From assembly GCA_022482495.1 (NCBI GenBank), contig JAKVPA010000001.1:124001-188000 (forward strand): a stretch of DNA of 64,000 nt. The letters are read 5' to 3'. The stretch is from Sphaerochaeta sp. (GTDB taxonomy: Bacteria > Spirochaetota > Spirochaetia > Sphaerochaetales > Sphaerochaetaceae). A model generated the notes under the pieces. The model saw only the letters and a program-made list of their open reading frames with translations, had not been told where the DNA came from and did not search any database. The translations under genes and the position numbers were made by a program. This document shows positions 1 through 64,000 of the stretch, piece by piece. Positions within the stretch are counted from its first letter, which is position 1; each line of letters starts with the position of its first letter.

Positions 1-621
1 CAGATGGGAGAGCAGGTTGATGATCTGGGCGCGGATGGAGACATCCAGCGCGGAGACCGGCTCATCCGCCAGCACCAGATCGGGCCGGGTGGCCAAGGCG
101 CGGGCGATGCCTACCCGTTGCCGCTGTCCTCCGGAGAACTCTCCGGGATAGCGGTCGGCAGAGTCCATGCTCATGCCACAGAGTTCCAGGAGCCGAGCCA
201 CTTCCTCATGCACGTTCTCCTTGGGTACGATGTGATGGACGGACAACACTTCGGCAATCGTCTCGTACACCGTCATCCGGGGGTTGAGCGACGAATAGGG
301 ATCCTGGAAGATCATCTGCATGCTCTGTCGCTGCGTCCTGAGCTGTCTGCCCTTCAGATGGGTGATGTCCTTCCCTTTCAGCCAGACCGAACCGCTGGTC
401 GGTTCGTACAAACGTATGATGCTCTTTGCCAGTGTGCTCTTCCCACATCCTGACTCACCGACCAACCCAAGGCTCTCCCCTTTGCGCACGGAAAGATTCA
501 CATCGTTGACCGCCTTGACATACCGCTTGGGTTTTCCGCTCAGGGAATCCATGATGGTCCGCTTTACGGGAAACCACATGCACAAGTCTTTGACTTCCAT
601 CAATGGTTTGTCAGGTTGCAT
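1..621 (-). CDS. oppF: Oligopeptide ABC transporter ATP-binding protein OppF (3' end outside window)
   Basis: Cytoplasmic ATPase that powers peptide import with OppD. The 207 codons present show Walker A GESGCGKS, a Q-loop FQDPYSSLNPRM, the ABC signature FSGGQRQRVGIARAL and Walker B LVLADEPVSALD, so the NTPase core is nearly complete; only the C-terminal part, which normally carries the oligopeptide-transporter tail, is off the window. The ATG at 621 overlaps the end of oppD by 11 bases, as expected for translational coupling in an opp operon. An alternative start is the ATG seven codons further in (MEVKDL). Order oppA-B-C-D-F supports OppF rather than a second OppD. Peptide specificity (oligo- versus dipeptide) cannot be read from the sequence. 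Confidence 0.93.
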   Translation of the reverse strand, partial: MQPDKPLMEVKDLCMWFPVKRTIMDSLSGKPKRYVKAVNDVNLSVRKGESLGLVGESGCGKSTLAKSIIRLYEPTSGSVWLKGKDITHLKGRQLRTQRQSMQMIFQDPYSSLNPRMTVYETIAEVLSVHHIVPKENVHEEVARLLELCGMSMDSADRYPGEFSGGQRQRVGIARALATRPDLVLADEPVSALDVSIRAQIINLLSHL

Positions 622-1636
622 CAGATGCCTCCTCAGGTACGGTGATGATTCCGGCAAATGAGGCCGTACGATCCAGGTGATGGCAACGCACCAGGTGTCC
701 TTGGGATATTTCTTTCAGTTCCGGACGGCTCTGGGAGCAGGCACCGTCGGCGTACCGGCAACGTGGCGCGAACGGACAGCCGGCAGGAAGGTCCGCCAGG
801 TTTGGGGGATTGCCTTGGATCACCTCAAGATCCGAGCCTACCTTGCGCTGATCGGGAACGGAACCCATCAGCGCATAGGTGTACGGATGACGGGGATGGG
901 CGAACAACGTGACCACATCGGTCATCTCCACGATGATGCCAGCGTACATCACGGCAACTTTGTCACACATCTCGGCTACCACACCCAAGTCATGGGTGAC
1001 GAGAATGATGCTCATGCCCAGTTCCTGCTTGAGATTTCCCAGCAGTTTGATCACCTGGTCCTGGATCGTCACATCCAGAGCGGTGGTCGGTTCATCAGCG
1101 ATGAGCAGTTTCGGGCGGGAACAGAGGGCGATGGCGATCATGGCCCGCTGGCGCATACCGCCGGAGAACTGATGGACGTATCCGTTGATCCGCTCTTCCG
1201 GTGACGGAATACCGACCAGACGAAGCATCTTCAAGGATGCCTGGTACTTCTCTGCTTCCGTCATTGAGGTATGGCAGAATGCTTCCCGCATCTGTTTTCT
1301 GATGGATATGACCGGATTCAGGCTGGTCATCGGTTCCTGGAAGATGATGCTGATCTCCTTCCCCCGGATATTCCTCAGCTCCGTTTCAGGCATCGTGACG
1401 ATGTCGTTGCCTTGGTAGAGAATCTGTCCTCCAACGATCTTCCCCGGTTTTTTGATCAACCGAAGGATGGCCCGGCAGGTTTGGCTCTTCCCGCATCCCG
1501 ACTCCCCCACGATCCCCAAGGTCTCATGCCGGCCGATGAAAAAACTCACTCCGTCCACCGCCTTGACGGTTTCCCGTTTGGTGACAAACTGTACGCGAAG
1601 ATCTTTTACTTCCAACAACGGTTCTTCCATGCTCAT
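611..1636 (-). CDS. oppD: Oligopeptide ABC transporter ATP-binding protein OppD
   Basis: 341 aa, the usual length. It hydrolyses ATP to drive peptide uptake through the OppBC pore. Walker A GESGCGKS lies near residues 44-51, the signature [15 protein letters not shown] near 157, Walker [13 protein letters not shown] near 177, and the Cys-containing C-terminal motif typical of OppD/DppD ([14 protein letters not shown]) near 288. The ATG at 1636 overlaps the stop of oppC in an ATGA arrangement; a second ATG two codons later is also possible. It is followed directly by oppF. The family call is secure; the exact substrate is not known. Confidence 0.95.
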
Positions 1637-2481
1637 ACCCTCTTCGTCCTGATCAGATCGGCGAAACTGTCACCAACCAGACTGAACCCGATGCCGGTGA
1701 TGGCCATCACCAGGCCGGGGAAGAATGTGATCCACCAGCCATAACTGATGTAGGCTCTTCCTTCGTTCATGATGGCGCCCCATTCCGGAGTGGGAAGCTG
1801 GACGCCAAGCCCCAGGAAGCTCATGCTCGCGCCGGTCAGCATGCAGAGCACCACGTCACTGGTGGCGAAGACGATGGATGAGCTGATCACATTCGGCATG
1901 ATGTGCCGGAGCAAGATCCGTTTGTCAGAGAACCCCGCGACTTTCGCAGCCTGGATGTATTCTGAGTTCTTCACCGTCAACGTGTCACCTCGTACCAGTT
2001 TGGCATAATCGACCCAACCGACAAACCACAGCGCGATGAATACGTTCTGGATGCCCGGGCCGAGGATTGTCATGATGGCGATGACCAAAATGGTGAAGGG
2101 GAACGCCATGAAAATATCAATGATGCGCATCAGGATGCTGTCCAGGACTCCACCATAATACCCGGCAACCAGTCCGATGATCGTGCCGGTAATCAGGGGG
2201 ATCAACATGCCAAAAATCCCGATCTTCAGGTCAATTGCCGTGCCGTACACTACCCGTGAGAAGACGTCACGACCGTAGTTGTCCGTCCCGAACGGATGTT
2301 CCGCAGAGGGAGAAAGCATCCTCGCCTTGGTGTTCACCGCAAGGGGGTCGAACCGGGTGAACAACTGGGGGAAAAAGGCCACGAAAAACGCGAACGCGAT
2401 GATCAGGATTCCGACGATCATCGAAGGGGCGACCAGCGCGGGAGGCAACGGACGATGTTTCATGTAGATTCGTTCTCGCAT
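1633..2481 (-). CDS. oppC: Oligopeptide ABC transporter permease OppC
   Basis: 282-aa inner-membrane permease with an N-terminal membrane segment (residues about 15-35), the family motif HPFGTDNYGRDVFSRV in the first periplasmic region, five further hydrophobic segments and the EAA-type loop YIQAAKVAGFSDKRILLRH that contacts the ATPase. It pairs with OppB to form the channel. The chosen ATG follows a GGGGGG Shine-Dalgarno-like run by a few bases; MKHRPL six codons later is an alternative. It starts 10 bases after oppB and its stop overlaps oppD. Confidence 0.94.
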   Translation of the reverse strand: MRERIYMKHRPLPPALVAPSMIVGILIIAFAFFVAFFPQLFTRFDPLAVNTKARMLSPSAEHPFGTDNYGRDVFSRVVYGTAIDLKIGIFGMLIPLITGTIIGLVAGYYGGVLDSILMRIIDIFMAFPFTILVIAIMTILGPGIQNVFIALWFVGWVDYAKLVRGDTLTVKNSEYIQAAKVAGFSDKRILLRHIMPNVISSSIVFATSDVVLCMLTGASMSFLGLGVQLPTPEWGAIMNEGRAYISYGWWITFFPGLVMAITGIGFSLVGDSFADLIRTKRV

Positions 2482-2491
2482 CTTTTCCCCC

Positions 2492-3430
2492 CTAAAACCG
2501 GACCCGAGGATCCAAAATGGAATACAGGATGTCGGTCAGCAGGTTGATGACCAGCACCAGGAACGCGAACAGGAAAACCAGCGCCTGCACGACAACGTAG
2601 TCCCTGCCGAAAATGGAGTCGACCATCAGCTTGCCGATGCCCGGCAACGCGTAGATCGTCTCCAGAATCACGCTGCCGCCCAACATATAGGCGACCCGCA
2701 TGGAAAGGAGTGTCACCGTGGAGATCAACGTGTTCCGAAGGATGTGATGGTCACGAACCTCTTTCTCGCTGATGCCTTTGCTCCGGGCGAAATCCACGTA
2801 GTCCATCACGGAAATCTCCACGACGGAGTTGCGGATGTTCCGGATCAAGATGGCGCTGGTCGCGATGGCCTGGGTCAACGATGGGAGGATCAAACCACGG
2901 ATATGGTCCCAGACCGTTGTCCCCCATCCCCCGGCGGGAAGCCAGCGGAGCTTCACGGAAAACAACAGCATCAACAGAAGCGCCACCCAGAACGAAGGCA
3001 TGGCGATGGCGACCAAGGCGGAACCCCGCACCACATGGTCGCCCGGTTTGTCCTTGTGGATGCCGGCCAGATATCCCAGGGGGAAGCTGATCAACAGCGA
3101 CAGGATGGTGCTCATCAGCGTCAGGGACAACGTCACCGGGATCCGTTCCTTCAGCATCTGGGCCACCGGACGCTGATAGGTCAGCGACGTTCCCAAGTCA
3201 AAGGTAAGAAGTCCTTTCAAATATTGGAAATACTGGGCGGTCAACGAGCGATTCAACCCCAGCTTCTCACGAAGCGCCGCAACAGCGGATTCCGTCGCTT
3301 TCTCCCCGAGCATCAACCGGGCAGGATCGCCTGGGATCAGATGGATCATGACGAAGATCAAAATGGTGGTGAGAAACAACACCGGTATGATCTGCAGGAT
3401 TCGTTTGATGATGTAATTCAATTGATTCAT
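2492..3430 (-). CDS. oppB: Oligopeptide ABC transporter permease OppB
   Basis: 312-aa permease, six predicted membrane segments, with the OppB/DppB N-terminus (NYIIKRILQIIPVLFL), the motif HLIPGDPARLMLGEKAT and the EAA loop VDFARSKGISEKEVRDHHILRN. It forms the translocation pore with OppC. The ATG at 3430 has GGTGG upstream; a GTG two codons earlier is in frame but less likely. It is separated from oppA by a strong hairpin, which probably lowers expression of the membrane and ATPase genes relative to the binding protein. Confidence 0.94.
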   Translation of the reverse strand: MNQLNYIIKRILQIIPVLFLTTILIFVMIHLIPGDPARLMLGEKATESAVAALREKLGLNRSLTAQYFQYLKGLLTFDLGTSLTYQRPVAQMLKERIPVTLSLTLMSTILSLLISFPLGYLAGIHKDKPGDHVVRGSALVAIAMPSFWVALLLMLLFSVKLRWLPAGGWGTTVWDHIRGLILPSLTQAIATSAILIRNIRNSVVEISVMDYVDFARSKGISEKEVRDHHILRNTLISTVTLLSMRVAYMLGGSVILETIYALPGIGKLMVDSIFGRDYVVVQALVFLFAFLVLVINLLTDILYSILDPRVRF

Positions 3431-3451
3431 ATCCACCAGCTTTCCAAAGTC

Positions 3452-3487
3452 AAAAAACCAATGGCGGGATGCAGCCGCATCCCGCCA
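3452..3487 (-). terminator. Hairpin with T-run between oppA and oppB (partial terminator)
   Basis: On the minus strand an 11-bp GC-rich stem (TGGCGGGATGC paired with GCATCCCGCCA, loop of four bases) is followed by TTGGTTTTTTG. It lies in the 63-base gap between oppA and oppB. As no promoter is evident between it and oppB, it most likely acts as a partial terminator or mRNA-stabilising hairpin that gives more OppA than transporter subunits. Confidence 0.75.
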
Positions 3488-3493
3488 GAAACA

Positions 3494-5059
3494 TTACTTC
3501 ACGTACTTGACGACATTCTTGTACGACACGACGGAGAACGGACTGACATACAGTCCTTCCACATTCTTGTCATACGCGTAGGCAAACCCGTTGCGGAACA
3601 GCGGAATGACATTGGCGTTGTCAGCGACCCGTTGTTGGATCTCATGATACATCGCGATACGCTTTGTCTCATCCAGCTCACGGCTTGCGGCGACGTTCAG
3701 CGCGTCCAGCTCCTCATCCTTCAGACCGGTGTACCAGGCGTTGCTCTGGTCGTAATCCACCGTCCAACCGGTGAGGCCCGAGGGATCGGTGATGTCATCA
3801 ACCCACTGCAGGATCGTCGCCTGATGGGACAGGCTGCTGTACTTGGCAGAGATAGAGGCTCGCTCCAGCTCTTCGATGGTCACATCAAATCCCGCTTTGT
3901 CCAGCTGGCTCTTCAGAAGCGTCGCGATCTGCTCGTAGATGGCCGAGCCGGAACGGATGCTGATGGTGAACGGAACCGGCGAGGTGTAACCGGCATCGGC
4001 GAGCAGTTTCTTGCTCACTTCCGGTTCATACGCGGCAACCTTCAGATCTCCGTTGAACCACTTCCCTTCCGCTTCGGATACCAACGCGGCGACCGGAGCA
4101 CCAAATTCTCCGGCGACAAGGTCGGAAATCTCCTGTTTGTCGATGCCATGGACCAGCGCCTGGCGGACACGGATGTCGTCAAACGGAGCCTTGGTGGTAT
4201 TCAGGATCAGATAGCGGATCTGCGTGGAGGGGAACACCTGGATGGTGATGTTCTTCTCGTTCTTCATCGGCTGTACCAGGGTAAACGGCACGTCTCCGCA
4301 CACATCCACCTGTCCGGCCTGCAGCTGCATCATCCGGGTGTTGTCATCACTGATGATCTGGAACTTCAGCTGTTTTGTCTTGGGATATCCCGCCTGTCGA
4401 TAGTACGGGTTGGCTTCCAGAAGGATGTAGTTCTCTTTCTTCCATTCTTTCAGCATGTACGGACCGGTACCAAGCGGATTGTTCAGATAGGCATCCTCGC
4501 CCAGCGCGTCGTAATGCGCTTTGGATCCGACCACCATGTTGAAGCAGGCAAGGTCGGCCAAGAACGGGGCCCACGGATACTTCAGCGTGATGACCACCTG
4601 GCTGTCCGTCGCCTTGACGGTGTCGATGGCCTCGGCGATGAAGCGATAGGCGCTGGTTTCCAGATCCCGTGCGCGAAGCAGGGACCATTCCCAATCCGCA
4701 CCAGTGACCGGCGTTCCGTCAGAGAATTTCACCCCTGGCACCAGATTGAACGTATAGGTCAATCCGTCGTCACTGATCGTCCAGTCAGACGCGAGGCACG
4801 GAATGATCGAGGTACCGTCATCACTGACCGTCACCAACCCTTCGTAGATCTGTTGGGTGACGTTCACTTCCGCGCCACCGACACTTGGGGCGTTGGGATC
4901 CAGATACGCAGCGTCGTTGAGACGTCCGACCACCAGGATGTCGGAAATCTTCGGGCTTCCCGAAGCCGCAGACGTGGCCTTCTTCTCCGACGCACCTTGG
5001 GCGAACCCAACGGTAGCCAGTGAGAGAAGCAAAACCAACACCAACGATGTTTTCTTCAT
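3494..5059 (-). CDS. oppA: Oligopeptide-binding protein OppA (extracytoplasmic solute-binding family 5)
   Basis: 521 aa. It captures peptides outside the membrane and delivers them to OppBC. A signal peptide (MKK, hydrophobic core, cleavage near FAQG at about residue 21) precedes a family 5 domain with the motifs SDGTPVTGADWEWSLLRA and FNLVPGVKFSD. No lipobox cysteine is seen, so it is predicted as secreted rather than a lipoprotein. The start has the Shine-Dalgarno sequence GAGGAG. It is the first gene of the opp operon, and expression starts in the divergent region shared with the M18 peptidase gene, which fits peptide uptake coupled to peptide breakdown. Confidence 0.94.
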   Translation of the reverse strand: MKKTSLVLVLLLSLATVGFAQGASEKKATSAASGSPKISDILVVGRLNDAAYLDPNAPSVGGAEVNVTQQIYEGLVTVSDDGTSIIPCLASDWTISDDGLTYTFNLVPGVKFSDGTPVTGADWEWSLLRARDLETSAYRFIAEAIDTVKATDSQVVITLKYPWAPFLADLACFNMVVGSKAHYDALGEDAYLNNPLGTGPYMLKEWKKENYILLEANPYYRQAGYPKTKQLKFQIISDDNTRMMQLQAGQVDVCGDVPFTLVQPMKNEKNITIQVFPSTQIRYLILNTTKAPFDDIRVRQALVHGIDKQEISDLVAGEFGAPVAALVSEAEGKWFNGDLKVAAYEPEVSKKLLADAGYTSPVPFTISIRSGSAIYEQIATLLKSQLDKAGFDVTIEELERASISAKYSSLSHQATILQWVDDITDPSGLTGWTVDYDQSNAWYTGLKDEELDALNVAASRELDETKRIAMYHEIQQRVADNANVIPLFRNGFAYAYDKNVEGLYVSPFSVVSYKNVVKYVK

Positions 5060-5231
5060 ACCACATTCTCCTCATTCTGCCGTTTCCCGGCAAGATTGCA
5101 CGTTCTGTTCCTTCCCTACAAAACAGTCCTGTAAAAAACTTTTCCTTACTATGTAACTCTTCTCAACTTTTTTTACAATACTTTCTTGTAATATTTATGC
5201 AAAAAGTTGTATACATATCGAAGAGGCATAC
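5060..5231. promoter_or_regulatory. Divergent promoter region oppA / M18 peptidase with inverted repeat
   Basis: Plus strand: TTGTAA (5186-5191), 18-base spacer, TATACA (5210-5215), then AGAGG before the ATG at 5232. Minus strand: TTGTAA (5178-5173) with a weaker -10 TACATA 17 bases further. The two -35 boxes form a perfect 6-bp inverted repeat TTACAA-N7-TTGTAA at 5173-5191, so a regulator bound here would touch both promoters. The promoters are pattern matches only. Confidence 0.5.
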
Positions 5232-6530
5232 ATGAATATTCAAGATCTCTCTGCATCATACAAAGGATTTCTCAGCCAATCCCAAACGGAACGGCTCTGC
5301 GTTCGTACCATTATCGCCGCTCTGGAAAAGAACGGTTTCTCGCTGATGAACCGCTCTTCTTCCCTTTCGGATGGCGACAAGGTATATGAGGTGATCAAAG
5401 GCAAGACGGTCTTCGCCGCCATTGTCGGGAAGGAACCGGACAAGATCCGTCTGGTGGGAAGCCACATCGATTCCCCCAAACTGGATCTGAAAGCCAACCC
5501 GTTGTATGGGAAAGGAAACCTTCTGATGCTTTCCCTGCACGACTACGGGTGGATCAAACCGTACCAGTGGGTCAACACGCCCCTTGGGCTGTACGGGCTT
5601 GTCATTTTGAAGGACGGAACCGAGCTTCCTGTGGATCTGAAGGACACGGCGTTCTCCATCGCCGACATTCCACCGCACATCAGCAGGGACCAACTGAAAC
5701 AGCCGATGTCCGAAGGATTCGCCGTCTCCCAGCTGAATGCCATTGGCGGTTGTCTGGATGGTTCGGACAGCCAGTCTTCGGTGGAAGAAAAAGTGTATGG
5801 TCTTCTCAAGGAGGCGTATGGCATCGAAAAGGAAGACTTCGCCGTCGCCGATCTCTGCCTGCTTCCCAAGAACGAACCGATGGATGTCGGCTTCGACCAC
5901 GCATTGATCGGAGCCTACGGTCAGGATGACCGGATCTGCGCGTTCACTTCCCTCTCCGCATTGCTCGCGACAAGCGAACCACGGCATACCGCCCTCTCCT
6001 GGTTCGTGGACAAGGAAGAAGTGGCGTCCACCGGTGACACGTCAGCGCAGAGCTTTGCGCTCCGCAACTTCCTCAGGCGCTACAGCGCGTTGTTCACCGA
6101 GCAGAAATTCCAGGCGGACGACCTACTGGAGAACGCCCAGGCGATCTCCGCAGACGTCACCACCGCCTTTGATCCCAACTTCCCGGAGAAGTTTGACGAG
6201 ACCAACCACGCTGACCTTGGCAAAGGCGTCGTGGTGGAAAAGAACGGAGCGGCGGGATCAGGAAAATTCCGGGCCAACGAGGCCAGAGCGGAATACGCCC
6301 ATGTGATCCGGACACTGCTCGACCAAAACCACATCGCATGGCAGACCGGGGCGCTTGCCAAACTGGGTGTCGGTGGCGGCGGTACGATCTCTCCGTTCCT
6401 CTCACGGTACGGACTTGACTGCATCGACGCCGGACCGGCGCTCCTCGGCATGCACTCACCGTTCGAACTCAGCTCGAAGTTCGACCTGATGAGCACCACC
6501 GGATTGTATCAGGCTTTCTTCGCATCCTGA
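5232..6530 (+). CDS. M18 family aminopeptidase (aspartyl aminopeptidase type)
   Basis: 432 aa, usual for the family. It is a cytoplasmic zinc metallopeptidase that removes N-terminal (often acidic) residues. Visible metal-site motifs are VGSHIDSPKLDLK (first His/Asp), GQDDRICAFTS (bridging Asp), FVDKEEVASTGDTSAQS (Glu pair) and the C-terminal AGPALLGMHSPFELSSK (last His). The start ATG follows AGAGG. It lies divergent from the opp operon, so it probably digests imported peptides. The 3' end overlaps the convergent psuG by 22 bases, with no terminator in between. Confidence 0.93.
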   Translation: MNIQDLSASYKGFLSQSQTERLCVRTIIAALEKNGFSLMNRSSSLSDGDKVYEVIKGKTVFAAIVGKEPDKIRLVGSHIDSPKLDLKANPLYGKGNLLMLSLHDYGWIKPYQWVNTPLGLYGLVILKDGTELPVDLKDTAFSIADIPPHISRDQLKQPMSEGFAVSQLNAIGGCLDGSDSQSSVEEKVYGLLKEAYGIEKEDFAVADLCLLPKNEPMDVGFDHALIGAYGQDDRICAFTSLSALLATSEPRHTALSWFVDKEEVASTGDTSAQSFALRNFLRRYSALFTEQKFQADDLLENAQAISADVTTAFDPNFPEKFDETNHADLGKGVVVEKNGAAGSGKFRANEARAEYAHVIRTLLDQNHIAWQTGALAKLGVGGGGTISPFLSRYGLDCIDAGPALLGMHSPFELSSKFDLMSTTGLYQAFFAS

Positions 6531-7438
6531 CGGACGATTTCCTTGGCGATGTTGGCAGCCAGCACCGCGTTGTTCAGCACCAGCGTGATGTTGGCTTCCA
6601 GGCTTGCGCCTCCGGTAAGTTTCTGGATCGTCTCAAGCAGGTACGGAGTGGTCTCTTTTCCTTTGATGCCCTGCCGTTTCATCTCGGCGATGGCCAGGTC
6701 GATCTCCTTGGAAATATATGCAGGATCCATGCTGGCTTCTTCGGGGATCGGGTTGGTCACCAAAAGGCCACGCTCCGGGTCGATCATCCGTTTGGCACGC
6801 CAGATGGAGGCGATGTCCACCGCGGTATCGGAACGGAGCGTCACCTTCAGCCCGCTCTGCCGGGTATAGAAGGCAGGCAGTTCCTCCGTTTGATAGCCGA
6901 TGACGGCCACCCCTTTGGTTTCCAGATATTCCATTGTCCGGGGGAGATCAAGGATCGCCTTGGCTCCGGCGCAGACAACCATCACCGGGGTGCGGGACAG
7001 TTCCTCAAGATCGGCGGAGATGTCCATCGTTTCCGCCACGCCTCTGTGCACCCCTCCGATCCCTCCGGTGGCGAACACCTGGATGCCGGCGAGGTGCGCG
7101 ATGGCCATCGTCGCCGCGACGGTGGTTGCGCCATCTTCTTTCCGAGCGCACAGGTACGGGATGTCCCGTCTGCTCGCCTTGGTGATGGCGGTCCCCTTCT
7201 TCCCAAAGTATTCCAGTTCATCCGCCGAAAGTCCGACGTTGAGTTTTCCACCGATGATTGCGATGGTCGCGGGAACCGCGCCTTCCTTCCGGATGGTCGC
7301 TTCCACCCGCTTCGCCGTCTCCACGTTCTTCGGATACGGCATGCCATGGCTGATGATGGTGCTTTCCAGCGCCACCACCGGCTTGTTGGTGGCCAACGCA
7401 TCTTTCACTTCTTCGGTAATCTTCAGATACTCGTTCAT
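6509..7438 (-). CDS. psuG: Pseudouridine-5'-phosphate glycosidase
   Basis: 309 aa, the normal size. It splits pseudouridine 5'-phosphate into uracil and ribose 5-phosphate. The N-terminus VVALESTIISHGMPYPKN, the central VFATGGIGGVHRG and VVCAGAKAILDLPRTMEYLET and the C-terminal NITLVLNNAVLAANIA are diagnostic. The chosen ATG at 7438 overlaps the psuK stop as ATGA and has GGAAGGAGC upstream; the frame stays open far upstream but inside psuK. With psuK it forms the complete pseudouridine salvage pathway. Confidence 0.95.
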   Translation of the reverse strand: MNEYLKITEEVKDALATNKPVVALESTIISHGMPYPKNVETAKRVEATIRKEGAVPATIAIIGGKLNVGLSADELEYFGKKGTAITKASRRDIPYLCARKEDGATTVAATMAIAHLAGIQVFATGGIGGVHRGVAETMDISADLEELSRTPVMVVCAGAKAILDLPRTMEYLETKGVAVIGYQTEELPAFYTRQSGLKVTLRSDTAVDIASIWRAKRMIDPERGLLVTNPIPEEASMDPAYISKEIDLAIAEMKRQGIKGKETTPYLLETIQKLTGGASLEANITLVLNNAVLAANIAKEIVRQDAKKA

Positions 7439-8382
7439 ATCATTGCTCCTTCCCAATAGGTTGTATGTGCATCCAACACGTCGATCAAGGCATTCCGATC
7501 CAAATGAGGATTGACCGTCTCTTCGCACGCTGCCGTGATCGAAGAAGCGCCCAACGCCGACGCAAGGGCATACCGCACCGAATCGATTCCTTTCTCCATC
7601 AGACCGAAACAGAATCCGGCGACAAATGCGTCCCCGCATCCCGTGGTGTCCACCACGTCGTTTCCCATTATCACGGGCAAGCGGATGAATCGTTTGGAAT
7701 CCGCATAACACGCGCCATCCTCGCCCAACGACACCACGACGCTTTTCATGCCTAAGGCAAGCAATGCGGTGCAGGCTTTGTTCAAGTTCTCCGGGCTGTC
7801 GATGGAAACATGGGAAAGCATTTCCGCTTCCAGACGATTTGGCTTGAACACCGATATCCGGTCCCACATCCCCTCCAGCCGTCCCATTTTGATCGTCGAT
7901 ACAGGATCGACGACCAACCGGTCGCAGATGCCACCCACATACCGAAGGGTTTCCGGTTGGAGATTCGCCTCCGACACCACCAGGGACGCATCACGCACCA
8001 GGCGCTCGCACGGAGCAAGAGACTGGGGCGTAAGCAACGTAGTGGCCTGCATGTCATTGACGGCAAGCTCCATGTTTCCGTCCGGACCACAGAGGTAGAC
8101 GTACCGTCCGGTGGAGGCGCCATGAAACGGAGGCAACACCATGTGAAGTCCGCATTGGTCCGCTTCCGTGAGGACAGCCCGCCCCGCGTCATCATCACCG
8201 ACAGCCGTAATGAAGAACACGGAAAGCCCCAGTTTCGCCATGTTCAGCGCGATGTTGTGCCCGACTCCGCCGAGGGTTGCCCAGACGGTTCCGGGATTTG
8301 AGTCTCGGCACACCAATGGCTTCGTGCTTTTTCCGCAGATATCCTGATTGGTCCCACCGACCACAACGACGTATGGATCCAT
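7435..8382 (-). CDS. psuK: PfkB-family kinase, probable pseudouridine kinase
   Basis: 315 aa, ribokinase-like. It probably phosphorylates pseudouridine to feed PsuG. Features are VVVGGTNQDICGKS at the N-terminus, GGVGHNIALNMAKLG and the PfkB signature DTTGCGDAFVAGFCFG near residue 250 with the catalytic Asp. The frame is open further upstream, but that part runs into the terminator of the preceding gene; ATG 8382 gives the family N-terminus. No Shine-Dalgarno is seen: a TTGGAA-N17-TACACT promoter ends 6 bases before this ATG, so the mRNA may be leaderless. The substrate call rests on overlap with psuG. Confidence 0.87.
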   Translation of the reverse strand: MDPYVVVVGGTNQDICGKSTKPLVCRDSNPGTVWATLGGVGHNIALNMAKLGLSVFFITAVGDDDAGRAVLTEADQCGLHMVLPPFHGASTGRYVYLCGPDGNMELAVNDMQATTLLTPQSLAPCERLVRDASLVVSEANLQPETLRYVGGICDRLVVDPVSTIKMGRLEGMWDRISVFKPNRLEAEMLSHVSIDSPENLNKACTALLALGMKSVVVSLGEDGACYADSKRFIRLPVIMGNDVVDTTGCGDAFVAGFCFGLMEKGIDSVRYALASALGASSITAACEETVNPHLDRNALIDVLDAHTTYWEGAMI

Positions 8383-8388
8383 AGGTAA

Positions 8389-8417
8389 AGTGTACCCGGT
8401 TTGCTTGTTCTTTCCAA
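8389..8417 (-). promoter_or_regulatory. Predicted psuK promoter (leaderless geometry)
   Basis: On the minus strand TTGGAA (8417-8412), a 17-base spacer and TACACT (8394-8389) lie between the upstream terminator and the psuK ATG. The -10 ends 6 bases before the start codon, so transcription would begin at or next to the A of ATG. Confidence 0.5.
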
Positions 8418-8428
8418 TGGGGTTCATG

Positions 8429-8465
8429 AAAAAACAAGGCCCTTCCCCACAGGAGAAAGGCCTTG
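8429..8465 (-). terminator. Rho-independent terminator of the 5'-nucleotidase gene
   Basis: Minus strand: CAAGGCCTTTCTCC pairs with GGAAGGGCCTTG around a short loop, followed by TTTTTT. It lies 22 bases after the nucleotidase stop codon and separates it from psuK. Confidence 0.9.
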
Positions 8466-8487
8466 CAAACAAAGAGAGAGGAAACGA

Positions 8488-10143
8488 TCAGATGACGGTG
8501 ATCCGTCCCTGCGGATCCTTGTACGCGTCACCGACTTTTCCGCCCAGCGAATCCACCACGTAGGTGATCAACACCTGGTAGTCAAGCATGCCTTCGTTGA
8601 TCAACAGCTTGTTGTCCTTGAACATCGTGTAGCCGTCACCGGCGTCTTTGATCAAATAGTTGTGCGACGCCAGCTTGTACGTCTTCTCCGGATCGATGGG
8701 CTCCCACGCATCACCGTTCAGGACCATCACGTCCTTGACCCTGCGCGCCCCTTCCACACCGACGAACATCCCGTTGCCGTCAAGTTTGACGGAAGAAGGA
8801 ACCGACGTATCAATGGTGTACTTCAAGCCGGATACCTGGAGGAATCCTCCCACTTCACCGAGGGATTTCTCACCGTCTTCCGCCTTGATCTGCGTGGCAC
8901 GGCTTCCCAGTTCCAACGCGTCAAGGATCTCCGAGCCTTTCGCTTCCACCATGGTCAGCGTATTGCCGTACGGATGCACTTTGATCAACGAACCATAGGT
9001 GATGTCCCCGGCGGAAATCTTCGCCCGAATGCCACCACCGTTGACGAACGCGATATCGGCGTTCGCCACCTTGCGGTAGGCGTCGGCGCACAAGTCACCA
9101 AGGTTGGTCTCGCGGTTGCGCACCAAGCGAAGCCCGTTGGCGCCGGCGATGTTCAGATCGACATCGGTGAACCCGATCACCTGGCTCAACGCCGCTTCGT
9201 ACTTGCCCTTGATCTCCTTGACGAACGCGGCCATCTCGGGATCCTTGTCCGGATACTCGCCGATCAACGAGGTGGTGATGTCCCCGCCGCTGGTGATGAC
9301 CAGTTTCCCGATGTTGTTCAGCTTCGTCCCGGTGGAGGAAAGCAGCACGTTGCCGCCATCCTTGTTCTTGTACACGTCACACGGGATCACCGAATGGGAA
9401 TGACCGTCCAGCACCACGTCGATGCCGCTGGTGTGCTGGATCAGATCGATGGACCGGAACGGCGCGGAGGATTCGTCGATGCCCAGGTGGGCCAGCAAGA
9501 TGACATAGTCAACGCCCTGGCTGCGCACCTCGTCGACGTTCTTCTGCACCACGGCATAGAACTGCTCGGGATCCGCGCCAGAGAAGTTGAAGACAAACTT
9601 TCCATCTTCCTGGAAATAGGTGGGCGTGGACTTGGCGATGCTCTCCGGCGTGGAAACGCCGATGAACGCCACCTTCTTGTCGCCATACGTCTCAATCGCG
9701 TAGGGTTTCACTTTGGCAAGCGGATTGGGCTTTGTTCCCGTATAGGCGATGTTGCACGCAAGGTACTGGATGTCAGCCATGTCGATCAACTGGGAAAGCC
9801 GATCCATACCGTAGTCGAACTCATGGTTGCCGATGGCGCCGAACGCGTAGCCGGCCTTGTTCATGATTTCGACGGGATACTCGCCTTTTGAGACCGAGCC
9901 CATCTCCTCTCCCTGGATGGCGTCACCGGCATCCACCAGAACGACATATGGGGTTTTCTGCAACTCCGCATTCTTCACCGCCACCAAGCCTTCATAGCCG
10001 AGGTCTTCACTCACCCCGCAGTGGACGTCATTGGTGTACAGCACCACCAGATCTTTGCCCGGTTCATAGTTGCCCTGGGCAAACAGCGCCGTGATCGTCA
10101 GGAATACGACCAACAACACACCAAGCACTCTTCGTCGTTTCAT
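8488..10143 (-). CDS. 5'-nucleotidase / UDP-sugar hydrolase family protein (UshA-like)
   Basis: 551 aa exported calcineurin-like phosphoesterase. A signal peptide (MKRRR, hydrophobic stretch, cleavage near LFAQG) precedes the metallophosphatase domain with VLYTNDVHCG, VLVDAGDAIQGEEMG, FGAIGNHEFDYG and VDYVILLAHLG, then VVLDGHSHS. The C-terminal 5'-nucleotidase domain has FVNGGGIRAKISAGDITYG. It likely dephosphorylates nucleotides or nucleotide sugars outside the cytoplasm for salvage. ATG 10143 follows GGGAGGTG; the in-frame GTG two codons earlier is less likely. It has its own terminator and probable promoter. Confidence 0.92.
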   Translation of the reverse strand: MKRRRVLGVLLVVFLTITALFAQGNYEPGKDLVVLYTNDVHCGVSEDLGYEGLVAVKNAELQKTPYVVLVDAGDAIQGEEMGSVSKGEYPVEIMNKAGYAFGAIGNHEFDYGMDRLSQLIDMADIQYLACNIAYTGTKPNPLAKVKPYAIETYGDKKVAFIGVSTPESIAKSTPTYFQEDGKFVFNFSGADPEQFYAVVQKNVDEVRSQGVDYVILLAHLGIDESSAPFRSIDLIQHTSGIDVVLDGHSHSVIPCDVYKNKDGGNVLLSSTGTKLNNIGKLVITSGGDITTSLIGEYPDKDPEMAAFVKEIKGKYEAALSQVIGFTDVDLNIAGANGLRLVRNRETNLGDLCADAYRKVANADIAFVNGGGIRAKISAGDITYGSLIKVHPYGNTLTMVEAKGSEILDALELGSRATQIKAEDGEKSLGEVGGFLQVSGLKYTIDTSVPSSVKLDGNGMFVGVEGARRVKDVMVLNGDAWEPIDPEKTYKLASHNYLIKDAGDGYTMFKDNKLLINEGMLDYQVLITYVVDSLGGKVGDAYKDPQGRITVI

Positions 10144-10171
10144 ACACACCTCCCTGTGTGATTCTGAACTC

Positions 10172-10200
10172 AGTGTATCACACCTGGAAATTCCATGTGA
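10172..10200 (-). promoter_or_regulatory. Predicted 5'-nucleotidase promoter with inverted repeat
   Basis: An extended -10 TGATACACT (hexamer 10177-10172, minus strand) is preceded by a poor -35. A near-perfect inverted repeat, CACCTGGAA and TTCCATGTG around one base (10181-10199, one mismatch), fills the spacer and -35 area. That is the position expected for an activator or repressor site. This is a pattern match without family assignment. Confidence 0.35.
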
Positions 10201-10242
10201 GAAAACGATATGGGAAAGGCAAGAACGTTCTGTATATGGAAA

Positions 10243-10281
10243 ATATCAAAACGACCCTCCCGGAATCCGGAAGGGTCGTTC
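10243..10281 (-). terminator. Terminator of tmRNA
   Basis: Minus strand: AACGACCCTTCCGG pairs with CCGGGAGGGTCGTT (one mismatch), followed by TTGATATTTT. It sits about a dozen bases after the tmRNA 3' end. Confidence 0.85.
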
Positions 10282-10293
10282 TGTAGGGGGGTA

Positions 10294-10668
10294 TGGAGGT
10301 GCGGGGATTCGGACCCCGGTCCAAACGTGCCACCCAATGGCGTCTACATGCTTAGCTGTCGGTTTGATGTTCAGACATCCTTATGCCCGGCGGCACGCGT
10401 CCGGACGTCCTATCCTGCTTGATTGTCCCCAAAGGCCACAGGCGTTCCTCCAGGTAAGCTCCTGTTTTTACAAGTATCCGGCGCTTATGAGCTGCAGCAA
10501 CCGGGCCTGCTTGTCACCGTGCTGTTACGCAGCGAGGGCAAGTACTGCTTCGTCGGAGACGAACTCGTCTTCTTTCTTGGCAGATAATGTTTTTGCTAGT
10601 TTCAAGAGTTGGCGCTCTGCATGCGGTCACTGGCCTGATCTACCGCCTGTCGAAACCAATACACCCCC
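10294..10668 (-). ncRNA. ssrA: tmRNA (transfer-messenger RNA)
   Basis: 375-nt single-chain tmRNA for ribosome rescue. The 5' acceptor strand GGGGGTG (10668-10662) pairs with the 3' strand CACCTCC (10301-10295). The T-arm CGGGG-TCCGAAT-CCCCG is present, and the 5' side has the standard ATTGGTTTCGACAGG segment. The tag frame reads from AKTLSAKK through EDEFVSDE to VLALAA and a TAA stop, 23 residues, ending in the usual LAA. The 3' CCA is not encoded: the discriminator A is followed by TAC, so CCA must be added. Its partner SmpB is not in this window. Confidence 0.97.
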
Positions 10669-10687
10669 GATCACTCGAGGCACTGTC

Positions 10688-10716
10688 AATATACCCAAAA
10701 ACACCAATACCGTCAA
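10688..10716 (-). promoter_or_regulatory. ssrA promoter
   Basis: Minus strand: TTGACG (10716-10711), 17-base spacer, TATATT (10693-10688), about 20 bases before the mature tmRNA 5' end. The -35 box overlaps the cobB stop codon. Confidence 0.8.
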
Positions 10717-11525
10717 TCGAGGTCCAGTTTCCTCGTCGGTTGCTTCTGCAGCCACGTAGAGAGTTCGGTGAACACCTGCTCAAGATCGTTGAACCGAAGG
10801 TCAGCGGCGCCATCCTGGGCCGTCGGCTGGGCGTTGACGATCACAAGGGGAGCTCCCTGGCGTGTGGCGTAGTACGGAAACGACGCGGCAGGCTGGACCG
10901 TCAAAGAAGAACCAAGCACAAGGCACAGGTCGGTATGGGTGAACTCCTCGTACGCTTTCTCCAGCACGAAGCTGTCCAACGATTCCCCGTAGAACACGAT
11001 GTCCGGTTTGATCACCGCATGGCAACGGTCACAGTGGGGCACTTCCCCTTTCAGCACCTTGTCGGCGATCTCACGGTATCCGTACGCCTGCCCGCAGTTG
11101 GTGCAGTGATGATGGGCGATGGAACCATGGACGTCGTAGACGTTCTTGCTCCCGGCCCGTTCATGGAGCATGTCGATGTTCTGGGTGAACAACGCCCGGA
11201 GATATCCTTTCTGTTCCATGGCGGCAAGCGTCGTATGGACGATGGTCGGTTGGTACTGGTCAACCTTGTACCACACGTCCTTGGCCCATTGGTAGAAGAT
11301 ATCAGGACGGCGGAAGAAGAAATCAATGGAAATAATGTCTTCCACGTCCATTCCATGCCACGGGTCGGTATACACGCCGTGGGCACCGCGGAAATCCGGT
11401 ATGCCCGACAAGGTGGAGACTCCCGCTCCGGTGAAAGCGCACAGTCTTCGGGCGCCGGCTATCATGCTCTCCAGCTTCTCGATCTTCGGACGAAACAGAT
11501 CTTCCTGTTCACGAAACTCACCCAT
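10713..11525 (-). CDS. cobB: NAD-dependent protein deacylase, Sir2 family
   Basis: 270-aa sirtuin that removes acyl groups from lysines using NAD. The N-terminal Rossmann motif AFTGAGVSTLSGIPDFRG, the NAD/catalytic region FTQNIDMLHERAG with the catalytic His in DVHGS, and the zinc site CTNC...CDRC are all present, followed by PDIVFYGESL and LGSSLTVQPAASF. It overlaps miaB by eight bases (ATGGGTGA), so it is the last gene of folD-miaB-cobB. Some sirtuins have other acyl specificities that the sequence alone does not settle. Confidence 0.94.
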   Translation of the reverse strand: MGEFREQEDLFRPKIEKLESMIAGARRLCAFTGAGVSTLSGIPDFRGAHGVYTDPWHGMDVEDIISIDFFFRRPDIFYQWAKDVWYKVDQYQPTIVHTTLAAMEQKGYLRALFTQNIDMLHERAGSKNVYDVHGSIAHHHCTNCGQAYGYREIADKVLKGEVPHCDRCHAVIKPDIVFYGESLDSFVLEKAYEEFTHTDLCLVLGSSLTVQPAASFPYYATRQGAPLVIVNAQPTAQDGAADLRFNDLEQVFTELSTWLQKQPTRKLDLD

Positions 11526-12804
11526 TTTGCACCTCTTCTCCGGTAAACGTATTTCCCTTCAGTCCGGACAACCGTACCGTCAGCAACGTACCGACCGGCG
11601 CTCTCGTCGGGACAACCACCATCTCGTTATGCTCACTGTGGCAGAGCATCATCCCCTGGTCCTGTTTGCTCACCTGCCCCACCAACACTTCGGCGACGGA
11701 GCCGACGCGCTTCTTTTTCTCTTCCCGGACGATCTCCGTCTGGAAAGCGATCAACTCGGAAAGCCGTCGCCCTTTGGTCTCTTCATCAATCTTCCCGTCC
11801 ATGCTCACGGCCCGGGTCCCTTCCCGTTCATTATAGTAGTACATGAAAGGTTCGGTAGCGCGCATCTGGGAGAGGACCCCCAAGGTTTCGTGGAAATCCT
11901 CCTCCGTTTCCTGGGGGAAACCGACCATCACATCCACGGCGAACGTGACGCCGGGAATGAAAGAGCGCATCTTCCCAATCAAATCAAGGAATTGTTCCTT
12001 GGTGTAGTGCCGGTTCATCAGGCGAAGCACCTTGGAAGAACCACTCTGCAACGGAATATGGATGTGCTTGGCCACCTTGGGTTCCGTGGCGATCACTTGA
12101 ATCAATTCGTCGGAGAAATCCTTGGGATGGGGACTGTCGAAGCGGATCCACCGGATGGCATGACACTCCCGGGCGATCATCCCAAGCAGTTGGGGGAACC
12201 GCACATCCCCATCCACATAGCTGTTGACGTTCTGTCCCAGCAGCGTGATCTCCCGAACTCCCTTTCCGTCCAAAAAACGGATCTCCTCAAGAATCTCTTC
12301 CACCGGACGGGATACTTCCCGGCCCCGTACGTACGGTACGATGCAGTACGTGCAGAAGTTGTTGCATCCGTTCATGATGGGAACGAAACTGGAGATTTCC
12401 CCTTCCTGGTAGGACAGCAGATCAAAATGATACGTTTCGCTGTGTTCCAACTCCCCGCCGGTGGCGATATCGACGATCCGTCCTTTGTCGTTGACCGGGA
12501 CGACGTAATCCACCTGGGGGCATTCCTTCTTCAGTTCATCCAAAAGCCGTTGGGCCATGCATCCCGTCACCACGATCTTCAGGTTCCGGTTCTGTTTCTT
12601 CACATGCTCAAAATAACCAAGGCGGCCATAAATCCGATCCTCGGCACTCTTTCGTACCGAGCAGGTGTTGATGATGGCGATGTCGGCATCTTCCAAGCCA
12701 TCGGCTGGGGAAAGACCCGCCGCTTCCAGACGGGTCTGGATGGCGTTGCTCTCCGCCATGTTCATCTGGCAACCGTAGGATTCCAGCCAAAATCGTCGCA
12801 TCAT
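11518..12804 (-). CDS. miaB: tRNA-2-methylthio-N6-dimethylallyladenosine synthase MiaB
   Basis: 428-aa radical-SAM methylthiotransferase that modifies A37 of tRNAs reading U-starting codons. The N-terminal domain has SYGCQMNMAESN and NTCSVRKSAEDR (auxiliary cluster cysteines), the radical-SAM motif is GCNNFCTYCIVPYVRGRE, and a C-terminal TRAM domain follows. The start is ATG 12804, overlapping the folD stop as ATGA; the longer open frame runs inside folD and is not used. The NTCSVR and GREVSR motifs favour MiaB over RimO or MtaB. Confidence 0.95.
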   Translation of the reverse strand: MMRRFWLESYGCQMNMAESNAIQTRLEAAGLSPADGLEDADIAIINTCSVRKSAEDRIYGRLGYFEHVKKQNRNLKIVVTGCMAQRLLDELKKECPQVDYVVPVNDKGRIVDIATGGELEHSETYHFDLLSYQEGEISSFVPIMNGCNNFCTYCIVPYVRGREVSRPVEEILEEIRFLDGKGVREITLLGQNVNSYVDGDVRFPQLLGMIARECHAIRWIRFDSPHPKDFSDELIQVIATEPKVAKHIHIPLQSGSSKVLRLMNRHYTKEQFLDLIGKMRSFIPGVTFAVDVMVGFPQETEEDFHETLGVLSQMRATEPFMYYYNEREGTRAVSMDGKIDEETKGRRLSELIAFQTEIVREEKKKRVGSVAEVLVGQVSKQDQGMMLCHSEHNEMVVVPTRAPVGTLLTVRLSGLKGNTFTGEEVQNG

Positions 12805-13655
12805 GACAGGGCCGCCTGCAGCGTGTTGTGCATCAGCATGGCGATGGTCATCACCCCAACGCCACCGGGAACCGGTGTGATGGCCTGGCATTTCGGCGCC
12901 ACGGCGTCGAAATCCACGTCCCCGACCACCCGGTATCCTTTCCTTGCCAGAGGATCGTCAACCCGGTTGATGCCGATGTCAAACACCACCGCTCCGTCTT
13001 TGACCATATCCGGAGTGACGAATCCCGCTTTTCCCACGGCCACCATCAGAATGTCGGCGGTACGCGTCAAAGAAGGAAGATCCTGGGTACGGGAATGGCA
13101 GACCGTCACCGTAGCGTCCCGTCCTTTCTGGATCAACAGGGATGCCAGGGGTTTTCCGACGATGTTGCTCCGTCCGATGATCACCACATGTTTGCCTTGG
13201 GTGGGAATATGATAATAGTCCAGCATTTCCAATACGCCATACGGCGTGCAGCTGATCAACGACGGTATGCCGATCAACGTACGGCCGACGTTGACCGGAT
13301 GGAATCCGTCCACGTCCTTTTCAGGATCGATGGCTTCAATGACCTTGTTTTCATCCAATCCACGGGGCAACGGACTCTGCACCAGAATACCATCGACGGC
13401 ATCATTGTGGTTCAGCGTTTCCACCAGACGAAGGAGTTCCTCCATCGTGGTGGTGGGAGGAAGATGGTAGTCCAGATGTCCGAAGCCCAGTTTCTCGCAC
13501 ATCTTCCGTTTGCTCGCCACATACGTTTCGCTGGCAGGATCATCACCGACAAGAATGACGGCCAGCGTGGGCATCAGGCCGGGATGTTCGGCCAATCCCC
13601 GCTTGATCTCTTCATAGACATGTTCGGCTACTTCTTTCCCGGTGAGCAACTGCAT
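12801..13655 (-). CDS. folD: Methylenetetrahydrofolate dehydrogenase/cyclohydrolase FolD
   Basis: 284-aa bifunctional enzyme of one-carbon metabolism, interconverting 5,10-methylene-, methenyl- and 10-formyl-THF. Visible are YVASKRKMCEKLGF (catalytic Lys), VQSPLPRGLDENKVIEAIDPEKDVDG in part, IIGRSNIVGKPLA and the C-terminal ITPVPGGVGVMTIAMLMHNT. The chosen ATG 13655 has AGGAGAAG six bases upstream; the longer frame crosses the intergenic region. It is the first gene of the folD-miaB-cobB operon. Confidence 0.96.
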   Translation of the reverse strand: MQLLTGKEVAEHVYEEIKRGLAEHPGLMPTLAVILVGDDPASETYVASKRKMCEKLGFGHLDYHLPPTTTMEELLRLVETLNHNDAVDGILVQSPLPRGLDENKVIEAIDPEKDVDGFHPVNVGRTLIGIPSLISCTPYGVLEMLDYYHIPTQGKHVVIIGRSNIVGKPLASLLIQKGRDATVTVCHSRTQDLPSLTRTADILMVAVGKAGFVTPDMVKDGAVVFDIGINRVDDPLARKGYRVVGDVDFDAVAPKCQAITPVPGGVGVMTIAMLMHNTLQAALS

Positions 13656-13716
13656 CTGGCTTCTCCTGTCCTTCACATACACTATCCCAAATACACCGTC
13701 ACACGCAAGCAAACAG

Positions 13717-13745
13717 TTGTCATTTCCCCGGTTAATGAGTAATGT
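13717..13745 (+). promoter_or_regulatory. Predicted promoter of the outer-membrane protein/lipoprotein pair
   Basis: TTGTCA (13717-13722), 17-base spacer, TAATGT (13740-13745), 30 bases before the GTG start. A match of moderate quality. Confidence 0.45.
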
Positions 13746-13774
13746 TAAGAGCATCTGGGCATATGAGGTATCCT

Positions 13775-14403
13775 GTGAAAAAGAAACTGCTCGCCATCAC
13801 TCTCGCCTGTCTCTTCATCCCCTCCTCGCTGTTCGCCGAAGCGAAGGAATACAAGACGGGAAGCATGATCTTCTCCTTCAAAGGAGGAACGACACTTCCG
13901 ACGTTCATCTATTTCCCAACGAATCCGCCAATGAATTCCAATGGTATTATGGTATGGGAAGCGGTGATCAAGCGACCAAATTGTTTGCCGGTGGTGATTT
14001 TGGGTTGAGTTTCGAAGGGTTCACCACTTCTTCCCTCTCTCTTGGTGGAGAGCTTGGATACAATTTCAATTATACCATCGGCGAGGTTCTGTTCTCTGTT
14101 GTTCCGTTGACCTTCAAGGTCACCTACTATCCCATCCAAGGCAAATTTGACCTTCCCCTCTCGTTGGGAGCAGGCATCAGTTATATGAAATTCGGTGAGG
14201 ACCAGTCCTTGATGACGCTGTTCTTCAATGTCGATGTCGGGTTCGTCTACTACATTACGGAGAACTGGGGCATCGGCATTCACTCAGGATTCTGGTTGAT
14301 CCCGGAATTGAACTACAAGAAAGAAGACAGAGATTACAACGCACTGTTGGGAATGGTTCCCATCGTCCTTTCTGTCTCATACCGGATAGGAGGAGAAAGA
14401 TGA
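13775..14403 (+). CDS. Outer-membrane beta-barrel protein, frame broken once
   Basis: About 209 aa if a one-base loss in the CCC run at 13915-13917 is restored (FIYF then PNESANEF). The N-terminus VKKKLLAITLACLFIPSSLFAE is a signal peptide. The rest alternates polar and hydrophobic residues with Gly/aromatic-rich strands (FGLSFEGFTT, LPLSLGAGISYMKFG, NWGIGIHSGFWLIPEL) and ends in a strand, SVSYRIGGER, as in small spirochaete OmpW/TP0733-like barrels. The start is GTG 13775 with GAGG upstream; ATG 13763 is an alternative. The stop overlaps the next gene as ATGA. The role is unknown. Confidence 0.7.
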
Positions 14404-15602
14404 AAAAGTACCTATTTCCCATGATATTTCTTCTCGCAGCCTCTCTGTTCACTGCATGTGATGGTCGTATTTTGACGGATGTCGCCAACTCCACAGAAAA
14501 GGTTGACAAGGTATACCGGAACATCATTGGTGTCGTGAATAACTCTGTATATTACCAACTCAACTCAGGAATCTACCGCAATGTAAGTGGTGGAGGAAGT
14601 GAAGAGCAACTGGTTGCAAACTCCCAGAATAATATTGTCCAGGGAAGCGCTCTTATAGGTGATTCCACCAAGTACATCATGTATATTACAAACAATCCGG
14701 ATGATCTTCAGAATGGCATCGTTCATTTTATAGGACTTTCGGAAGAAACGGTAACCCAACAACAAATTACTGATTTTTCTTCTGATACAACACCACGAGA
14801 AATCATTGCGTTATATAATAACGGCTCTCTTCTTGTGAGATCGAAAAAAGATGATAATACGAATACGTTTACCATCTATTATTCCTGTTCATACAACGGA
14901 TCGTCATTTACATTTAAATCGGTAAGCATTGATCTCTCTTCGTCTTATGGTGTGGATAATCTCTACACTCCAACCGCAGAGGCAGATCCTACATACGGCA
15001 TTTTATCTTTCGCAAATACGTATGACAGTAACGGCAGTACCGATTATGCGTATTCGTATTATCTTATTGACTTTAAAACCGGTACCGCAACCCTGATCAG
15101 AGGAGATCTGACTTCATACCAACTTGCTGGTTTTACGATTGGCCATGCAGATGCAGATGCAGCTAAAACTTTGTATGCAATTACAACGGGTGGAAGACTC
15201 TATACTGCGCAAACTTCTGATACACCAACGTTCACGTATTGTAATTCACTTGGTTATTCGTATGAACCAAACGCCGCATTCATGTATCACATTTACGCAA
15301 ACAATACCAACTATCTTATTACCAAACGTTCTACGAAAAATTCAGCCCTCGTCGTATATTCCTTTGAGGATGGAGTAGCCAGTTTCTCTTCTACGACGGT
15401 CAGGTATGGATATGCTCAAAATATATCAAAGGATTTGATAACCTCCGCCTATAAAACCAGTACAAGTAGTAGTAGAAAAAGCAAACTGCTTGTCGCGACC
15501 AATGAATCCGGTATGGTAGATATCACGATCAACCATGATAGTGTGACTTCCATTACCACCGGAAACGGGTCAACTTCTGACTTTGAGGAATACATTTTTT
15601 AG
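14400..15602 (+). CDS. Hypothetical lipoprotein, AT-rich
   Basis: 400 aa. A lipoprotein signal peptide MKKYLFPMIFLLAASLFTAC, with the lipobox cysteine at residue 20, is followed by a long Ser/Thr/Asn/Tyr-rich region. I recognise no domain; repeated short strand-like pieces (SSYPTY, YSYYLIDFKTGTATLI, GGRLYTA) suggest a beta-propeller or beta-rich surface protein. The start has GGAGGAG and overlaps the barrel gene by four bases, so the two are co-translated. Base composition is visibly more AT-rich than the neighbours, with runs such as TTATATAATAACG, suggesting fast evolution or acquisition. Confidence 0.75.
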   Translation: MKKYLFPMIFLLAASLFTACDGRILTDVANSTEKVDKVYRNIIGVVNNSVYYQLNSGIYRNVSGGGSEEQLVANSQNNIVQGSALIGDSTKYIMYITNNPDDLQNGIVHFIGLSEETVTQQQITDFSSDTTPREIIALYNNGSLLVRSKKDDNTNTFTIYYSCSYNGSSFTFKSVSIDLSSSYGVDNLYTPTAEADPTYGILSFANTYDSNGSTDYAYSYYLIDFKTGTATLIRGDLTSYQLAGFTIGHADADAAKTLYAITTGGRLYTAQTSDTPTFTYCNSLGYSYEPNAAFMYHIYANNTNYLITKRSTKNSALVVYSFEDGVASFSSTTVRYGYAQNISKDLITSAYKTSTSSSRKSKLLVATNESGMVDITINHDSVTSITTGNGSTSDFEEYIF

Positions 15603-15629
15603 GAGCCTGTAGGCTGAACGACAGTAGCT

Positions 15630-16128
15630 TCAGGTTTCTTGTTGGATGGATTCAGGGAGTTTGCACACATCCACCCACCCTTTTGCCTTGCTGGTTTCCT
15701 CAAGCTGGGCAATGGTGAGTTCAATACAGGAATCACTACTTCCGCATGCAGGATACACGGTGGAGAATCGTTTAAGAGATGCGTCCAGCCAGACTTCGAC
15801 CGGATGATGATCCAGGTCAAACGGACAAACCCCACCAGGATGATGGCCGGTAAGTCGTTCACAGGTTTCATTATCCAGCATTCGGGCCTTGAGGCCAAAC
15901 TGCCGTTTGAACGGACCGTTGGATATCTTCACGTCCCCGGCGGCGACGATCATGATGACGGTTTCTTCGCTGGGACCGTGGAACGCCATCGTCTTGGCGA
16001 TTCTTCCGGGTACCACACCAAGGGCTTGTGCCGCTTCCTCCACCGTTGCCGTGGTCTGTCGTTCCACCATCACCTTGTCTGCAAGGCCATAGGTGGCAAG
16101 ATACGCTTTTCACTGATTCCAAAGACAT
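15630..16128 (-). CDS. YbaK/EbsC-family aminoacyl-tRNA deacylase, frame broken once
   Basis: About 165 aa if one base is removed from the TTTT run at 16107-16110, giving MSLESVKAYLATYGLADKVMVERQ. The family motifs follow: TVEEAAQALGV, IAKTMAF (catalytic Lys), VIMIVAAGDVKIS, LTGHHPGGVCPFDL and the C-terminal ELTIAQLEE. Such proteins hydrolyse mischarged tRNA (for example Cys-tRNAPro) in trans. Start ATG 16128 has AGGGAAGGG upstream. Without correction translation would stop early or need the internal GTG/ATG near 16073, leaving a protein without its first helix. Confidence 0.8.
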
Positions 16129-16142
16129 GATTTCCCTTCCCT

Positions 16143-16170
16143 AAAAAAGAAGCCCCATATCGGGGCCTTG
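16143..16170 (-). terminator. Terminator after the phosphoribosyltransferase gene
   Basis: Minus strand: GGCCCC-GATAT-GGGGC stem, then TTCTTTTTT, directly after the stop codon of the operon's last gene. Confidence 0.88.
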
Positions 16171-16171
16171 A

Positions 16172-16789
16172 TCACGTATCTCCACGAACTTCGTGGAGGA
16201 TTGCCCGGACTTCCGGGTCGCTGTAGTGGGTATCGATCTCCTCCTTGGTCAGTCCGATGAATTCATGACAGTTGTAATGGATCCAACGATCTTCTTCAGG
16301 AGAGTTGATGATATGTTTTCTGCAGTAGTAATCCGGCTGGATGGGAAGCGCTTCCTCTTTCTTGTATTCCGGAACCTTGTAATCATACACGGCGATCTTC
16401 AGATCACTCCGGGGGATTCCCCGTTCCATGATGATCGTCCCCAATGCGTTGACCGTCTTGCCGGTATCGAAGATATCATCCACCAGGAGTACTTTGTCCC
16501 CGGTGCGGAGGAACTTCGGGGAATAGGTCCAGCCATCGACCATCACTTTGGTCTGGTCACGGAGGAAGCCATAACTGCGTGCGACCACGGCGGCATAGAA
16601 GACCGGTCTTCCATGCTCCCGGAGCCGCACCATCTTGTAATACTCGGAAAAGACGTTGGCCATGTACGCGCCGCCACGCAGGCTTGCGTAAATGACATCC
16701 GGAACGAATCCATCATCCTTGTACATGTGATGGACAAGCTTCAACGCGTTGTCCCTGATCATATCGCCGCTGATGAATTCTTTTTCCAT
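16172..16789 (-). CDS. Purine-type phosphoribosyltransferase
   Basis: 205-aa type I PRTase. The PRPP-binding motif VLLVDDIFDTGKTVNAL lies near residues 101-117, a PDVIYASLRGGAYMA segment near 30 matches the pyrophosphate loop of hypoxanthine/xanthine PRTases, and a C-terminal aromatic/metal part (PDYYCRKH, WIHYNCHEF) follows. It most likely salvages hypoxanthine, guanine or xanthine; the base specificity is not settled. Start follows GGAGGGATGT. It is the last gene of the flavodoxin-ppiC-nusB-map-PRTase run and is followed by a terminator. Confidence 0.85.
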   Translation of the reverse strand: MEKEFISGDMIRDNALKLVHHMYKDDGFVPDVIYASLRGGAYMANVFSEYYKMVRLREHGRPVFYAAVVARSYGFLRDQTKVMVDGWTYSPKFLRTGDKVLLVDDIFDTGKTVNALGTIIMERGIPRSDLKIAVYDYKVPEYKKEEALPIQPDYYCRKHIINSPEEDRWIHYNCHEFIGLTKEEIDTHYSDPEVRAILHEVRGDT

Positions 16790-16802
16790 ACATCCCTCCG
16801 TA

Positions 16803-17564
16803 TCAATCGGTCACCGTAAGAATCTCAAGTCCGTTCTTCGTGATGGCCACCGTATTCTCCCAGTGGGAGGAAGGAAGGCCGTCAGCCGTCACTACCGTCC
16901 AGCCGTTGGGCATGGTGCGGATGTTCTTCGTCCCCAGGTTGATCATCGGTTCGATGGCAAGCACCATCCCTTCCTTGATCCTCGGATTGGGCATCATCGG
17001 AGAGGTATAGTTGGGGATTTCCGGATCCTCATGCACGGCAAGACCGACACCATGTCCGCAGTAATCACGGACCACACCGAAATGATAGGCGTCAGCGTGC
17101 TTGAACACCGCTTCGCCAATGTCCTGGATACGGGCGTGCGGTCTTCCCGCCGCTTCCATGCCAAGCTGAAGGCATTCGGCGGTCACGTCGTTGAGTTTCT
17201 GCCATTTGGGATCCGTCTTGCCACCGATGACGAACGTCCGGGACATATCGGAATAATATCCGTTCAGGTTGGTGCCAAGATCCAGGTCAACCAGATCGCC
17301 TTCTTTGATTCGCTTTTCCTTGCTGGGGATTCCATGGATGATCTCCTCATTGACGGAAACGCATGCCGTCGCAGGGAATCCTTCGAAATTCAGATACGCC
17401 GGTTTCGCTCCATGAGCGATGGTGAAATCATAACAAAATGTGTCGATGTCATGGGTGGTGATCCCCGGTTTGAGGAACTTCCCCACCTCTTCCATCAACC
17501 AAGCGACAAGATGGCAGCTCTTGCGGATGCCGTCAATCTGTTCCTCTGTCTTCAACTGAATCAT
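16803..17564 (-). CDS. map: Methionine aminopeptidase, type I
   Basis: 253 aa. It removes the initiator Met from nascent proteins. Dimetal ligands are visible in order: LVDLDLGTNLNGYYSDMSRTF (two Asp), GHGVGLAVHEDPEIPN (His), MVLAIEPMINLGT (Glu) and the last Glu in SSHWENTVAIT. Start ATG 17564 (MIQLKTEEQI) has GAAGGATAG upstream; the upstream ATG/GTG starts in frame lie inside nusB. The gene overlaps the 3' end of nusB by 32 bases, so the two are probably translationally coupled. Confidence 0.95.
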   Translation of the reverse strand: MIQLKTEEQIDGIRKSCHLVAWLMEEVGKFLKPGITTHDIDTFCYDFTIAHGAKPAYLNFEGFPATACVSVNEEIIHGIPSKEKRIKEGDLVDLDLGTNLNGYYSDMSRTFVIGGKTDPKWQKLNDVTAECLQLGMEAAGRPHARIQDIGEAVFKHADAYHFGVVRDYCGHGVGLAVHEDPEIPNYTSPMMPNPRIKEGMVLAIEPMINLGTKNIRTMPNGWTVVTADGLPSSHWENTVAITKNGLEILTVTD

Positions 17565-18009
17565 TTGTACTATCCTTCTCATCCCCAAGATGCAACTTCT
17601 TGCTCATCGAATCAAGAATACCGTTGATGAACTTATAGGTCACGTCCGTGGAAAAATCCTGACTAAGTTTCACCGCCTCGTCAATGACCACATGGGGGTG
17701 GATGCCTTTGTCATACAAGAAACAAAACACGGAAAGGCGCAGGATGTTCCGGTCAACCACATCAATCTTGTCCACCGGCCGGTTCAGAGAGAACTGTCCG
17801 ATCAACTGATCGATCTCGGCAAGGTTCTCCACCGTACCGGCTACCAGATACTTGCTGAACACCTTCACCTCTTCTTCCAACGCGTTGTATTCCTCATCGG
17901 TCATCCCCGCCAAAGTGGCGGGGATGTGGTCCTTGTCCAACGTGTGGTTGAAATCCATCGCGTACAATGTCTGCAAGGCAAGCTCTCTCGCCTTATGACG
18001 CGTCTTCAT
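17533..18009 (-). CDS. nusB: Transcription antitermination factor NusB
   Basis: 158 aa, all-helical. It binds boxA RNA with NusE for rRNA antitermination. The N-terminus RHKARELALQTLYAMDFN, the central LNRPVDKIDVVDRNILRLSVF and C-terminal VVIDEAVKLSQDFSTDVTYKFINGILD match the family. The start is ATG 18009 behind GGAGTG. It sits between ppiC (10-base gap) and map (overlap). Confidence 0.95.
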   Translation of the reverse strand: MKTRHKARELALQTLYAMDFNHTLDKDHIPATLAGMTDEEYNALEEEVKVFSKYLVAGTVENLAEIDQLIGQFSLNRPVDKIDVVDRNILRLSVFCFLYDKGIHPHVVIDEAVKLSQDFSTDVTYKFINGILDSMSKKLHLGDEKDSTNDSVEDRGTD

Positions 18010-18019
18010 GCAAACACTC

Positions 18020-19060
18020 CTATTTGTTGGAATACAGAATCTTGATCGTCGCCTGCTTGTGCAGATCGGCAAGCAACGCGTTGATCGCCTTCTGGTAGTT
18101 TTCCTGTTGTTTGGTGCTTTGCAGCTGCGCCTTCAGGTATTCACGTACCGTCTGGGTGGTATCCGGTCCGGTCTTGTCGTCCAGCGCCAGAATCTTTGCG
18201 TCATTGTGGGCCAGAATCTTGATGATATGGTAACCGGAATTACTCACCACCACATCACTGGTCGAACCCACCGGGGTGGAGAACGCCGTATCGACGAATG
18301 TCTGTCCGAGGGACTGCAACGCCTGGGTGTTGTCTACGGTAAGCCAACCGATGTCCCCCGCCTTGTCCTTGCTGTCCGTATCCTGGCTGTACTGGGTGAC
18401 AGCCTGCTCAAAGGAAAGGGAACCAGCCTTCAGCTTCTTGGCCACCTGCTCCAACGTCGCTTTGTTCTGGGCGTCCTTGGCGCTGTCCTTGTCAAACGGA
18501 ATGTAAATGTGGCTGATCTTCACGTTCTCCGGCAACACCAACTGGGCCTTGTTCCTGCGGTATGCCGTCTGGATTTCCGCATCGGTGACCGTCACCGCCG
18601 CGTTGATGATGTCCGGCTCCTTGGACAACAGGTACTGCTGGACGAGAAGCTGGTCGCGAAGCAGGTCGCGGTACGCCTGGATGGAACCGTAGGTCCGGTT
18701 GATCACCTGGACGAACTGGTCATCCGTAGCGCCTGCTGCGTTGTACTGGCTTTTCACCTGGTTGTACGCTTGGTCGATCATCGAATCGGTGATGATCACC
18801 TTGTCCCGCGCGGCCCCCTGGCGGAACAACTCATCGTTGACCATCGTATTGAGCACGTCCATCGTATCCACTTTGGTTGGGTCCTGCCCCTGTGCCGTAT
18901 ACGCATCCTGATAACTCTTCACCTTGGCATTCAGTTGATCCATCGAGATGACGGTCGTTTTGGTCAGATACACGGTAGCCGCTGGGCTGTTGATCGCTGC
19001 GGCAAACAATCCGCTCATGGAGAGCAGGACGATGGATAGGACAACTGTGAATCGTTTCAT
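18020..19060 (-). CDS. Periplasmic peptidyl-prolyl isomerase, SurA/PpiC type
   Basis: 346-aa exported foldase. The signal peptide MKRFTVVLSIVLLSMSGLFA is followed by a SurA_N-like helical region (residues about 40-180) and a parvulin domain (about 195-295) with ISHIYIPF, LSFEQAVTQYSQD, GDIGWLTVD and GYHIIKILAH. A charged C-terminal tail ends the chain. It probably assists outer-membrane protein folding. ATG 19060 has GGGAGAA; the frame extends upstream without a better start. It lies 16 bases after the flavodoxin-like gene. Confidence 0.9.
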   Translation of the reverse strand: MKRFTVVLSIVLLSMSGLFAAAINSPAATVYLTKTTVISMDQLNAKVKSYQDAYTAQGQDPTKVDTMDVLNTMVNDELFRQGAARDKVIITDSMIDQAYNQVKSQYNAAGATDDQFVQVINRTYGSIQAYRDLLRDQLLVQQYLLSKEPDIINAAVTVTDAEIQTAYRRNKAQLVLPENVKISHIYIPFDKDSAKDAQNKATLEQVAKKLKAGSLSFEQAVTQYSQDTDSKDKAGDIGWLTVDNTQALQSLGQTFVDTAFSTPVGSTSDVVVSNSGYHIIKILAHNDAKILALDDKTGPDTTQTVREYLKAQLQSTKQQENYQKAINALLADLHKQATIKILYSNK

Positions 19061-19076
19061 GAGAAATTCTCCCTTT

Positions 19077-19499
19077 TTATTCTCTGCCGACATTCAGACG
19101 TTTGCCGGTCGCGGTAGCGTACGCTTCATTGGGCAACACATCGCTGGTCCTCAGGTACATGCCTTCGTTTTCCATGGCATTCATCAACGTGGACAATGTC
19201 TTTTGGGAACGCATGCCGCTTTTGCGGACAAACGCCATACATCGCTTGCCACTGACCGTACCGGCGCTCCGAAGAAATGATTGGACGGTGGAAGGTATTT
19301 TCCCACCAAAGAACGTGGTTGCTTCCGTTCCAATGACCACATAATCGTAGAAGGAAATCTTCCGACCTTCCTCCAACGACATGTCGAACAGGTCGACGGT
19401 ATTCCCGTTTTCCTGGATTCCTTTTGCAAGCGCCTCAGCGATCCGCTTCAACGCTGTCGCACCACTACCTGCACCCGCATACAAGACGCAAACTCTCAT
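19077..19499 (-). CDS. Flavodoxin-like domain protein
   Basis: 140 aa, small single-domain protein. The N-terminus VCVLYAGAGSGATALKRIAEALA resembles the FMN phosphate loop, and SFYDYVVIGTEATTFFGGKIPSTVQSFL matches the 50s loop of flavodoxin-like folds. It lacks the classical T-x-T-G-x-T loop, so FMN binding is plausible but not certain. The start lies only about a dozen bases after the secG terminator, behind AAGGATG, so its transcription probably depends on read-through or a promoter hidden in secG. It heads the run into ppiC, nusB and map. Confidence 0.7.
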   Translation of the reverse strand: MRVCVLYAGAGSGATALKRIAEALAKGIQENGNTVDLFDMSLEEGRKISFYDYVVIGTEATTFFGGKIPSTVQSFLRSAGTVSGKRCMAFVRKSGMRSQKTLSTLMNAMENEGMYLRTSDVLPNEAYATATGKRLNVGRE

Positions 19500-19511
19500 G
19501 CTTCATCCTTG

Positions 19512-19549
19512 CAAAACACAATACCGACCGCTTCGAATGCGGTCGGTAT
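19512..19549 (-). terminator. Terminator after secG, next to the flavodoxin-like gene start
   Basis: Minus strand: an 11-bp perfect stem (ATACCGACCGC / GCGGTCGGTAT, loop of seven) then TGTGTTTTG. It ends the pgk-tpiA-secG transcript and abuts the next gene's ribosome-binding site, so it could act as an attenuator. Confidence 0.82.
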
Positions 19550-19564
19550 CTGGCAGACACTCCC

Positions 19565-19915
19565 TCAGTTGGCTGCGGGAGCCGTTTCACTTGCGGCGGC
19601 GGCATCAGAAGACTGATTCCACCATTCCGTCGTCTGCTGGACCTGATTGGTCTGCACCTGCTCCAGCAGTTTGTCCTGGGACGGAGTCTTGTTCAAAAGC
19701 GCGACGACCAACGCCAGCACCATGAAGACGCCGCCGAGGATTGCCGTGAACTTGTTGACCACAGACCCTACGCGGGATCCGAAAGCCGAGGTACTCGCAC
19801 CTCCGAAAATCCCACCAAGACCCTGACTGTCCTCATCCTGGATGGCCACGATGAAGATAAGCAACAGGCACACGATAATAAAGAGAACCAACAGAATCAC
19901 ACTCAACACACCCAT
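19565..19915 (-). CDS. secG: Protein translocase subunit SecG
   Basis: 116 aa. It is the small SecYEG subunit, with two membrane segments (residues about 4-24 and 57-76) separated by the family loop QDEDSQGLGGIFGGASTSAFGSR. The C-terminal tail, rich in Gln and Ala, is longer than in typical 75-aa SecG proteins. Start ATG 19915 follows GGAG; the upstream open frame is inside tpiA. SecG is commonly encoded next to tpiA, as here. Confidence 0.93.
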   Translation of the reverse strand: MGVLSVILLVLFIIVCLLLIFIVAIQDEDSQGLGGIFGGASTSAFGSRVGSVVNKFTAILGGVFMVLALVVALLNKTPSQDKLLEQVQTNQVQQTTEWWNQSSDAAAASETAPAAN

Positions 19916-19929
19916 AGTTTTCTCCGTTG

Positions 19930-20685
19930 TTATTTGTCGAAGTTGATGATGGGCAGGAACTGCTCGACGGACAATGACGCACCACCCACAAGGGCGCCGT
20001 CGATGTTCTTCTTTGCCATCAACGCCTTGACATTGGAAGCTTTCACGGAACCACCATACTGTATTATCAGTTCTTCTGCAACAGCATCGTCGTAGCATTT
20101 GGCAACCAATTGACGGATATACGCATGGGCGTTGTCCGCATCCTCAGGAGTAGCCGTCTTCCCCGTACCAATGGCCCACACCGGCTCATAGGCAATGGTG
20201 ATGTGCTTCATCTGCTCTTTGGTGACACCGGAAAGTCCGATGGTGATCTGGTCAGAAAGCACCTTCTCCAGATTACCGCTCTCCCGCTCATCCAAGGTCT
20301 CACCCACACAAAGATCCACATCCATCCCATTTTGCAGGGCGAACAGGACCTTGCGGTTGATCAACTCATTGGACTCGCCATAGATGTGACGCCGCTCGCT
20401 GTGCCCAAGAATCACCGTGCGGACGCCAAGGTCAAGCAACTGCTTGGCGCTGACTTCCCCGGTGAACGCGCCACTCTCGTGGTCGTTCATGTTCTGGGCT
20501 GCAACGATGATCTTGCTTCCCTTCACCGCCGCGACAACGGCGGGAAGTGAGACGAACGTCGGGGCGATCATCACCTTGTGGGATGTCCCCTTGACGGCCT
20601 TGGCAAGTTCCCCGGCGAGCTTTGCGCCTTCGCTGGGGGTAAGATTCATTTTCCAGTTTCCTGCGATATACGGAGTTCTCATCAT
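19930..20685 (-). CDS. tpiA: Triosephosphate isomerase
   Basis: 251 aa. It interconverts DHAP and glyceraldehyde 3-phosphate. Catalytic elements are AGNWKMN (Lys), [13 protein letters not shown] (His), [15 protein letters not shown] (Glu) and the phosphate loop [11 protein letters not shown]. The first ATG (20685) overlaps the pgk stop; the second ATG (20682) gives the usual [11 protein letters not shown] start. Part of the pgk-tpiA-secG operon. Confidence 0.97.
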
Positions 20686-21863
20686 TTCTTCTCCAGCGCG
20701 GCAATACCAGGAAGGTTCTTTCCTTCCAGGAACTCGAGCGACGCGCCACCACCGGTGGAGACGTGGGAAACCTTGTCGGCAAGATGGAACTTGTTGATCG
20801 CCGCGACGGAGTCACCTCCGCCAACAACCGTGATTCCCTTGCACTCTGCCAGGGCCTTTGCGACTTCCTGGGTGCCCTGGGCGAAGTTGGCGAACTCGAA
20901 CACGCCCATCGGCCCGTTCCATACGACGGACTTGGCGTCCTTCAACGCGTCCTTGATCAGAGCGACGGTCTTCGGTCCGATATCCATACCCATCTTGTCA
21001 TCAGGAATCTCCACGCCATCGATGTAAGTCTTCGGCGTGTTCTCGTCAAAACTGTCACCGCATTGGTTGTCAACCGGCAGGATGACCTTGACGCCCTTCT
21101 CTTTCGCCTTGGCAAGGAACTCCTTGGCGGTGTCGAAGAAATCAGGCTCCACCAGGCTCTTGCCGATCTTGTGTCCAAGCACCGCCTGGAACGTATAGGC
21201 CATACCGCCGCCGATGACGATGGTATCGCAGGTCTTCAGCATGCTCTCCAACACGGAGATCTTGGAAGAAACCTTGCTGCCGCCGATGATGACGACGAAC
21301 GGATGCTCAGGATTCTCCAACAGAGGAGCCATGAACTTCACCTCTTTCTCGATCAACAGACCGGCGAACGAAGGAAGATAATGGGCGACTCCCTCAGTGG
21401 ACGCGTGGGCGCGATGGGCCGTGCCGAACGCGTCGTTCACATACACATCACCATAGCTGGCGAGTGTCTTTGCGAACTCGGGGTCATTGGCTTCTTCCTG
21501 GGGATAGAAGCGGACGTTCTCCAGAAGCAGGACGTCACCTTTCTTCAGCGACTTGACTTCCTTTTCCACCTCAGGGCCGATCACATCCGGGGCCAAGGTG
21601 ACCTTTTTGCCAAGGTCTTCTTGGAATTTCTTGGCGATCGGGGCCATGGAGAACTCGGGGTTCTTCTTCCCTTTTGGTCTGCCAAAATGGCTCATCACGA
21701 CCAGGCTTGCACCATGATCGAGCAAATAGTTGATCGTCGGCAACGCGGCTTTGATTCTGGTGTCGTCCGTAACGACGCCGTCTTTCACCGGCACGTTGAA
21801 ATCAACGCGGATGACAACACGTTTCCCGTTGAAATCGTAATCCCTGATTGTGTTCAGCTTCAT
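20682..21863 (-). CDS. pgk: Phosphoglycerate kinase
   Basis: 393-aa glycolytic kinase that makes ATP from 1,3-bisphosphoglycerate. It has [36 protein letters not shown], the hinge [15 protein letters not shown] and the nucleotide site [12 protein letters not shown], and ends in [15 protein letters not shown] near-consensus promoter lies upstream. It is the first gene of pgk-tpiA-secG. Confidence 0.97.
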
Positions 21864-21934
21864 ACCTTGATACCTCTTTGTACTTCTCTGTATCGGATGG
21901 ATCGGATGATCGATCCGTAGTCTCCATATCTTTC

Positions 21935-21963
21935 AATATATCGTTTCATATCCATACGGTCAA
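21935..21963 (-). promoter_or_regulatory. pgk promoter
   Basis: Minus strand: TTGACC (21963-21958), 17-base spacer, TATATT (21940-21935). The -35 overlaps the corC stop codon, and the gap to pgk is 96 bases. Confidence 0.75.
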
Positions 21964-22742
21964 CGAGAGGTTTGATCTTTGCGCACGATTTTGAGCCCCT
22001 TGATCTTGTGCCCGTCGATGCCCATCACCGTATAGCGCGCCTCATCGTCCTGGACGCTTTCCCCTTTGGCGGGAATCTTGCCGAAGAGTTCGAACACATA
22101 TCCTCCGATGGTCTCGTTCTCCTCGTCGTCCAGATGCAGGCCGAGCTCGTCATTGACCTGGTCGATCGGCGTGCGGGAATCCACCAGAAACGAGCCATCC
22201 TCGCTGCTTTGTATGTCTTCCGGCCCATCGCTGTCGAACTCATCCTGGATCTCCCCGACGATCACCTCCAGGATATCCTCCATACAGATGATGCCGGAGA
22301 CTCCGCCGTATTCATCCACGGCGATGGCAATATGGACCTTTCTGCGTTTGAACTCATGCAGCAGGTCATCCAGGTGCTTGGATTCCGGCACGAAATACGG
22401 CGGCCGCATCAACGTACGGACGGAAAACGGCTTGTTGTCCCCGTTTCGCAGGATATCCTTGGCGTACAGCACGCCAACGATGTTGTCGATGGATTTCTCA
22501 TAGACGGGATAGCGGGAGAAGCCGCTCTCCTGCATGATGGTGATGAACGCGTCGTGGCTGATGTTCACCGGAATGAACTGGACATCAATCCGGGGGACCA
22601 TCACTTCCTTGACCGTCTTGTCCTCCAGATCCTGGATGCCCTCGATCATCGTCTGCCGTTCCTTGCGTTCTTCCTGTTCGGCAAGTTCCTGGGCGCAAAC
22701 AGGACGTTTGTGGCGATGCATCAATCGTTGGAAAAAACTCAT
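21960..22742 (-). CDS. CorC/HlyC-type CBS-domain protein
   Basis: 260 aa, no membrane segments. The N-terminal IEGIQDLEDKTVKEVMVPR is followed by two CBS domains (about residues 45-165, with SRYPVYEKSIDNIVGVLYAKD and IAVDEYGGVSGIICMEDILE) and a C-terminal CorC_HlyC domain. Such proteins are linked to divalent-cation resistance and sometimes labelled haemolysin C; that name is historical. It overlaps ybeY by four bases and ends the ispG-corC operon. ybeY-corC adjacency is common. Confidence 0.88.
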   Translation of the reverse strand: MSFFQRLMHRHKRPVCAQELAEQEERKERQTMIEGIQDLEDKTVKEVMVPRIDVQFIPVNISHDAFITIMQESGFSRYPVYEKSIDNIVGVLYAKDILRNGDNKPFSVRTLMRPPYFVPESKHLDDLLHEFKRRKVHIAIAVDEYGGVSGIICMEDILEVIVGEIQDEFDSDGPEDIQSSEDGSFLVDSRTPIDQVNDELGLHLDDEENETIGGYVFELFGKIPAKGESVQDDEARYTVMGIDGHKIKGLKIVRKDQTSR

Positions 22743-23218
22743 GAAGCGGCTCCTCGCAGGACACGGAGGATCGCTTCCTGCTTTTGGAGCATCGGCTCGG
22801 ATGGATCATTGGTCTTGTGATCCCCGCCCAGCAGGTGCAGCACCCCGTGGACCAGAAGCCGATACAGCTCCTCGTCCGGGCTGACACCGAAGCGGTCTGC
22901 ATTGGCCCGCATGCTGGTCAGGCTGATCACCATGTCCCCCAGCATCCGTGCGTGCTCAGAAGCTCTGGCGTCGGGAAACGCCACGTCCCCATCGGACTGC
23001 ACGAAGGTCAAAATGTCCGTCGGTTCGTCTTTGTCACGGTACGTTCTGTTCAGATCCTTGATGGATTCGTCATCCACGAACGTAACGGAGAACTCCACGT
23101 TCTCCTTGATCCCAATGGCGTCCAGAATGGCCAAAAGCCGTCCTTCGACCAGATCTGGCGGCACCGCCGCTTCATCCTGTTCGTTCTGGTACGAGACGTC
23201 GATCACATGTTCCATCAT
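22739..23218 (-). CDS. ybeY: Endoribonuclease YbeY (rRNA maturation factor)
   Basis: 159 aa. A zinc endoribonuclease in 16S rRNA maturation and ribosome quality control. It has LNRTYRDKDEPTDILTF, LGDMVIS and the zinc motif HGVLHLLGGDH with three His. The start overlaps the stop of the HD gene as ATGA; the second Met codon is equally possible. It sits between phoH/pgpH and corC, the usual neighbourhood of ybeY. Confidence 0.95.
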   Translation of the reverse strand: MMEHVIDVSYQNEQDEAAVPPDLVEGRLLAILDAIGIKENVEFSVTFVDDESIKDLNRTYRDKDEPTDILTFVQSDGDVAFPDARASEHARMLGDMVISLTSMRANADRFGVSPDEELYRLLVHGVLHLLGGDHKTNDPSEPMLQKQEAILRVLRGAAS

Positions 23219-25516
23219 TCCTTTCCTTCGCCGGAATCCAATCCGGCAGGTTCTTCGGCCTTCGAGGCATCCTGCGGTGCGGTCTGCAGAGGAACTTCCT
23301 CCGGCTTTTGCTCCGTGGGATACTCGATCCGGTGGTGATTGCGGCCGACCAGCGCCTTGGTGAGCGCCCGGGTGATCATATCCAGATCGGTCAGGGACAA
23401 CTGGCTGTGGATCAACTGTTCATGCTCGATCTTCGTCATGATGATCCCCCTGACCAGCTTCTCATATTTCTGCTCACTCGGTTTCTTCACCGTCCTGCTT
23501 GCCGCTTCGACACTGTCGCAGATCATCACCACGGCAGCTTCCTTGCTGTTGGGAATATCTCCGTCGTAACTGTAATCCGCCTTGTTGATGGCATCGGGAT
23601 CCCCACCGGCCATATCCTGGGCTTTGCGGTAAAAATAATAGATGACATCGTTTCCTTGGTGGGTTCCGATAATGTCGATCACTTCCTGGGGAAGCCCAGC
23701 CTCACGTCCCTTTCTCGATGCCCGTCTTCACATGACTCTTGATGATGGCCACCGAAAGGCTTGGCTTGATGTCATCCTGCTTGTTGTCCGCCCCTTGGTT
23801 CTCCACGAAGTATTCCGGGTAATCCATCTTCCCGATATCGTGGTACAGCCCACCGACCCGGGCGAGCATGGCGTTCGCCCCGATGGCTTTCGCCGCCTCA
23901 TAGGAAAGTTCCGAAACGCTCTGGCTGTGATTATACGTGCCTTGCGCTGACGCCGCCAGTTTGTCCAGCAAGGGATTCTCCGTAAACGCCAGCTCATCCA
24001 ACCGGGAATCGGTGGGAAGGTTGAACAGGCTCTCGAAAATGGAGATCAACAGGCTGACGAACGCGAAGGAGAGCGTGATGTTCAGCAGCAACGCTCCCAA
24101 CACGGGAAGCAGATCCCCAAACGAACTGCCCGTCAGCATCGAGAGGGACACTTCGGTGAACAGACAGGCGATACAGGCATACATCCAGTTGAACAGATTG
24201 TCGATCTTCTTGTCGGCGTGCTGCAGGAAATAGATGCAGATATTGGCGTTGATCATGCAGATGAAGAACGTCATGATGTTCATGCCAGGGAGCAACATCG
24301 TATAACACGACACCAGAAACGCCGTCACAGCCCCCAGCCGTTTTTTGCCACTGACCAACGAGACAAACAACGGCCCGGAGATATACGGGATCAACGAATC
24401 AGAGAACGTATAGGCGCTGGCCAACCCCTGTTTGTACAGGAAATAGGAACCGATGCTGGTGGCGATCACCATCACGACGGCAAACTTCAGATACTGGTAG
24501 CGTCGAGGTTCTTTGGGGATAAAGGTCATGAAGACAAACAGGGCACTCAGCGTGACAATCAACGAGAAGATGCATCGTCCCACAATCTCACGCACCGTAT
24601 AGGCGCTGCGGCGCATGGCCATTTGGCGAAGCAGTTCCAACTGCCCCTTTTCGATGACCGTATCCTTGGTCAGGATTCGGTCACCCTTGGTTACCCGCAC
24701 GACGACATTGGGGGTTTCCTCCGCCGCTTCCTGCCTGCGCATTTCGGTCACATCCTGATCATACAGGATGTTCTCCGACACCAACATGCGCACCGTATCC
24801 TCAAGCAACACCAGCTGGAACCCTTTGATGGACTCCGTATACGTGCTCGCCCACTGGGCGATATCCGCATCCAACGTTTCCTTGGTGGCAAGTACTGAGA
24901 CATCCGTCACTTTTTCCTTCAGGGCGTTTGCCTGTGGCGAGGAGGGCATTCCTTGGAGCAGGATCTTGGTATACCCCTCACCCAGGACGGATGCGATGTC
25001 CCCTTGGCGTCCCACCCCGTTGTTCAGCAAGTACCGTGTCGTTTCCTGCACGGCAAGCAACATCTGCTTCCGATCCTCCACGGACAGGGCGCTGTATCGA
25101 TCCACCACCTGATTGTCGTCAGAAAGACCTTCCTGACGGAACATCGCCATGAGGGTCTCGGGCGCAGACTCTGGAGTGTTCCACGCCGATATGAACTGAT
25201 CCATCCGACGGGTGGAGCGAAGCGTCGCGTTCAACGAGTACGAAAAGACCGGAAGAACACTCTTCTTGGCCGTCTCTACGGCAAGTTTCGTCTTCGCCTC
25301 ATCAATGAATTCAAATGAACTGGTGGCATATACGTCCTCGTCGCACAACTCCCCTTCCTTGTACTTGCGCAGCGAAAGTCTTGCCGCGAACGACGCATCG
25401 GAAGAAAGGAGAATCGGGACAAGTTGGGAACATACCAGCATCAGGATGACAAGCACCACCAAACCAGCGGTGACATGTTGCGGCCCGTATCCTGACCTGT
25501 AGCTTCGTTTCTTCAT
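23215..25516 (-). CDS. 7TM-HD phosphohydrolase (PgpH-like), frame broken once
   Basis: About 766 aa if one base is removed from the CCC run at 23708-23710, joining SHVKTGIEKG to REAGLPQEVIDIIGTHQG. There is one N-terminal membrane segment, a large extracytoplasmic domain (about 40-300), a 7TM block (about 320-500) and a cytoplasmic HD domain with NHSQSVSELSYEAAKAIG and GLYHDIGKMDYPEYF. In known members this architecture binds and degrades c-di-AMP. ATG 25516 follows GGAACTGA; the stop of phoH is three bases upstream. The break separates the HD metal ligands, so read literally it would inactivate the enzyme; I think it is a sequence error. Confidence 0.88.
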
Positions 25517-25519
25517 CAA

Positions 25520-26473
25520 TCAGTTCCTTTTTCTGTCTTGAGCATACGCGTCAATGATTTTTTGCACAATACGACCACGCACCACATCCCTGCTGGAGAA
25601 CGGAATGATGGCGATGCCGTCAATCCCATCCAAGATGCGTACGGCATGCACCAGGCCGCTTTCCTTTCCCCGAGGCAGATCGATCTGGGACACATCCCCG
25701 GTGATGATCGCCGTGGCATTCTCGCCGATCCGCGTAAGGAACATCTGCATCTGCTCCTTGGTGGTGTTCTGCGCTTCATCCAAAATCACCACGGCGTTCT
25801 GCAGGCTCCGGCCCCGCATATAGGCCAACGGCGCAATCTCGATCGATCCGTTCTCCTCCAGCTTATGGACGGCAGACGGGGAAAGCAACGCTTCCATGGC
25901 ATCGTACAGGGGACGAAGGTACGGGTTGATCTTCTGGGACAAGTCTCCGGGAAGAAACCCCAGGCTCTCCCCCGCTTCGACGACCGGACGGGTCAGCACC
26001 AGCTTCTGCCGTTTCCCGGAGAGCAAGAGCGACAGGGCATGGCTGACGGCAAGGAACGTCTTCCCCGTCCCGGCGGGACCCGTGGCGAAAACGATCTGGC
26101 AACGCTGCATGGCACGAATATACGTTTCCTGTTGGGCGCTCTTGGGGTACACCAGCCGGTTATGGACCATGATGGTAGCCGTCTGGGGTTCGGTCCAGGA
26201 GACCGGCTCCCCTCCACCACCTTTCAGGCTTTGGTACTCCATGAAGATTTCCGCTTCCGAGATGCTTTCCCTGCTGCCGGCCAGATGCCTGAGCCGATCG
26301 AACAGCGCATCCACCAGATCGACCCGTTCCTCATCACCCTGGATGTACAACACATTGCCGCGGGTGGAGAATTCACAGCCTGACAGCACCTCAAGATAGG
26401 GAAGATTGCTGTCATTGATGCCGCACACCTTCTCCATTTCGCTCTGGTCATCAAACGCCAAATGTGTTTCCAT
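25520..26473 (-). CDS. PhoH-like ATPase
   Basis: 317 aa. An N-terminal KH-like region precedes the PhoH P-loop domain with Walker A ATGPAGTGKTFLA, PVVEAGESLGFLPGDL, the DEAQNTTKEQM Walker B and ITGDVSQIDLP. It is an RNA-associated ATPase often paired with YbeY. Start ATG 26473 (METHLAFDD) follows GGAAGG closely; the longer frame runs into the LptD-like gene. It is the fourth gene of the ispG-corC operon. Confidence 0.92.
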   Translation of the reverse strand: METHLAFDDQSEMEKVCGINDSNLPYLEVLSGCEFSTRGNVLYIQGDEERVDLVDALFDRLRHLAGSRESISEAEIFMEYQSLKGGGGEPVSWTEPQTATIMVHNRLVYPKSAQQETYIRAMQRCQIVFATGPAGTGKTFLAVSHALSLLLSGKRQKLVLTRPVVEAGESLGFLPGDLSQKINPYLRPLYDAMEALLSPSAVHKLEENGSIEIAPLAYMRGRSLQNAVVILDEAQNTTKEQMQMFLTRIGENATAIITGDVSQIDLPRGKESGLVHAVRILDGIDGIAIIPFSSRDVVRGRIVQKIIDAYAQDRKRN

Positions 26474-26487
26474 CGCCTTCCTTAGTA

Positions 26488-29400
26488 TCACGTACTGGAC
26501 GAACTGACCGATTTCCAGGCAGCAGCGCCCGCCGTTTTCGTCCAGTTCTGATCCACCTTGAGTTCCGGAATCGTCTTCCATTGCAGGTATACCGCGACGA
26601 CGGGAACCCATGTATAGGTATTGTTGGATAATACAACACTTCCCGTGTACTTGCAATTGAGCGTCCAGTCATCCATGTAATGCACCAGCTCCAACCCCAG
26701 TTTTGACATGGTGAACTGCGTCTGGTGCACCCCATTTCCAAAAATATCAAACGAACGCAGAAGGTCTTCCATCATCAGCTTCCAGCTGAAGCCGTCATCA
26801 TCGTAGTAGGTGAAGAACCCGTTGTTCCCGCTGGTGACGTAGAATTTCAGATCCAGCAGCTCGGCAAGGGAGAACGCCACCGAAGCGGTGATGGAGAAGT
26901 TGGTTGCGAGCGGATCCAGGTAGTTGATGGTCAACGAAGAATCCAGATCCAGATCCAACACGCACCTCCGTTTCCACCATCGGATCTTCCAGTCACTCAG
27001 CTTGACCGTCGTTACCAACGTGCTTTTCTCCAGCGCGTCGTAGGACCCGACGTAGGTCATCGTGCTTTTCAGCGGTCCGATGCCCGCCGTGGCGGAAAGG
27101 GAATTGAAATAGAAATCACCGCTTGAGGAACGGGTCTCGTAGTCATACGCCCCTCCTACGGTAAGCCCCCAATGGCTGAGGAACAACGAACCGGTGGAAT
27201 CCAGCGGTCCCCAGGGATCCTCTTCGGTGTATTCGTCACTCTGGTAATTCCAGGTGAACGCTGCATCCAGCACCGAGCCGTCGTAGGCCAGTTTTGCCGT
27301 GATCAAATCCCGGGCAAGGATTCCGTCGTCCCCTTGGACAAACTTGAAGGAACTGGAAAGAAGCAGGTTCCCGTTCCGGTAGGCCAACGCGGGCGTCAGG
27401 CTCTGGGTCAACGGTGGGAGCACGTAGGTGGCCGACGGCGTCAGCGTTGCGCTTCCCATCCGGATGGTCTTTGACAAGACGATCTGGTGGGTGGTGACGT
27501 AGGATGAGGTGAACTTGAACGCCGCCTCGTCGGTGGTCGTCACCTCATCGGTGGTGGTCGATTCCGTATAGTTGTACAACTGCTGGGTCAACGAGTAGGT
27601 CAGGCCAAGTACGGGAATGGTGGACACCGGTACTGGAGACGACGCGGAAGCTCAACGTCCGGTACGTCTCCCTGCTCTTGTCCACCGTATAGGTGAAACT
27701 CGGGGTGAACGTCTGGGTGAAGGTCAAAAGCAGCGGGATCGACCACCGAGTCGAACGTCAGGCTTCCCCGGGTGAGTGAATACAAATAGTGGGTTGCGTC
27801 CCAATCGAACTGGTTGGATACACTGCTGGCCGATTGGGTGAACTGTTCGTTCAGCGAATAGGTAAGTTTGGCGTATCGGGTGCCGGTTGTCGTGCTCCGT
27901 GTGGCCACCGTCGGGCGGAACGCTGTTTTCAACAGGTTCTGCAAGGTTACGTCCGCAGTCTCTTCGCTTGCCGGTTTTTCTGCCGGAGAAGGTTCCTGTT
28001 CTTGTTCTGGTGGAGTCGTCTCTTTCTTGGAGTCCGGTGTTTTCACCGTGCTGAACAACGTTCCCCCCATGGACGCGGTGAAACTGGGCAGCGTCACCGA
28101 TGAGACGCGGTAGGCATACTGGCTGTCCAGACTCCGCCAGGTGAACACCGCCGAGGCCTGGGCGGCGGAAATGCTCAGGCTGTCCAGCAACTTCGTTTTC
28201 TTCGCTTCGGGAAGCGTGAAGCTCAGGTTCGCCTTCCAGGTATAGCTGGTGATGTCGCTGGTGTAGTCCGTCGGCCACGTGGCGCCGGCCAGGTGGTCCA
28301 GACTGAAACCGGTGAACCGGTTGGCATAGGTGCGCTTGACGCTGGGATCGGAGTACAAGGGCAGTGACAGCGTGAGATTCAGGCCACTGGCGCTGAATTT
28401 CAGGCTGGAATCAAGCAGGTACCGTGTCTTTGGATACGAGGATGAGGTTGTCAGGCTCTCCGCCCCATCCTCCGTCACGGCAAGCCGTCCGTCCCCCGTA
28501 ATGGTCAGTTTCTTGTTCCAAAGGGTGTTGCTGGTCACCACCCCAACGGACAGCCCGCTGTTCTCATAGCTGTCCGCCAACAGGCTGAGATAGAGACCCG
28601 GTGTCCTTCGCCCACTGCTGCAGCGGAGAGAGGCTCTCCCCTTGGCGAAGCGTACGATACACCGGTCCGTCCAGAATCCGGGCTGCGTCCGGATCATCCG
28701 TCTCCAACAGGCGGGTGAAACTGGAAGAACTTGCCGAAGTGATGGACGGGTCACTGCCATAGATGCCGAACGTGGTGTTGACAAACCACCCACGCTCACT
28801 CTCCTGCCCGATGGCGGGGTTCCCCAGCATCCGGGAACCGGGGAAAAAGAAGTACGGGACCCAAATGATCGGAATCCGCCCCAACGACAGGTATGCGTTC
28901 TGCATCACCATGTCACCATTGTCCATCATGACAAGCTTCTCTGCGGTAATGGAGGAATAAGCGTGTTCCTGATTGTTGGTGATGTATCCATGGTCGAACG
29001 AGATGCCGCCCTGTGAGGTATCGTAGGTAATATTGTTTCCCGTGGTGAAAAACGTGATCTCCTCATCCTCACTGTTCTTCCGGTTGGTCTGGGTCGTGCC
29101 TTCATTGACGGACAACGAAGAACGGTTCCAATCCAGCGTGATCATCTCACCTTGCATCGACTGGACGGCCGCATTCTTGTCTGCATCCTGGTAGGTTACG
29201 TCCCCCATTGCGGAGAGCATCGAGTTGTCCAGGTCGACCACCATCTTGTTCGCCGAAAGCAGTCGTTCCGATTCCTGCCCTTGCAACAGGAACGAGGCGG
29301 ATACCGAACCCAACAACGTGACCAGCGAGGTACTGCCATCCTTGCGCATGCGATCCGCCTTCAGGACATGCAACGTGTAGGATTCTTTCTCTTCGTCCTT

Positions 29401-29654
29401 CTTCCGTAGTGGTTTGGGAAACGGATGACGCATCCAAGCCTTCGGCAGAGCAACAGCCGGGAACGGAGATCCTCGTCCGAGACTCCGGCGACGGCAAGCC
29501 CACGCAGGCTGGCCATCGCTTCCAGCTCCCTGCGGTCCGCCGTGGTGATCAACGCCGCAGCGGTTGCGCTCTTCGCCGATACAAAATGTGCTCCTGGGAG
29601 AAGGAGCGCCACGCACAGAGGAATCAGCCTGATGAGCCTTCTAGCCGTTGTCAT
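26488..29654 (-). CDS. LptD-like outer-membrane protein (TP0515 type), frame broken four times
   Basis: About 1054 aa after four one-base corrections (near 29449-29456, 28597-28599, 27735-27737 and 27629-27634; the corrected length divides by three). A signal peptide precedes an OstA/LptA-like segment (GDVTYQDADKNAAVQ, SSLSVNEGTT, ITYDTSQGGISF), then YLSLGRIPIIWVPYFFFPGSR, a hallmark of LptD, then a long beta-rich barrel. LptD inserts LPS in other bacteria; related treponemal proteins occur where LPS is absent, so the cargo is uncertain. An acidic Pro/Glu loop (PPEQEQEPSPAEKPASEE) lies mid-barrel. It overlaps uvrA by 14 bases. Confidence 0.8.
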
Positions 29655-32478
29655 GGTGGAGCATCTGTTTCAGATAGTACCCCGTGTACGATGTTTTGCA
29701 AAGTGAAACATCCTCCGGAGTCCCTTGGCAGACCACGGTCCCGCCACCTTCCCCACCTTCAGGCCCCAGGTCGATCACCCAATCGGCCTGCTTGATCACG
29801 TCCAGGTTGTGCTCGATCAACACGACGGTATTGCCTTTGTCCACCAGCCGGTTCAGCACTTCCATCAGTTTCTTCACATCGGCGAAGTGCAGACCGGTCG
29901 TCGGTTCGTCCAGCACGTACAGCGTCTTGCCGGTCCCGATCTTTGACAATTCCAGGGAAAGCTTCACCCGCTGGGCTTCCCCGCCGGAGAGGGTCAGCGC
30001 GCTCTGTCCCAGCTTGATGTAATCAAGTCCGACGGAACAGACGGTATCCACCTTCCGTTTGATGGACGGGATGGCGCTGAAGAACTGGCTGGCCTCCTCC
30101 ATCGTCATGTCCAGCACCTGGGCGATGTTCTTCCCTTTGTACGTGATGGACAGCGTCTCCTGGTTGAACCGCTTGCCATGGCAGACATCACAGATGACGT
30201 ACACATCCGGCAGGAAGTTCATCTCGATCTTCAGCGTGCCGTCCCCATGACAGTTCTCGCACCGGCCGCCGGGCACGTTGAAGCTGAACCGTCCGCTTTT
30301 GTACCCCCGCGCCTTGCTTTCCGGCAACGACGCGAACAAATTTCTGATCGGATCGAAGATTCCGACGTACGTTGCCGGGTTGGAACGCGGTGTTCTTCCG
30401 ATCGGGCTCTGGTCGATGTTGATCACCTTGTCCAGATACTGCACGCCGGTCAGCTTGCTGTAGCCATCAAACGTGTCGTTCTTCTTGTCCATCTGGCTTC
30501 GCACCGCGGGAAGCAGCACCTCATTGAGCAACGTGCTTTTCCCCGAGCCGCTGACGCCGGTCAGGACAACCAGTTTCCCCAGTGGCACATCCACGTTGAT
30601 GTGCTTCAGGTTGTTCTTGCACGCCCCTTCCAAGTGAAGTTTCTTTCCATTGCCCTTTCGTCGTTTCTGCGGCACCGGGATGGTCAGCTTGCCGGAGAGG
30701 AACTGTCCGGTGATGGACGCCGGGTTCTTTTCGATCTCCTCCGGCGTGCCCTGGGCGGTGATGTACCCGCCGTTGACACCGGCTCCCGGCCCAAGGTCGA
30801 CGACGTAATCCGCCTCGCGGATCGTCGATTCGTCGTGTTCCACCACGATGACGGTGTTTCCCAGATCCCTGAGGTCCTTCAATGTGTCGATCAACTTCTG
30901 GTTGTCCCGCTGATGCAGTCCGATGGACGGCTCATCCAGCACGTACAGCACGCCGGAGAGCGCGCTGCCGATCTGGGTGGCCAGCCGGATCCGTTGCGCC
31001 TCCCCTCCGGAAAGGGTGGCGCTGGCGCGGTCCAGCGTCAGATACCCAAGCCCGACGTTGGACAGGAACCGGAGCCGGGCGTGGATCTCCTTCATCACCT
31101 GCCGGGATATCTCCCGCTGGTTGTCCGTCAATTTTGGTTCCAGCTGGTCGAAGAACGCGATGGAATCGGTGACGGACAGATGGGTCGCGTCCATGATGTT
31201 CTTTCCATCCAGCGTCACGGCAAGCGCCTCAGGGCGAAGCCGCTGTCCATGGCAGGTCGGACAGACCGACTCCTTCTGGAAGTTTTCCATCCACATGCGG
31301 ATCTGCATGCTCTGCGTCTCATAGTACCTGCGGCGCATTTCGGGGATCAGGCCGGGGAACTTGCGCTGCACCGTCCCCTGCTCGTACTGGGACTGATAGT
31401 GCATCTCCAGTCGGTCGTTCGAGCCGTACAGGATGATCTGGATCACCTCTTTGGGCAACTTGGAGAACGGCGTATCCAACGTGAAGCCGTAGGCATCGGC
31501 AAGCGCCTTGAACGGAACCCTGCTCCACTCCGCCTGGGGATTCTGGCAGGCGATGGCTCCCTGGTTGAACGACAGGCTGTAATCGGGGATCAACAGATCG
31601 GGGTCGAATTCCGTCTTGTAGCCCAATCCTTTGCAATCCGGGCAGGCGCCATACGGGTTGTTGAACGAGAACAGCCTTGGCTCGATCTCCGGCATCGTCA
31701 CGCCGCAGACCGGGCAGGAATTCCGTTCGCTGTAGATCTCTTCCCGCTCCTTTCCATCTTCTCCGATGAAGGTGATCTTCACCAGACCGCCCGTCATGTC
31801 ATCGCATGTCTCGATGGCGCCGGCAAGCCGTTGTCGTTCTTCCTTTCGGAGGATCAGGCGGTCCACCACGATGTCGATGGTATGCTTGACCTGCTTGTCC
31901 AGCTGGATCTGCTCGTCCAGCATCACCATGGCCCCATCCACTTTGGCCCGCTGGAATCCTGCTTTCCGGGCATCATCAAACGTCTTCTTGTATTCACCCT
32001 TCCGGCGGATGGCCACCGGGGCGCTGACCATGATCCGGCTTCCTTCCCCGGCGCGGTAGATCACGTCGATGATCTGGTCAACAGACATCTCTGAAATCTC
32101 CCGTCCGCAGATGGAACAGTGCATTTTTCCGCAACGTGCCCAGAGGAGCCGGTAGTAATCGAAAATCTCCGTAATCGTCCCCACGGTGGAACGTGGGTTA
32201 CGGTGGGTCGACTTCTGTTCAATGGCGATGGCGGGCGAAAGCCCTTCCATGTAATCAACGTCCGGCTTCTCCATCCGGCCAAGGAACATCCGGGCATAGG
32301 CGGACAAGCTTTCCACATACCTACGCTGTCCCTCGGCGAAGATGGTATCAAACGCCAACGAACTTTTGCCTGAGCCGGACAGCCCGCTGATGACGATCAA
32401 CTTGTCCTTGTCCAAGGACAGGTCGATGTTCTTCAGGTTGTGCTCCCTGGCGCCTTTGATGATCAGTTTGTTCAACAT
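29641..32478 (-). CDS. uvrA: UvrABC system protein A
   Basis: 945 aa, full length. It is the damage-recognition ATPase of nucleotide excision repair. Two ABC modules are seen: Walker A GLSGSGKSS near residue 33 and GVSGSGKSTLLNE near 640, with signatures LSGGEAQRIRLATQIG and LSGGEAQRVKLSLELS. Zinc-finger cysteine pairs are CPVCG/CPDCKG and CENCHGDG/CDVCHGKR. The start overlaps ispG by seven bases (ATGTTGA). uvrB and uvrC are not in this window. Confidence 0.97.
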   Translation of the reverse strand: MLNKLIIKGAREHNLKNIDLSLDKDKLIVISGLSGSGKSSLAFDTIFAEGQRRYVESLSAYARMFLGRMEKPDVDYMEGLSPAIAIEQKSTHRNPRSTVGTITEIFDYYRLLWARCGKMHCSICGREISEMSVDQIIDVIYRAGEGSRIMVSAPVAIRRKGEYKKTFDDARKAGFQRAKVDGAMVMLDEQIQLDKQVKHTIDIVVDRLILRKEERQRLAGAIETCDDMTGGLVKITFIGEDGKEREEIYSERNSCPVCGVTMPEIEPRLFSFNNPYGACPDCKGLGYKTEFDPDLLIPDYSLSFNQGAIACQNPQAEWSRVPFKALADAYGFTLDTPFSKLPKEVIQIILYGSNDRLEMHYQSQYEQGTVQRKFPGLIPEMRRRYYETQSMQIRMWMENFQKESVCPTCHGQRLRPEALAVTLDGKNIMDATHLSVTDSIAFFDQLEPKLTDNQREISRQVMKEIHARLRFLSNVGLGYLTLDRASATLSGGEAQRIRLATQIGSALSGVLYVLDEPSIGLHQRDNQKLIDTLKDLRDLGNTVIVVEHDESTIREADYVVDLGPGAGVNGGYITAQGTPEEIEKNPASITGQFLSGKLTIPVPQKRRKGNGKKLHLEGACKNNLKHINVDVPLGKLVVLTGVSGSGKSTLLNEVLLPAVRSQMDKKNDTFDGYSKLTGVQYLDKVINIDQSPIGRTPRSNPATYVGIFDPIRNLFASLPESKARGYKSGRFSFNVPGGRCENCHGDGTLKIEMNFLPDVYVICDVCHGKRFNQETLSITYKGKNIAQVLDMTMEEASQFFSAIPSIKRKVDTVCSVGLDYIKLGQSALTLSGGEAQRVKLSLELSKIGTGKTLYVLDEPTTGLHFADVKKLMEVLNRLVDKGNTVVLIEHNLDVIKQADWVIDLGPEGGEGGGTVVCQGTPEDVSLCKTSYTGYYLKQMLHHDNG

Positions 32479-33509
32479 TCCGCGATTGCCTCAAACAATG
32501 CTTTTTTTGCATCCTCACGTTTCACTTCCCGGGCGAGGACGCCGTGTTTGTACAGGAACACTTTCGTTCCCAGCCCGGTGATGGCGATGTCGCTGTGCTT
32601 CGCCTCCCCCGGTCCGTTGACCTGACAACCCATGATGGCCACCGTCAGATCCTTGTCGATGGTAAGAAGCTCCTGTTCCACCGACGCGAGAAACCCCTGG
32701 GTGTCAAAACTGCACCGCCCGCATCGGGGGCAACTGACGATCCGGATGCCCCCCCGACGAAGCCCCAACGTACGAAGCAGCTCCACTCCCGCCTGCACCT
32801 CCGTCTCGATCGGTCCGGTGATGCTGATCCTGATGGTGTTCCCGATCCCTTGATCCAGCAACCGTCCCAGAGCCCAGGTGGACCGGGTGACGGAGCTGAC
32901 CACCGAGCCGGCTTCCGTCACGCCAAGATGCAGAGGACAGTCACTTTGCGAAGCAAACAGCGAGTTTACCTGGTAGCAGGTCTCTGGATCACTGGATTTC
33001 AACGAGATCACCGTATCGGAAAACCCCAGGGAATCAAACAGCGAAAGATAGTCCAGCGCGCTGTCCACCATCCGCTGTTTCTCATCACTGTTTCCACTGC
33101 GGGGAAGAGAGCCGCCATTCAGCCCAATGCGGATGGCCACCCCATGGTCTTTGGCCGAGCGTACCACCTCCTCCACCATCCACCGCTGCCCGATGTTTCC
33201 GGGATTGATCCGTATCTTCTGGCACCCGCAGGAAATGGCATCCAACGCGCATCGGTAGTCAAAGTGGATGTCTGCGACCACCGGCATCGGACTGTGAGTG
33301 CACAAAAAGTGGAAAGCGTCATGATCGGCAACGGATGGATAGGAAAAACGAATGATATCGCACCCCATCGCTTTCAACGAGGAAAGACGCCGCAACAGCT
33401 CATCCAACGCCTCTTTCCCGTGGGGGATGGGAGAATCATACATCGTCTGGATCCGGACAGGATATCCCGATCCCAACACCAGATCACCAATCCGAGCTGT
33501 TCGTGCCAT
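32472..33509 (-). CDS. ispG: 4-hydroxy-3-methylbut-2-enyl-diphosphate synthase IspG
   Basis: 345 aa. A [4Fe-4S] enzyme of the MEP isoprenoid pathway. It has the N-terminus TARIGDLVLGSGYPVRIQTM, a TIM-barrel region with KIRINPGNIG, and the C-terminal cluster ligands SCPRCGRC and MGCQVNGPGEAKHSDI. Start ATG 33509 has AAGGAG. It is the first gene of the seven-gene operon to corC; a promoter carrying a palindrome lies just upstream. Confidence 0.95.
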   Translation of the reverse strand: MARTARIGDLVLGSGYPVRIQTMYDSPIPHGKEALDELLRRLSSLKAMGCDIIRFSYPSVADHDAFHFLCTHSPMPVVADIHFDYRCALDAISCGCQKIRINPGNIGQRWMVEEVVRSAKDHGVAIRIGLNGGSLPRSGNSDEKQRMVDSALDYLSLFDSLGFSDTVISLKSSDPETCYQVNSLFASQSDCPLHLGVTEAGSVVSSVTRSTWALGRLLDQGIGNTIRISITGPIETEVQAGVELLRTLGLRRGGIRIVSCPRCGRCSFDTQGFLASVEQELLTIDKDLTVAIMGCQVNGPGEAKHSDIAITGLGTKVFLYKHGVLAREVKREDAKKALFEAIAEC

Positions 33510-33528
33510 GCTTCCAACTCCTTAACGC

Positions 33529-33557
33529 ATGTTACCAGATACGGTATACCGTGACAA
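33529..33557 (-). promoter_or_regulatory. ispG operon promoter with 12-bp palindrome in the spacer
   Basis: Minus strand: TTGTCA (33557-33552), 17-base spacer, TAACAT (33534-33529), followed by AAGGAG and the ATG at 33509. The perfect palindrome ACGGTATACCGT (33541-33552) fills most of the spacer and touches the -35, a repressor-like position. Confidence 0.55.
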
Positions 33558-33569
33558 GTCATGATATGG

Positions 33570-33598
33570 GAAAGGCCATTGCGTTTGCAATGGCCCTT
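33570..33598 (-). terminator. Terminator after the V-ATPase operon
   Basis: Minus strand: GGGCCATTGC-AAAC-GCAATGGCC stem followed by TTTCCC, 30 bases after the subunit K stop. The T-tract is short, so the call is moderate. Confidence 0.7.
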
Positions 33599-33627
33599 CC
33601 TTCCAACCGTTGTTCGGTCAGTCTGCT

Positions 33628-34071
33628 TCAGCCAAGCATCAACAGGCTGAAAACCAAGGTAAACAACGCGACGGTTTCAATGATACCGATGACCATGAAA
33701 TAGTTCGCCGTACCTTTGCCGGTTTCCGCGAATGCGTCACATGCGCTGGCGGCGCACTTTCCCTGCATCCAGGCGGAAAGCCCAATGGCAATGCCACCGA
33801 AGATACCGACGGACATTGCAAGAAGCGGATCCACCGGATTGGAACGGGACAATGCGTTCTTGATGAAGGTCATCAACAGGAACCCGTAAATCGTCTGGGT
33901 GAGCGGAACACCACCGAACGCGACGAGGATGAACGGAGCCGGTTTGCCATTCGCATAGCATTTCTTCCACCCACCGACGGCAGCAGAGCACGCCGCTCCT
34001 GCGCCGAGACCGGAACCAAGCGCGGAAAGCCCGAGAGCACACGCCATTCCAAGAAACTGTACGTTAGCCAT
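33628..34071 (-). CDS. V-type ATP synthase subunit K (proteolipid ring)
   Basis: 147 aa, four hydrophobic segments from a duplicated hairpin (ALGLSALGSGLGAGAACSA and AMSVGIFGGIAIGLSAWMQGK). It forms the ion-translocating rotor ring. The second hairpin ends in ETGKGTANYFMVIGIIETVALF, with the Glu in the last helix (GIIETVALF) as the probable ion-binding carboxylate. It is the last gene of the operon, 32 bases after subunit I. Whether H+ or Na+ is carried is not clear. Confidence 0.93.
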   Translation of the reverse strand: MANVQFLGMACALGLSALGSGLGAGAACSAAVGGWKKCYANGKPAPFILVAFGGVPLTQTIYGFLLMTFIKNALSRSNPVDPLLAMSVGIFGGIAIGLSAWMQGKCAASACDAFAETGKGTANYFMVIGIIETVALFTLVFSLLMLG

Positions 34072-34103
34072 TTTTCTACTCCTTAGTTGTTACCAAACAA
34101 CGA

Positions 34104-35963
34104 TTAGTTTTCTTTCACCGTTTCTCTGAACGGATCATATTTGTATCCTGACCACTCCATTCCCAACTGATTGGAGAACTCCAGGATATTCAACCGAATA
34201 CCATGCACAATGACGGACAACAGGCTCATCACCAGGTTGAGGCTGTGGCCGATCAACACGACGAACAGGAATCCGATCACGCCCACCAACAGCGGCGCGC
34301 TCTGGAACACCCCCTCAGCCATCGTATCAAAGCTGTTGCCAATGGCGAACCCAGCCATGCCGACGGCGTACAGACGGATGTAGCTCATCGTATTGGAGAA
34401 GCACGAAATGGTGTTGAGGAACGTCGGCAGGAATCCCGCCAATCCTGTCTTCAATCCGTCCCCGAACTTCACCCCCGGCCCCTGGTTTCCAAAGACCAGC
34501 ACCAGCGCAAAGCCAACCCCGACGGTGGAGAACGCCAACGTGGTGTCGATCTTCTTGCTGAAGACCAGCATCAAAATCACCTGGTACAGCGCCAGGATGT
34601 CCAGCAACCAGCCGACATCCGCCAGAAGACTGATGTTCTTCTTCCCGGCCTTGTAGACGATGTTCATCACGCAGGCCAGCGAAAGCTGGATCGTTCCCAG
34701 GAGGAAGCAGAATCCCATCATGGTGTTCTGTACGTCCTTTGACGTCACTTGGGAGAACATCTCGGTCTCCGGGAAGTTGGTCAACTGCGGGATGACCAGC
34801 TTCTGCAAAAACGGCAAATGCTCCATGATCAGCTGGGAGCCGAACCACGTACCGGTCAGAGCCCCCCAGACCACCGTACCGCCGCCAAGCAACGTGACCA
34901 GATTGGACGCCGCCGTTCCCTTCCCCGCCTTCTTCCGCAGCAACAGGCCGATGATCACGAACACCAGGCCGTAGCCTGCGTCTCCGACGATCATGGCGAA
35001 GAACACCACGAAGAACAGCAGGAACCAGACGGAAATATCCCGCTCCCGATAGCCTGGCAACGTGCCAAGGATATCGTAGATCGGCTGCATGATGCCGAAT
35101 CCTTTCGGATACCGGAGCAACGTCGGCGGATTATCCTCACCTTCCGGCTCCTCGGTGTCATACCCCCAGGCGTTCTCTTTGGCGAGCTTCTGGAAATCAG
35201 CCTCTTTGCGGGCAGGCAGAAAGCCTTCCAGATAGCAGATTTCCTCGTCCCCATCCATCGACAGGGCAACATGCTCGAACCGAACGTCCTGTTCGGTAAG
35301 CTTGATGGCTTTTTCCACCTCTTCCCGATAGGCGACGGCCATCTGGATGTCATGTCCGATCTCATCGATCCGGGCGTTGCTTTCCTTGATCTCCGTGCGA
35401 AGGAACGAAAGGCTTTTCTCCGGCAGTTCAAACTTGGTCGCGCCCGGGATGTATCCTCCCGTTCCGTTGACCGTGGCGAACGCGGCAAGCCCTTCCACCG
35501 AATCCAGTTCCAGGTATGGAACATCCTTCAGCCCGTCCAGTTCCTTCCTGCCGATGGTATAGAAGTCCAGACGAATCCCCTGGTTGGCAAGAGCAGCGAT
35601 GTCGTCAAGGCTGAATTCCCCCCATGGGGCAAGCCGTTCCGCCTCCCGCTCATCACGGGTGACCAGATCCTGCAGCGTCTTCCGTTCGGCAAGTTCCTTG
35701 TCCAACTGCTGCGTCAACTCGACGAATGCATCCTCATCCAGATGCTTCTGCTCCACCGGATGCTTGGCGTCCGTCGCTTCCACCAAGGCAGCATGGATAC
35801 GGGAAAGACTCTCACTCCGTTTCCCCAGTTCCTCGATCTCCGTGGTCCTGGGCTTCTCCGCCTCGACCACATGGACCAGACCGGCCTTGCGGAGCTTCTT
35901 CAGCATTTCCTTCTTGTTGTGTGTCTGTACAATCAGAAACACTTTTTTCATCGGTTCTATCAT
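34104..35963 (-). CDS. V-type ATP synthase subunit I
   Basis: 619 aa. It is the membrane stator (subunit a) that carries protons or sodium past the K ring. The N-terminal half is soluble and coiled-coil rich (IEELGKRSESLSRIHAAL and neighbours); the C-terminal half has seven to eight membrane segments, including VFFAMIVGDAGYGLVFV, YIRLYAVGMAGFAIGNSF with the essential Arg, and GHSLNLVMSLLSVIVHGIRL. The start could be the first Met or MKKVF four codons later. Order D-I-K is typical for spirochaetes. Confidence 0.95.
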   Translation of the reverse strand: MIEPMKKVFLIVQTHNKKEMLKKLRKAGLVHVVEAEKPRTTEIEELGKRSESLSRIHAALVEATDAKHPVEQKHLDEDAFVELTQQLDKELAERKTLQDLVTRDEREAERLAPWGEFSLDDIAALANQGIRLDFYTIGRKELDGLKDVPYLELDSVEGLAAFATVNGTGGYIPGATKFELPEKSLSFLRTEIKESNARIDEIGHDIQMAVAYREEVEKAIKLTEQDVRFEHVALSMDGDEEICYLEGFLPARKEADFQKLAKENAWGYDTEEPEGEDNPPTLLRYPKGFGIMQPIYDILGTLPGYRERDISVWFLLFFVVFFAMIVGDAGYGLVFVIIGLLLRKKAGKGTAASNLVTLLGGGTVVWGALTGTWFGSQLIMEHLPFLQKLVIPQLTNFPETEMFSQVTSKDVQNTMMGFCFLLGTIQLSLACVMNIVYKAGKKNISLLADVGWLLDILALYQVILMLVFSKKIDTTLAFSTVGVGFALVLVFGNQGPGVKFGDGLKTGLAGFLPTFLNTISCFSNTMSYIRLYAVGMAGFAIGNSFDTMAEGVFQSAPLLVGVIGFLFVVLIGHSLNLVMSLLSVIVHGIRLNILEFSNQLGMEWSGYKYDPFRETVKEN

Positions 35964-35964
35964 G

Positions 35965-36576
35965 TCACGACACCTTCACCAGTTTTTTCTTGGCGATTTT
36001 CCCGCGGACGACTGCCGCCGTCTGCTGGTCGCCCAGATAAATCCCGATGCGCCGGATGTTCTCCTTTGCTTCAGGAATCTTCACTTTCTCGAACAGGTTG
36101 ACCCGCTGGCTGGTCGTCCTGAGCTCCTTGGAAAGCAGGAAAACCTGCTCCTGGAGTACCGTGACCAAGGCGTCATACCGGGCGGCGTCACGAAGACTCG
36201 CCAGCCCTTTGTCCACCCACAGCGGATAGTCATTCAGGTCATAGACAATCGGCTGGAACGTCAGTTCCTTGAACACCGGGATGGTGACCCCGGCGATATT
36301 CCCCTTCGTCTTGACCACCGTGTCAACCTTGACGAGATGTTCCAGCTTCAGGTCCTCCCGGAACGCCGTGTTCTCATGGTACACGGCAATCCAGTCCTGG
36401 ATGCCATCGATCAGTTCCCGTTGCTTTCGCTCCAGATCTTCCATCTGGGCTTCAATCTGCCGGATGACCAGCTGGAGTTGCTGTTTCTTCAGCTGGAGGG
36501 TCGGCAGATACCGCTGGAACTGTTTCAGGGCATCCTTCTGGACCTTTAACTCATTTTTCGTCAGTTTGACCGCCAT
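35965..36576 (-). CDS. atpD: V-type ATP synthase subunit D
   Basis: 203-aa central-stalk subunit, mostly long coiled coil (residues about 5-75 and 130-190), with KLTKNELKVQKDALKQFQRYL at the start. It couples rotation between the A3B3 head and the K ring. ATG 36576 (MAVKLTK) is preceded by the subunit B stop. The C-terminus is basic, as usual. Confidence 0.93.
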   Translation of the reverse strand: MAVKLTKNELKVQKDALKQFQRYLPTLQLKKQQLQLVIRQIEAQMEDLERKQRELIDGIQDWIAVYHENTAFREDLKLEHLVKVDTVVKTKGNIAGVTIPVFKELTFQPIVYDLNDYPLWVDKGLASLRDAARYDALVTVLQEQVFLLSKELRTTSQRVNLFEKVKIPEAKENIRRIGIYLGDQQTAAVVRGKIAKKKLVKVS

Positions 36577-36585
36577 CACTCCCCC

Positions 36586-37887
36586 TCAGCTGGCCTTCTT
36601 CGGCCACCGTTCCTGAATCAGATCGGAGCGAAGTCCCGTCTCACTGGGATCAAAACACTCGGCAAGGATTTCCCAACCGAGATCCAACGCTTTCTCAAGC
36701 GGAATATTGACGGACAGATCCATCAGCTTGCTCTCGAACAAAGCGCCGTACTTCAACAATTTCTCGTCCCACTCGGTCATCATGAATCCCATGGACTTCT
36801 TCTCAAGCGACTCCTTGTACTGGGCGTACAGCTTGATCATACCGTCCATCAGGGCGCGATGGTCGTCACGGGTGTCCTTGTTGACGTTCTGCTTCAGACG
36901 GGACAGGGAGCCAAACGGCTCGATGTGCCCATTCTTCAGGTAGTACTGGCCTTCGGTGATGTATCCGGTGTTGTCCGGAACCGGGTGGGTCACGTCATCA
37001 CCGGGCATCGTGGTGACCCCCAGGATGGTGATGGAACCGGCACCTTCGAAGTCAACCGCCTTCTCGTACCGCGCTGCCAGCTGGCTGTACAAATCTCCTG
37101 GATATCCACGGTTGGACGGAACCTGGTCCATCGTGATGGCCATTTCCTTCATGGCGTCGCAGTAGTTTGTCATGTCGGTCAGGAGCACAAGCACCTTCTT
37201 GCCATCCAACGCGAACTTCTCCGCGACGGCCAGGGCCATATCCGGGACCATCATGCATTCCACCGTCGGATCGGACGCCGTATGGATGAACATGATGGTG
37301 CGCGACATGGCGCCGCTCTTCTCCAACGTATCCTTGAAGAACAGGTAGTCATCATACTTCAACCCCATGCCGCCCAGGATGATCAGATCAACCTCGGCCT
37401 GCATGGCGATGCGGGCCAGAAGCTGGTTGTACGGCTCTCCACTGACGGAGAAGATCGGAAGTTTCTGGCTTTCCACCAGCGTGTTGAACACGTCGATCAT
37501 CGGGATACCGGTACGGATCATCGTGCGGGGCACGATACGTTTTGCCGGGTTGACGGAAGGTCCCCCGATGGGGATCAGATTGTCCGTCAACGCGGGTCCT
37601 TTGTCACGAGGTTCCCCGGAACCATCAAACACACGTCCCAGCAGGTTGTCCGAATAGGAAACTTCCATAGGACGACCCAGGAACCGGACTTCATCTCCCG
37701 TCGAAACACCCTGAGCTCCTGCGAACACCTGCAGACTGACCAATCCATGGTCAAGCTTGATGACGTTTGCGAAGCTCGTACCCATCTTGGTCTTCACCTC
37801 GGCGAGGTCATTGTTGCGCACCCCGTCCGCATGCAGGGTGATGACGTTTCCCACAATGGATTCAATTCTTGTATATACCTTTTGCAT
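36586..37887 (-). CDS. atpB: V-type ATP synthase subunit B
   Basis: 433 aa. The regulatory nucleotide-binding subunit of the head. It has [15 protein letters not shown], the P-loop position without a Walker lysine ([11 protein letters not shown]), [15 protein letters not shown] and [18 protein letters not shown] 37887 has AGGAG upstream; the GTG one codon earlier is not needed. Ten bases separate its ATG from the subunit A stop. Confidence 0.96.
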
Positions 37888-37897
37888 CACCGGCTCC

Positions 37898-39657
37898 TTA
37901 CATCAACGTTTCCGCAATGGGATCGACCGAAACGGCTTTTTCCTGGTACATTTCGTCCAGTTCCTTCTCCACTTCACGGAATCGGTCACTCTGCCAGGCG
38001 ACATCATTCCAGTCAAGGAACTTCTGCCTGAGCTGGTTGAAGAAGGTACGCACGTCCTTCTTCTCCGTAAGATTGTACCGTGTCGCAAGAATGCGGAACA
38101 ACTTGTCAAAACTGTAGCGCTGGCGATCCACCGGAACGGCGGCATCCACCGGATCGAACGAGTTCTGCTGCAGATACACGGCGTCCAGGAACTCCGATTT
38201 CTGGTAGACGATGTAGTCATCCACCGAAGTTCCTTCCTCACCGACAACCTTCATCATCTGGTTGACCTCGCTGCCATGGAACAAAACGTCCCTGGCATAG
38301 GCGACCTTCCGCTCGTCGATGATCCCCTTGTACTTGGACCAGGAGGTCAGCGGGTCGATGGCAGGATACTTACGCGCATCGGACCGTTCACGGGACAAGC
38401 CGTGGAACGCACCAACTACCTTCAACGTGGCTTGGGTCACCGGCTCTTCAAAGTTGCCACCGGCTGGAGATACCGTTCCGCCGATGGTGACCGATCCAAT
38501 CTTTCCGTTGCGGAGCCTGACTTTTCCGGCCCGTTCATAGAACTCGGCGATACGGCTTTCCAAGTATGCGGGAAACGCTTCCTCTCCGGGGATTTCCTCA
38601 AGACGACCGCTCATCTCACGCATGGCCTGCGCCCACCGGCTGGTCGAGTCTGCAAGGAGCAGGACGTTCAGCCCCATCTGGCGGTAATACTCCGCCATGG
38701 TCACCGCCGTGTAGACGGACGCCTCACGGGCTGCTACCGGCATGGATGAGGTATTGCAGATGATGATGGTTCGTTCGATCAGGGAACGTCCCGTCTTCGG
38801 GTCGATCAACTCTGGGAATTCCTTCAGGACTTCCACAACCTCGCCTGCACGTTCACCGCATGCGGCGATGATCACGATATCCACCTCGGAGTTCCTGCTT
38901 TCCAAGTGCTGGAGCACGGTCTTTCCCGCGCCGAACGGCCCAGGTACGCAGAACGTCCCGCCTTTCGCCACCGGAAGGAAGGTATCAATGATACGAATCT
39001 TGGTGACCATCGTCTCGTCCGGACGGAGACGCTCGTCATAATTCTTGATGGCACGCTTGACCGGCCAGCTGAACACCATGGACAGTTCGTGGCTGTTGCC
39101 CTTCGCATCCACGATGGTGCAGATATGGTCACGCACGTTGTACGTTCCAGCCGGTTTGATTTCCTTGACGGTATACGGAACGTCGGGCAAAGAGAAAGGC
39201 ACCATGATCTGGTGCTTGAACAGCCCTTCCGGAACGCTTCCGATGGCGTCTGCCGGCCTGACCTTGTCCCCCAGCCTTCACCGACGGGGTGAACGCCCAC
39301 TCCTTGTCAGGGATCGGGTCCAAGGTAGACACCACGCTGCAGGAAGAACCCGCACTGCTCGGCAAGCTTGGGAAGCGGATTCTGCAATCCATCGTACACC
39401 TGGGTGAGCAACCCTGGGCCCAACTCGACGGAAAGCATCTGGCCGGAGAACTCCACGCTGTCCCCGACAGCGACCCCGTTGGTGGATTCAAACACCTGCA
39501 ACGACGCTGTCTTTCCGTTGATCTTGATGACCTCTCCCTTCAGACGAGTGTCGCCTACCTTGATGTAGCCGACCTCGTTCTTGGAGATGACATCCTCAAA
39601 TTCCACTGCCACCATGTTGCCGTTCACCGCGACGACACGTCCGTTCATATTTGCCAT
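37898..39657 (-). CDS. atpA: V-type ATP synthase subunit A (catalytic), frame broken twice
   Basis: About 585 aa once an extra base is removed at 39320-39321 ([13 protein letters not shown]) and another from the C5 run at 39268-39272 ([14 protein letters not shown]). It hydrolyses or makes ATP. The N-terminus [22 protein letters not shown], the non-homologous loop region, Walker [10 protein letters not shown] and [21 protein letters not shown] are typical. ATG 39657 follows GGAGAAGGGT. Read literally, the gene would be destroyed, which is implausible for the catalytic subunit of an otherwise intact operon; both breaks look like base-calling errors. Confidence 0.93.
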
Positions 39658-39668
39658 ACCCTTCTCCA

Positions 39669-40202
39669 CTACTTGCTCTTGACATCGGACTGCAGATTGG
39701 AGAACAACCTGCGGAATTCGATGTTACCCTGTTCGTTGTCGAACAGGTTCTTGCGCGTGATGATACCCAGCTTCAGCGCATAGCCAAGCACGCCTTCCAT
39801 GTCGAAGGTGTGCCCCGCCGTCATTTCGTCAAGCTGTTTCCACTGCAGGATGATCAACGACATCTCCGCGTCCAGGACGTTTTCATTGGACACTGCGGCG
39901 CGCACCGCGTCGGTGATCACATAGCTCTTCTCTCCGTCGTTCTTGTAGGTTTCGCCCGGCAAGGAAAGCCGGCGGGCCCGCTGTTCGGACAACTCCTTGC
40001 GTACCATCAGGCAAAAATGCTGATACGTACGGAGGAATCGATTGTTTGCGGGTTTCCCGGTGACGGCACATTCCACCAGATGGTACGCTTTGCCATCCAT
40101 GGCGCTCCGGCAATCCGCCAGGAACTGGTCCACGGTAATGGGGGAAGGGCTGTCATACCGGAGCATCGGCAACGACGCTACCAGATAATAATAGGAAGCC
40201 AA
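39669..40202 (-). CDS. DUF2764 family protein of the V-ATPase operon
   Basis: 177 aa. In spirochaetes this family sits between the E and A subunit genes, as here, and is thought to take the place of the C/F-type stalk subunits; the function is not proven. The sequence begins ASYYYLVASLPMLRYDSPSPI, is helical, and has a conserved aromatic/acidic centre. The start codon is TTG (40202) with AAGGAG seven bases upstream; the first in-frame ATG is 12 codons further in and would cut the conserved YYYLVASLP start. Confidence 0.88.
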   Translation of the reverse strand: MASYYYLVASLPMLRYDSPSPITVDQFLADCRSAMDGKAYHLVECAVTGKPANNRFLRTYQHFCLMVRKELSEQRARRLSLPGETYKNDGEKSYVITDAVRAAVSNENVLDAEMSLIILQWKQLDEMTAGHTFDMEGVLGYALKLGIITRKNLFDNEQGNIEFRRLFSNLQSDVKSK

Positions 40203-40217
40203 AACGCGCTCCTTTCC

Positions 40218-40823
40218 TTACTTCGCCGAAGCGAAGATAATCTTGGAGAGTTCATCCCCAAGAAACGGTTTCATCAGACTGGCGATTTCTTCGGCGCTGA
40301 AATCATAGAATCCGCTTCCGTCCTTGTCAGCGACACGAAAACCGCTCTCGACGTTTTCCACGGGACGAATAACGAGTCCTTTGCGCATCTCCTCGCCGAG
40401 ATCCGCCTTCAGCGAACGGGCAAGCGCCTCATACTGTTTTTGGTTCACGAGGATCTCTTCCTTTGCGCTGTCGACCATGCTGCCTTTCACCACACTGATG
40501 ATGAGTTCGGCAAGTTCCTTCCCGGAAAACGCTTTTTCGATTTTCGTTTCGAGAATCGCGTCGAGTTCCGCCGTGATCGCTTTCTTCAGCGACAGCTCCA
40601 CGTCACGACCGGCTTGCTGCAGCGAAGCGCGTGCGCTTTTGTCCCGCACCTCGATCTCCCGCTGTGCGTCCGCCATCGCCGTCGCAGCATCCTTATGTGC
40701 CTGCTGCACGATCTCCCCTGCCTGCTTTTTCGCGTCGGCGATGATCTTTTCCGCATCCTGCTTGCCGGCTTCGACGCCGTCTTTGCGTATGGATGCTACC
40801 AAATCCTGAATCTGTAGTGCCAT
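40218..40823 (-). CDS. atpE: V-type ATP synthase subunit E
   Basis: 201-aa peripheral-stalk subunit. The N-terminal half is a long Ala/Lys/Glu/Gln-rich coiled coil (residues about 10-95, AGKQDAEKIIADAKKQAGEI), and the C-terminal half is globular. ATG 40823 has AGGAATTC upstream; the frame extends further but without a start of better quality. It is the first gene of the operon, behind a TTCTTT-N17-TATAGT promoter. Confidence 0.9.
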   Translation of the reverse strand: MALQIQDLVASIRKDGVEAGKQDAEKIIADAKKQAGEIVQQAHKDAATAMADAQREIEVRDKSARASLQQAGRDVELSLKKAITAELDAILETKIEKAFSGKELAELIISVVKGSMVDSAKEEILVNQKQYEALARSLKADLGEEMRKGLVIRPVENVESGFRVADKDGSGFYDFSAEEIASLMKPFLGDELSKIIFASAK

Positions 40824-40866
40824 CTGAATTCCTGCCTTGTTCCCTTCGGAAAGAAATGTACCATCA

Positions 40867-40895
40867 ACTATACCAAACTGGCAGAAAAAAAAGAA
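40867..40895 (-). promoter_or_regulatory. Predicted V-ATPase operon promoter
   Basis: Minus strand: TTCTTT (40895-40890), 17-base spacer, TATAGT (40872-40867), 44 bases before the subunit E ATG. The rest of the 343-base gap to the divergent gene holds the promoter and operator listed next, and nothing else I recognise. Confidence 0.5.
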
Positions 40896-41102
40896 TACCC
40901 TTTCTGACACGTTTTATCGTTTCGCCTTGCAACGCCCATATCCCCGTACACAAGCCGGGAATTGTAGCACCAATTTCACCCGGATATACAGGTCCGTAAC
41001 AACAATTCCCTTTGTGACGATCTTTCTTTCGCCTCAAGTTACGGAAAATCGATGATGACAAATGATTTTGGAAAAGGGCAAACTATTCATACACAAAAGT
41101 CT

Positions 41103-41131
41103 TTGACAGATGCCAGATTCAATGGTATGAT
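41103..41131 (+). promoter_or_regulatory. Strong promoter of the glycosyltransferase-ROK-ABC operon
   Basis: TTGACA (41103-41108), a 17-base spacer and TATGAT (41126-41131): perfect -35 and a 5/6 -10. Confidence 0.8.
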
Positions 41132-41134
41132 GAG

Positions 41135-41155
41135 TTTGTTGGAAAAATCAACAAA
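41135..41155 (+). promoter_or_regulatory. Operator-like perfect inverted repeat at the transcription start
   Basis: TTTGTTG-N7-CAACAAA begins four bases after the -10 box and covers the expected start site, a classic repressor position. The ROK regulator encoded as the second gene of the operon is the obvious candidate. A half-match (TTTGTTG at 43410-43416, CAAC at 43428) recurs before the ABC genes. Confidence 0.6.
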
Positions 41156-41166
41156 TGGAGACAAAC

Positions 41167-42300
41167 ATGGCTTGCTGCCTTTTCATTCCCACATATTGGA
41201 GTACGGAAACGTTGCAAAGTTGGAAGGTGTTCGATCATCCCTCTTCCATTACGGAAGAAGGGACGTTGGGAAGAACGTTGGACAATCTCCAGCACATCGG
41301 GTTCTCGGATCACATCATGGTGCTTCCCGCGCCGTGCACTCCCGAAATCTCCCAAAAAGTCGAAACGATCTGCCATGCATATGACCTTCCCGTTACTGTC
41401 TGTACTCCAGATCTTCTGGTTTCCTTGACGGATGCGCTCGGCAAAGCCGGACTTTCCGTAAGTGATCGGGTACTCATCGGAAGCGATTCGTACGGAGGCG
41501 TGCGTAACATCGGGCTTGCCTACGCCGCATTACACGGATACGACCAGATCATCATGATCGACGACGACGAATGCATTTCCCCCGACTACAAAACCCGGGC
41601 GCTCGCCCACATAGGGGAACGGTACAAGGGGAAGATGATCCTTGGAAAGGATGGATGCGTCGAGGACAAAAACGGCAGGAAGACATACGACGGACAGAAA
41701 GGGCCATGGGGTTCACAATGGCCGAAGGACGAACTGTTCAACGCCCAAATACAACAGTATCTCGACGCTCGGGAATCCATCATGGAATCCACGCTCGGCT
41801 TCGGGGGAAACATGGTCATCGACCAGAGGCTCTTTGCCAACGTACCGTTCGATCCGTTCGTGAACCGAGGAGAGGACGACGATTATCTTCTAAACTGCTC
41901 GTACCGGGGCTTCTCCTTTTTCTTTGACAAGGATCTTGTCCTGCTTCACCTTCCTCCAGAACGGGCAAAAGCTTTCTGGAGCAGGCAACGACAGGATATC
42001 GTTCGATTTCTGTACGTGAGGGAAAAACTGCGTTTGATGGGCATCCCGAGAGAAAGTCTTGGCGGATTCATGGAATACTTCACCGGCCCGGATCTTGAGC
42101 GGAAAGCGGTGTGCTCGAGTATTGACGCCGCACAGCGTTTTATGGACACGGATCATTTCGAATGCAACGGTTTCATGGAGAACGCGAAGGCCGCGGTGTG
42201 CGCTGATGCCGGAAAACTCAAGGCAAACTCGGAGGCCTTTCTCCGGTTGATGGATGTATGGCGGGGCGTGATGACGACAATTTGCGGAGGAACCGAATAA
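41167..42300 (+). CDS. Glycosyltransferase-like protein (GT-A fold, family unassigned)
   Basis: 377 aa, cytoplasmic, no signal or membrane segment. A nucleotide-sugar type Rossmann half runs from CCLFIPTYWSTE. The metal-binding motif IIMIDDDECISPDY (DDD, near residue 127) and a later acidic RGEDDDYLLNCSYRG (near 235), with GFGGNMVIDQRLF before it, resemble GT2-type glycosyltransferases. Start ATG 41167 is placed by GGAG eight bases upstream; the ATG four codons earlier has none. The stop overlaps the ROK gene as TAATG. I cannot name donor or acceptor; the company of a sugar ABC transporter suggests it acts on or makes the transported sugar. Confidence 0.65.
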   Translation: MACCLFIPTYWSTETLQSWKVFDHPSSITEEGTLGRTLDNLQHIGFSDHIMVLPAPCTPEISQKVETICHAYDLPVTVCTPDLLVSLTDALGKAGLSVSDRVLIGSDSYGGVRNIGLAYAALHGYDQIIMIDDDECISPDYKTRALAHIGERYKGKMILGKDGCVEDKNGRKTYDGQKGPWGSQWPKDELFNAQIQQYLDARESIMESTLGFGGNMVIDQRLFANVPFDPFVNRGEDDDYLLNCSYRGFSFFFDKDLVLLHLPPERAKAFWSRQRQDIVRFLYVREKLRLMGIPRESLGGFMEYFTGPDLERKAVCSSIDAAQRFMDTDHFECNGFMENAKAAVCADAGKLKANSEAFLRLMDVWRGVMTTICGGTE

Positions 42301-43406
42301 TGGCGAGGAGAATCCGCAACTCAACGAAAATCTGCAGGTCTCTCTGGCAACATCCGCTCGACAGCAGAGCGGATCTCGCGAAACGTCTTGGCATCGACAA
42401 ATCGACCATCACATCCGAAACAACGGATTTGATCAAGCGAAACGTGATCTGCGAATTGCCAAAATCAAGAGCGATGCAAAATTCGGGGACGACGGGTCGA
42501 AGGCCCATTCCCCTTTCGTTGAACAAGGATTACGGTACCGTACTCGGCATTTCCATCCAAGCGGGTTCTTATGCGCTCTCAGCGGTGAATCTCGCGGGCG
42601 AAGCGGTGTTTTCCAAAGAAGTGAATGAGTCGATCACGAAGGATAACATAACGGACGAAATCATCCGTATCCAACGGGATTTTATTCGTGAACACGGACA
42701 AACAGTCCCCCGTTGCCTGGGTATCGGCATCGGCGTCGGCGGCTTGATCAACTGGGAGAACAACACCATCAGGTATTCCGTACCACTGGACGTAAGAGAA
42801 GAATTTTCCTTCATCGATGAAATCCATCGCAAGACCTCTTTGCCTGTATCGCTGGAGAACAACGCAAATTGCTGTGCATGGGCAAAACTTGCCTTCCCCA
42901 AAAATCCCCCACCCCGAAATTTCCTGTTCCTGCTGGTGGAATTCAAACAGGCGCTCGTCCCCCACAAACAATATGGAGGGGTCGGCATCGGTCTCGGCAT
43001 CGTCATCAACGGCAAAATCCATTACGGGGTGCATTCCTTTGCTGGAGAATTCCGCAGTGTGTTTTGTTCGGAACGGAACGAGAACCAAACGTCGCTCAAC
43101 AAAGCGGAGACGGACAGAATCCTCACGGATCAGGACGTAATGACACGCTTCATCAACGAGCTTGCCGCCAATATCGCCATGTTCTCGAATACCCTGGACA
43201 TCGGGAAAATCTTCATAAGCAGCGATCTCGAAACCCCCGGCCGCCAATTATGCGACGTAACGAGGAAGGCGCTTTCTGACAATTGGATTTTCCCCGTCGA
43301 GAAAGAAGTTCCCGTGGACTACTCTTCGTACGGCGCGAATATGATCGCCTATGGGGCCGCGGGAAAACTTTTCCAGGTTTTGCTCGACTCAGGGAGAATT
43401 CCGTAA
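42300..43406 (+). CDS. ROK-family transcriptional regulator
   Basis: 368 aa. An N-terminal winged helix (residues about 5-65, DSRADLAKRLGIDKSTITSE) is followed by the ROK domain with GIGIGVGGLINWENN, SLENNANCCAWAKLAF and GVGIGLGIVINGKIHYG. The usual zinc motif CxCGxxGC and an obvious kinase Asp motif are missing, so it is a regulator rather than a sugar kinase. The ATG overlaps the previous stop (TAATG) with GGAGG eight bases upstream. It probably represses its own operon through the inverted repeat at 41135-41155, with the imported sugar as inducer. Confidence 0.88.
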   Translation: MARRIRNSTKICRSLWQHPLDSRADLAKRLGIDKSTITSETTDLIKRNVICELPKSRAMQNSGTTGRRPIPLSLNKDYGTVLGISIQAGSYALSAVNLAGEAVFSKEVNESITKDNITDEIIRIQRDFIREHGQTVPRCLGIGIGVGGLINWENNTIRYSVPLDVREEFSFIDEIHRKTSLPVSLENNANCCAWAKLAFPKNPPPRNFLFLLVEFKQALVPHKQYGGVGIGLGIVINGKIHYGVHSFAGEFRSVFCSERNENQTSLNKAETDRILTDQDVMTRFINELAANIAMFSNTLDIGKIFISSDLETPGRQLCDVTRKALSDNWIFPVEKEVPVDYSSYGANMIAYGAAGKLFQVLLDSGRIP

Positions 43407-43409
43407 CCT

Positions 43410-43449
43410 TTTGTTGTGTTTGCGATGCAACGTATGTTGCTGTACATAC
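43410..43449 (+). promoter_or_regulatory. Inverted repeats in the ROK-ABC gap
   Basis: The 65-base gap contains TTTGTTG with CAACG 12 bases later, and a perfect GTATGT-N6-ACATAC (43432-43449) just before the Shine-Dalgarno AAGGAG. It could be a second operator or an mRNA hairpin that raises expression of the binding-protein gene. No clear promoter is seen. Confidence 0.35.
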
Positions 43450-43471
43450 TTTTTGGGAAAAGGAGAAATAC

Positions 43472-44833
43472 ATGTCAACGACAAGAAGAAACTTGGGTAT
43501 CGTTCTGGTCCTGTTGCTTGCCTCCTGTATGCTTTTCGCCGCCGGTACGAAGGAACAAATCCCGACCGCGACGGAAGGAACGGAGACGACGACGCTGAGT
43601 ATTCTGGACTATAGCGACGCTACCGCGCCCGGATATGAGGAATCCGAGGCGGTCTGGCAGAAGTTCATGGATGAGAATCCCGGAATCGTTTTGAAAAAGG
43701 AAGACCTCACCAACGAGGCGTTCCATCAGAAATTGGCTGCCTACGTCGCAGCGGGGACAATTCCCGATGTAATGTACATGTATCCGTCGGGTCGTTCGGC
43801 GGTACTGCATCAAAAGCATCTGGTCAAGGATCTTGTCCCATTGTTGGGCAGCGATTTTCTCTCACATTTCCTGCCGGCCGCGCTCAATACGGATGACCAA
43901 AGCGGACATTATCTCGCTATGCTCCCCCAGTCAATCTGTTATTCCAGCGTCATGTACATCAATACGAAACTGCTGAAGGACAACGGGCTTTCTCTTCCGA
44001 AAACCTACGAAGACCTGAAGGCGATGGTTCCCAAGCTTAAGGCGAAAGGCATCCAGACCGTTTTGATGGCGAACAAGGATGACTGGGTAATGCAGTCGTG
44101 CCTGTTCTCCACCGTTGCCGGAAGATTTGTGAACAAGCAGTGGATTGATGACGCGAAAGCGGGGAAAGTGAAGTTCACGGATCCAGAATTTGTTGATGCG
44201 CTTCGGTTCATCGACACATTGTACAAGGACGGGGTCCTGTCCCGCAATACCATCCAGCTCTCCTATGGAGAGGTACCCGGACTGTTTGCTTCAGGCAAGG
44301 CGGCGTTCCTCATCGATGGAGACTGGAGGCAGAGTGCGTTCCTTACCGATAAGTCGTCCGGACAGGCGCTGATCAGCCCTGAAGACCAGAAGAACAACAT
44401 CGCGCTGATGGCGTTCCCTGCGATTCCCGGCGAAAAGTATCCTGGGGTGGTTTCCTCTACGCTCGGTTGCGGATACGGCATTTCTTCGGCAATTCCCGCA
44501 GGTTCCGCAAAAGAACAGGCTGCGACGAAACTGTTGAAGTACCTGTACTCGCAGGACGTGCAGAAACAGTTCCTTGAATTGGGGAGATACATCACTTCCC
44601 GCACCGACGTGACCAGCGACAAACTGGAGCCGTTGACGACGAAGATGATGGAATACTACTCTACCATTAAAGGAACCTGTTATGTACTTGATTCCGCACT
44701 TGATCCCAGCATCTACACGGTGCTGAACAAAGTGCTACAGGAAATCGGTCTTGGGACGAAGACCCCGGAAGCGGCTGCGGCGGAAGTCCAAACCGCCATG
44801 GACGCATGGATCGCTTCCAATACCCAGAAATAA
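43472..44833 (+). CDS. Sugar ABC transporter substrate-binding protein (family 1)
   Basis: 453 aa. An extracytoplasmic receptor for an oligosaccharide or similar solute. A signal peptide (TTRRNLGIVLVLLLASCMLF) contains LASC, a possible lipobox with Cys19, though cleavage near FAAG is also possible. Domain features of the CUT1 family are AYVAAGTIPDVMYMYPSGRS, SVMYINTKLLKDNGLSLPKTYEDL, FASGKAAFLIDGDWR and EAAAAEVQTAMDAWIA. The start has AAGGAGAAAT. Two permease genes follow; there is no ATPase gene, so a shared MsmX-like ATPase is expected elsewhere. Confidence 0.93.
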   Translation: MSTTRRNLGIVLVLLLASCMLFAAGTKEQIPTATEGTETTTLSILDYSDATAPGYEESEAVWQKFMDENPGIVLKKEDLTNEAFHQKLAAYVAAGTIPDVMYMYPSGRSAVLHQKHLVKDLVPLLGSDFLSHFLPAALNTDDQSGHYLAMLPQSICYSSVMYINTKLLKDNGLSLPKTYEDLKAMVPKLKAKGIQTVLMANKDDWVMQSCLFSTVAGRFVNKQWIDDAKAGKVKFTDPEFVDALRFIDTLYKDGVLSRNTIQLSYGEVPGLFASGKAAFLIDGDWRQSAFLTDKSSGQALISPEDQKNNIALMAFPAIPGEKYPGVVSSTLGCGYGISSAIPAGSAKEQAATKLLKYLYSQDVQKQFLELGRYITSRTDVTSDKLEPLTTKMMEYYSTIKGTCYVLDSALDPSIYTVLNKVLQEIGLGTKTPEAAAAEVQTAMDAWIASNTQK

Positions 44834-44889
44834 CTGACAATACGTTCAGGTCCCCCGTCGGGGCCTGAACATTTTGAGAGGAGGTCTTC

Positions 44890-46022
44890 ATGGATTCATC
44901 AACAAATAAGGTAAAAAAAAAGCCTATTGCTGGATGGTGATCCCATCGTTTGTGATTTACTTGTTCGTCATGGCGTTCCCCATCATTCTGTCACTGGTGT
45001 TGTCGCTGAGTAATTTCAGCGGTGGAAGGATTTTTGGAAACGCAGGATGGAAGATCACCGGGTTCCAGCACTACGGAAGGCTTTTTTCTGATCCGTATTT
45101 CTGGCACGCATTCAAAAACAACATCCTCGTGGTGTTGATCTCGGTCTTCGGGCAACTACCCCTCGGACTTTTTCTTGCATATCTCATCTACCGTAAGATT
45201 GTGAAATTCGGCGGTTTCTGGCAGGGTATTCTGTATGTGCCCTCCGTCATCTCCGTCATCGTAATCGGCATCATGTGGAATCTGATCTTCTCTCCGTACG
45301 GACCCCTTTCCGAACTGATGAACCGATGGTACGCCTTCTCTTTCTCGAACAATCTCTCGAGGGTCCTTGCGGGGTCGTTCGGCGCCGACGGAAACCTTGT
45401 GGTGACGGACCAACTCGTCAAAAGCATTATCGCCATCAATCCCCAGACCGCCGCGGCGGCATTTTCCGCACCCGTTCCTGGTTTGTCAGAAATGCTTCGC
45501 GGGATATCGACGGAAGGAATCCAGACGATCGTCTCCGATCTTACCAATTTACTCGCTCCCGTATGGACTTCTGATTTTTTGAACAAGGAAGGAACGGCGA
45601 TGGTTCCCATCCTGTTCGTCACGCTCTGGTGTTGGACCGGTACATACCTTATCCTTTTCCTTGCAAACATGCAGAAGATCAACGCACAGACGATCGAATC
45701 CGCCCAGATCGACGGAGCAAAGGAAAAGAGCATCCTCGCGCACATCATTCTTCCCGAGCTCTCGGGATCCATCATGAACGCGGCGGTGCTGTGTATTTCG
45801 GGATCGCTGAATTCCTTCGCGATGATCTACGCAATGACGGGAGGAGGACCGGCGAGAATCACTCAGGTCCTTTCCATATATATGTACGAGAAAGCATTCA
45901 TGGGCACGCCGGATTATCCGCTTGCGAACGCCATCTCGATCATGATGGTGTTGTTCAGCGTCGTGTTGATCATCTTAACGCGTTCCATTCAAAAACATTT
46001 CGGAGGCACACATGAAGACTGA
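44890..46022 (+). CDS. Sugar ABC transporter permease (MalF/UgpA type), frame broken in an A9 run
   Basis: About 377 aa if one A is added to the A9 run at 44913-44921 (MDSSTNKVKKK then AYCWMVIPSFVIYLFVMAFP). ATG 44890 follows GAGAGGAGG. There are six membrane segments and the EAA loop ESAQIDGAKEKSILAHIILPEL near residue 275. Between the third and fourth segments lies an extra periplasmic stretch of roughly 75-100 residues (ELMNRWYAFSFSNN to SDFLNKEGTAMV) not seen in short MalF homologues. If the A9 is real, an internal GTG/ATG (44934) could start a shorter protein, or slippage could restore the frame. Confidence 0.85.
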
Positions 46023-46926
46023 TTGCCGCAGGGAACGAGGAGTAGGAGCGTTCCTTTGGAAGTTTTTCGCATATGTGATTATGATTCTTTTCGCATTGCT
46101 CGCCATCGTACCGTTGATCTGGCTTATCATCAACTCCTTCAAGACCACGGTTGAATTCCGTTCGAACATGATCGGCCTGCCCCACACGTTCTATCCCCAA
46201 AATTATCCGGGCGCATGGAAAGTCGGGAATTTCGGAGTGCTGTTCTGGAACTCCGTCTTGTATACGACGGTGTCCGTCTCAGTGGCGGCGTTCCTTTCCC
46301 TCCTGACGGGATTCGCGTTCGCAAAACTGACGCGTCATTCCACGAAGACGATGTATTCCATCTTCTCCTTGGGAATTTTGCTGACTACGCAGACCTTGAT
46401 GGTCCCGTTGTTCCTGCAGGTCTCCCAACTCGACGCTTTGCTTGGAGGATTCTTCGGAAAACTCGGTTGGTGCAATCCGAACTCGTTTCATCTGTTCTAC
46501 AACACCAGATTCGGCGTCATTCTCGTTTACATCGGTTCGCTCCTGCCCCTCGGTGTGTATCTTTGCACCGATTATGTGCGAAGTGTCCCGAATTCCTTGG
46601 TGGAGGCGGCATTGATCGACGGCGCGGGATACTTCAGGATATTCCTGTCCGTCATCATACCGATGTGCACTCCCATTCTGACGACCATCGGGCTCCTCAA
46701 CATCCCGACGATCTGGAACGAGTTCGCGCTCATCAACATCATGGTTTCGAGCATGAAGTACCAGTCATTGCCCTTAGGCATCTATAAATTCTCGGGGACG
46801 CTCTCCTCGGACTACGGGAAAGAATTCGCGGCGCTGGTGGTCGGACTCATGCCGATGCTGATCTTCTACCTTGTTTTCAGGAAACAGATCACGACCAGTG
46901 TGGGCGGCGGAGCAATAAAAGGATGA
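46012..46926 (+). CDS. Sugar ABC transporter permease (MalG type)
   Basis: 304 aa, six membrane segments, with the EAA motif NSLVEAALIDGAGYFRIFLSVIIP near residue 200 (the contact to the ATPase). The second half of the heterodimeric CUT1 pore. It overlaps the first permease by 11 bases. Its stop lies two bases from the stop of the convergent XRE gene, with no terminator visible between them. Confidence 0.93.
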   Translation: MKTDCRRERGVGAFLWKFFAYVIMILFALLAIVPLIWLIINSFKTTVEFRSNMIGLPHTFYPQNYPGAWKVGNFGVLFWNSVLYTTVSVSVAAFLSLLTGFAFAKLTRHSTKTMYSIFSLGILLTTQTLMVPLFLQVSQLDALLGGFFGKLGWCNPNSFHLFYNTRFGVILVYIGSLLPLGVYLCTDYVRSVPNSLVEAALIDGAGYFRIFLSVIIPMCTPILTTIGLLNIPTIWNEFALINIMVSSMKYQSLPLGIYKFSGTLSSDYGKEFAALVVGLMPMLIFYLVFRKQITTSVGGGAIKG

Positions 46927-46928
46927 AT

Positions 46929-47498
46929 TCAGGTACGGACGGCGTACCGCACCACCATGTGGACGATCGCCGTCTGTCCTGAGGCATTCTCTATGGTATG
47001 ATTGACGTCGCATCGGTACATGATGAAATCCCCCTTCTTCAGTTCTGCAGAATCCCTGTCGGTATATACCTTCACCGTTCCTTTGATGATGGTAAGGAAT
47101 TCCGTAGTGCCTTCGTAATGGGGTTCGCTGGAAAGCTTGCTGTGGGGTTCGAACGTACAGTAATACATTTCCAGGTCCTCCACCATGCTCATCGGAGAGA
47201 GGATATGGATGGTGACTCCATTTTCCGTGGTCTCTATGGTATTGTTTTCGTTACCCGCAGGATTGACCGAAAACAGTTTCTGTTCTTCCGCAGACTCTTC
47301 CAGCACGTCATTCAGGCTGACGTTCAGTCCTCTGGCAATCTTCCATACCGTCGCGACCGTCGGATTCGCCTTTTCGCTCTCGATCTGGGACAGCATCCCT
47401 TTGGAAATCCCCGACCGTTCCGAAAGCGCGTTCAGCGTCAGTTTTTTCCGAGACCTGATTTTCAGAATATTCTGCCCTACTTTCGGCGGATTATCCAT
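46929..47498 (-). CDS. XRE-family regulator with C-terminal cupin domain
   Basis: 189 aa. The helix-turn-helix spans about residues 8-62 (RKKLTLNALSERSGISKGML, then SQIESEKANPTVATVWKIA), and a cupin lies at about 110-185 (FEPHSKLSSEPHYEGTTEFL, GDFIMYRCDVNHTIEN). Such regulators sense small metabolites through the cupin. It is divergent from tdh-kbl, with tandem repeats in the gap, so it probably controls threonine breakdown and itself. Start ATG 47498 follows AGGGGGACAAGC. Confidence 0.92.
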   Translation of the reverse strand: MDNPPKVGQNILKIRSRKKLTLNALSERSGISKGMLSQIESEKANPTVATVWKIARGLNVSLNDVLEESAEEQKLFSVNPAGNENNTIETTENGVTIHILSPMSMVEDLEMYYCTFEPHSKLSSEPHYEGTTEFLTIIKGTVKVYTDRDSAELKKGDFIMYRCDVNHTIENASGQTAIVHMVVRYAVRT

Positions 47499-47517
47499 TG
47501 CTTGTCCCCCTACAAAA

Positions 47518-47553
47518 TGTTTGACATATTAAACTTTGTTCAATATACTAAAC
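47518..47553. promoter_or_regulatory. tdh promoter with tandem operator-like repeats
   Basis: Plus strand: TTGACA (47521-47526), 17-base spacer, TATACT (47544-47549), close to consensus. Two 17-base direct repeats of the form TGTTyrAyATAyTAAAC (47518-47534 and 47537-47553, 13 of 17 identical) cover both boxes. Their starts are 19 bases apart and each has a GTT/AAC dyad. This is the expected site for the divergent XRE-cupin protein. Confidence 0.7.
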
Positions 47554-47599
47554 ATATATTGTAATGGAGTGAAATCCACCTGTCAATTGGAGTGTCACC

Positions 47600-48559
47600 A
47601 TGAAGAATATTTTGATCGTCGGAGCGCTCGGACAACTTGGGTCCGAGATCGCGTGGGAAGCAAGGAAACGATACGGGAACGACCATGTCGTGCTCACGGA
47701 CATCAGGGATGACGTGAACCGCGATCTCATCGCAAGCGGACCGTTCGAACGACTGGACAGCAGGGACGGAGAAGCGCTTGCGAAGATCGTCCGCAGCTAT
47801 CATATCGATACCATTTTTCACTTGGCGGCGCTTTTGTCCGCCAACGGGGAACAACATCCCCAAAAGGCATGGGACGTGAACATCAACGGACTGCTGGCGA
47901 CGCTCGAGGTGGCGAGAGAAGAAGGAACGGGTGTGTTCGTCCCTTCTTCCATCGGAGCTTTCGGACCCACCACGCCAAAGATGAATACGCCACAGGATAC
48001 CGTTCAGAGACCGGCTTCGATGTACGGCGTGACGAAAGTGACCGGCGAACTTCTGTGCGATTACTACCACGCGAAATACGGCGTGGACACCCGAGGAGTG
48101 CGTTTTCCCGGAATTATCAGCAACCTGACGCCTCCGGGAGGCGGAACTACCGATTACGCGGTGGAAATCTATTATGCTGCGGTTGACCGAGGGCGTTACG
48201 CCTGTTTTCTCAAAGGCGATACATATCTGGACATGATGTACAGTCCGGACGCGGTTCGAGCCGTCTTCCAGCTTATGGAGACTTCTCCACAACGGCTCAA
48301 GCACAGGAATGCGTTCAACATCACTTCGATGAGCCTGTGCCCGGAAGACATCGCAAGCAGCATCAGAAAAAGAATGCACGACTTTGTGATCGAATACGAT
48401 GTCGATCCTGTGCGCCAGGCCATCGCCGACAGCTGGCCGGATCGTCTTGACGATCATGCGGCGCGGGAAGAATGGGACTGGAAACCGGCATATGGTCTTG
48501 ATGCCATGACGGACGATATGCTTGAAACAATCGAGAGGAGGGAAAAACGACATGCTTGA
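47600..48559 (+). CDS. tdh: L-threonine 3-dehydrogenase, short-chain (SDR/epimerase-like) type
   Basis: 319 aa. It oxidises L-threonine with NAD to 2-amino-3-ketobutyrate. The Rossmann motif GALGQLGSEIAWEARKRYG is at the N-terminus. The catalytic Ser/Tyr/Lys are in FVPSSIGAFGPTTPK and MYGVTKVTGELLCDYY, and RFPGIISNLTPPGGGTTDYA is the substrate motif distinctive of this TDH group, as opposed to the zinc MDR type. Start ATG 47600 is preceded by GGAGTGTCACC. It overlaps kbl by eight bases, which fixes the pathway. Confidence 0.92.
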   Translation: MKNILIVGALGQLGSEIAWEARKRYGNDHVVLTDIRDDVNRDLIASGPFERLDSRDGEALAKIVRSYHIDTIFHLAALLSANGEQHPQKAWDVNINGLLATLEVAREEGTGVFVPSSIGAFGPTTPKMNTPQDTVQRPASMYGVTKVTGELLCDYYHAKYGVDTRGVRFPGIISNLTPPGGGTTDYAVEIYYAAVDRGRYACFLKGDTYLDMMYSPDAVRAVFQLMETSPQRLKHRNAFNITSMSLCPEDIASSIRKRMHDFVIEYDVDPVRQAIADSWPDRLDDHAAREEWDWKPAYGLDAMTDDMLETIERREKRHA

Positions 48560-49742
48560 CGAAAAAACGGCACGGGAAATCGACCAATTTCTGAAAACTC
48601 AGAAAGACGAAGGAACATTCAAAAACGAACGGGTCATTGAAAGCCCGCAGAAGGCTTCCATTCAGGTGGGAGGAAAACAGGTACTGAACTTTTGCTCGAA
48701 CAACTACCTCGGACTCTCCGATGACGAGCGCGTAATCCAAGCGGCGAAGGATGCGATGGACAGATGGGGGTTCGGCCTTTCTTCCGTTCGTTTCATTTGC
48801 GGTACGCAACGGATCCACAAGGAACTCGAGGACGCGCTTTCCTCCTTTCTTCATAAAGAAGATACGATCCTGTTTTCCAGTTGCTTTGATGCGAACGGCG
48901 CCCTGTTTCAGCCGTTGGTGGGACAGGACGACGCGATCATCAGCGACGAGCTGAACCATGCGTCCATCATCGACGGGACGCGACTGAGCAAGGCGGAGCG
49001 TTTGCGTTACAGGCATGCCGACATGGACGATCTGAAGCGCTGTCTTGAACAGGCGAAGGAAAAGCGAAGACGCATCATCTGTACGGACGGGGTATTTTCC
49101 ATGGACGGCGATGTGGCCAGATTGGATAAAATCTGCGATCTTGCCGATACCTATGACAGCATGGTGATGGTCGACGACTCCCATGCGACCGGATATCTCG
49201 GGGATACGGGAAGGGGATCAGGCGAATACTGGCATGTTGAGGACAGGATAGATTTGCTCACCACTACATTCGGCAAAGGACTCGGCGGCGCCAGCGGCGG
49301 GTGCATCAGCGGAAAAAAGCGACTGATCGACCTGTACCGTCAAAGTGCGCGTCCCTATCTTTTCTCCAACTCGCTCGCACCCGCCATCTGCGGCGCGACG
49401 CTTCAGGTACTGAAGATGCTTTCGGATGAAAATCCCTATGCGAAACGGACAAAGGAAAACGCGGCCTATTTCAGAAAGAAAATGCAGGAAGCCGGATTCG
49501 ACCTGATCAAGGGGGATACCGCCATCATCGCCGTGATGATCTACGACGAGGCGAAGGCCGTGGAGATCGCGAACGAACTTCTTGCGCAAGGAATCTACGT
49601 CATCGGATTCACCTATCCTGTCGTCCCCAAAGGCAAGGCAAGGATACGCGTACAATTATCCGCAGCGCATACGAAAGAGGACATCGACCGGGCGGTGAAC
49701 GCTTTTGTCAAGATAGGGAAAGCATCGGGCATTATCCGGTAA
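48552..49742 (+). CDS. kbl: Glycine C-acetyltransferase (2-amino-3-ketobutyrate CoA ligase)
   Basis: 396-aa PLP enzyme that cleaves 2-amino-3-ketobutyrate with CoA to glycine and acetyl-CoA. It has FCSNNYLGLSDDERV, GFGLSSVRFICGTQRIHKEL, VDDSHATGYLGDTGRGS and the PLP lysine in TTFGKGLGGASGG. Start ATG 48552 follows GGAGGG. With tdh it forms a two-step threonine-to-glycine route. A strong terminator follows the stop. Confidence 0.96.
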   Translation: MLDEKTAREIDQFLKTQKDEGTFKNERVIESPQKASIQVGGKQVLNFCSNNYLGLSDDERVIQAAKDAMDRWGFGLSSVRFICGTQRIHKELEDALSSFLHKEDTILFSSCFDANGALFQPLVGQDDAIISDELNHASIIDGTRLSKAERLRYRHADMDDLKRCLEQAKEKRRRIICTDGVFSMDGDVARLDKICDLADTYDSMVMVDDSHATGYLGDTGRGSGEYWHVEDRIDLLTTTFGKGLGGASGGCISGKKRLIDLYRQSARPYLFSNSLAPAICGATLQVLKMLSDENPYAKRTKENAAYFRKKMQEAGFDLIKGDTAIIAVMIYDEAKAVEIANELLAQGIYVIGFTYPVVPKGKARIRVQLSAAHTKEDIDRAVNAFVKIGKASGIIR

Positions 49743-49748
49743 GGAAGA

Positions 49749-49777
49749 AACGGCGGGGATTTCCCCGCCGTTTTGCA
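49749..49777 (+). terminator. Terminator after tdh-kbl
   Basis: AACGGCGGGG-ATT-TCCCCGCCGTT stem followed by TTG and CATTT; it starts six bases after the kbl stop. Confidence 0.88.
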
Positions 49778-49808
49778 TTTCCTCTATGAATTGGATATAC
49801 TTCCTTTC

Positions 49809-50129
49809 ATGCAATCGCAACCAACGAAAAAATACATTCTTTCCGATATGCCACAACGCGGGCTTGTCCGCGTGATCGATCTCCAAAACGACAAGACATT
49901 GCTCGTAGCGAGCGAAGACATCGAAAAGGACATCATCGACATCCGTTTCAAACTCGATCTGGAGATGTATCCCTGTGAGCAATTACAGAAGGCGTATACG
50001 GCTACCGGTCTGGAACTGTTCTCGATCGAACCCTATCTCATCGCAACATCAGCGGAAGATCTTGCGTCGCTTCTGAAAACCGAAACGGAAAGACTTTCCC
50101 GAAAAGGCGTCAGACTGTATCGTTCTTGA
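49809..50129 (+). CDS. Small hypothetical protein
   Basis: 106 aa from ATG 49809 ([18 protein letters not shown]); a longer frame starts upstream in the region after the terminator. No signal peptide or membrane segment. The pattern [20 protein letters not shown], then [19 protein letters not shown], reminds me of short GIY-YIG-related proteins, but the catalytic GIY and YIG residues are not evident, so I leave the function open. The 3' end overlaps the convergent udp gene by 20 bases. No clear Shine-Dalgarno (TTCCTTTC only). Confidence 0.6.
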
Positions 50130-50886
50130 TCAGTTGCCGAATACCTTCGACCGCCAGTTTGATGGCGTCTTCCGTATCAAACAACTTAGGATTGTCCATG
50201 CCGAGTTTCTCTCGTTCCTGATTCCCCACGACGAAGAAGCATGCTCCGGCGCGTGCGCCGAGGTGTGCGGCACAGCACATCAACGCCGCTCCTTCCATCT
50301 CGCTGGCCAGCACGCCAAGCCGTTTCCACGCCTCCCATTTCTGCAGCAAGTCATAGGAGACCGGCATGATCTCTGGGTCATGCTGTCCGTAGAACGAATC
50401 CTTGGACTGCACCACCCCGGCATGCCATGTGTATCCCAGACGCTTCGCGGCCGCGACCAAGGCGGTCACCACCTGGAAATCACAAACCGCCGGATATTCG
50501 ATGGGAGCGTATTCCCTGCTGGTTCCTTCCGCCCGGACACAACCGGTCGCGATGACGCAGTCACCTCCCATCACCGGAAGGGCGATGCCACCACAGGTGC
50601 CCATCCGGATGAACGTATCCGCCCCGCAATTGTGCAGCTCCTCCACGGCGATGGCGGTGGAGGGCCCTCCGATCCCGGTGGAACAGACGGAAACGGGAAC
50701 CCCTTCCAGGCTTCCCGTATAGGTGACGAACTCACGGTTGTCCGCAACAAAATGGGCGTCATCCAAATGAGACGCGATCTTCTCCACCCGTTTGGGATCG
50801 CCGGGAAGGATCACATACCGCCCGACATCCCCTTTCTTGATGTGCAGATGGTACTGCACACCACTTCCCTGCATATAATCACTCAT
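50110..50886 (-). CDS. Uridine phosphorylase-like nucleoside phosphorylase
   Basis: 258 aa from ATG 50886 ([14 protein letters not shown]). A PNP/UDP family 1 enzyme that phosphorolyses uridine (or a related nucleoside). It has [14 protein letters not shown] (phosphate site), [43 protein letters not shown] and the ribose-binding [15 protein letters not shown]. It fits the salvage theme of psuGK and the nucleotidase. No Shine-Dalgarno: an extended -10 TGCTATGCT ends 6 bases before the ATG, so the mRNA may be leaderless. Confidence 0.9.
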
Positions 50887-50892
50887 GCCTGT

Positions 50893-50941
50893 AGCATAGC
50901 ACAGTTTCCTCGTTCCCAAAACGGGAAAGTCGTGATAGACT
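50893..50941. promoter_or_regulatory. Divergent promoters of udp and eamA-type gene (both leaderless-like)
   Basis: Minus strand: extended -10 TGC-TATGCT with the hexamer at 50898-50893, six bases before the udp ATG. Plus strand: TTCCCA (50913-50918), 17-base spacer, TGA-TAGACT with the hexamer at 50936-50941, seven bases before the ATG at 50949. Confidence 0.45.
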
Positions 50942-50948
50942 GCCCGCC

Positions 50949-51798
50949 ATGAAGCAATCCCATGGAATCCTGTTGCTCGTCACCTGCGCGGTGATCTGGG
51001 GCTTGGCGTTTGTCGCCCAAAGCGTCTCCTCCGGCCAGATCAGGCCGTGGACGTTCAATACCATCCGTTTCGCCATAGGGGTTTCTGGTATTGCTGCCCA
51101 TCTCACGCCACCATTTGAAGCAAAAGCGCACCTGGGTGGGAGGAGTACTCTGTGGCACCGTCCTGTGCTTCGCCAGTCTGCTGCAACAGATCGGCATCAC
51201 AACGACGATCACCGGAAAAGCAGGGTTCATCACCAGCCTGTACATCGTCATCGTCCCATTCCTCTCCGTTCTGACCGGCAGGAAGGTGACCATCAGAAAC
51301 TGGGCGTGCGTAGGACTTGCACTGGTGGGGATGGCGCTGTTGACAGGATTTCGGCAAGGCGGCATTTCCCGGGGTGAATGGTTCATCCTCGCCTCGGCGT
51401 TCTGCTATGCACTGCACATCATGGTGATCGACCATTTCAAAGATGTGGATGGCATCGCGCTTTCCACCGTACAGTTCCTCACCGCTACCGTAATCGGCAT
51501 CCCATTGACCATTCTGGAGGCGCCGGCATGGGAAGCGATCAAATCCGTCGCAGTTCCCCTGGTATACGCCGGCGTGATGAGCTGTGGCGTCGCCTATACG
51601 CTGCAGATCCTGGGACAGAAATACGTGGAGCCGGCGAAAGCGGTGCTGCCGCTCTCCCTGGAATCGGTGTTCTCCGCGTTATTCGGGTTTTTGATCCTCA
51701 GACAGAAACTTACCCCTGCGGAACTTGCCGGATGCGCCGTGGTGTTCGCCGCCGTGCTGCTCAGCCAGAAAGAACCGGCGACTCAAAGAACCACGTAA
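50949..51798 (+). CDS. DMT-superfamily transporter (EamA domain), frame broken once
   Basis: About 282 aa if one G is removed from the GGGG run at 51078-51081 ([21 protein letters not shown]). Ten membrane segments in two EamA repeats: the first starts [20 protein letters not shown], the second [20 protein letters not shown], with the C-terminal [25 protein letters not shown] drug/metabolite exporter family; the substrate is unknown. There is no Shine-Dalgarno and the -10 lies seven bases before the ATG. The 3' end overlaps convergent mutS2 by 16 bases. Confidence 0.88.
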
Positions 51799-54125
51799 GT
51801 TTTTCCCATGCCGCCGTCTTCCGGCATGGCGAACCGGTAATCCTTCACGGCAGGGTGCTTTTTCAGATAGGCGGCAATGCCTTGGGAAAGGATGCCATCC
51901 CCGTAGCCGTGGATGACGGAAAACTGCGTCACCCCATGCACCAGACACCGCTCGATCTCCTGGTCCAGCTTCTGGAGCGTTTCTTCCAACGTCAGACCGC
52001 GCACATCCATTTCCAATTCAGGAGCCGGCGTCTGTCCGGTATACACCACCTGGACGGTCGGCGCGTTGGTCTGTTTTGTTTTGACCAGATCCTTCCGTTT
52101 CAGTTCCAGCTTCATCGTCCCGATGGCTACCTGGTAGCGGCCCTTCCCCATCACACGGACGACCACCCCTTCCCGATGGTTTCGTCCACAGAGGACGGCG
52201 TCCCCTACGGCAAGCGGTTCGGCCTGGGAGACGATGGCGTCTTCCTCATGCTCCAACTGCTGGTCCGTCTCCTGTTTTTTCTGTTGCAGGGAAGAGACGT
52301 ACTGTTTGACGGCGACGGTCTGCTCCCTGCTCACCCCTTCTTTCTTCAAACGGGCGACCAGCTGTTCCAGCTCACTGTTCTTCTCCCGCATGAACTTGGC
52401 GAGATCGGTGGACTGCTCGTCCTTCAGCCGGAGGGAGAGACGCCGCACCTGCTCTTCCCGTGCATGGAGTGTTTCCTGCTGTTCCTTCAGTTCCTGTTCC
52501 TTTTGCTGCATCTCTGCCTCTCGGGAGAGCAGTTCCTGCCGTTTCTGTTCCAGGCCTTTGATGATCTCCCCGATCTGTACGGCGGAGGATCCCAGATACT
52601 GCTGTGCCCGCTGGACGACCTGGGGCGGAACTTCCATGGCGCGCGCCGTATCCAACGCATGGCTGTCCCCCGGCACCCCTTGGACGACGCGGAACGTCGG
52701 CTTGTGGCTTTGGCCGTCAAACTCCATCGAGGCGTTCAGCACATCGGCGCGGGCGTAGGCGAATTCCTTCAGCACCCCGTGATGGCTGGTCACCAGCGTC
52801 AACGCCGCGTGACGGAGGCACTCCTCCAGGATGGAGCGGGCCAACGCAGAACCTTCCACCGGGTCGGTACCGCTTCCCAGCTCATCCAGCACCACCAGGG
52901 AACGCTCCGTCATGTGGCGGAGAATAAAGGCGATGCGGCGCATGTGGGAACTGAATGTGGACAGTCCCTGTTCAATGGATTGTTCGTCACCAATCTCCGT
53001 GTATACGTCGTCAAACAATGGCATCCGGGATCCTTCGGAAGCGGGAATGTAGCCACAAAGCTGGTTGAGCATGCACAGGAGCCCCACCGTCTTGATGGTC
53101 ACCGTCTTTCCTCCGGCGTTGGGGCCGGAGAACACCACCGCCTTGACCTGTCCATCCAACTGGATGGTGATGGGAACCGCCTTGGCCCCCAGGAGCGGAT
53201 GCCAGGCGCGTTCCAGATGGAGCGGGCCGTCGGAGAGATCCGTCCGGGTCATCGGCTCAAGGTGGCTGTAGCGAGCCAGGGCATAAAACTGGTCGGCGAA
53301 CGCGACCTGCCCGGAAAGGCGGGTCAGCTCATCCTTCAGATCCCGGGCGCGATCGGAGAATTCCTTCAGGATCCTGGCTGTTTCCACCAGAATCTCGTTC
53401 TGGGCCATCGTCACCTGGTTGTTCAGCTCCACCAGACGGAACGGCTCGACGAACATCGTGCTTCCCGTCTGGGACGTCCCGGTGACGAACCCATCCCCCG
53501 TCTGGGAACGGTCGGAACGCATCGGGATGACCAGCCGGCCATCACGGAACGCCCCTTGGTCACTCTGCACCTTTTCCTTGTGGGCGTTGATGTACTCCCG
53601 GGCGAAACGGAGCCGACCCTGCCGGGCATCCTCGACCTGCCTGATCAAGCGGGCGATCGCAGGATGGCTGGGCTTGACCGTCCCGTCCGGCTGAAGGGCC
53701 GATGCGATGTCATCCCCCAATGCGGCGAGCGTGGGATCGAGACGCGCGGGGAACAAGGGGAGAAGCGCCTCCTGGAAAAGATTGTCCGAAAGCGTCGCGT
53801 GACAGAAACGGATGAAGGATGCCGCGCTCTGCAGATAGGAAGAAAGCGCGTACAGCGTCTGTCCGTCGGCATGATAGCGGAGATCCCCGTTCTGGCGGAA
53901 AAACTCGGTGAGATCAGGAAAACGGGTCGGATTTGGCACCATCCCGCTGGAAAGAAGCGTGAGGAATGATGCGATGATCTGCTGACGACCCTCCAGCGTC
54001 GCGCGGTCGGAGGTGAACGGCAAGCTTTCCAATGCGGCGCGCCCTTCGGCGGACAAACATTCCCTGCTGATCGCATCCAGCACGCGGTCGAATTCCAAAT
54101 CCTTTCTACTCTGACTCTCCATCAT
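51783..54125 (-). CDS. mutS2: MutS2 family ATPase/endonuclease
   Basis: 780 aa. An N-terminal MutS core (helical clamp, residues about 10-300), the ATPase with Walker A FSGPNAGGKTVTIKTVG near 330 and LDELGSGTDPVEGSALA near 405, a coiled-coil region (about 510-620, Glu/Gln-rich) and a C-terminal Smr nuclease domain (LEMDVRGLTLEETLQKLD, VIHGYGDGILSQGI). The linked roles are ribosome rescue of collided ribosomes or suppression of recombination; mismatch-repair domain I is absent. The start overlaps rsgA by 20 bases. Confidence 0.95.
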   Translation of the reverse strand: MMESQSRKDLEFDRVLDAISRECLSAEGRAALESLPFTSDRATLEGRQQIIASFLTLLSSGMVPNPTRFPDLTEFFRQNGDLRYHADGQTLYALSSYLQSAASFIRFCHATLSDNLFQEALLPLFPARLDPTLAALGDDIASALQPDGTVKPSHPAIARLIRQVEDARQGRLRFAREYINAHKEKVQSDQGAFRDGRLVIPMRSDRSQTGDGFVTGTSQTGSTMFVEPFRLVELNNQVTMAQNEILVETARILKEFSDRARDLKDELTRLSGQVAFADQFYALARYSHLEPMTRTDLSDGPLHLERAWHPLLGAKAVPITIQLDGQVKAVVFSGPNAGGKTVTIKTVGLLCMLNQLCGYIPASEGSRMPLFDDVYTEIGDEQSIEQGLSTFSSHMRRIAFILRHMTERSLVVLDELGSGTDPVEGSALARSILEECLRHAALTLVTSHHGVLKEFAYARADVLNASMEFDGQSHKPTFRVVQGVPGDSHALDTARAMEVPPQVVQRAQQYLGSSAVQIGEIIKGLEQKRQELLSREAEMQQKEQELKEQQETLHAREEQVRRLSLRLKDEQSTDLAKFMREKNSELEQLVARLKKEGVSREQTVAVKQYVSSLQQKKQETDQQLEHEEDAIVSQAEPLAVGDAVLCGRNHREGVVVRVMGKGRYQVAIGTMKLELKRKDLVKTKQTNAPTVQVVYTGQTPAPELEMDVRGLTLEETLQKLDQEIERCLVHGVTQFSVIHGYGDGILSQGIAAYLKKHPAVKDYRFAMPEDGGMGKTYVVL

Positions 54126-55068
54126 ACACCTTGTATTTCTCGCCCTTTTTGGGCATTTTTTTCTCCCGCTGCACCCACTGGGGCGTCATTTCCGACAGGG
54201 ATTGGAGCATTCTGAGATAACTCTCGTACCGGTCGGCCAGGATCGTCCCCTTTTGGACCATCTCCTTGATTCCGCACCCCGGCTCCTCCTGATGCAGGCA
54301 ACCGGCATAGGCGCACAGGTGGTCATTGGCGCGGAACTCCGGGAAACTCTGTTCGATCTGCCGGGGATCCCCGTGAGGGGGATACAGTTCACGCACCCCC
54401 GGCGTGTCGATGACGACAAAATCAGGACAGATGATCATCTGGGAGTAGTTGGTCGTGTGACATCCGCGGTTGAACTTCTCGCTGATCGCACCAACCCGCT
54501 GTCCGCTCCCGCACAACGTGTTGATCAACGTCGACTTCCCCACGCCGCTCTGCCCGATGAACGCCGTCGTCTTGCCGGAAAGCACCTTTTTGAGTTCCTC
54601 GATGTTTTCTCCCGTCTGGGAACTGACGGCAATGATCCGGTAGCCCAGCGTGTGGTACAGGGAAAACCGTTCGTTCTCCTCTTCGGTGAGCAGGATGTCG
54701 CTCTTGTTCATCACGATGACCGGCTCCACGTTATGGCAGCAGGCGATGGCACGGTCCAGGAACCGGGGCCGGAACGGTGGGCTCTCCACACTGGTGACGA
54801 TGGCCACCTGGTCCAGGTTGGCCGCCACACACTGGTTGCACAACCCCTTGACGTTCCACCGGGAGAACCAGTTCTTCCGATCCAGCCGCTGGACGATCAT
54901 CAGATCGGCGCTGAAACGGACCATATCCCCCACGGCGATGGGATTGTACTCGTTGACCAGACCGGCAAGCTGCTTGCCTTTGATGCGGCAGAGCAAGGAT
55001 TGGCCTTCCCACAGAACGGTGTAGATATTGTTGATGCCCCGTGTGACAAGGCCTTGCCGGTATTCCAT
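54106..55068 (-). CDS. rsgA: Ribosome biogenesis GTPase RsgA
   Basis: 320 aa. A circularly permuted GTPase that matures the 30S subunit. An OB fold (residues about 1-75) is followed by G4 VMNKSD, G1 FIGQSGVGKSTLIN near 180, G3 DTPGVREL and a zinc finger (HLCAYAGCLHQEEPGC). Start ATG 55068 (MEYRQGLVT) has no Shine-Dalgarno; a TTGTCA-N18-TACCAT promoter ends six bases before it, so a leaderless mRNA is likely. mutS2 follows with overlap. Confidence 0.94.
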   Translation of the reverse strand: MEYRQGLVTRGINNIYTVLWEGQSLLCRIKGKQLAGLVNEYNPIAVGDMVRFSADLMIVQRLDRKNWFSRWNVKGLCNQCVAANLDQVAIVTSVESPPFRPRFLDRAIACCHNVEPVIVMNKSDILLTEEENERFSLYHTLGYRIIAVSSQTGENIEELKKVLSGKTTAFIGQSGVGKSTLINTLCGSGQRVGAISEKFNRGCHTTNYSQMIICPDFVVIDTPGVRELYPPHGDPRQIEQSFPEFRANDHLCAYAGCLHQEEPGCGIKEMVQKGTILADRYESYLRMLQSLSEMTPQWVQREKKMPKKGEKYKVYDGESE

Positions 55069-55074
55069 GCGAGC

Positions 55075-55126
55075 ATGGTACACTGAACCCAAGGAACTTG
55101 ACAACAGAAGGGAAACAGGGCACCCT
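55075..55126. promoter_or_regulatory. Divergent promoters of rsgA and the pentapeptide gene
   Basis: Minus strand: TTGTCA (55104-55099), 18-base spacer, TACCAT (55080-55075), six bases before the rsgA ATG. Plus strand: a perfect TTGACA (55098-55103) with a 17-base spacer to the weak -10 CACCCT (55121-55126), six bases before the ATG at 55133. The two -35 boxes overlap almost completely, so polymerase can serve only one gene at a time. Confidence 0.5.
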
Positions 55127-55132
55127 CGGGGT

Positions 55133-55714
55133 ATGTTTTCGTTCAAGACCTGCAACCATCCTTCCTGCCATACCTATGTCGCCTGCGGTACGGATACCTG
55201 TTACCGGCACAGCACGGAGAAAGAACGGCTTCGCGCCTACTGCACGATGAAACTGGAGAGCATGGAAGTGGTCAAGGACCTGTGCATCACCGATGCGGAG
55301 TTCGAAGGCATCACCCTGCCGGAAACGAAGGAGATCATCGCCAGCAACTTCGCATGGTGCACGTTCCGTGACATGGATTTCTCCCATGCCAAGCTGATCT
55401 CCTCGTTCTTTGATTTCTGCCTGTTCGAACACTGCACGTTCCACGACATTGACTGCCGGTACAGCGTCTTCTCGGGAAGCGAATTCCTTCACTGTGATTT
55501 CTCCGGCTCCTTCATCGTCCACTCCAACTTCTCCGGCATCACCAGCATCGACACCAGCTTCGCTTCCAGCGACCTGTACTTCTCATCGTTTCCCACCAGC
55601 TATCTGAAGAACACGTCGTTCGAGGACTGCAATCTGAAGAAAAGCGATTTCCGCTTCTCCGACCAGAAAGGAGTCTCGTTCAAGTACTCCAACTACCAGG
55701 AGGCGCGGCTGTGA
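55133..55714 (+). CDS. Pentapeptide-repeat-like protein with N-terminal Cys cluster
   Basis: 193 aa. The N-terminus has five Cys and two His in about 25 residues (CNHPSCHTYVACGTDTCYRH), a likely metal-binding knuckle. From about residue 50 it has degenerate pentapeptide-like repeats, A/S-x-F-x-x with F or L every five residues (SNFAWCTFRDMDFSHAKLIS, CTFHDIDCRYSVFSGSEFLH), forming a predicted right-handed beta helix. No signal peptide. The function is unknown; such helices often mimic DNA or bind proteins. Start ATG 55133 lacks a Shine-Dalgarno. It is coupled to the MBL gene by a GTGA overlap. Confidence 0.78.
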   Translation: MFSFKTCNHPSCHTYVACGTDTCYRHSTEKERLRAYCTMKLESMEVVKDLCITDAEFEGITLPETKEIIASNFAWCTFRDMDFSHAKLISSFFDFCLFEHCTFHDIDCRYSVFSGSEFLHCDFSGSFIVHSNFSGITSIDTSFASSDLYFSSFPTSYLKNTSFEDCNLKKSDFRFSDQKGVSFKYSNYQEARL

Positions 55715-56334
55715 AGATATTCCCCCATTTTTCCGTCGTTGGTTTCTGCAACAGCTACATCGTCGGCGGGGAGCAAGGTGGCGGATGCATCATGATCGAC
55801 CCCGGGCACATCGACGAGGAATTGATCTCCCTCTTGGTCGCCAACCACTACATGGTGGAGGTGGTGCTGGTCACCCACGCCCATGAGGCGCACGTCGCCG
55901 GCATGGGGACGCTGAAGAAAATCTATGATCCGGTGGTGTACGCCGCGGATCCTTCCCGTTTCGACTATCCGGTGCAGAAGGTCGATGATGGCGAAGAGCT
56001 CATCCTGTGCGGGCTGACCGTACGGGCCATCCACGTTCCGGGCCATAGTCTGGACAGCATGGCCTATCAGATCGACCACGCACTGTTCAGCGGAGATACG
56101 CTGGAAGGCGGCAGACTGGCCACCTCCAACGGGTTCATGGAACAGGAATTGCTGCGCAACGTCGTGGAAAACCGGCTGATGAGCCTGGATGAGAACTTTT
56201 TGTTGTTCCCCGGTCACGGCTCGATCTCAAAACTCCGCATTGAACGGATGTTCAACCAGGATCTTCTGCACCTTCAGACCATCGAACGGACCCGGTCCCT
56301 GCTCAGGGACGGGGAAGACGCAAAAGAGGTTTGA
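55711..56334 (+). CDS. MBL-fold hydrolase with atypical metal motif
   Basis: 207 aa, metallo-beta-lactamase fold of the glyoxalase II-like group. The first metal motif reads THAHEAHVAG, so the Asp of the usual HxHxDH is Ala. The other ligands remain: VPGHSLDSMAY (His), FSGDTLEGG (Asp) and LFPGHGS (His). A one-metal or altered enzyme is likely, or substrate-binding only. The start is GTG 55711, overlapping the pentapeptide stop. The 3' end overlaps convergent rluD by 32 bases. Substrate unknown. Confidence 0.82.
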   Translation: MKIFPHFSVVGFCNSYIVGGEQGGGCIMIDPGHIDEELISLLVANHYMVEVVLVTHAHEAHVAGMGTLKKIYDPVVYAADPSRFDYPVQKVDDGEELILCGLTVRAIHVPGHSLDSMAYQIDHALFSGDTLEGGRLATSNGFMEQELLRNVVENRLMSLDENFLLFPGHGSISKLRIERMFNQDLLHLQTIERTRSLLRDGEDAKEV

Positions 56335-57220
56335 ACCGCTCCGGCAAGGGGCTTCGGAACGTCATCACCTTCCCGGTTTCCGGATGCCGGATGGTCAGGC
56401 TGAAGGCATGGAGCATCAAGCCATCCATTCCATCCGCTTTTCCATACACCGGATCCCCGGCGATCGGGTGTCCGATGGAAGAGAGATGCACCCGGATCTG
56501 GTGGGTTCGTCCGGTGTGGATCACCACGGAAAGCAAGGCATACGAAGACAGTTGCCGGAGCACGCTCCAGTCGGTGATGGCTTCCTTCCCTTCCCCCAAT
56601 GGACGTACGGCGAACTTTTTCCGGTCACTGGCGCTCCGGGCGATGCCGGTATGGAGACTGCCTTGTGGTGCGGCAAACCGTCCCATGGCGATGGCCAGAT
56701 ACCGTTTGACCGTGGTATGTTCCTTGAACTGCGCAGCCAATGCCGCGTGCGCCTTGCTTGTCTTTGCGATGATCATCGTGCCGGAGGTGTCCTTGTCCAG
56801 CCGATGGACGATCCCCGGACGACGGACATCCCCATCCTCATCATCCTCTCCGGTGGAGAAGTCTTCTCCATACCGGTACAGCAGGGCGTTGACCAGCGTA
56901 CGGTCCCAGTTTCCCGCCGCCGGATGGACCACCATCCCGGAGGGTTTGTTGATGACCAAAATCTGGTCATCCTCATACAGGACATCCAGCGGAATATCCT
57001 GGGGGACCACTCCCTCGAAGCACTGTTCCGTCCACTGCACTTCCACCTGGTCCCCCGCCTCCAGCGCCCTGCTTTTCTTCGCAGGCTTCCCGTTGACCAG
57101 AATCTGTGTTCCTTCATCCGAAAAGACACTCCGCTTCAGGCCATGCTCCGCACAGAACTTGTCCAGCCGGGAAGCCGGCTCCTGGACGGTGAAGCTGCGG
57201 CTCATCAGCCTATCGGGCAT
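56303..57220 (-). CDS. RluA/RluD-family rRNA pseudouridine synthase
   Basis: 305 aa. An S4 RNA-binding domain (residues about 15-75, ASRLDKFCAEHGLKRSVFSD) precedes the catalytic domain with the signature PGIVHRLDKDTSGTMIIAKT containing the catalytic Asp, then IHTGRTHQIRVHLSSIGHPI. It isomerises uridines in 23S rRNA (RluD positions are the best guess). Start ATG 57220 has AAGGAGC; MSRSF five codons later is possible. It overlaps the preceding small gene. Confidence 0.92.
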   Translation of the reverse strand: MPDRLMSRSFTVQEPASRLDKFCAEHGLKRSVFSDEGTQILVNGKPAKKSRALEAGDQVEVQWTEQCFEGVVPQDIPLDVLYEDDQILVINKPSGMVVHPAAGNWDRTLVNALLYRYGEDFSTGEDDEDGDVRRPGIVHRLDKDTSGTMIIAKTSKAHAALAAQFKEHTTVKRYLAIAMGRFAAPQGSLHTGIARSASDRKKFAVRPLGEGKEAITDWSVLRQLSSYALLSVVIHTGRTHQIRVHLSSIGHPIAGDPVYGKADGMDGLMLHAFSLTIRHPETGKVMTFRSPLPERFKPLLRLPRP

Positions 57221-57551
57221 CGGAAGCTCCTTGGATCCGTCCGACGATGTAGTCGGCAAGCGCAATGCCCAGCGACAGTCCTGCTGCCACTCCGGCCTGC
57301 CGGAGCGTGACGGTCAGGGCGGGGCTGGTGGGCAGGTCTCCGCCGAGCAGATTGATGACGTTGTATGCAAGCGCCGTCACGGGAAACGTGATGGCCAGGG
57401 ATCCGAAGAACAGCGTCTCCGCCCTGCGCAACTCATACGACCACAGAGGGAATTCCTGTTCCTGATAGGGCTCGTAGTCCGGCAGTTTGTCAGAAAACAC
57501 CGGCAGCGCGAGAAGGAGGATCAGACAGATGCAGAGGATCCGTCGGCTCAC
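57210..57551 (-). CDS. Small exported or membrane hypothetical protein
   Basis: 113 aa. A signal peptide or first membrane segment (RRILCICLILLLALPVFS) is followed by an acidic Pro/Tyr-rich stretch (DYEPYQEQEFPLWSYE) and two hydrophobic segments (FFGSLAITFPVTALAYNVIN and VTLRQAGVAAGLSLGIALAD). I recognise no family. It sits between yggS and rluD with a 4-base (ATGA) and an 11-base overlap, so it is co-translated with both. Confidence 0.72.
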   Translation of the reverse strand: MSRRILCICLILLLALPVFSDKLPDYEPYQEQEFPLWSYELRRAETLFFGSLAITFPVTALAYNVINLLGGDLPTSPALTVTLRQAGVAAGLSLGIALADYIVGRIQGASDAR

Positions 57552-58243
57552 GTGGTGTAGTCCCTTTGGCCGAAGATCCTGGTCCCCACCCTGACCATGG
57601 TGGAACCTTCCTGGATGGCGATGGGGAAATCAGCGCTCATCCCCATGCTCAACACAGAGAAATCCACATGGGGGAATTTCTTCTGGCAGTCACGGTGCAG
57701 GCGGGCCAGATACCGGAACGCCTCCCGGGTCTTCTCCGGCCCTCCTTCCAGCGGGCCGACGGTCATCAGGCCGTGGATCGCCACATGGGACAGATCCACC
57801 GCGTGAGCGATGGCGTCAAACAGCTCTTCTTCGGTAAGGAAACCGCTCTTCGCCTCTTCCCCGCTGGTGTTGCATTCCAGCAGGACCGGCATCACCTTGC
57901 CAAGCGGCGCGCACTCCGCATCGATCTTTTCCAGCAATTTCAGGGAATCCACGCTGTCGATGCCGTCCACGTACGGGACGACCTTGCGCACTTTGTTGGA
58001 CTGCAGGTGTCCGATCAGATGGAGGATCATCCCCTCGGGACGGGGGACGGGGAATTTTCCGACGATCTCCTGCACATGGTTTTCCCCGAACAGCCGTTGG
58101 CCGGCCTGCCAGGCCGAGAGGATATCCTCGTACGGATGCAGCTTGGAGACGGCCATCAACGTGACCGAGCCTTCCGCCCTTCCGCTTTCCTTCTCCACCT
58201 TGCGGATATCAGCTTCCACATCCCGCAGATCTTGTATGTTCAT
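57548..58243 (-). CDS. YggS-family PLP homeostasis protein
   Basis: 231 aa, single-domain PLP carrier with an alanine-racemase-like barrel. The PLP lysine is in TLMAVSKLHPYEDI, and LFGENHVQEIVGKF, LHLIGHLQSNKVRKV, HGLMTVGPLE and LSMGMSADFPIAIQEGSTMVRVG in parts are the family marks. It regulates pyridoxal phosphate and amino-acid pools. The start has GGTGAGG; an extended -10 (TGC-TAGATT) lies upstream. First gene of yggS-hyp-rluD. Confidence 0.94.
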   Translation of the reverse strand: MNIQDLRDVEADIRKVEKESGRAEGSVTLMAVSKLHPYEDILSAWQAGQRLFGENHVQEIVGKFPVPRPEGMILHLIGHLQSNKVRKVVPYVDGIDSVDSLKLLEKIDAECAPLGKVMPVLLECNTSGEEAKSGFLTEEELFDAIAHAVDLSHVAIHGLMTVGPLEGGPEKTREAFRYLARLHRDCQKKFPHVDFSVLSMGMSADFPIAIQEGSTMVRVGTRIFGQRDYTT

Positions 58244-58293
58244 CGTGACGCCTCACCTGCAATCTAGCACAATCGCGGCAAAAGGGAAACCGA

Positions 58294-59103
58294 TCACTTC
58301 TTGAAGTGTTTCTCCCGCAGCACACGGAAGTTTTCCCTGAGTGTGTCCAGCTGGCCTTTCAGTTCCAGGTTGGAGGAAGTCATCGTCGGGAACGCGTCCA
58401 ACAGGCGGCGGTTGGAACGGGTGAACCGGTCCTTGGCGACCATGATCTCCTCTTCCCATTTGCGTTTGATCAGTTCCAACGCATCGGTGCTGGCCGTATC
58501 CTTCAGGAGCACCAGACGATCCTGCAGTTGCCTTCCCTTCTCCTTGATCTCCGCAAGCCCCCGCTTGAAGCCGGACATGCGCAGGACGCTTGCCGTGGCG
58601 TCGACGCTCATCACGGCGATGATCGCCTTGGAGAAATCCGGCACCAAGGCATCCGGCAGTGATTTCATCCCGCCGGAGAGCATCGGATGGATCACATAGG
58701 TAAGCAGGACACCGGCCAGCCCGAAGATTGAGCTGTTCAGCAGGCATACCCGTCCGTTGATATTGAAGTGGTGCTTGCTGTAGTCCCACAGCTTGACGTT
58801 GAACCAACGCTGCAGGATCCAGGAGCCAAGATACTCAATGAGGGAGCAGATCACCATGGAAAGGAGGAACACCACCACGGGATTGGGCGTGGAACCGGAG
58901 GTGGAATGGTCCATCCAGGCACCCAGCATGCGCACGGCCACACCTCCGAAGCCATAGATGGGAAGCCATGGCCCGTACATGAATCCACGGTTGACAAGCC
59001 GTCTGGCACCGATGGAACAGTAGATCACCTCCCCGATGTATCCGAGGATCGAATAGACGAAAAAATAGATGACGTAGCGGTCGAACAGCAGATTCGCCGT
59101 CAT
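58294..59103 (-). CDS. Putative ABC-transporter type IV membrane protein (PF06541-like)
   Basis: 269 aa. Five membrane segments in the first 150 residues (YVIYFFVYSILGYIGEVIYC, FMYGPWLPIYGFGGVAVRML, VVVFLLSMVICSLIEYLGSW, CLLNSSIFGLAGVLLTYVIH), then a cytoplasmic helical tail of about 110 residues rich in Lys and Arg. The motif GEVIYCSIGARRLVNRGFMYGP is typical of this uncharacterised family. Start ATG 59103 follows GAGGAGGC. Despite the family name there is no evidence that it is an ABC permease. Confidence 0.82.
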   Translation of the reverse strand: MTANLLFDRYVIYFFVYSILGYIGEVIYCSIGARRLVNRGFMYGPWLPIYGFGGVAVRMLGAWMDHSTSGSTPNPVVVFLLSMVICSLIEYLGSWILQRWFNVKLWDYSKHHFNINGRVCLLNSSIFGLAGVLLTYVIHPMLSGGMKSLPDALVPDFSKAIIAVMSVDATASVLRMSGFKRGLAEIKEKGRQLQDRLVLLKDTASTDALELIKRKWEEEIMVAKDRFTRSNRRLLDAFPTMTSSNLELKGQLDTLRENFRVLREKHFKK

Positions 59104-59154
59104 GGCAGCCTCCTCTTCAGGCTGTTGTACTGTACCATAGGTTTCCGCTTCTGT

Positions 59155-60438
59155 CTAACGCCAGACGAAGTACAGCGCCACCGAGGATGCCACGGTGGTT
59201 ATCAGCGTGAAGGGAACCCCGATCTTCAGCCAATCGGCGAAGTTCATCTTGTGCCCTTCCTTCTTCAGGATGCCCATGGCGACGATGTTCGCCGAGGCTC
59301 CGAATGGCGTGAGGTTGCCGCCCAGACAGGAGCCGATCAGCAGTGCGAACATGTATAGCTCCGGCTGGAGGTTCATCGACTGGGACAGGCTTGCCGCCAC
59401 CGGCAGCATCACCATGATGTACGGCACGTTGTCCACGAAACCAGAGACGATGACCGACACCAGAATGATCAGGACGAAGCCCAGCACGACGTTTCCGCCG
59501 ATCGCCCTTCCCAATGACTCGGCAAGCAGATCGAGGAGACCGCTCTTCTGCACCGCTCCAACGACGACGAACACGCCGATCAGGAACAAAATCGTCTCCC
59601 AGTCAAGCCCGCGTACCAGACGACGCACTTCGCTGCGCCCTTTCTTCTGGGAGAAGCGGTACCAGAACAGCCCGATGACGGCAAGGGCCATGACAAAGAT
59701 GCCGCTTGCCGCGCTCAGACCGCCGAAGATGAACGAACAGATGGCCAGTCCGATGATCATGGCGATCAGAAGGATGGTGGGGACGAAGGAAAGCAGCTTT
59801 TTCTCCCGCATCACCACCGGTTTCTCGTTCCAGCGGCGGAAGTACAGCCAGAAATACACCGCTCCGGCAACCATGCCGATCTGGACGAACCAGAAGATGG
59901 AGATCTTTCCATCGTAGAAGAAGAAATCGTTGAACCCGTAATGGGCGAAGGTGGCGAAGATCATCGAAGGGGGATCACCGACCAGCGTGGCCGTCCCCTG
60001 CAGGTTGGCCATCACCGCCAGCCCGATCATGAAATAGGTGGGGTCCATCTTCAGCTTGCGGCAGAGCGAAAGGCAGATCGGAGCCATCAGAAGGACGGTG
60101 GCCACGTTGTCCACCACCGCGCTGATCAATCCGGTGAGCACCAGAATGGCGATGATGGAGAGTCCTACGTTGGAGGAACGCGCGATGATGCGGTCGGCGA
60201 TGCATGCAGGAGCGTTGCTGTAGATGAACAGCTCGGCGATGACGAGGCTCCCCACGTAAATGGCAAGCACGTCCCAGTTGATCAACGTGGTGAACGATTC
60301 CTTCACCCCGACGACGCCCAGCGCCATCATGATGGCTGCGGTGATCAACGCCGCCCAGGCTTTCCAGTCTCCTTTGATGATCACCACGGCGTACATGGCG
60401 ACGGCAAGGGACAACACGGCGATCTGCATTCCACTCAT
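59155..60438 (-). CDS. SLC13/ArsB-like transporter under a Mn2+-riboswitch candidate
   Basis: 427 aa, about 11-12 membrane segments in two inverted halves of the ion-transporter superfamily: SAVVDNVATVLLMAPI and VMANLQGTATLVGDPPSMIF in the first half, SGFVDNVPYIMVMLPVAASL and GGNLTPFGASANIVAMGI in the second. It resembles ArsB/NhaD/P-protein and SLC13 carriers, which move anions or exchange cations. Start ATG 60438 has GGGAG upstream and lies 15 bases after a terminator that is part of a yybP-ykoY-type leader, so a role in Mn2+ (or related metal) export is suggested. That function is inference. Confidence 0.88.
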   Translation of the reverse strand: MSGMQIAVLSLAVAMYAVVIIKGDWKAWAALITAAIMMALGVVGVKESFTTLINWDVLAIYVGSLVIAELFIYSNAPACIADRIIARSSNVGLSIIAILVLTGLISAVVDNVATVLLMAPICLSLCRKLKMDPTYFMIGLAVMANLQGTATLVGDPPSMIFATFAHYGFNDFFFYDGKISIFWFVQIGMVAGAVYFWLYFRRWNEKPVVMREKKLLSFVPTILLIAMIIGLAICSFIFGGLSAASGIFVMALAVIGLFWYRFSQKKGRSEVRRLVRGLDWETILFLIGVFVVVGAVQKSGLLDLLAESLGRAIGGNVVLGFVLIILVSVIVSGFVDNVPYIMVMLPVAASLSQSMNLQPELYMFALLIGSCLGGNLTPFGASANIVAMGILKKEGHKMNFADWLKIGVPFTLITTVASSVALYFVWR

Positions 60439-60452
60439 CTCACACACTCCCA

Positions 60453-60496
60453 CAAAAAAAGGCCTCCCGGTGATGCGAAGCATACCGAAAGGTCTT
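60453..60496 (-). terminator. Riboswitch expression platform: terminator
   Basis: Minus strand: AAGACCTTTCGGT pairs with ACCGGGAGGCCTT (one mismatch), then an inner ATGC/GCAT pair around TTC, followed by T7. The left arm contains CCTTTC, which is also the 3' strand of the aptamer's P1, so aptamer and terminator exclude each other. Confidence 0.85.
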
Positions 60497-60579
60497 GTGC
60501 TCCCCCTTTGCAGAGGGCAGTGGAACCAGGCAGTCATGCCGGTTGTTGGCTCCACACGGTGAAGGACTACTCCCCTTTC
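60487..60579 (-). promoter_or_regulatory. yybP-ykoY (Mn2+) riboswitch aptamer candidate
   Basis: The 93-nt leader starts GAAAGGGGAGTAG, the hallmark 5' motif, and ends CACAAGACCTTTC, the hallmark 3' motif. GAAAGG (60579-60574) pairs perfectly with CCTTTC (60492-60487) as P1. Inside, GTGGAGCCA pairs with TGGTTCCAC (9 bp), holding CAACAACCGGC and a GGCA/TGCC hairpin, and CCCTC pairs with GGGGG in a last hairpin. The terminator sharing P1 and the downstream transporter fit an ON switch. Recognised by eye, not by a covariance model. Confidence 0.75.
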
Positions 60580-60581
60580 TT

Positions 60582-60653
60582 TGACCGGAGAGGGATTTGG
60601 ACCCCCGACCCGTTGCGTGTAAGGCAACTGCTCTCCCGCTGAGCTATCCGGCC
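60582..60653 (-). tRNA. tRNA-Val (anticodon UAC)
   Basis: 72-nt cloverleaf: acceptor GGCCGGA/TCCGGTC, D-arm GCTC/GAGC, anticodon stem GTTGC/GCAAC with loop CTTACAC (anticodon TAC), variable GGGTC and T-arm GGGGG/CCCTC with one G-U pair. Discriminator A at 60582. CCA is not encoded, as in the tmRNA. The riboswitch candidate starts three bases after the mature 3' end. Confidence 0.96.
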
Positions 60654-60664
60654 AACTCCTAAGA

Positions 60665-60693
60665 GATATAAAGGTTTTTGTCGTTTTAGGCAA
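60665..60693 (-). promoter_or_regulatory. tRNA-Val promoter (also the only promoter seen for the riboswitch and transporter)
   Basis: Minus strand: TTGCCT (60693-60688), 17-base spacer, TATATC (60670-60665). The start site would be a few bases before the tRNA 5' end at 60653. No second promoter fits between the tRNA and the aptamer. Confidence 0.7.
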
Positions 60694-60857
60694 GGGAGCG
60701 GGGAAAAAGAGCAGGAGTTTCCCGGTTCGTCCCCGCATCCATTGGAAACGGTTCCGTTCTGCTCCCCGCTTTTCCAAAATCCTGCCATTGATTTCATCGT
60801 TTTCCGCGTCGCAATAAAAAACTTTCTGATATATTGCGGACATACTTCTTGTTTCTG

Positions 60858-60886
60858 TTGACGACTTTCCGAATATCCCGTACAAC
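60858..60886 (+). promoter_or_regulatory. Predicted TetR-gene promoter
   Basis: TTGACG (60858-60863), 17-base spacer, TACAAC (60881-60886). Between 60694 and 60857 I see only this promoter's upstream region and no gene; a 116-codon open frame on the other strand there looks non-coding. Confidence 0.55.
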
Positions 60887-60907
60887 GGATGCATAGGTGT
60901 TGGGAAT

Positions 60908-61483
60908 ATGGACACAATGAAACTGGACCGAAGGGCGCGCTACACCCGGATGATCCTCAAGCAAAGCCTGTTGGAACTGATGCGGGATCGCCCGATCACC
61001 AGAATCTCCGTCAAGGAACTCTGTGAGAAAGCGGACGTGAACCGCACGACCTTCTACGCCCATTACAAAGACATCGCAGAGTTGCTTGACCAGATCGAGG
61101 ATGAGCTGTTCCAGTCGGTGCGCTCTTCCCTTGAGCATGGACTGGGAGAGGAGTCAGTCTCCGCCATGGTGATGGACATCCTGACCAATCTGAAGGAGAA
61201 CGGCGAGCTGTGCAAGGTGCTGTTTTCTCCCTACGGAGACAAGGACTGCCTGGAGAAAATCCTCCGTTTCGCCCATCAGAAAACCATCGCCACGTGGCAA
61301 CGCCTCTGTCCGGGCCTGACGGACGAAGATATGGAAAGGCTGTACCTGTTCTTCTCCAACGGCTCCGTCGCCCTGATCCGAGAATGGGTGATGAACGACA
61401 TGCAGGAAAGCCCGGCGACCATTGCGCTGTTCATCGACCGGCTCTCCTCCATGGGGCTTTCCGTCCTTGAGCGACGGGAGTAG
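60908..61483 (+). CDS. TetR-family transcriptional regulator
   Basis: 191 aa. The DNA-binding domain (residues about 8-60) reads YTRMILKQSLLELMRDRPIT then ISVKELCEKADVNRTTFYAHYKD, the TetR HTH. The C-terminal helical ligand domain (ELLDQIEDELFQSVRSSLEHG to the end) resembles the regulators of DhaS/TetR_C_33 type. The target is unknown; neighbours are the tRNA-riboswitch unit and guaB. The ATG at 60908 or MKLDRR three codons later; the Shine-Dalgarno is weak (TTGGGAAT). It is convergent with guaB, two bases apart. Confidence 0.88.
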   Translation: MDTMKLDRRARYTRMILKQSLLELMRDRPITRISVKELCEKADVNRTTFYAHYKDIAELLDQIEDELFQSVRSSLEHGLGEESVSAMVMDILTNLKENGELCKVLFSPYGDKDCLEKILRFAHQKTIATWQRLCPGLTDEDMERLYLFFSNGSVALIREWVMNDMQESPATIALFIDRLSSMGLSVLERRE

Positions 61484-61485
61484 CC

Positions 61486-63000
61486 TTACTTTCCCTGGAG
61501 CGTCGAGGAGGAATCCTTCAGAAGCACGTCATGGGCGCCGCCTTCCACGATACTGGTCTCGCTGACCAACGTCAGGCGTGCGTTCTTCTGCAGGTCCTTG
61601 ATGGTCATGCAACCACAGTTGCACATCGTTGATTTCACTTTGGAGAGCGTCACCTGGACGTTGTCCTTCAAGGCCCCGGCGTACGGGACATAGGAATCGA
61701 CGCCTTCGACGAAACTCAGCTTTCCACCCTTTCCGCCCAAATCGTACCGCTGCCAGTTGCGGGCCCGTGCCGAACCTTCGCCCCAGTATTCCTTCATGTA
61801 ACTGCCGCCGACCATCAGCTTTTCCGTCGGGCTTTCGTCAAAGCGGGCGAAGTACCGGCCCAGCATGACAAAGTCGGCGCCCATCGCCAAGGCAAGGGTG
61901 ATGTGGTAATCCAGCACGATGCCGCCATCCGAGCAGATCGGAACATAGATGCCTGTCTTTTTGCAGTATTCGTCCCGCGCCCTGGCCACTTCGATCACCG
62001 CCGTGGCCTGCCCTCTCCCGATGCCTTTCGTCTCACGGGTGATGCAGATGGAGCCGCCCCCGATGCCAACCTTGACGAAATCAGCCCCTGCGTCGGCAAG
62101 AAAACGGAACCCTTCGGCGTCAACGACGTTGCCCGCCCCTACTTTCACCGAATCCCCGTAATGAGCGCGGATCCACTGCAACGTGTCCGCCTGCCACTGG
62201 GAATAACCCTCGGAGGAATCGATGCACAGGCAGTCCGCCCCCGCTTCGACCAGAGCCGGGACACGCTCTGCGTAATCCCTGCTGTTGATGGCCGCTCCTA
62301 CCAGGTACCGTTTGTGCTGGTCCAGCAACTCCTCAGGGTTCTCCTTGTGGCTGTCATAGTCCTTGCGGAACACGAAGTATTTCAGATGGTTCTGTTCGTC
62401 GACGATCGGCAGGCTGTTCAGCTTGTGATCCCACAGGATGTCGTTCGCCTCACTGAGCGTGATGGGATCCTTGGCGTAGACCAGCTTTTCGAACGGCGTC
62501 ATGAACGTGGACACTTTGGTCTCCTCGCTCATCCGGCTGGGACGCCAGTCCCTGCTGGTAACCACCCCGAGAAGCCGTCCGTTGGGGCTTCCATCCTCCG
62601 TTACGGCGATGGTGGAGTGCCCGTACCGTTCCTTCAGCGCGATGATGTCCTTCAGGCTCTGGTCCGGCCGAATGTTGGAATCCGACGGCACAAACCCCGC
62701 CTTGAATCCCTTCACCCTGGCCACCATGGCCGCTTCGTCGGCGACACTCTGCGAACAGTAAATGAAGGAGAGACCTCCTTCCCGAGCCAAAGCCTCGGCC
62801 ATCCGCTCTCCGCTGACGCTCTGCATGCATGCCGAGACCATCGGAATGGACAGCGTGATGGGAGATGTGCCGCCCGCCGGATACTTGACCAGCGGGGTTT
62901 TCAGCGAAACGTTGGCAGGCACGCAATCGCGCCCGGTATACCCGGGGATCAACAGATACTCGCCGAACGTATGGGAAGGTTCATCAAAAAAGAAGGCCAT
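61486..63000 (-). CDS. guaB: IMP dehydrogenase, variant catalytic loop
   Basis: 504 aa. It oxidises IMP to XMP with NAD for GMP synthesis. A TIM barrel is split by two CBS domains (residues about 100-225, [20 protein letters not shown] and [18 protein letters not shown]). The substrate loop reads [20 protein letters not shown] with the catalytic Cys, unlike the common GIGPGSICTTR. A second departure is a Cys-rich stretch near the C-terminus ([14 protein letters not shown]). ATG 63000 follows AAGGAG. GMP reductase is possible, but CBS domains argue for IMPDH. Confidence 0.85.
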
Positions 63001-63058
63001 AAACGACTCCTTAGGGGAATGGTATATGGCACGTTATTTTTACATCTTTGCAGGGAAG

Positions 63059-64000
63059 TTACAAGCGGGAGGAAAGGTGCAGCATCAGATTTTCCTTCGG
63101 CTTCAGATCCACTTCGATCCACTCACCGTGGAACGACACCTTGTCCGTCTCACGCGCCGTCTGCATGCCCAGCACGTAATTGTCCATGCGAATCCGGCAC
63201 CGCTCCTGCGAACGGTTCAAAACGGCGACGAGCGCAACCTTCCCGTCGTATCGGGCGAAAGCCACCTGCTCGGGACCGACGGCGATGAACCGCCAGGCGC
63301 CGAACGCAAGCAGATCACGGTACTCGGCCCGGTCGCGGGCGAGTTCCCGGTACAACGCGACGTACCGCTCATCCCACTTTGAGGCATCCCACTGCATGGG
63401 ATAGCGGCAATCCTCGATGGAACCGTACGGGCCTTCCAGCCCCACCTCGTCCCCGTAGTAGGTGCATGGCATGCCTGGCAGCAGGTACTGCAGCATGACG
63501 CATCCGGCGAATACGGAAAAGTCCTGTTTTCCTTTCCAGGAAAGTCTGGGGATGTCGTGGGTGTCGATCACATTGAACTGCAAAAAGCGCATCTGGCTGG
63601 GTACGGACAGCATGGCGTCGGTGATGGCGTCGGCCAGATCCCGTCCGCTGTACGGACGCGTAGGGTTGGGATCCGCGCCCCACCCACCGGAAAGATACTT
63701 GTCCGTCTCACCCATCCAGGAACGCAGCGGACGGCTGCAACCCAGATAGTTCATCGTGGCATCCCATTCGTCCCCATGGAGGTGGGAGGAGGAATCAAGC
63801 CAGTCCTCCCCGACCAGATACGCCTTGGGATTGACGGCTTTCACGCTTTCATGCACTTCTCTCCATACCTCGTGGCAGTAGTCGTCCGTGCGGGTGCGCC
63901 CCACTTCAGCCGCCACGTCCAGACGCCAGCCGTCCTGGGAGAATGGAGGCTTGAGGAAGCTCTTCAGGACGCTGTCCTCGCCTCTCCAGATGATGTCCCT
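63059..64000 (-). CDS. GH13 alpha-amylase family enzyme (5' end outside window)
   Basis: C-terminal 313 residues of a glycoside hydrolase family 13 protein. Catalytic nucleophile in GWRLDVAAEVG, acid/base Glu in YLVGEDWLD, third carboxylate in VIDTHDIPRLSW; then PGMPCTYYGDEVGLEGPYGS and a small C-terminal beta domain. The frame stays open to the edge, so the start is not visible. It is likely a cytoplasmic oligo-glucan hydrolase (neopullulanase/cyclomaltodextrinase-like), as judged from MPCTYYGDEVGLEG. guaB follows 58 bases downstream. Confidence 0.92.
   Translation of the reverse strand, partial: RDIIWRGEDSVLKSFLKPPFSQDGWRLDVAAEVGRTRTDDYCHEVWREVHESVKAVNPKAYLVGEDWLDSSSHLHGDEWDATMNYLGCSRPLRSWMGETDKYLSGGWGADPNPTRPYSGRDLADAITDAMLSVPSQMRFLQFNVIDTHDIPRLSWKGKQDFSVFAGCVMLQYLLPGMPCTYYGDEVGLEGPYGSIEDCRYPMQWDASKWDERYVALYRELARDRAEYRDLLAFGAWRFIAVGPEQVAFARYDGKVALVAVLNRSQERCRIRMDNYVLGMQTARETDKVSFHGEWIEVDLKPKENLMLHLSSRL

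Follow-up and report, generated by a model that had tools for sequence, protein, structure and literature searches.

The window, i.e. the whole 64,000-nucleotide stretch of Sphaerochaeta sp. DNA analysed here, contains at 41103-46926 an operon delimited by the first base of TTGACA (-35) and by the stop codon of permease 2. The genes follow one another in the order 377-aa GT-A-like protein (GT below), ROK regulator, sugar-binding protein (SBP), permease 1 (P1), permease 2 (P2):

41103..41131, + strand: sigma-70-like promoter TTGACA-17-TATGAT (11/12 consensus matches)
41135..41155, no strand: palindrome TTTGTTGGAAAAATCAACAAA, probable operator for ROK (motif also present ahead of orthologous operons)
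41167..42300, + strand: GT-A-like putative glycosyltransferase, 377 aa (frame, motifs, profile comparison)
42300..43406, + strand: ROK-family regulator with N-terminal winged helix (PF00480, 59.7 bits; cut-off 22.9)
43472..44833, + strand: extracellular sugar-binding protein (SBP_bac_1, 120.9 bits)
44891..44941, + strand: short frame at the start of permease 1 (ATG preceded by AGGAGG; in-frame TGA after 16 codons)
44913..44921, + strand: A9 run ahead of a G; either an assembly indel or a candidate site of recoding (L018 has this break as well)
44934..46022, + strand: permease 1 frame (BPD_transp_1, 62.8 bits)
46012..46926, + strand: permease 2 (BPD_transp_1, 46.8 bits)

The GT start codon (ATG, 41167) stands behind a GGAG ribosome site, and its stop codon (TAA, 42298-42300) overlaps the ROK start codon at 42300 as TAATG (42298-42302); this coupling had been pointed out in the preliminary description of the locus, as had the IDDDE and EDDD motifs of a GT-A-like first gene product, and all are there. 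The SBP, the ROK protein and both permease domains exceed their Pfam cut-offs. The ROK protein combines its above-threshold domain with an N-terminal HTH region, to which the MarR-type HTH profile aligned (residues 10-50) with a sub-threshold score of 19.2 bits; it is thus of the ROK regulator class. An SBP_bac_1 protein with two BPD_transp_1 permeases is the gene set of a CUT1-type importer, permease 1 being frame-broken; the SBP and two permeases described earlier behind the regulator were recovered as domains, the first permease not as one continuous frame. Upstream of the operon, on the opposite strand, are V-ATPase genes. Downstream are genes for an HTH-cupin regulator (minus strand), an SDR dehydrogenase and a glycine C-acetyltransferase, which we take to be a separate threonine-degradation unit. 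A glycine C-acetyltransferase-like gene is located near GT both in the window (48552-49739) and in L008 (1-585), possibly by coincidence.

The promoter is a consensus match only: six such sites occurred in the scanned region, with 6.5 expected in shuffled sequences. The palindrome directly follows the -35/-10-like pair, and TTGTTGRAAAAATCAACAA is a unique perfect match in its own genome. If up to three mismatches were allowed, the window had one match (0.03 expected), and the 2.25-Mb genome had one perfect and one three-mismatch match, the reversed control giving none. The motif precedes the GT-first operons of the window (TTTGTTGGAAAAATCAACAAA) and L018 (CAATTAATTGAAAAAATCAACTAATTG) as well as an operon ROK-SBP-P1-P2-GH20 in L070 (GTTTGTTGAAAAAATCAACAAAC); L008 has two copies, one beside each of its divergent genes (GT side and ROK side). 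Since the window and L070 served to define the pattern, their own matches are not independent; those in L018 (three mismatches) and L008 (two and three) are. The divergent spacers of L004 and L005 carry a palindrome, TGTTGGTTTWTTATTCAACCAACA, unlike the window motif in sequence, and L020 and L021 have one of yet another sequence than the window's. The upstream regions of L071 and L078 contained no palindrome of this kind. We infer that the ROK protein binds the palindrome.

The frame of permease 1 is shifted by -1 relative to the frame opened by ATG 44891, which has a strong Shine-Dalgarno sequence. Right after the A9 run the -1 frame encodes AY-x-W, residues found at this place in relatives with an in-frame gene; as AY-x-W is coded before any internal ATG, internal initiation is disfavoured. 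Judging from the sequence, recoding (transcriptional slippage or -1 frameshifting) and a homopolymer or assembly error are about equally probable causes of the break. The same A9 and frame break are present in L018, from another genus (12235-12460); permease 1 is continuous in L004, L005, L020, L021, L070 and L071. There are only seven A9 runs in the genome of the window, three of them in identical IS3-like copies. In these copies (L080, L081 and L082; G000:C1 near 387465, 504091 and 523846) two transposase-like frames adjoin at A9G, the shift being again in the -1 direction. On the other hand, V-ATPase subunit A is encoded in two pieces, 37898-39205 and 39307-39669, and there is a frame break in the C9 ROK gene as well; therefore, indel errors are likely in the assembly. 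Runs of A10 or A11 are few in G080, with about 4 runs of at least 10 versus some 70 of exactly 9. The V-ATPase A gene (window 37898-39669, minus strand) has two frame breaks within about 60 bases, at about 39250-39310. IS3-type elements are known for recoding. One report (PMC6211511) describes slippage at a run of A in an element of the IS3 family; Antonov et al. (PMC3711429) classed the ABC-transporter frame-transition clusters that they describe as translational coupling.

A relative of the importer points to its ligand. The operon of G025 (L070), ROK-SBP-P1-P2-GH20, encodes proteins 73% (SBP), 67% (P1), 71% (P2) and 48% (ROK) identical to those of the window, and its GH20 domain was recognized with an E-value of 8.5e-90. 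Since this GH20-bearing orthologous operon stands behind the shared palindrome, the ligand of the window importer is probably a beta-N-acetylhexosaminide, a prediction that comes mainly from one relative. No GT match was found in the G025 genome (completeness 86%); GT is therefore not needed for import. In the genome of the window a single GH20 gene is present, divergent from a paralogous ROK-P1-P2-SBP set (L078) whose SBP is 49% identical to that of the window; this GH20 and that of L070 are 34% identical over 397 residues. In L078 the paralogous ROK gene beside GH20 (about 7295-8165, minus strand) has a frame break that involves no homopolymer. As to the ATPase, a UgpC-type gene is located outside the operon, at G000:C7:76477-77562 (512 bits, cut-off 432), and its product probably serves the window importer. 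The absence of an ATPase and of a glycosidase from the operon, initially thought noteworthy, was dropped as a sign of novelty: an ATPase of UgpC/MsmX type encoded elsewhere in the genome is ordinary, and GH20 genes are found beside the paralogous importer and in the L070 operon.

In the GT protein, IDDDE occupies residues 130-134 and GEDDD residues 234-238 (initial Met not counted). In an alignment of 14 homologues, D131-D133, E134, G234, E235 and D236 are invariant in all 14, and more generally DDD(E), GGN, RGED and H260 are invariant. The GEDDD string presumably resembles the WGGEDDD of beta-1,4-galactosyltransferases. The frame is under purifying selection, as differences between the window and L018 amount to 0.33/0.27/0.69 at codon positions 1/2/3 (374 codons).

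As the preliminary description had it, no GT family could be assigned. The window protein scored below the Pfam cut-off for Glyco_trans_2_3, a GT2 profile (16.5 bits versus 27), had no match in the NCBIfam scan and, by phmmer, nothing in PDB at E <= 1. A Pfam scan of the 14 homologues at E up to 10 touched Glyco_trans_2_3 in 11, Glycos_transf_2 in seven and Glyco_tranf_2_3 in four; for Glyco_trans_2_3 the best E-value among the 14 was 1.5e-5, with none over the cut-off among those with bits listed. For GT7, PF02709 had no match in the own genome and none in the scan of the 14 homologues. For a profile comparison we took six Spirochaetota proteins of GT2/GT7C type (6 of 10 PF02709 loci, picked for a single-domain frame); hhalign aligned the 14-homologue profile to theirs with E 6.5e-6 (probability 85%), DDD facing DxD and RGED facing GxED, and a wider alignment of homologues (A3) gave E 5.4e-5 (66%). 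Together with the DxD and GED motifs, this relates the 377-aa protein to GT-A glycosyltransferases at the superfamily level only, with moderate strength; no family within GT-A can be named.

The AlphaFold model, made with the window, L004 and L005 sequences (three of the 14 homologues), was poor (pLDDT 46), and Foldseek with it gave no match at E <= 0.001. Among the non-significant matches the mutase MtdL ranked first (E 0.059); when the PDB was searched with the A3 profile, it came second (E 0.095), after 2nbs (0.042). Similarity to MtdL or GT75 was thus not significant in either search. One could speculate from these ranks that the protein has a GT-A fold and acts as a nucleotide-sugar mutase or modifies sugars in some other way; we consider this rather improbable, as what is shared, RN-x-G ... 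DDD, amounts to a short stretch that is generic for GT2, and the model behind the first rank is of the low quality just mentioned. A GT78 reading (mannosylglycerate-synthase-like) was set aside, as the Foldseek E-values of 2y4j and 2y4m were no better than 0.44 and 0.59, respectively.

GT homologues were found in 11 of 139 genomes of the family and in 6 of 392 genomes of the phylum (own genome included in both counts); both genomes of the same genus that were searched, G082 and G083, lacked one. A search of phages gave no match, 36 pattern stretches in viral contigs included no relative, and the plasmid search returned one Clostridia record. The close homologues examined number eight (45-60% identity, window included). 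Six of the eight have the full ROK-SBP-permease-permease set, in three arrangements: (i) GT-ROK-SBP-P1-P2 (window and L018); (ii) GT divergent from ROK-SBP-P1-P2 (L004 and L005); (iii) ROK-SBP-P1-P2-GT (L020 and L021). One more, L008 on a 3.1-kb contig, has the regulator only, ROK being divergent from GT. The contig of L019 ends just past GT; upstream are a ribose-type ABC set (identified by eye), an aldolase, a PfkB kinase and a lyxose isomerase. In a distant clade, L022-L027 (26-29% identity to the window GT), an importer operon precedes GT in all six cases: SBP, two permeases and a frame of about 650 aa or longer, the SBP of L024 being partial (by eye). Two of these ~650-aa proteins were scanned; one was over the cut-off for NAGPA (phosphodiester glycosidase), one below.

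Still more distant homologues (L036, L037, L038, L039 and L077) had no neighbour matching the window ROK, SBP or permeases. Because of these five, the link to transporters holds for two clades rather than for the entire family; in the two clades, the homologues are by no means always away from transporters. L037 has LIV-type transport genes nearby (by eye), L039 a NAGPA-like frame, and the GT copy of L036 an internal stop codon. The Acetoanaerobium homologue (L077, 11992-13728) ends C-terminally in a cyclic-nucleotide-binding domain. That distant homologues are located elsewhere would suit the view that GT is a chance neighbour with no role in the system; with three gene orders, two clades and a shared palindrome against it, we regard this as highly improbable. 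The association of GT with the importer is conserved, and the two are probably co-regulated.

The Acetoanaerobium homologue also adjoins a GT4 gene, and building glycans is the usual role of GT2-type enzymes. Both would agree with a role of GT in making a surface or storage glycan, for which the importer supplies sugars; the regulon would then be shared through precursor supply and not through contact of GT with the imported molecule. However, no other glycan-assembly gene is present in or beside the window operon, and the coupling to importers is repeated in two clades; we find this explanation unlikely.

The reading we prefer, tentatively and at somewhat less than an even chance, is ROK-controlled inducible import combined with cytoplasmic glycosyl transfer onto the imported sugar. 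It builds on what was computed: which genes are present, that they are conserved, that orthologous operons have a palindrome in common, and that the GT-A relationship holds at the profile level; as for ligand type, donor, acceptor and direction of reaction, we would expect the following. The operon would be repressed by ROK and induced by a sugar. A CUT1-type ABC importer, borrowing a shared UgpC/MsmX-type ATPase, would take up an oligosaccharide, probably with beta-linked N-acetylhexosamine. The first gene would encode a soluble, metal-dependent GT-A glycosyltransferase, GT2/GT7-like and probably inverting, which would move a sugar from a nucleotide sugar onto the imported glycoside or its breakdown product. 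Against import followed by transfer, GT might be switched on by the same signal yet have a target other than the imported sugar.

The single operon for GT and importer would also fit a cycle in which GT makes a small glycoside, e.g. a compatible solute, and the importer regains what leaks out. According to the accessible parts of two reports, there is a precedent in glucosylglycerol, made by GgpS and re-imported by Ggt (PMC6753628, PMC4060947). Nevertheless, regulation by ROK and the orthologous operon with GH20 rather suggest a substrate whose catabolism is induced, and the window operon is without a phosphatase or other solute gene; such a cycle is doubtful.

Sugar importers are normally read as the opening step of breakdown. 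If import followed by glycosyl transfer is true, a conserved, co-regulated GT would imply that oligosaccharides are remodelled after import in some bacteria, and for an unclassified GT clade there would be an acceptor to test. With GH20 and GT exchanged for one another in orthologous operons that follow a single palindrome, the question is open to direct tests. A more specific version would be an undescribed, inducible import-and-extend class, in which a HexNAc-oligosaccharide is glycosylated uncut in the cytoplasm by a GT-A enzyme of no known class that shares the ROK switch, permease 1 being produced in two genera only via -1 recoding at A9G; taken as a whole, this is improbable. Titles and abstract openings in the literature gave no description of the GT-importer-ROK combination.

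Among known systems, the window system presumably belongs with the CUT1 importers that have a ROK regulator and a shared MsmX/UgpC ATPase: it likewise has ROK, SBP, two permeases and, probably, an ATPase encoded elsewhere, but a GT gene in place of a glycosidase or kinase. The L070 operon of G025 has the same importer, ROK and palindrome; it differs by GH20 at its end and by lacking GT. With GT-A enzymes of GT2/GT7 type (PF00535, PF13632, PF13641, PF02709) the window GT shares aligned DxD-type, GGN and GED motifs, although it reaches no Pfam cut-off. The GgpS synthase family is, we assume, unrelated to the window GT. GgpS with GgtABCD, as presented in the accessible parts of the reports, is a working unit of glycoside synthase and re-uptake ABC importer, to which GT and importer of the window may correspond; those parts describe no ROK operon for the glucosylglycerol system. 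Finally, the SBP-P1-P2-NAGPA-like-GT operons of L022-L027 have, like the window, a GT homologue associated with an importer; L022 differs from the window by another regulator (HTH and Sugar-bind domain) and by having, in addition, a ~650-aa protein that contains a phosphodiester glycosidase domain.

Follow-up and report, generated by a model that had tools for sequence, protein, structure and literature searches.

A P2-less Mn2+ riboswitch in the leader of a gene for a CitMHS/ArsB-fold carrier probably acts as a transcriptional ON switch for that gene, and the carrier likely lowers cytoplasmic Mn2+ (rough probability 0.8 for this reading as a whole). The leader lies on the minus strand of the window (the whole 64,000-nt stretch of DNA that was analysed), in a spirochaete genome (G000) of 2.25 Mb and 14 contigs. 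Every element listed in a preliminary description of the locus was found on that strand: the 5′ signature (GGGGAGTAG, read at 60575-60567), AAGACC, P1 with the strands GAAAGG and CCTTTC, two hairpins (P3 and P4) and a terminator with a T7 tail. The reuse of the P1 3′ strand by the terminator left arm (fold, -17.4 kcal/mol) and the 15-nt spacing between T7 and the transporter ATG (60438) were also as described. The extent given there was 60453-60579; the model match covers 60484-60581. The window copy has no P2 hairpin; a 10-nt linker stands in its place (Table 1). Scans of the leader for promoter and terminator patterns were uninformative, and the terminator hairpin has a bulge.

Table 1. Features of the locus in the window, and loci found in the class and phylum scans, listed by the gene downstream
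Feature	Position or locus	Strand	Basis or remark
Aptamer-terminator leader	60581-60454	minus	5′ of carrier gene
Predicted P2-less yybP-ykoY-type Mn2+ aptamer	60484-60581	minus	covariance model R1, 83.9 bits, with the window copy part of the R1 training set (independent support: recovery of E. coli mntP and alx)
P1 5′ strand GAAAGG, switch helix	60579-60574	minus	partner 60492-60487; compensatory change in 2/6 pairs
P1 3′ strand CCUUUC (DNA CCTTTC)	60492-60487	minus	common to P1 and terminator left arm
L1 signature GGGGAGUAG	60567-60575	minus	first two G paired in P1, last G in P1.2
P1.2 5′ strand GU	60566-60567	minus	paired with AC 60498-60497; U-A to C-G compensatory change
Linker, 10 nt, at the position of helix P2 in E. 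coli mntP	60556-60565	minus	no stem predicted
P3 hairpin with internal loop L3 (CAACA) and upper stem GGCA/UGCC	60520-60555	minus	comparative alignment
P4 hairpin	60501-60517	minus	compensatory change in 6/6 pairs
AAGACC, L1 3′ strand AAGA and start of P1 3′ strand	60491-60496	minus	AGACC or AGACU conserved
Intrinsic terminator	60454-60496	minus	fold -17.4 kcal/mol; left arm holds all 6 P1 3′ nt
T7 tail of terminator	60460-60454	minus	sequence
CitMHS/ArsB-fold carrier, 427 aa, regulated gene	59155-60438	minus	PF03600 E 2.3e-67; PF02040 E 4.4e-17
tRNA-Val(TAC)	60582-60653	minus	RF00005 and anticodon; 2 nt upstream of P1 5′ strand
TetR-type regulator	start 60908	plus (opposite strand)	
Class scan, CitMHS-type (13)	L043-L047, L051, L053, L056, L058-L060, L062, L063		
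Class scan, OadB-like (8)	L048, L049, L050, L054, L055, L057, L066, L052		
Class scan, P-type ATPase	L064, L065		
Class scan, MntP	L061		PF02659 E 3e-52
Phylum scan, CitMHS-type	L078-L081, L084		L080 outside class
Phylum scan, P-type ATPase	L083		
Phylum scan, GDT1	L082		partial, masked
Phylum scan, Na/Ca exchanger (PF01699)	L085:1508-2762		R2 E 0.0013

Comparative evidence for the RNA family

Single-sequence folding beat shuffled sequences only modestly (z = -1.75 for the whole leader and -1.19 for the aptamer) and is therefore unconvincing by itself. Homologous leaders, upstream of relatives of the carrier, were found at seven other loci (L002/L019, L003/L020, L021, L023, L024, L025 and, in Treponema parvum, L027). 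For covariance model R1, the window copy and six of these leaders were combined in a MAFFT alignment with a hand-set structure of 27 pairs; L024 was excluded from the models because its 5′ part was misaligned in the first alignment. Covariation, which the preliminary description had proposed to look for in homologous leaders, was present, with compensatory changes in 13 of the 27 pairs of the seven R1 sequences (0/500 shuffles) and 91.5% of cells paired as compared with at most 46% when slid. Scanning the class with the covariance model located the element in 23 of 395 genomes. In model R2 (25 sequences, 27 pairs), 19 pairs showed compensatory change, pairing was supported in P1, P1.2, P3 and P4, and 94.5% of cells were paired versus 30-49% when slid; these counts lean toward the model because the R2 alignment was fitted to it, and the MAFFT alignment of R1 agrees in direction.

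Both models are spirochaete-only and contain no accepted Mn riboswitch, yet each recovered the two E. coli leaders. R1 scored 34.8 bits (E = 1.5e-6) on mntP and 19.7 bits (E = 0.0074) on alx, and R2 scored 36.4 bits (E = 2.3e-6) and 24.2 bits (E = 0.0021), respectively, the E-values being rough as the search spaces were small. The yybP-ykoY identity originally proposed is borne out by this recovery, and the window RNA is very probably a Mn2+ riboswitch of that kind in reduced form.

A search of the region with RF00080, put forward earlier as a check, left the window copy without a significant match, whether at the gathering score, in a permissive scan of the leader or genome-wide. This null result carries little weight, because E. 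coli mntP, too, falls short of the RF00080 (Rfam 15) cut-off (41.6 vs 45 bits) and alx is left unlisted; for the same reason, annotation with RF00080 will miss Mn riboswitches. Its failure on the window copy is probably due to the absence of P2. The other spirochaete copies were likewise below the cut-off or undetected. L024 reached 21.1 bits (cut-off 45) in an alignment spanning GGGGAGUAG and UCAACAUAC...UGG, the element at L061 reached 31.4 bits (E = 8.1e-5, also below 45) and was the same element that R1 matched with E = 2e-10, and the Treponema berlinense element before GDT1 (L038) gave 18.8 bits with RF00080 and 19.7 bits with R1. The window matched no other Rfam riboswitch. RF00080 matches at L039-L041 (E = 0.015-1.1) were dropped, there being no convincing genes downstream, and an R2 match at L086 (E = 0.0097), in which the signature is missing, is probably a false positive.

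The tRNA-Val(TAC) gene stands directly before the riboswitch in two congeners as well (L019, L020). Since the tRNA ends 2 nt from P1 in all three, a single transcript probably carries both tRNA and switch, and the terminator of the switch may also act as terminator for tRNA-Val. That the element is nothing other than such a terminator, resembling yybP-ykoY by chance, would suit this spacing and the modest single-sequence fold, but is scarcely credible: the comparative data already contradict it through the strong covariation, the recovery of the E. coli Mn riboswitches and the retention of the element without the tRNA in other families. At L080, outside the class, a tRNA at 1389-1459 lies about 40 nt upstream of the aptamer.

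Metal core, junction and expression platform

GGAGUAG of L1 and CAACA of L3 were invariant in 25/25 aptamers. Structures from Xanthomonas and Lactococcus show that a conserved adenosine extruded from L1 makes an A-minor contact and that N7 of a discriminator adenosine in L3 contacts Mn2+ (PMC6754395). In our own mapping, both adenosines fall in the invariant motifs, the discriminator being the last A of CAACA (60544 in the window). L3 was shorter in many copies, and those with CAACA-ACC lack, again by our mapping, a residue equivalent to U49, which is reported to lie away from the Mn2+ site (PMC6754395).

The interval between P1.2 and P3 measured 6-10 nt in 25/25 copies (10 nt in the window); two copies have a stem of 3 bp there and the rest none. 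In E. coli mntP the corresponding insert is longer and contains the P2 hairpin. Because P2 is absent, the junction differs from the solved four-way-junction structures, a difference that we treat as structural variation within the family. The spirochaete RNAs share with yybP-ykoY (RF00080) the L1 signature, the CAACA of L3, helices P1, P1.2, P3 and P4, the 3′ AGACC and a terminator reusing the P1 3′ strand, and differ from it in the linker that replaces P2 throughout the main set, the often shorter L3 and the genes regulated.

Outside the 25-copy set, a P2 hairpin was apparently kept, as judged by eye, in L024, L064, L065 and L085. The leaders at L064 and L065, which precede P-type ATPases, have an alx-like L3, with GAUCGUCAU-ACG instead of CAACA, keep the L1 signature and AAGACC, and score only 29 bits with R1; two switch sub-types may coexist in spirochaetes. 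Upstream of position 3001 in L022, the 3′ part (AUACCAGACCUUUCGCGC) and the terminator are kept and the GGAGUAG half is missing, as in a decayed or misassembled aptamer.

With P2 lost and L3 often shorter, the spirochaete variant could have changed its ligand, for example to Na+ or another divalent metal. OadB and NhaD/ArsB-like genes also fit a Na+ regulon, and Na+-I riboswitches have been reported upstream of oxaloacetate decarboxylase genes (PMC9337991). Such a change is nevertheless improbable given the invariant metal core, the position of the missing L3 residue (U49 by our mapping) away from the Mn2+ site, the lack of a match to any other Rfam riboswitch and the presence of the same variant before MntP (L061). 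Sodium in particular fits poorly, because RNAs of the same kind are found not only before MntP but also, as close forms, before GDT1 and P-type ATPases.

The P1 3′ strand lay within the terminator left arm in 30 of the 33 leaders with a scorable T-run, and at least two of the exceptions were cases in which the script had picked an earlier T-run. A P1-exclusive platform, which is the anatomy of an antitermination ON switch, is thus present at the sequence level. Blocking of the terminator by Mn2+-stabilised P1 is an experimentally supported mechanism for the yybP-ykoY family (PMC6754395). Because its P1 3′ strand overlaps the terminator arm, the window copy, which is predicted to bind Mn2+ and to switch, is expected to be ON with Mn2+. 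Without Mn2+, the downstream hairpin would take the P1 3′ strand CCUUUC and, with its U7 tail, end transcription before the gene. In excess Mn2+, metal held between L1 and L3 would dock the two helical legs and stabilise P1, the terminator would be blocked and the carrier would be made. The carrier would then most likely bring down the Mn2+ level of the cytoplasm, and its mode of action would probably be cation/H+ or cation/Na+ exchange by way of the Asp/Glu-Asn pairs of the two re-entrant tips.

Regulated genes and the role of the carrier

Genes for MntP, TerC, GDT1/UPF0016 proteins and P-type ATPases are those usually found under yybP-ykoY Mn2+ aptamers. A CitMHS/ArsB-fold carrier followed 21 of about 36 spirochaete elements and a standalone OadB-like protein followed 8; the others preceded MntP, GDT1/UPF0016, P-type ATPases and, in one case, a Na/Ca exchanger. 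The class scan accounted for 24 elements (13 CitMHS-type, 8 OadB-like, 2 P-type ATPase and 1 MntP), with CitMHS-type calls made in part by Pfam and otherwise from translated N-termini, and with L052, at a contig end, assigned as OadB-like through the near-identity of its leader to that of L066. In other spirochaetes, the aptamer found upstream of the window carrier also precedes genes for MntP, GDT1/UPF0016 and P-type ATPases, which further upholds its identity; the window gene itself belongs to none of the known Mn exporter families (MntP, GDT1/UPF0016, P-type ATPase, TerC) and has an ArsB/DASS fold (PF03600). The element was absent from the carrier orthologues at L026 and L028-L037, among them the T. 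berlinense CitMHS orthologue (L036). The leader at L085, before the Na/Ca exchanger, is aptamer-like and has a longer, different expression platform.

The OadB-like genes (PF03977) examined in context (L071-L074) were standalone, with no decarboxylase alpha or gamma subunits among the neighbouring reading frames in these four contexts. Upstream of one OadB leader, a match to TD-1 RNA below threshold (50.3 vs 64.5 bits) was seen on the opposite strand (L048:1197-1316). In the literature, nothing was found that links yybP-ykoY to CitMHS/ArsB-type carriers or OadB, although the supplementary gene lists of the founding papers may contain them. What is described here is a known riboswitch in reduced form, together with two gene families for which no earlier report under yybP-ykoY was found.

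The ArsB/SLC13-like character assigned to the downstream gene at the outset was upheld by its matches to CitMHS (PF03600) and ArsB (PF02040) and by its predicted fold. NCBIfam scores fell far below the cut-offs for ArsB (85.9 vs 457 and 71.9 vs 415 bits), DASS (92 vs 198.6 bits) and MamN. An AlphaFold2 model (mean pLDDT 85.4) found its best solved-structure match in ArsB (10tp; Z = 43.7, 2.6 Å over 409 residues, 20% identity), followed by SLC13 carriers, so that the likeness to ArsB/DASS proteins (SLC13, VcINDY) extends over the full-length fold. Among these close structural relatives, DASS proteins carry anions and ArsB carries arsenite. Where VcINDY has its SNT motifs, however, the carrier family has acidic-Asn motifs at the re-entrant tips, D/E-N-V and D-N-V (D110-N111 and D336-N337), with the tip residues acidic in 24/24 aligned relatives, including relatives without the aptamer. 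Acidic tips would seem to fit a cation better than a carboxylate.

As the same switch stands before known Mn exporters in related bacteria, the carrier is probably an unrecognised Mn2+ exporter. We infer export solely from the common regulon and favour it, by a little over even odds, as the likeliest reading; the unrecognised Mn2+ efflux family suggested in the preliminary description is strengthened to this extent and is plausible. Alternatively, the switch may sense Mn2+ and the carrier move Na+/H+ or a carboxylate, giving indirect support under Mn stress. The nearest folds, ArsB and Na+-coupled DASS, are compatible with this, as is the other unusual gene under the aptamer, OadB-like, whose known relatives pump Na+. 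The source genome also encodes its own MntP (L087), which lacks the aptamer and is a further candidate for Mn export beside the carrier; searches of that genome for GDT1 and TerC were negative. We nonetheless consider a non-exporting carrier rather unlikely, as the remaining genes under the aptamer are of cation exporter families that include Mn exporters, and as acidic-Asn motifs replace the SNT substrate motifs. In addition, E. coli YbiR is a distant superfamily member (BLASTP, E = 2e-7 over 113 aa), and its gene lies after the Mn regulator gene mntR and overlaps it by 4 nt. The homology is distant and the aptamer is absent there (no R1 or R2 match in the mntR-ybiR region); the overlap is a weak extra link to manganese.

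For export by the carrier, a broader proposal would be that the ArsB-fold carriers form a new Mn2+ exporter family of Spirochaetota and the standalone OadB-like proteins a second, both under a P2-less Mn2+ riboswitch undetected by RF00080; this is offered tentatively, at slightly less than even odds. A branch of Mn riboswitches escapes the current RF00080 model. If the reading of the carrier is true, an ArsB/SLC13-fold carrier would add a family of Mn2+ exporters, proteins whose sole annotation is "citrate transporter" or "ArsB-like" would gain a testable function, and an orphan OadB-like membrane protein would be linked to manganese.
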